Assembly (NCBI GenBank): GCA_021838985.1
Contig: JAKCCC010000025.1
Coordinates: forward strand, 1-11,439
Source of the DNA: Planctomycetota bacterium
Lineage (GTDB): Bacteria > Planctomycetota > Phycisphaerae > WQYP01
DNA length: 11,439 nucleotides
Reading direction: 5' to 3'
Shown: piece after piece, positions 1 through 11,439 of the stretch
Numbering within the stretch: position 1 is the stretch's first letter
Layout: each line of letters opens with the position of its first letter
Notes under the pieces: model-generated
Databases searched by the model: none
Told to the model about the DNA's origin: nothing
What the model saw: only the letters and a program-made list of their open reading frames with translations
Made by a program: the position numbers and the translations under genes

Positions 1-870
1 TACGCCAACAAAGGCCTTAACCTGTATATTGAAGCCCTGGCCCGGCTTAACCACTGGTTACGCAGCGGCAATATTCCGGTGACGGTGGTGGCGTTCATCA
101 TCACCCGGGCGGCATTCAAATCCATCAATGTGGACGTGCTGCGCCGCCAGGCGATGTTCGGCGATCTGAAACGTTCGTGTCAGAGCATCGCGGAGCAAAT
201 GGGGCAAAACCTGCTGTCGGCGGTGAGCATGGGGCGTCTGCCCGATAGCGCGGAGTTGCTTTCCGAACCGGCAGTGATCCGACTGAAGCGCGGCCTGCAC
301 GCGTGGCGGGCCGCTCGCCCTCCGCCGATCGTGACCCACGACCTGTGGGATGACGCCCATGACGCGGTGCTGGGGCAGCTGCGCCTCTGCCAGCTGTTCA
401 ACGCCCCTGAAGACCCGGTGAAGGTGGTGTTCCACCCCGATTTTTTGACAGCCACGTCGCCGCTGCTGGGCTTGGATTACGATCAGTTCATCCGGGGCTG
501 CCATCTCGGCGTATTTCCGAGTTACTACGAGCCGTGGGGCTACACCCCCATGGAATGCGTCGCAAGTGCGGTGCCCGCGGTGACCAGCGATCTGGCGGGT
601 TTCGGTAGTTATGTGCTCGAGCACATTTCCGATCCGGCCGCGAAGGGCTTGTTTGTCGTGGGGCGGCGCTATACCACTTTCGATCAGGCCGCCCATCAGC
701 TTACGGAAATTTTGTTTAATTACACTCTGAAAGATCGGCGCGGCCGTATCGAATTGCGCAACCGGGTGGAGCAGCTTTCGGAATATTTTGACTGGAATCA
801 GATGGTAAACCATTATGCCCACGCGTACCGCCTGGCGCTTTCGCGCAAGTTTCAAACCGTGGAACCGTAA
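1..870 (+). CDS. Glycogen synthase, GT3 (eukaryote-type), C-terminal part
   Basis: The gene enters from the left edge; 289 codons are visible and the start is missing. The product should transfer glucose from UDP-glucose to a growing glycogen chain in the cytoplasm. The segment follows the C-terminal half of animal and yeast glycogen synthases almost block for block. A KGLNLYIEALARLN-like stretch opens it, followed by VKVVFHPDFL and RGCHLGVFPSYYEPWGYTP. Visible residue E177, in YEPWGY, matches the active-site loop Glu of GT3 enzymes. An arginine cluster at visible residues 246, 247, 249, 253 and 255 has the same spacing as the glucose-6-phosphate sensing helix of the eukaryotic enzymes. The protein stops soon after this helix and lacks the long phosphorylated tail of animal GYS. 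Bacterial GlgA (GT5) has a different layout, so GT3 is the better call. ribD follows after one base. Confidence 0.93.
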   Translation, partial: YANKGLNLYIEALARLNHWLRSGNIPVTVVAFIITRAAFKSINVDVLRRQAMFGDLKRSCQSIAEQMGQNLLSAVSMGRLPDSAELLSEPAVIRLKRGLHAWRAARPPPIVTHDLWDDAHDAVLGQLRLCQLFNAPEDPVKVVFHPDFLTATSPLLGLDYDQFIRGCHLGVFPSYYEPWGYTPMECVASAVPAVTSDLAGFGSYVLEHISDPAAKGLFVVGRRYTTFDQAAHQLTEILFNYTLKDRRGRIELRNRVEQLSEYFDWNQMVNHYAHAYRLALSRKFQTVEP

Positions 871-871
871 A

Positions 872-2002
872 ATGGTTGAGAACCCGCGGGCCTGGGATGC
901 ACGCATGATGCAGCTGGCTTTGCGGCTGGCGCGCCGCGGCTTGGGATTGGTCGAGCCGAATCCGCCGGTCGGAGCGGTGATCTGCCGGGGCGGCCGCATC
1001 GTTGGCCGGGGGTGGCATCGGGCCTTTGGCGGACCCCACGCGGAGGTGGCGGCGATCCGGGAAGCGGCCGGTCAGGCGCGGGGGGGCACGCTTTATGTGA
1101 CACTTGAGCCATGCTGCCATACCGGAAAAACCGGACCGTGCACCGAAGCCATTCTGGCCGCTGGAATCAAACGGGTCGTGGCGGCGATGACCGATCCCAA
1201 TCCCTTGGTCGGCGGTCAAGGGCTGCGCCGCTTACGCCGCGCTGGGGTGGAAGTGACCACGGGCATCGGCCAGCGTCAGGCGGAACGGCTTACCGCGCCA
1301 TTTCGGAAATGGATCACCACCCGCCGGCCTTATGTCACGCTTAAATGGGCGCAAAGCATCGACGGCTGTGTGGCCGATCGAAACGGTCGATCTAAATGGA
1401 TCAGCTCGCCGCCGGCGCGGCAATTGGTGCATCAGCTTCGTGGGCGGGTGGACGCCATTATGGTCGGTATCGGAACGGTTTTGGCTGATGATCCGATGCT
1501 CACCGCCAGACCGGCGCACAGCGGCGATCGACGGCGCGTACCACAACGCCTGATTCTGGACAGCGCCTGTCGCCTTCCTCTACAGAGCCATCTGGCCCAG
1601 ACGGCCCGGAACATACCCGTGGCCATCTTCCATAATGCCCATTTATCCCCGGCGGCGCACCGCCGCCGCCGGTGGCTGGAGGAGCTGGGCGTGCAATGCC
1701 GCGCCATCCCCGCCATGGGGCGCCACCGATTGGACCTGCGGCGCATCCTTCAGCTGCTTGGCGCCGAAGGGTGCTCTCAGGTGCTCGTGGAAGGCGGGCC
1801 ACGAGTCTTGGGTGACTTTTTGGCCCGACAGCTGGCGGACCAAGCCTGGGTCTTCGTGGCGCCTCGCATCTTGGGCGATGACTTGGCGCGTCATGCGGTG
1901 GCGGGTATCCCCGCGGCCAAGCTAAGTCAATGCGCCGGCGCAACGGTGCAGTCCGTAAGGCGCTGCGGCCCGGACCTGTGGCTGCGGCTCAATTTGGCCT
2001 GA
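872..2002 (+). CDS. ribD: RibD: pyrimidine deaminase / reductase of riboflavin synthesis
   Basis: This bifunctional cytoplasmic enzyme performs steps two and three of riboflavin synthesis: deamination of the diaminopyrimidine ribosylamino phosphate, then NADPH reduction of its ribose. The deaminase domain (about residues 8-150) shows EPNPPVGAV, the zinc and proton-shuttle motif H56-A-E58, and the zinc cysteines C81 and C90 in PCCHTGKTGPC. The reductase domain (about 155-376) opens with RPYVTLKWAQSIDG, then has GIGTVLADDPMLTAR and ends with LVEGGPRVLGDFL. The length, 376 residues, is normal for the family. The ATG at 872 is chosen because it follows the upstream stop by one base and has GGAA at 861-864. 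The open frame upstream to 815 only overlaps the glycogen synthase gene. An in-frame ATG at 905 is possible but would trim the N-terminal helix. No other rib gene is in the window. The 3' end overlaps nuoH on the opposite strand. Confidence 0.96.
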   Translation: MVENPRAWDARMMQLALRLARRGLGLVEPNPPVGAVICRGGRIVGRGWHRAFGGPHAEVAAIREAAGQARGGTLYVTLEPCCHTGKTGPCTEAILAAGIKRVVAAMTDPNPLVGGQGLRRLRRAGVEVTTGIGQRQAERLTAPFRKWITTRRPYVTLKWAQSIDGCVADRNGRSKWISSPPARQLVHQLRGRVDAIMVGIGTVLADDPMLTARPAHSGDRRRVPQRLILDSACRLPLQSHLAQTARNIPVAIFHNAHLSPAAHRRRRWLEELGVQCRAIPAMGRHRLDLRRILQLLGAEGCSQVLVEGGPRVLGDFLARQLADQAWVFVAPRILGDDLARHAVAGIPAAKLSQCAGATVQSVRRCGPDLWLRLNLA

Positions 2003-3260
2003 CCACTTCCGCCGCGGACTGGTAGCGGCTGTTAAATACGGGCAGACGTCGATTGGTCGATTCACCCGGCCAGAGCTGATTCATCGCCACGGTGCCGGCC
2101 AATAACGCGACGTTGCCCAGTAACAGCCAGCCGCGGTGCTCAATGGCGCCCTCCCGCCGCAAGTAAACAAACAGCGCTGCCAGCAGAAACGTGCCCAGCG
2201 ACAGGGGAATCAGCGTTCGCCAGGCCAGGTTCATAAGCTGATCGAAGCGGAACCGCGGCAGCGTCCAGCGCACCCACATGTAAAAGAAAATGAACAGTAT
2301 TACCTTCGCCCAGAACACCACGAATTTCAGGATCACCCCGCCCCAGCCCGTCACCAACGGCTGTCCCGGCGCGCCGGGATAAATCAACTGGTCAATCCAC
2401 GGCAAATGCCAGCCCCCAAGGAAAAGCGCTACGGCCACCGCGGCGCCGGTTATCATGGCGGCGTATTCGGCGAGGAAAAAGAGGGCGAACTTCATGGAGG
2501 AATATTCGGTGTGATATCCACCGACCAGTTCCTGCTCGCATTCAACGAGATCGAACGGGGCACGATTGGCCTCGGCGAAAATGCACGTGACAAACAGGAG
2601 AAACGCCGCCGGTTGAATGAAGACGTTCCAGGCCGGCAGGAAGAAGATGGTGGAAAAATAGGACGCCTGGCTGCTGGTGATCGCGCCGAGCCGCAGGGTT
2701 CCCGCGACGACGGCGACGGATAAAAGCGAAAGCACGAGCGGAATTTCATAACTGATCATCTGGGCGGTGGCCCGCAGACCGCCCAGGAAGCTGTATTTAC
2801 TACCGGAGGCCCAGCCGGCCAGCACCACGCCATAGACGGAAAGCGAGGCCATGGCGATGACGAACAGCACGCCGATCCGCGGGTTCGCTACCATGACGGA
2901 AAAATTCTTCGGAAACGTCCAGCCCCCCAGCCAGCCCGGCAGATGCGCCCCGGCGCCAAGCACGCCGCCCCAGGGAATCACCGCGAAACCGCACAGGGCG
3001 GGAGTGATGATCACGATGGGCGCCAGCAGAAACAAAATACGGTCGGCGTTGGCCGGGACAAATTCCTCCTTCAGGATGAATTTCACGCCGTCCGCCAGCG
3101 GCTGGAGCAAGCCCTTGGGCCCGACGCGATTGGGGCCTAAGCGATCCTGCATCCACGCGGCGGTTTTGCGTTCCAGCAAAATCAGGTAGGCGATGACGCT
3201 TAAGAGCATGCCGACCATGAGCAGGGCGAAAACCAGATGGGCGATAAAGATGCCAAGCAT
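1989..3260 (-). CDS. nuoH: NADH-quinone oxidoreductase subunit H
   Basis: NuoH is the membrane subunit of respiratory complex I that sits at the junction with the peripheral arm and helps form the quinone chamber. Both family signatures are present: ERKTAAWMQDRLGPNRVGP at residues 30-48 and EANRAPFDL at 230-238, followed by ECEQELVGGYHTEYSSMKF. About eight to nine hydrophobic helices run from residue 3 to 396. The start at 3260 is chosen because MLGIFIAHLV begins the first helix. The frame stays open to 3491, but those 77 extra residues are hydrophilic and unlike the family. The 423-residue product is longer than typical NuoH (about 330 residues): roughly the last 55 residues add a hydrophobic segment (377-396) and a polar tail. 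No neighbouring nuo gene is present; upstream is a non-coding gap and a different operon. A weak GGGA lies eight bases before the start. Confidence 0.96.
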   Translation of the reverse strand: MLGIFIAHLVFALLMVGMLLSVIAYLILLERKTAAWMQDRLGPNRVGPKGLLQPLADGVKFILKEEFVPANADRILFLLAPIVIITPALCGFAVIPWGGVLGAGAHLPGWLGGWTFPKNFSVMVANPRIGVLFVIAMASLSVYGVVLAGWASGSKYSFLGGLRATAQMISYEIPLVLSLLSVAVVAGTLRLGAITSSQASYFSTIFFLPAWNVFIQPAAFLLFVTCIFAEANRAPFDLVECEQELVGGYHTEYSSMKFALFFLAEYAAMITGAAVAVALFLGGWHLPWIDQLIYPGAPGQPLVTGWGGVILKFVVFWAKVILFIFFYMWVRWTLPRFRFDQLMNLAWRTLIPLSLGTFLLAALFVYLRREGAIEHRGWLLLGNVALLAGTVAMNQLWPGESTNRRLPVFNSRYQSAAEVVRPN

Positions 3261-3371
3261 AGCGCCAGTCCCGTTTACAACCTTCGATAACACGCCAGAA
3301 TATACGGACCGCACCGGGTGTTGGCAATGTTCCGGTGACGCCCCGTCATTTTCAGGACAGTTCCTCCGGAT

Positions 3372-3396
3372 CCCGCCGATACTCTGCCCCGGCGGG
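3372..3396. repeat. Inverted repeat in the nuoH leader region
   Basis: CCCGCCG at 3372-3378 pairs perfectly with CGGCGGG at 3390-3396 across an 11-base loop. It lies about 110 bases upstream of nuoH. No T-run follows on either strand, so it is not a standard terminator. It could be a leader hairpin or a protein site, or chance in GC-rich DNA. Confidence 0.35.
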
Positions 3397-3465
3397 TCTT
3401 CGACCTGCGGAACAGGAAAAGAGCACCAACCTTGTGTAGATACGCTTTTTGTTGAGATTGGATGT

Positions 3466-3502
3466 AAAAATCCGCCGCGGCAATGTTTCAAGTCTTGCCG
3501 CG
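3466..3502 (-). terminator. Probable intrinsic terminator after the cvpA-like gene
   Basis: On the minus strand CGCGGCAA (3502-3495) and TTGCCGCG (3483-3476) form a perfect 8-bp stem with an 11-base loop. A short GCGG stretch and then five T residues follow (3470-3466). It lies about 70 bases beyond the stop of the cvpA-like gene and would separate that operon from nuoH. The T-run is short and sits five bases from the stem, so efficiency is uncertain. Confidence 0.5.
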
Positions 3503-3573
3503 TAGCGTATGCCTACGCTGCCTTGCCTGGCGCCCCGCTGGCTCCAACCCGGTGCTTGGCGGGCGCGGCCCCC

Positions 3574-5253
3574 TTACCGCGCTAATTGATAATCCGCCGC
3601 CCCACCCGAAGTCCCAATCGTCGCCGCGCTGGTACCCTGACTTTTTACCGTCACCGCGTTCACGGAGATCCAGACGTGACTGGCGGAAAAACTCCAGGCG
3701 AGAAGATCGTAATGGCCCGCGGCCACGTGCCACTTCAGGGTGGAATTGGCCGCCCCGCCCTCGACCCGGCGCGAAACAATCAGGTAGGAGCGCAGCTTGG
3801 GCTTTAACGTGCCGTTGAAGTATTCACGAATACGCGACATGCAGCCGCTGGTGCTGTGGCCGACCTGCGCCGCCAGCAACAGGGGAATCAGGCTGCCCCA
3901 GCTTTCCTGACTGGAGTCCGGTTGGCCGCTCATCAGGTTGGCGGAAGTGAACTCCGACGCGGCCGAGCTGGCATTGGGCGATCCTTGCGTATGCCGGGCG
4001 GCTTGGGACCACGCCGACGTGGGGCTGGTCAGGGCGCTCTTAATCGTTTGCAGGCGGCGGAACGCGGTTTCCAGCAGGGGCCGGACCTCGCCCAGGGTGA
4101 TGGCGGAGCGGATAATCCACAGATGCACCGTCCCCGGCGAGGCGCCTAACCGCAGCGAAAGTTGCAGCACCGTATTGTTGTACGGAAGCTGCGGGTAATC
4201 CTGGCGCGGCAGGAGCGCCAATTGGGTTGGGATCTGCTTCTGCGCCAGGCCGCGTTGTAGGTTCACGCGGGCCGTGCTCTTGATTTCCAGAAAATGCGGT
4301 TGACCGCCGGCCCCGGTGACGAACAACCAGTCCTGGATTACCGCCTGGCCTGAGCCGAAGCTCCGGTAATCATCCACGATCGGCTCATCCAGGGACAGGG
4401 GTTGAAAACGCCGGCCATCTTGCAGCAGCCCGCGGGGGTAATATTGATGTTGCCGTTGGGTCACCAGGCGGACCTGGGTGGGCGTCAGGCGAAAATAGTC
4501 CTCCACGCCGCTGACATCCGGCGCCCGCGATCCTTGGCTGACCGCCGTACGGATGATCCACGCCTTTTTTCCGTGGCGCACCTCGCGCCGCGGGATGTCC
4601 AGCGCCGGGAGCTGGCGGGATGGCACTTCGTATACGGCCAGTACTTTCAGTAAATTCGCCGGGAGCGTTCGCAGGTCCGCGTATTGCACGCCGTGGCGAT
4701 AGCCGTCCAGCTCGCGCAACAGATCGGGATGAATGCTGGCCAACGGGGTGGAAAATCCGCCTAACGCACCGCCGCTAAGCCAACGCCAGATGGCCGCGGT
4801 AAAAGCGTCCGGTGCCAGCCATAAACCGTTGGAAGCGGTATCGTTGTTCCAGGCGGGATAGCGGTTATAGCCTAGAATCGTGCCGGGTAGGGGCAACATA
4901 TACGCCCCGATCAACAGCGTGCCGATGAGAATCATCGCGGTGAAAAAACCCAGCGCCCCGGCAGCGACGCGGCCCGTCCATAGCGGCAGGTCCAGATCGC
5001 CACGCACCAGAAAATCGAAACCGGTGCGCAATACCGCGAACGCCACTACAAAAATCGCCAGAAAGATCACACCGTGGGCGTAGGCCGGCTTCCAGGCCAG
5101 CATAATTTGTGACAGCGGCTCGTAAAGCCCCATCGCCAGGGCGGAAGCGAATAAGGCGCTCGCCAGCAGCAGTGCCGCCGACAGCGGTCCCTCCGTCGCC
5201 ATAAACAGCGTCAACAGCAGAATGAACGTTAGCACCAGTAATTGCAGAATCAT
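3574..5253 (-). CDS. CvpA-like membrane protein with large unknown C-terminal part
   Basis: The product has 559 residues. The first 120 contain four hydrophobic segments (about 2-20, 24-44, 60-80 and 94-119), and their layout resembles the CvpA (colicin V production) family of inner-membrane proteins. The rest (about 121-559) has no domain I recognise. It is soluble and probably extracytoplasmic, with a serine- and threonine-rich stretch at about 406-455. The start ATG overlaps the stop of the upstream GspE-like gene by four bases (ATGA), which points to coupled translation and a shared role. CvpA relatives have been linked to secretion and envelope stress, but the function here is unknown. 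The CvpA assignment rests on topology and general sequence character rather than on diagnostic residues. The tail could be a planctomycete-specific domain. Confidence 0.8.
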   Translation of the reverse strand: MILQLLVLTFILLLTLFMATEGPLSAALLLASALFASALAMGLYEPLSQIMLAWKPAYAHGVIFLAIFVVAFAVLRTGFDFLVRGDLDLPLWTGRVAAGALGFFTAMILIGTLLIGAYMLPLPGTILGYNRYPAWNNDTASNGLWLAPDAFTAAIWRWLSGGALGGFSTPLASIHPDLLRELDGYRHGVQYADLRTLPANLLKVLAVYEVPSRQLPALDIPRREVRHGKKAWIIRTAVSQGSRAPDVSGVEDYFRLTPTQVRLVTQRQHQYYPRGLLQDGRRFQPLSLDEPIVDDYRSFGSGQAVIQDWLFVTGAGGQPHFLEIKSTARVNLQRGLAQKQIPTQLALLPRQDYPQLPYNNTVLQLSLRLGASPGTVHLWIIRSAITLGEVRPLLETAFRRLQTIKSALTSPTSAWSQAARHTQGSPNASSAASEFTSANLMSGQPDSSQESWGSLIPLLLAAQVGHSTSGCMSRIREYFNGTLKPKLRSYLIVSRRVEGGAANSTLKWHVAAGHYDLLAWSFSASHVWISVNAVTVKSQGTSAATIGTSGGAADYQLAR

Positions 5254-6953
5254 GTGGGTTTATTTTCCGTTTCCGGTCGGGCGGCGGCCGGGGTGCGGGG
5301 TGGACCCGCCGGCGCGGTTTTTCCACCGGCCGTTTTCCCACCGCCGCAGACCCGCAAAACCTCTTCCATAGACGTCAGGCCCGCAGCAAACTTTCGCACG
5401 CCCTGTTCCACCATCAGCATCATCCCGTTTTTCCGGGCTATTCCACGTATTTCTTCGCTGGGCTTGCCGGCGCGAATGGCGGCGCGAAGCTCCGGATTTA
5501 TCAACATGACTTCAAAGATGGCGGTCTGACCGTGATAACCGAAACTGTGGCACTCCGGACAGCGCACCAAATTGCCTTTGGCGTCCCGCGCCGGCTGCGT
5601 GTTGGCGCGGAACGCTTGCATCTGCCGGGCCACCGGCAGATTCAGCCGGGCAATTTTCGCGGGATCCGCCTGATAAGCGATCTTGCAGGTCGGACAGAGC
5701 AGCCGCACCAGCCGCTGGGCGATGACGGCGCGTAGACAGTCGGCCGCCAGGGCGTCGTCGGCCACGGTTTTGCGCCACCATTCCACAGCGCTTAGGGTAC
5801 TGGAAGCGAATACCCCCAGGTAAACGCGATGTTCGGCCACACTGTACCGGGCGATGGCCGTGGCGGAGGCGGGTTCGGGACATTCCGCCACCAGCAGCAC
5901 CTGTGGATCTTTGCGCATCATACTTTGCAGCTGGCGGGCATGGCCGCCCTCGGAGGTCTCCGGATCAAAGCGCGTCACCGTGACCGACTCAAACTCCAGC
6001 CGCGGGTTGGTCTCGAGCGTTTGAATGCTGTTGGTGTAAGCGTCGTGCGCCGCCACGAGCGAATAAAGGGTCGTGGTGCGACCCATATGGGGCGGTGACG
6101 CCACCAGCACCAAACCTTCCGTCCCCTTAAGCGCCTGCTGCAAGGCGGTGAGTTGATCCGCGGCGAACCCCAACTGCTCCACGGGCACCCGCCAATTACC
6201 GGCTTCATTGGCGACCAGCGCCACTTTCTCGCCGGCGGTCGTTCCGCTGCTGTACACCGTCCAGACAGTGGAGTGTTTCTCCAGGTCCATGATTCGAAAA
6301 ATGCCCTTCTGCGGCCGGCGCCGTTCTTCCAGGGATAAACCGGCCAGCGCCTTGACCGCCTGAATCAACGGCTCCGCGGTGCTGCGCGGCAGGCCCGATT
6401 GCGGATACACCACGCCGTCGATCGTGAACCGGGCATCATAGACCTGCGGGCCAGGCACCAGTTCCACCCGCCGTGCCTGGTTCTCCACGGCCTGCACCAG
6501 CAACCGGTCCACCAGGACCATCCCCGCCCATTCCGGGGCGTCCGATGCGGGCAATGGTGCCGGTTTTTTGGCGGCGGTAAGGTAAGTCAGCGCCAGCTGC
6601 GCCGCGGATTTCTGGACCGGCGCCTTCTGGCCCGTGAATTTCACCCCGCCCAGCAAGGCGGCGAACATCTCCCCGGCGGAGCCGAGCTGGGCCACCCGTA
6701 CCTGCCGGTACCACCAGGCCAGGGCAACCGCCATGGCCGCATTCACGGGCAGCGCCAGCCAGAAGCTGGGCAGCACGATCCAGAAGAGCAACATGGCCAC
6801 CAGGGAGCCTAAGAGCAAGCTCTGCCAAAGCACCGGGGACAGTTCCGGCAGATTCCCCAGGTCCTGGTCGATCCACGCGCACAACCTGGCCCAGGCCAGA
6901 AGCAACAGCACGGCCACTATCAGAAATGGGATAGTTATATATATGTGTGGCAT
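5250..6953 (-). CDS. Membrane-anchored GspE/PilB-like protein, degenerate Walker A
   Basis: The 567-residue protein resembles the secretion ATPases GspE and PilB but departs from them at key points. Two hydrophobic segments (about 5-25 and 42-80) precede the ATPase-like part, which is unusual because GspE and PilB are normally soluble. At the Walker A position (286-294) it reads SPPHMGRTTT instead of GPTGSGKTTT, so the phosphate-binding lysine is Arg292 and three loop residues are changed. The Walker B segment VLLVAE keeps Glu357. The usual RDxET and His-box sequences are replaced by CPEPASA and VAEHRVYLGVFASS. The tetracysteine zinc site is intact (C420, C423, C465, C468). The gene starts nine bases after the pilT stop, with AGGG overlapping that stop, and ends in a four-base overlap with the cvpA-like gene. 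It is probably a structural or regulatory pseudo-ATPase that may pair with the intact PilT-like enzyme. Confidence 0.85.
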   Translation of the reverse strand: MPHIYITIPFLIVAVLLLLAWARLCAWIDQDLGNLPELSPVLWQSLLLGSLVAMLLFWIVLPSFWLALPVNAAMAVALAWWYRQVRVAQLGSAGEMFAALLGGVKFTGQKAPVQKSAAQLALTYLTAAKKPAPLPASDAPEWAGMVLVDRLLVQAVENQARRVELVPGPQVYDARFTIDGVVYPQSGLPRSTAEPLIQAVKALAGLSLEERRRPQKGIFRIMDLEKHSTVWTVYSSGTTAGEKVALVANEAGNWRVPVEQLGFAADQLTALQQALKGTEGLVLVASPPHMGRTTTLYSLVAAHDAYTNSIQTLETNPRLEFESVTVTRFDPETSEGGHARQLQSMMRKDPQVLLVAECPEPASATAIARYSVAEHRVYLGVFASSTLSAVEWWRKTVADDALAADCLRAVIAQRLVRLLCPTCKIAYQADPAKIARLNLPVARQMQAFRANTQPARDAKGNLVRCPECHSFGYHGQTAIFEVMLINPELRAAIRAGKPSEEIRGIARKNGMMLMVEQGVRKFAAGLTSMEEVLRVCGGGKTAGGKTAPAGPPRTPAAARPETENKPT

Positions 6954-6962
6954 TATTAGGCC

Positions 6963-8126
6963 CTACATGCCGGCCGTCCGGATACCCCGCATGCGCATGC
7001 GTAATTCTTCGGCATTGGGAGAGGCCGCGTACGCTTCCCGCGGGTGCACCATCTCCTTTTCCACCAGTTCCACCAGCATTTCATTGAAATCAATCATCCC
7101 GGCGCCGCGCTCCGCCAAAATCACCTGTCTTAATTCATTTTCGCGGCCGTCCAGAATATATTTTCGAACCGCCGGCGTGCTCAGCATCACTTCCACCACC
7201 GGCACCAGGTCTACCCCTTTCTGGATGGAGGGAACCAGCTTTTGAAAGATAATGGCCTTCATATTGGTGGCGATGGCCTGGCGCATATTGGCGTGCATCT
7301 CGGTCGGAAATAATTCCAAAATACGGGTGATCGCCCCCGGCGCGCTGCCGGCGTGAATCGTGGAAAATACCAGGTGGCCGGTCTCCGTGGCGATGATCCC
7401 GGCCTGAAAAGTCTCGCGGTCGCGCATTTCGCCGATCAGCACCACGTCCGGGTCTTCGCGCATGAGTGCCCGCAGGGCGTTGTCGTAGCTGTCGCAATCC
7501 AGGCCGATTTCACGCTGGTTAATCAGCGCTTTGCGGTCCACATACGTATATTCAATCGGATTTTCAATCGTCACGACATGACAGCTCCGCCGTTCGTTGA
7601 CCTGTTCGAGCATCGCCGCGATGGTGGTGCTTTTTCCGCTGCCGGTGATGCCGGCCAGCAGGATCAGGCCCTGTTCGTTCTCCGCGATCTGCTCCATGAT
7701 CGGCGGCAGGTGCAGCTGCGAGTAGGTCGGAATTTTGGGATTGATGCGGCGGGCCGCCAGACTGATCTGGCCCCGCTGCCGGAAAATATTGATGCGGAAC
7801 CGCTCGCGCACCGTCAGCGGATAAGCCAGGTCAATCTGCCCGTTCCGCTGAAACTCCTCCCATTGCGCGGGTTTTACTATTTCCTGCACCATCGCTTCAA
7901 TTTCGTCGTTGCTCAACGGGCCGCTGTTGGTAGGAATCAGCTCCCCCTTTTTACGGATGCGCGGCGCGACGTCGGCTTTCAGATGCACGTCGGTTCCCTC
8001 CACCCGCGCTACCGCTTCCAAAAAACGATGAATTTTTGGAACCGGCTTCTTCGGCGCCCCCGGAGATGGAGCCGGCGCCGCTGCGTTTAAATCCACTACC
8101 GGTGCTGCCGTCACTTTATCGGCCAT
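6963..8126 (-). CDS. pilT: PilT/PilU-type hexameric ATPase
   Basis: PilT-family proteins form cytoplasmic hexamers that power type IV pilus retraction by ATP hydrolysis. The 387-residue product has an alanine- and proline-rich leader (1-30) and an N-terminal PAS-like domain with GTDVHLKADVAPRIRKKGEL. Its Walker A is intact (GITGSGKST, 159-167, Lys165). Walker B is DVVLIGEMRD (227-236, Glu233) and the His box is TGHLVFSTIH (249-258). Length and motif order are normal for PilT or PilU, which cannot be told apart by eye. The start at 8126 is supported by GGGAGG at 8131-8136. It heads an operon with a degenerate ATPase and a CvpA-like protein. No pilin, PilB, PilC or PilM-Q gene is in the window, so a role in retraction is inferred from family only. 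The 136 bases upstream show no strong promoter, so read-through from the deacetylase operon is possible. Confidence 0.92.
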   Translation of the reverse strand: MADKVTAAPVVDLNAAAPAPSPGAPKKPVPKIHRFLEAVARVEGTDVHLKADVAPRIRKKGELIPTNSGPLSNDEIEAMVQEIVKPAQWEEFQRNGQIDLAYPLTVRERFRINIFRQRGQISLAARRINPKIPTYSQLHLPPIMEQIAENEQGLILLAGITGSGKSTTIAAMLEQVNERRSCHVVTIENPIEYTYVDRKALINQREIGLDCDSYDNALRALMREDPDVVLIGEMRDRETFQAGIIATETGHLVFSTIHAGSAPGAITRILELFPTEMHANMRQAIATNMKAIIFQKLVPSIQKGVDLVPVVEVMLSTPAVRKYILDGRENELRQVILAERGAGMIDFNEMLVELVEKEMVHPREAYAASPNAEELRMRMRGIRTAGM

Positions 8127-8262
8127 GGGGCCTCCCGCGGATTATGCTTGCCTTTCATCCTGCAACCCTGGCGGCCGGGGCGCTGTCGCGTCGGTTAAAC
8201 CGCTCCCTTACGGCCGCCGCATGGTGGCGATTCGCTTGGCGCGTCCGTGTGTTTACATTCCT

Positions 8263-8952
8263 TCAGAGGACTATTTCCTCCAAGCCGCTTAACCCGAGCA
8301 TTTCCGTCACATAAAACGGCTCGGCGAAGGGGCGGCGAATCGTCCCCCCAAAGTATGCATCAAGGTTACGCACATAATCAAGCACCGCCCCCTGTTCGGC
8401 CGCGGGACGGCCCCGGAAAAACTGCGAATCATAGCAGCGCAGCGCCTGCATCTTCACTTCTATCGTCGCGGACACATCCACGCAAAAACTGGCGGGAAAA
8501 TTCATCCGGAGATGCGTGCAAAAGTAATAGATCAGCCGCGGCGGATAAAAGGGTTCCCCGGGAATGGTTGAACGCGTCAGCTTGGCGTCAAACCGGGCGT
8601 CCTCGGCGATACGGGTAACCTGCCCGTGATCTGGATGCGCGTCCTGTGGATACGGCAAAAAAAGAATGTCCGGCCGCAGCTGGCGATAAATAGCCGCGAG
8701 CTGATGGCGCCCGGCCAGGGAATATAAGACCTCCCGATTCCTAAACCCGGCCGCCTGACGCGGCACGCCCAGCGCTGCCGCCGCCGCCGCCGCCTCCGCC
8801 GCCCGGATCTCCGGCGACCCGTGCGGCGTCGGTTCGCCATCGGTTATATCCAGCAGCGTCACGCGGTGCCCACGCCGCGCCAGCAAGGCGATGGTTCCTC
8901 CCATCGCCAGTTCCTGATCGTCGGGGTGCGGCCCTGCCACCAAGATGTTCAT
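8263..8952 (-). CDS. PIG-L family deacetylase, BshB1-like
   Basis: LmbE/PIG-L enzymes are zinc-dependent and remove acetyl groups from N-acetylglucosamine-linked substrates. The 229-residue product carries the metal site HPDD at residues 9-12 (His9, Asp12, with Asp11 as the expected base) and the second motif DAHPDH at 104-109 (His109). The later stretch FCVDVSATIEVKMQALRCYDSQF matches the C-terminal block of BshB1, the deacetylase of bacillithiol synthesis, and the overall length also fits. It could instead act on a lipid-linked or polysaccharide sugar, since no bshA or bshC is nearby. A run of alanines (about 54-60) comes from a GCC repeat. The start overlaps the stop of the acyl carrier protein gene by four bases (ATGA), so translation is probably coupled. 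Confidence 0.9.
   Translation of the reverse strand: MNILVAGPHPDDQELAMGGTIALLARRGHRVTLLDITDGEPTPHGSPEIRAAEAAAAAAALGVPRQAAGFRNREVLYSLAGRHQLAAIYRQLRPDILFLPYPQDAHPDHGQVTRIAEDARFDAKLTRSTIPGEPFYPPRLIYYFCTHLRMNFPASFCVDVSATIEVKMQALRCYDSQFFRGRPAAEQGAVLDYVRNLDAYFGGTIRRPFAEPFYVTEMLGLSGLEEIVL
8777..8794. repeat. (GCC)6 triplet repeat inside the deacetylase gene
   Basis: Six exact GCC units, followed by TCC and two more GCC, encode a short alanine run in the deacetylase. Slippage would change the protein by whole residues and would not shift the frame. Confidence 0.8.
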
Positions 8953-9338
8953 GCTTGGATTTTCGTCATCACGTAGCGCACCAGCGTGTCCACCGTGAAC
9001 ACATCGCGAAACTTGTTGATATCCGGATTTTTTTCAAACGCCGTGAAATCGGCGAAGGGCATGCGGCGCTTCAGTTCCTCCAGCCCCGCCGGAGTCACGT
9101 GGCCGTTGCTGACATATTCCGGATTGGAAAATACGCTTTCCGGTGACAGCTCGCCTTGGGGTATCTTGATGCTGAAGGCTTTCTCCAACTGGAAGGTAAT
9201 ATCCAGATAGTCGATGGATTCCGCGCCCAGGTCCTCATTCAGCCGGGCCGTCGGCACCACCTCCTCCGGATCCACCGCCAGGGCCTCGGTGAGCACACCG
9301 CGCACCTTGGCGAAAACGTCATCCCGCGTCATGGGCAT
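8949..9338 (-). CDS. Acyl carrier protein with internal insertion
   Basis: The protein carries acyl chains on a phosphopantetheine arm. The attachment motif is DLGAESIDYLDITFQLEKAF, with Ser41 as the modified residue and the usual helix II sequence after it. At 129 residues it is about 50 longer than a standard AcpP. The extra part (about 58-112) lies between helix II and the final helix, which resembles FTVDTLVRYVMTKI. It is charged and contains VSNGHVTPAGLEELKRRMPF. I chose the ATG at 9338 because GGGAG at 9345-9349 sits six bases upstream; the second ATG at 9332 would be 12 bases away. The gene overlaps the FabZ-like gene by 20 bases and the deacetylase gene by four. The insertion suggests a dedicated carrier for a special acyl product, not housekeeping fatty acid synthesis. 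Confidence 0.92.
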   Translation of the reverse strand: MPMTRDDVFAKVRGVLTEALAVDPEEVVPTARLNEDLGAESIDYLDITFQLEKAFSIKIPQGELSPESVFSNPEYVSNGHVTPAGLEELKRRMPFADFTAFEKNPDINKFRDVFTVDTLVRYVMTKIQA

Positions 9339-9819
9339 AAGGAACTCCCGCTTGAACTTGCAGCTGTTTCCACTGCGCCATCATGCCATCAATCAGTTTT
9401 TTGTCCAGTCCCGCCAGAGCCGGATCACCGTCCGCCAGGTTGCGATGGGCCAGTTCGATGCGCCCCTGAATGGCGGTGGCGGCCCCTACTTCTCCACGAA
9501 TCTTGAATTCACTCGACTCCGATTCCAGACGCACCGTGTCCGCCTGAATCGTCAGGACCTGTCCCGGCTGGACGAAGGCGCCATAACGGACTCCGCGCAC
9601 CGAGCGCAGGACAATCAGGCTGTGGGCGAACCCTTCATATTCCCGCACCAGCCAAGCCGCCGCCTGCACCGCCGCCTCCAGCATCAACACGCCGGGCAAC
9701 ACGGGAAATTCGGGAAAATGATCGGCCAGGTACTCTTCCGTTGGGTGGACCTGCTTGGTCATCACAATAGTTTGACCACGCGCCAGCCGCACCAGCTTAT
9801 CCACCAGGCGGAACTGCAT
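9319..9819 (-). CDS. FabZ-like 3-hydroxyacyl-ACP dehydratase (hot-dog fold)
   Basis: The 166-residue product resembles FabZ, which removes water from 3-hydroxyacyl-ACP. The catalytic segment reads DHFPEFPVLPGVLMLEAAVQ, with His34 and Glu48 in the FabZ positions. A Glu rather than Asp argues against FabA. FabZ proteins usually carry GHFPGxPVMPG here, so the motif is slightly diverged. The C-terminal 25 residues extend beyond the usual hot-dog core. The start at 9819 is preferred because homology begins at MQFRLVDKL. The frame extends to 9933, but that part encodes a low-complexity stretch over a tandem repeat. The stop lies inside the start of the acyl carrier protein gene, so the two proteins are probably made together and used on the same acyl chain. 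A diverged, non-catalytic hot-dog protein cannot be excluded. Confidence 0.88.
   Translation of the reverse strand: MQFRLVDKLVRLARGQTIVMTKQVHPTEEYLADHFPEFPVLPGVLMLEAAVQAAAWLVREYEGFAHSLIVLRSVRGVRYGAFVQPGQVLTIQADTVRLESESSEFKIRGEVGAATAIQGRIELAHRNLADGDPALAGLDKKLIDGMMAQWKQLQVQAGVPYAHDAG
9345..9349 (-). promoter_or_regulatory. Ribosome binding site of the acyl carrier protein gene
   Basis: GGGAG on the minus strand, six bases before the ATG at 9338, favours that start over the ATG at 9332. It lies within the coding region of the FabZ-like gene. Confidence 0.6.
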
Positions 9820-9826
9820 GGAGTTC

Positions 9827-9840
9827 TCAGTTTTCAGTTT
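9827..9840. repeat. Two tandem TCAGTTT units
   Basis: Two exact 7-base units lie just upstream of the FabZ-like start, with a degenerate third copy on the left (GAGTTC). On the minus strand they read AAACTGA twice. They explain the low-complexity translation of the frame upstream of 9819. Confidence 0.6.
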
Positions 9841-9990
9841 GCGGTTTTCCGTATTTAGCCGCGCCGGCACCAGCGGGGCGAAAAACAACTCCACCCCCTT
9901 CAGATTTTTATCCGACTCACTGTTCCTTGGCAAGCCACCGCTGGACCAGTCAACGCGAGCCTTTCACCGCATATGGAGCGTTTCCCATAA

Positions 9991-10019
9991 ATTATGTAGC
10001 TTATCCGCAATTTTGGAAA
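9991..10019 (-). promoter_or_regulatory. Possible sigma-70 promoter for the FabZ-ACP-deacetylase operon
   Basis: On the minus strand TTTCCA (10019-10014) and CATAAT (9996-9991) are separated by exactly 17 bases, in the most AT-rich part of the region and about 170 bases before the first start codon. The -10 box matches five of six consensus bases and the -35 box four of six. No operator was recognised. Confidence 0.35.
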
Positions 10020-10110
10020 TAGTGTGCCGTCAAGTGATAACTTTCTGGCTGCCGTACCCCCCCCGGATCCACCACCGAACCCGCAGCACCGGGCTTCAGC
10101 TCACCGTAAT

Positions 10111-10122
10111 TCCATGAAAGGC
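10111..10122 (+). repeat. Left subterminal inverted repeat of the IS element
   Basis: TCCATGAAAGGC is the exact reverse complement of the right repeat at 11413-11424. It overlaps the first bases of the leader hairpin. Confidence 0.85.
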
Positions 10123-10174
10123 TGTCTCCCTGCGGACGGTAAGATGTCCGCATGGGCTTACAAAGGAGACAGCC
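10120..10174 (+). promoter_or_regulatory. Leader hairpin covering the transposase ribosome binding site
   Basis: GGCTGTCTCC at 10120-10129 pairs perfectly with GGAGACAGCC at 10165-10174, directly before the ATG at 10175. An inner stem, TGCGGAC (10131-10137) with GTCCGCA (10146-10152), sits inside the loop. The ribosome binding site AAAGGAG (10162-10168) is largely within the right arm of the outer stem. Transcripts entering from outside would fold and hide it. Confidence 0.75.
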
Positions 10175-11053
10175 ATGAGTAAGGTATGGACAAAGGTATC
10201 CCATTGCGGGATGGATGTCCACCGGACGTTCAGCCGGTTGACGGCGCGGGACGAGGAGAACCAGGTGGTGTTTCGCGCACGGTTGGAGCATCGCGATTGG
10301 GAGCGTTGTCGGCAACAGCTGGGGCAGTCGCCTGCGGCGACCCGGTGATTCTGGAGGGTACCTTCGGGTGGGCGTGGATGGCGCAGGAATTGCAGGCGTG
10401 CGGATTGGAACCGCACTTGTGCAATGGGCGGAAGGTCGACCGGTGGCGGGAGGCGAAGGGGTTGGCGAAGACGAATCGGATTGACGCGAACTTGATCCGC
10501 GAGTTGTGGGCGGAATCGACGCGGTGGTGGGAGGTGTGGCTGGCCCCGCTCGCCCCCGGCGAGGCGAGCGGAGATCGGGGACCTGGGGCGTTTTGCCAGC
10601 CGCAAGAAGCTGGCGGCGTATGCCTGGTTGGCCCCGCGGGCCCAGGACCGTGGGGAGGAGACGGGGGCGACGCCGGTGGGGCGGCATGTGGGGCACCAGG
10701 GGTGCCGGACGCTGAAGTGGGCGTTCCTGGAGGCGGCGCACGGGGCGGTGCGGAAGAGTGCGGGGATGGCGGCGGTGTTCGACCGGCGGACGGATGGGGG
10801 TCGGCGGGACAAGAATCGGGGCTACCTCGCGGTGGCCCGGCATTTATGCGAGATAGGTTACGCGTGTCAACGTAAAGGAGTCGACTACATGGAACAGCGA
10901 CCGTTGCGGCCGGGCGAACGTGCGTCCGGGCCGGCGACGGCCTGCTGCGAGGTGCGTCCGGAGTCGGGCCAGCCTGAACTCGCTATGGTCCGGCCGTCGC
11001 GGCGGCCGCGTGTGCGCGGTCGGCGTGAGGGTCCGAGACCTGTCTGTAAATAG
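10175..11053 (+). pseudogene. IS110-family transposase, frameshifted and internally deleted
   Basis: The N-terminal RuvC-like part starts at ATG 10175 (frame 2) with GMDVHRTFS, giving the first Asp (10214-10216), and runs to a stop at 10346. Homology continues in frame 1 from about 10330 with VILEGTFGW (Glu at 10354-10356), GLEPHLCNGRKVDRW and KTNRIDAN. In that motif the usual KTDxxDA has Asn (10474-10476) in place of the third catalytic acid. At about 10563-10570 the match jumps to AEIGDLGRFASRKKLAAYAWLAP, back in frame 2. Some 130 residues that normally link the two domains, as I recall the family, are missing. The C-terminal Transposase_20 part ends near GVDYMEQRP, followed by an arginine- and proline-rich tail to the stop at 11053. 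Around the expected catalytic serine I see QDRGEETG and no serine. With a frameshift, a deletion and lost active-site residues, the gene is not functional. Confidence 0.88.
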
Positions 11054-11061
11054 CGCCACCC

Positions 11062-11346
11062 GCACCGGACCGTAATCATGTGGCCGCCCCCGGAACCGCG
11101 GGGGCCAGCACGAATAGGATAGCTGGGCCGCACCCCTCGTGTGAGCCCTGGGCCGGTGCCTTCCGGAGAGCCTGGAGAGGAGCGAGAGCCTGCGGCCGGT
11201 GAGGCCGCGGAGCGGGTGCGTGTGGAGATTGGCGCCGGGCCGCCAAACCGTGCGACGGGGGACCCTGCGCCTCCCGTCGGCGCGAAGGCCACGGGCCTGC
11301 CACGGCGTACAGGTCGCCGCCCCCGCGAAGCCTCTGGCTCCGTGGC
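11062..11346 (+). ncRNA. Candidate bridge RNA / seekRNA region of the IS element
   Basis: In IS1111-type elements the guide RNA is described downstream of the transposase gene, as here. Outer stem one is GCACCGG (11062-11068) with CCGGTGC (11153-11159). It encloses ACCGTAAT (11069-11076, identical to the left terminus 10103-10110), a hairpin (11086-11091 with 11100-11105) and GGATAGC (11117-11123, identical to the right terminus 11422-11428). Stem two is GCCACGG (11299-11305) with CCGTGGC (11340-11346). Its 34-base loop contains CAGGTCG (11310-11316), identical to the first seven bases after the inferred right end. Other perfect stems are 11192-11197 with 11203-11208, and 11253-11259 with 11273-11279. 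Limits and fold are by eye. High GC content makes short stems common, and expression is unknown. Confidence 0.4.
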
Positions 11347-11399
11347 GAGGGCCGATCAGATAGACCGCGCGGAGGATTTTGTGTTGTCGGAACCAGGGC

Positions 11400-11405
11400 T
11401 TGACA
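11400..11405 (+). promoter_or_regulatory. Consensus -35 box pointing out of the IS right end
   Basis: TTGACA lies seven bases inside the right inverted repeat. Seventeen bases further, GATAGC (11423-11428) is a poor -10 match. Such an element could form a promoter with adjacent host DNA or at a circular junction of the two ends. Confidence 0.4.
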
Positions 11406-11412
11406 GCGGAGC

Positions 11413-11424
11413 GCCTTTCATGGA
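11413..11424 (+). repeat. Right subterminal inverted repeat of the IS element
   Basis: GCCTTTCATGGA is the exact reverse complement of the left repeat at 10111-10122. Only 15 bases remain after it in the window. Confidence 0.85.
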
Positions 11425-11439
11425 TAGCAGGTCGAAGAT

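Follow-up and report, generated by a model that had tools for sequence, protein, structure and literature searches.

A putative IS1111-type bridge RNA with a candidate dual-coding target guide in a decayed IS110-family element from Planctomycetota

IS1111 elements such as ISEc11, ISPa11 and ISKpn4 use a seekRNA that comes from the non-coding region downstream of the transposase gene and carries the complement of the top strand first, and their transposases typically, but not exclusively, have 330–350 residues (text of PMC11187229). The text of PMC11208160 predicts a bridge RNA at the right end for 93.0% of IS1111 elements, many of which have their donor bases in a multi-loop; a structure search in that work took in 50 bases of coding sequence. 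The RNA described below resembles the IS621 bridge RNA, as presented in the same text, in its target and donor loops, its left and right guides on opposite strands and its core. It differs in that the guides run right before left in both loops, whereas the IS621 RNA lies upstream of its gene and has left before right.

We analysed a stretch of 11,439 nucleotides (the window), which is contig C486 of a 2.9 Mb Planctomycetota genome of 70% completeness. It contains a decayed IS1111-like element (Table 1), and positions 11062–11159 are very probably the donor-binding domain of an IS1111-type bridge RNA (seekRNA) that is encoded at and beyond the 3′ end of its IS110-family transposase gene. At the level of sequence this reading draws on a conserved structure, complementarity that covaries for three of the four guides, the empty targets of one relative and an overlap with the reading frame. 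As in the IS1111 elements of PMC11187229 (text), subterminal inverted repeats are followed by about 7 + 3 further bases, the RNA region lies downstream of the gene, the top-strand complement precedes the bottom-strand match, and a circle-junction promoter can be predicted. The repeat is perfect over 12 bp (10111–10122 and 11413–11424), and the core shared with relatives, CATGAAAGGC/GCCTTTCATG, leaves outer extensions of exactly 7 and 3 bases, within the IS1111 pattern of 11–13 bp repeats with 7 + 3 bases outside. The C-terminal transposase piece of the window (10565–11050) matches PF02371 above the cut-off, while its N-terminal frame matches PF01548 below it (E 0.078). PF01548, PF02371 and NF033542 are all above the cut-off in intact relatives (two proteins tested), as expected of the IS110 family. 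The control element IS5075 (plasmid record NZ_CP042900.1) likewise has an 11-bp subterminal repeat.

Table 1. Features of the element and its predicted RNA in the window (position 1 is the first base of the stretch).
Feature	Position	Strand	Basis or remarks
Decayed IS1111-like element (IS110 family)	10106–11425	+	12-bp repeat, transposase pieces, ends compared with relatives
Left end	10106–10122	+	Core slot GT (10106–10107), AATTC, then CATGAAAGGC; slot placed from a relative's empty sites
Transposase gene remains	10175–11053	+	Frame changes and an in-frame stop; middle partly missing; frame of the C-terminal piece ends at 11053
Predicted target-binding loop	10965–11062	+	Closing helix 10965–10976 with 11051–11062, apical stem between; folds of relatives, covariation
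Putative right target guide, AACTCGCT + AT	10977–10986	+	Within transposase codons
Putative left target guide, CTGTA	11043–11047	+	Two left-flank bases, core slot, one more base
Predicted donor-binding domain	11062–11159	+	Three-way junction closed by 11062–11068 with 11153–11159
Putative right donor guide, GTAAT	11072–11076	+	Complement of left-end ATTCC; four of five bases fit in the window
Putative left donor guide, GGATAG	11117–11122	+	Same sense as right-end GGAT plus the first two flank bases
TTGACA, −35 box of expected circle-junction promoter	11400–11405	+	17 bases before GATAAT
Right end, GCCTTTCATGGAT	11413–11425	+	Comparison with relatives

A protein search returned 1164 homologues at E values up to 1e-30. 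Of 397 genomes of the class, 16 gave matches, the source genome included, and six loci were found in named genomes, two of them in the sister genome. A draw from the phylum gave matches in 5 of 392 genomes, again including the source genome, and one new close relative, and a profile search of the class matched 35 of 397 genomes at E values up to 1e-25, many of the matches being distant. No relatives were found among viral contigs, a DNA search of plasmids gave no match, and Rfam had no match over 9900–11439 at E values up to 1. Comparisons were made with the 14 close relatives whose 3′ part could be recovered: E1 (L054), E2 (L055, on JAFGKA010000194.1), E3 (L056), E4 (L080), E5 (L078), E6 (L079), E7 (L077), E8 (L071), E9 (L088), E10 (L068), E11 (L081), E12 (L101), which was itself found with the RNA model, E13 (L102) and E14 (L103). 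L064, L070, L073 and L074 were excluded as N-terminal fragments or contig-end pieces. The number of elements varies between tests: the right end is absent from E3, a paired left end from E10 to E12, and the target loop from E13. The elements are few and related, and all permutation tests below ignore this relatedness.

The initial annotation had described a closing stem, GCACCGG with CCGGTGC, around copies of both termini, ACCGTAAT (11069–11076; source 10103–10110) and GGATAGC (11117–11123; source 11422–11428), and all of these were found exactly where it placed them. In the minimum-energy fold the closing stem also encloses the hairpin described between the copies, which is formed by GCCCCCG and CGGGGGC. 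All 14 close relatives carry such a domain in the same position, just past the gene. A covariance model (R1) built from ten relatives, with the window left out, recovers window positions 11051–11169 (E 7.1e-7). Across the class it matched 12 of 397 genomes, and the window is the sole match in its own genome (E 1.8e-4); on 22 loci of distant or fragmentary relatives the best E value was 0.54. In an alignment of 15 sequences (A5), which was fitted to R1 and so leans towards the model, 84.5% of cells pair and 14 of the 22 modelled pairs change on both sides; neither figure was reached in any of 500 shuffles, and sliding the partners abolishes the signal. The closing stem corresponds to helix 2 of R1, with 98.1% of cells paired and changes on both sides in four of its seven pairs. 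Taken singly, folds gain no stability over shuffles: z is −0.46 for the fold of this region in the window taken as a whole, and ranges from 0.15 to −1.03 for the donor domain in eight sequences, which is the usual outcome in GC-rich DNA but lends the structure no support. Helix 1 of R1 shares bases with the 3′ strand of the closing helix of the target loop, and the two cannot form together.

Both terminal copies had been proposed as guides, and they fared differently. Every four-base stretch of the aligned RNA was set against each stretch of the left end, read in either orientation. Of the 3000 comparisons, the best was the loop after the closing stem as the complement of left-end bases 4–7, with 79% of bases matched, a score reached by 8 of 4000 permutations (family-wise p 0.002, relatedness ignored). 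Base 6 of the left end fits in all 12 elements, with C facing G in ten of them, G/C in E8 and T/A in the window, while base 7 fits in only 6 of the 12. The whole pentamer fits 50 of 60 left-end bases (permutation p 0.00016, in a register chosen by eye). Five positions of the supposed left copy covary as the complement of the left end. The same-sense ACCGTAAT copy itself is confined to the window (1 of 12 elements): the longest run was 3–5 bases in all 11 relatives with a known left end, vs 8 in the window. The source of this copy had been given at the correct positions, but it extends beyond the element edge: its first three bases, ACC (10103–10105), belong to the flank; a second copy of the element, on contig C183, has another flank before GTAATTC. 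Since the same-sense copy is limited to the window and three of its bases match flanking DNA, it is a coincidence. Over both strands of the window ACCGTAAT is found twice, where 0.11 copies are expected, and none of 200 shuffles had two.

The copy of the right terminus is kept by the relatives. GGAT matches the right end in direct orientation with 98% identity over 14 elements, and E8 and E14 change together at this otherwise near-invariant motif. Its covariation was not significant family-wise (2673 of 4000) and it was not the top scorer by z. As GGAT hardly varies, the right-end guide is based on identity and not on covariation. The full GGATAGC is found three times in the window against 1.01 expected, and since 14 of 200 shuffles had three or more, the match is weak when taken alone. 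The initial annotation had made its proposal depend on both copies and covarying stems being found in relatives: the left copy is absent, whereas the right copy is kept and the stems covary. Its objection that both copies are in the top-strand sense disappears with the left guide read as a complement, as one guide then reads each strand. A donor loop with a guide on each side of a hairpin, as in IS110-family bridge RNAs, is supported by conservation, covariation and its placement 3′ of the transposase.

The annotation had recognized this donor loop and missed a second loop upstream of it, together with the overlap of that loop with the gene. When the 85 bases upstream of the donor domain were compared with the right flank, the complement gave a z of 6.7, which none of 4000 permutations reached family-wise. 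The putative right guide consists of the eight bases before a conserved TGG, in the last codons of the gene. All eight bases fit in E7 and E14, seven in E2, E5, E6, E8, E9 and E12, six in E1, E10 and E11, and five in E4 and the window. The total over 13 elements is 86 of 104, and the highest of 200,000 permutations was 76; real pairs and shuffled pairs could both take either of two registers, and relatedness was ignored. For the outer six bases, with E5 and the window omitted, 54 of 66 fit, a value reached in none of 200,000 permutations. The left target guide, first noticed by eye, fits at 87% in 11 elements. With left flank and left end scanned together, it was matched family-wise by 1 of 4000 permutations for four-base and 18 of 4000 for five-base stretches; a scan of the left flank alone gave nothing (1182 of 4000).

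In folds of five relatives the two target guides face one another across an internal loop below the apical stem. With 14 sequences aligned by MAFFT, 85.7% of the target-loop cells are paired and both sides change in 12 of the 22 pairs, figures reached in none of 500 shuffles; for the number of pair types, 23 of 500 shuffles did as well. The minimum-energy fold of the window itself differs, with the closing helix partly broken, and its guides fit its own flanks only in part. Target guides were also sought elsewhere. In the spacer between the donor domain and the right end, six definitions applied to 11 elements gave nothing significant (smallest values 270 and 373 of 5000), and a spacer stem-loop was therefore dropped as the target loop; within the donor domain the best matches accounted for fewer than half of the bases. 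E4, E9, E10 and E13 have in common a spacer motif resembling GGCGCTCGGGTCGCA...GCCCTATCC, of which a degraded likeness is seen in the window at about 11290–11360.

One relative also provides target sites. E7, in genome G333, is flanked by CTCTGTA and AGCCGGGG, and a pattern search of this genome gave 12 matches, one being the E7 site itself. Two are empty repeats, L140 with CTCTGTA-GT-AGCCGGGG and L150 with CTGTA-AT-AGGCGGGG, and there are therefore two bases between the flanks at empty sites. At the left junction this core slot is GT in eight, AT in two, CT in one and CC in one of 12 elements, and at the right junction it is AT in 13 and AA in one of 14, so that most elements have GT on the left and AT on the right. 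REP-like hairpins were considered as a general feature of the right flank and rejected: five of 15 flanks were equalled by no more than 12 of 500 shuffles, and the other ten were unremarkable or weaker. A REP-type target is reported for one IS1111 member, ISPa11, in the text of PMC11187229, and we count this as a likeness.

The donor domain and the left target guide lie at or beyond the end of the gene, in keeping with the downstream guide RNA of IS1111 elements. Unlike in the layout described for them (text of PMC11187229), the right target guide is part of the open transposase frame in 9 of 13 relatives (E1 to E7, E11 and E14). In E8, E9 and E10 a stop precedes the right guide and the RNA is still kept, and E12 is a remnant. 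In IS5075, by comparison, a downstream AAAACGGAA complements the right flank TTCCGTTTT (read by eye) as the guide does here, and it starts 97 bases past the stop codon, outside the codons. Intact transposases of the present group have 386–429 residues in the open frame, longer than the 330–350 typical of IS1111 (text of PMC11187229); some of the extra length is due to a tail that follows the catalytic parts. In text passages of PMC11187229 and PMC11208160 we found no statement of a target guide inside transposase codons. As the search in PMC11208160 included some coding bases, the overlap may have been seen earlier without comment.

Among identical degenerate codons in seven genes, third positions agree in 93 of 99 comparisons (94%) in the RPGxGQP codons against 1098 of 2483 (44%) in the body, a level reached by none of 240 body windows. 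The tail motif was found in 101 of 120 proteins among the matches listed, out of the 1164 homologues; it was found by pattern, so its fixed letters are there by construction. In a 14-row alignment the tail residues P, G, G, Q, P and V are invariant. Just after the tail, the guide-holding positions 1 to 3 have 1.25, 2.83 and 1.72 bits, and the values at positions 5 and 8 are 0.08 and 1.84. From its codons, the protein tail thus looks shaped by the RNA, and the part of the RNA that would choose the landing site appears to be written in the last codons of the transposase in most relatives. We regard the element as carrying a putative IS1111-type bridge RNA with a dual-coding target guide. A further step, which we propose tentatively and at somewhat less than even confidence, is that RPGxGQP is mainly the translation of the closing helix, that retargeting would rewrite the C-terminus, and that the loop would act as a built-in switch from messenger to guide. 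Translation and folding as a guide would be mutually exclusive, because the ribosome must run through the loop.

From this arrangement we infer transcription, binding, circle formation and recombination along the following lines. The RNA would consist of two successive domains, the target-binding loop first, with its right guide (10977–10986) in the last codons and its left guide at 11043–11047. In an active element, joining of the two ends in the circular form would create a promoter from which gene and RNA are transcribed together, and the RNA-loaded protein would recombine the circle into a matching site. When the ends are joined through one AT, TTGAC lies exactly 17 bases before the −10 box; TTGAC is found in 11 and GATAAT in 12 of 14 junctions, with the left end assumed in three.

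The copy in the window is a relic and unlikely to act by itself. The middle of its gene is absent, and the same junction is found in the C183 copy (L039), where the internal loss (window 10560–10600) is identical and the left flank is different. This common loss points to movement of a defective copy that was helped in trans. Relative E1 (L054 1264–2163), with an open frame of 300 codons, also lacks part of the transposase middle. Positions 11093–11309, most of the donor domain, are missing from L040 (contig C537) and L042 (contig C187 of the sister genome), which represent two species, and the break lies at a GC-rich repeat of about 10–16 bases. These copies were considered as the normal form and rejected, as comparison with the relatives shows them to be deletions. 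A 28-base stretch in L052 (contig C173, 1579–1606) matches the left end of the element at 96% and is perhaps another remnant. A perfect 10-bp inverted repeat (10120–10129 with 10165–10174) overlaps the subterminal repeat and reaches the transposase start codon. Eight to ten of its ten bases pair in 12 elements, including the window, the C183 copy and G075, and E3 has a compensatory change. Because it ends at the start codon, this repeat could hide the ribosome site.

Other accounts of the region have to be weighed against a bridge RNA. A conserved RNA that regulates the transposase message, through stability, termination or translation and with no relation to target choice, would fit a domain that sits at the 3′ end of the gene and is strongly structured in relatives. 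It would leave unexplained why the right guide tracks flanking target DNA, outside the element (0 of 200,000), and why the left-end guide covaries with the end, and we consider it quite improbable. The initial annotation had also offered a footprint left by a nested copy of this element after its near-complete deletion. Deletions are indeed known in this region, in the C537 and C187 copies, but the domain holds its position in each of the 14 close relatives and shows compensatory changes, which already contradicts such a footprint, to which we give next to no credence.

Chance matches in GC-rich DNA are a further alternative. GGATAGC is not rare in the window, the same-sense left copy is found there only, and for that copy alone chance is the best account. 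The domain is nevertheless far above chance, because relatives carry it with covariation; together with the independent model match this contradicts an accidental origin of the domain as a whole, which is extremely unlikely.

As a putative bridge RNA, the locus belongs to a set of Planctomycetota systems with readable guides, one of them with known empty target sites, which are candidate recombination tools. A search for guides confined to non-coding sequence would overlook half of the target guide in this case. It also becomes possible to ask by direct experiment if translation of the message and its use as a guide can coincide. A single stretch of DNA would be both protein code and the guide of a programmable recombinase, and a change of target would be tied to a change of the protein tail.
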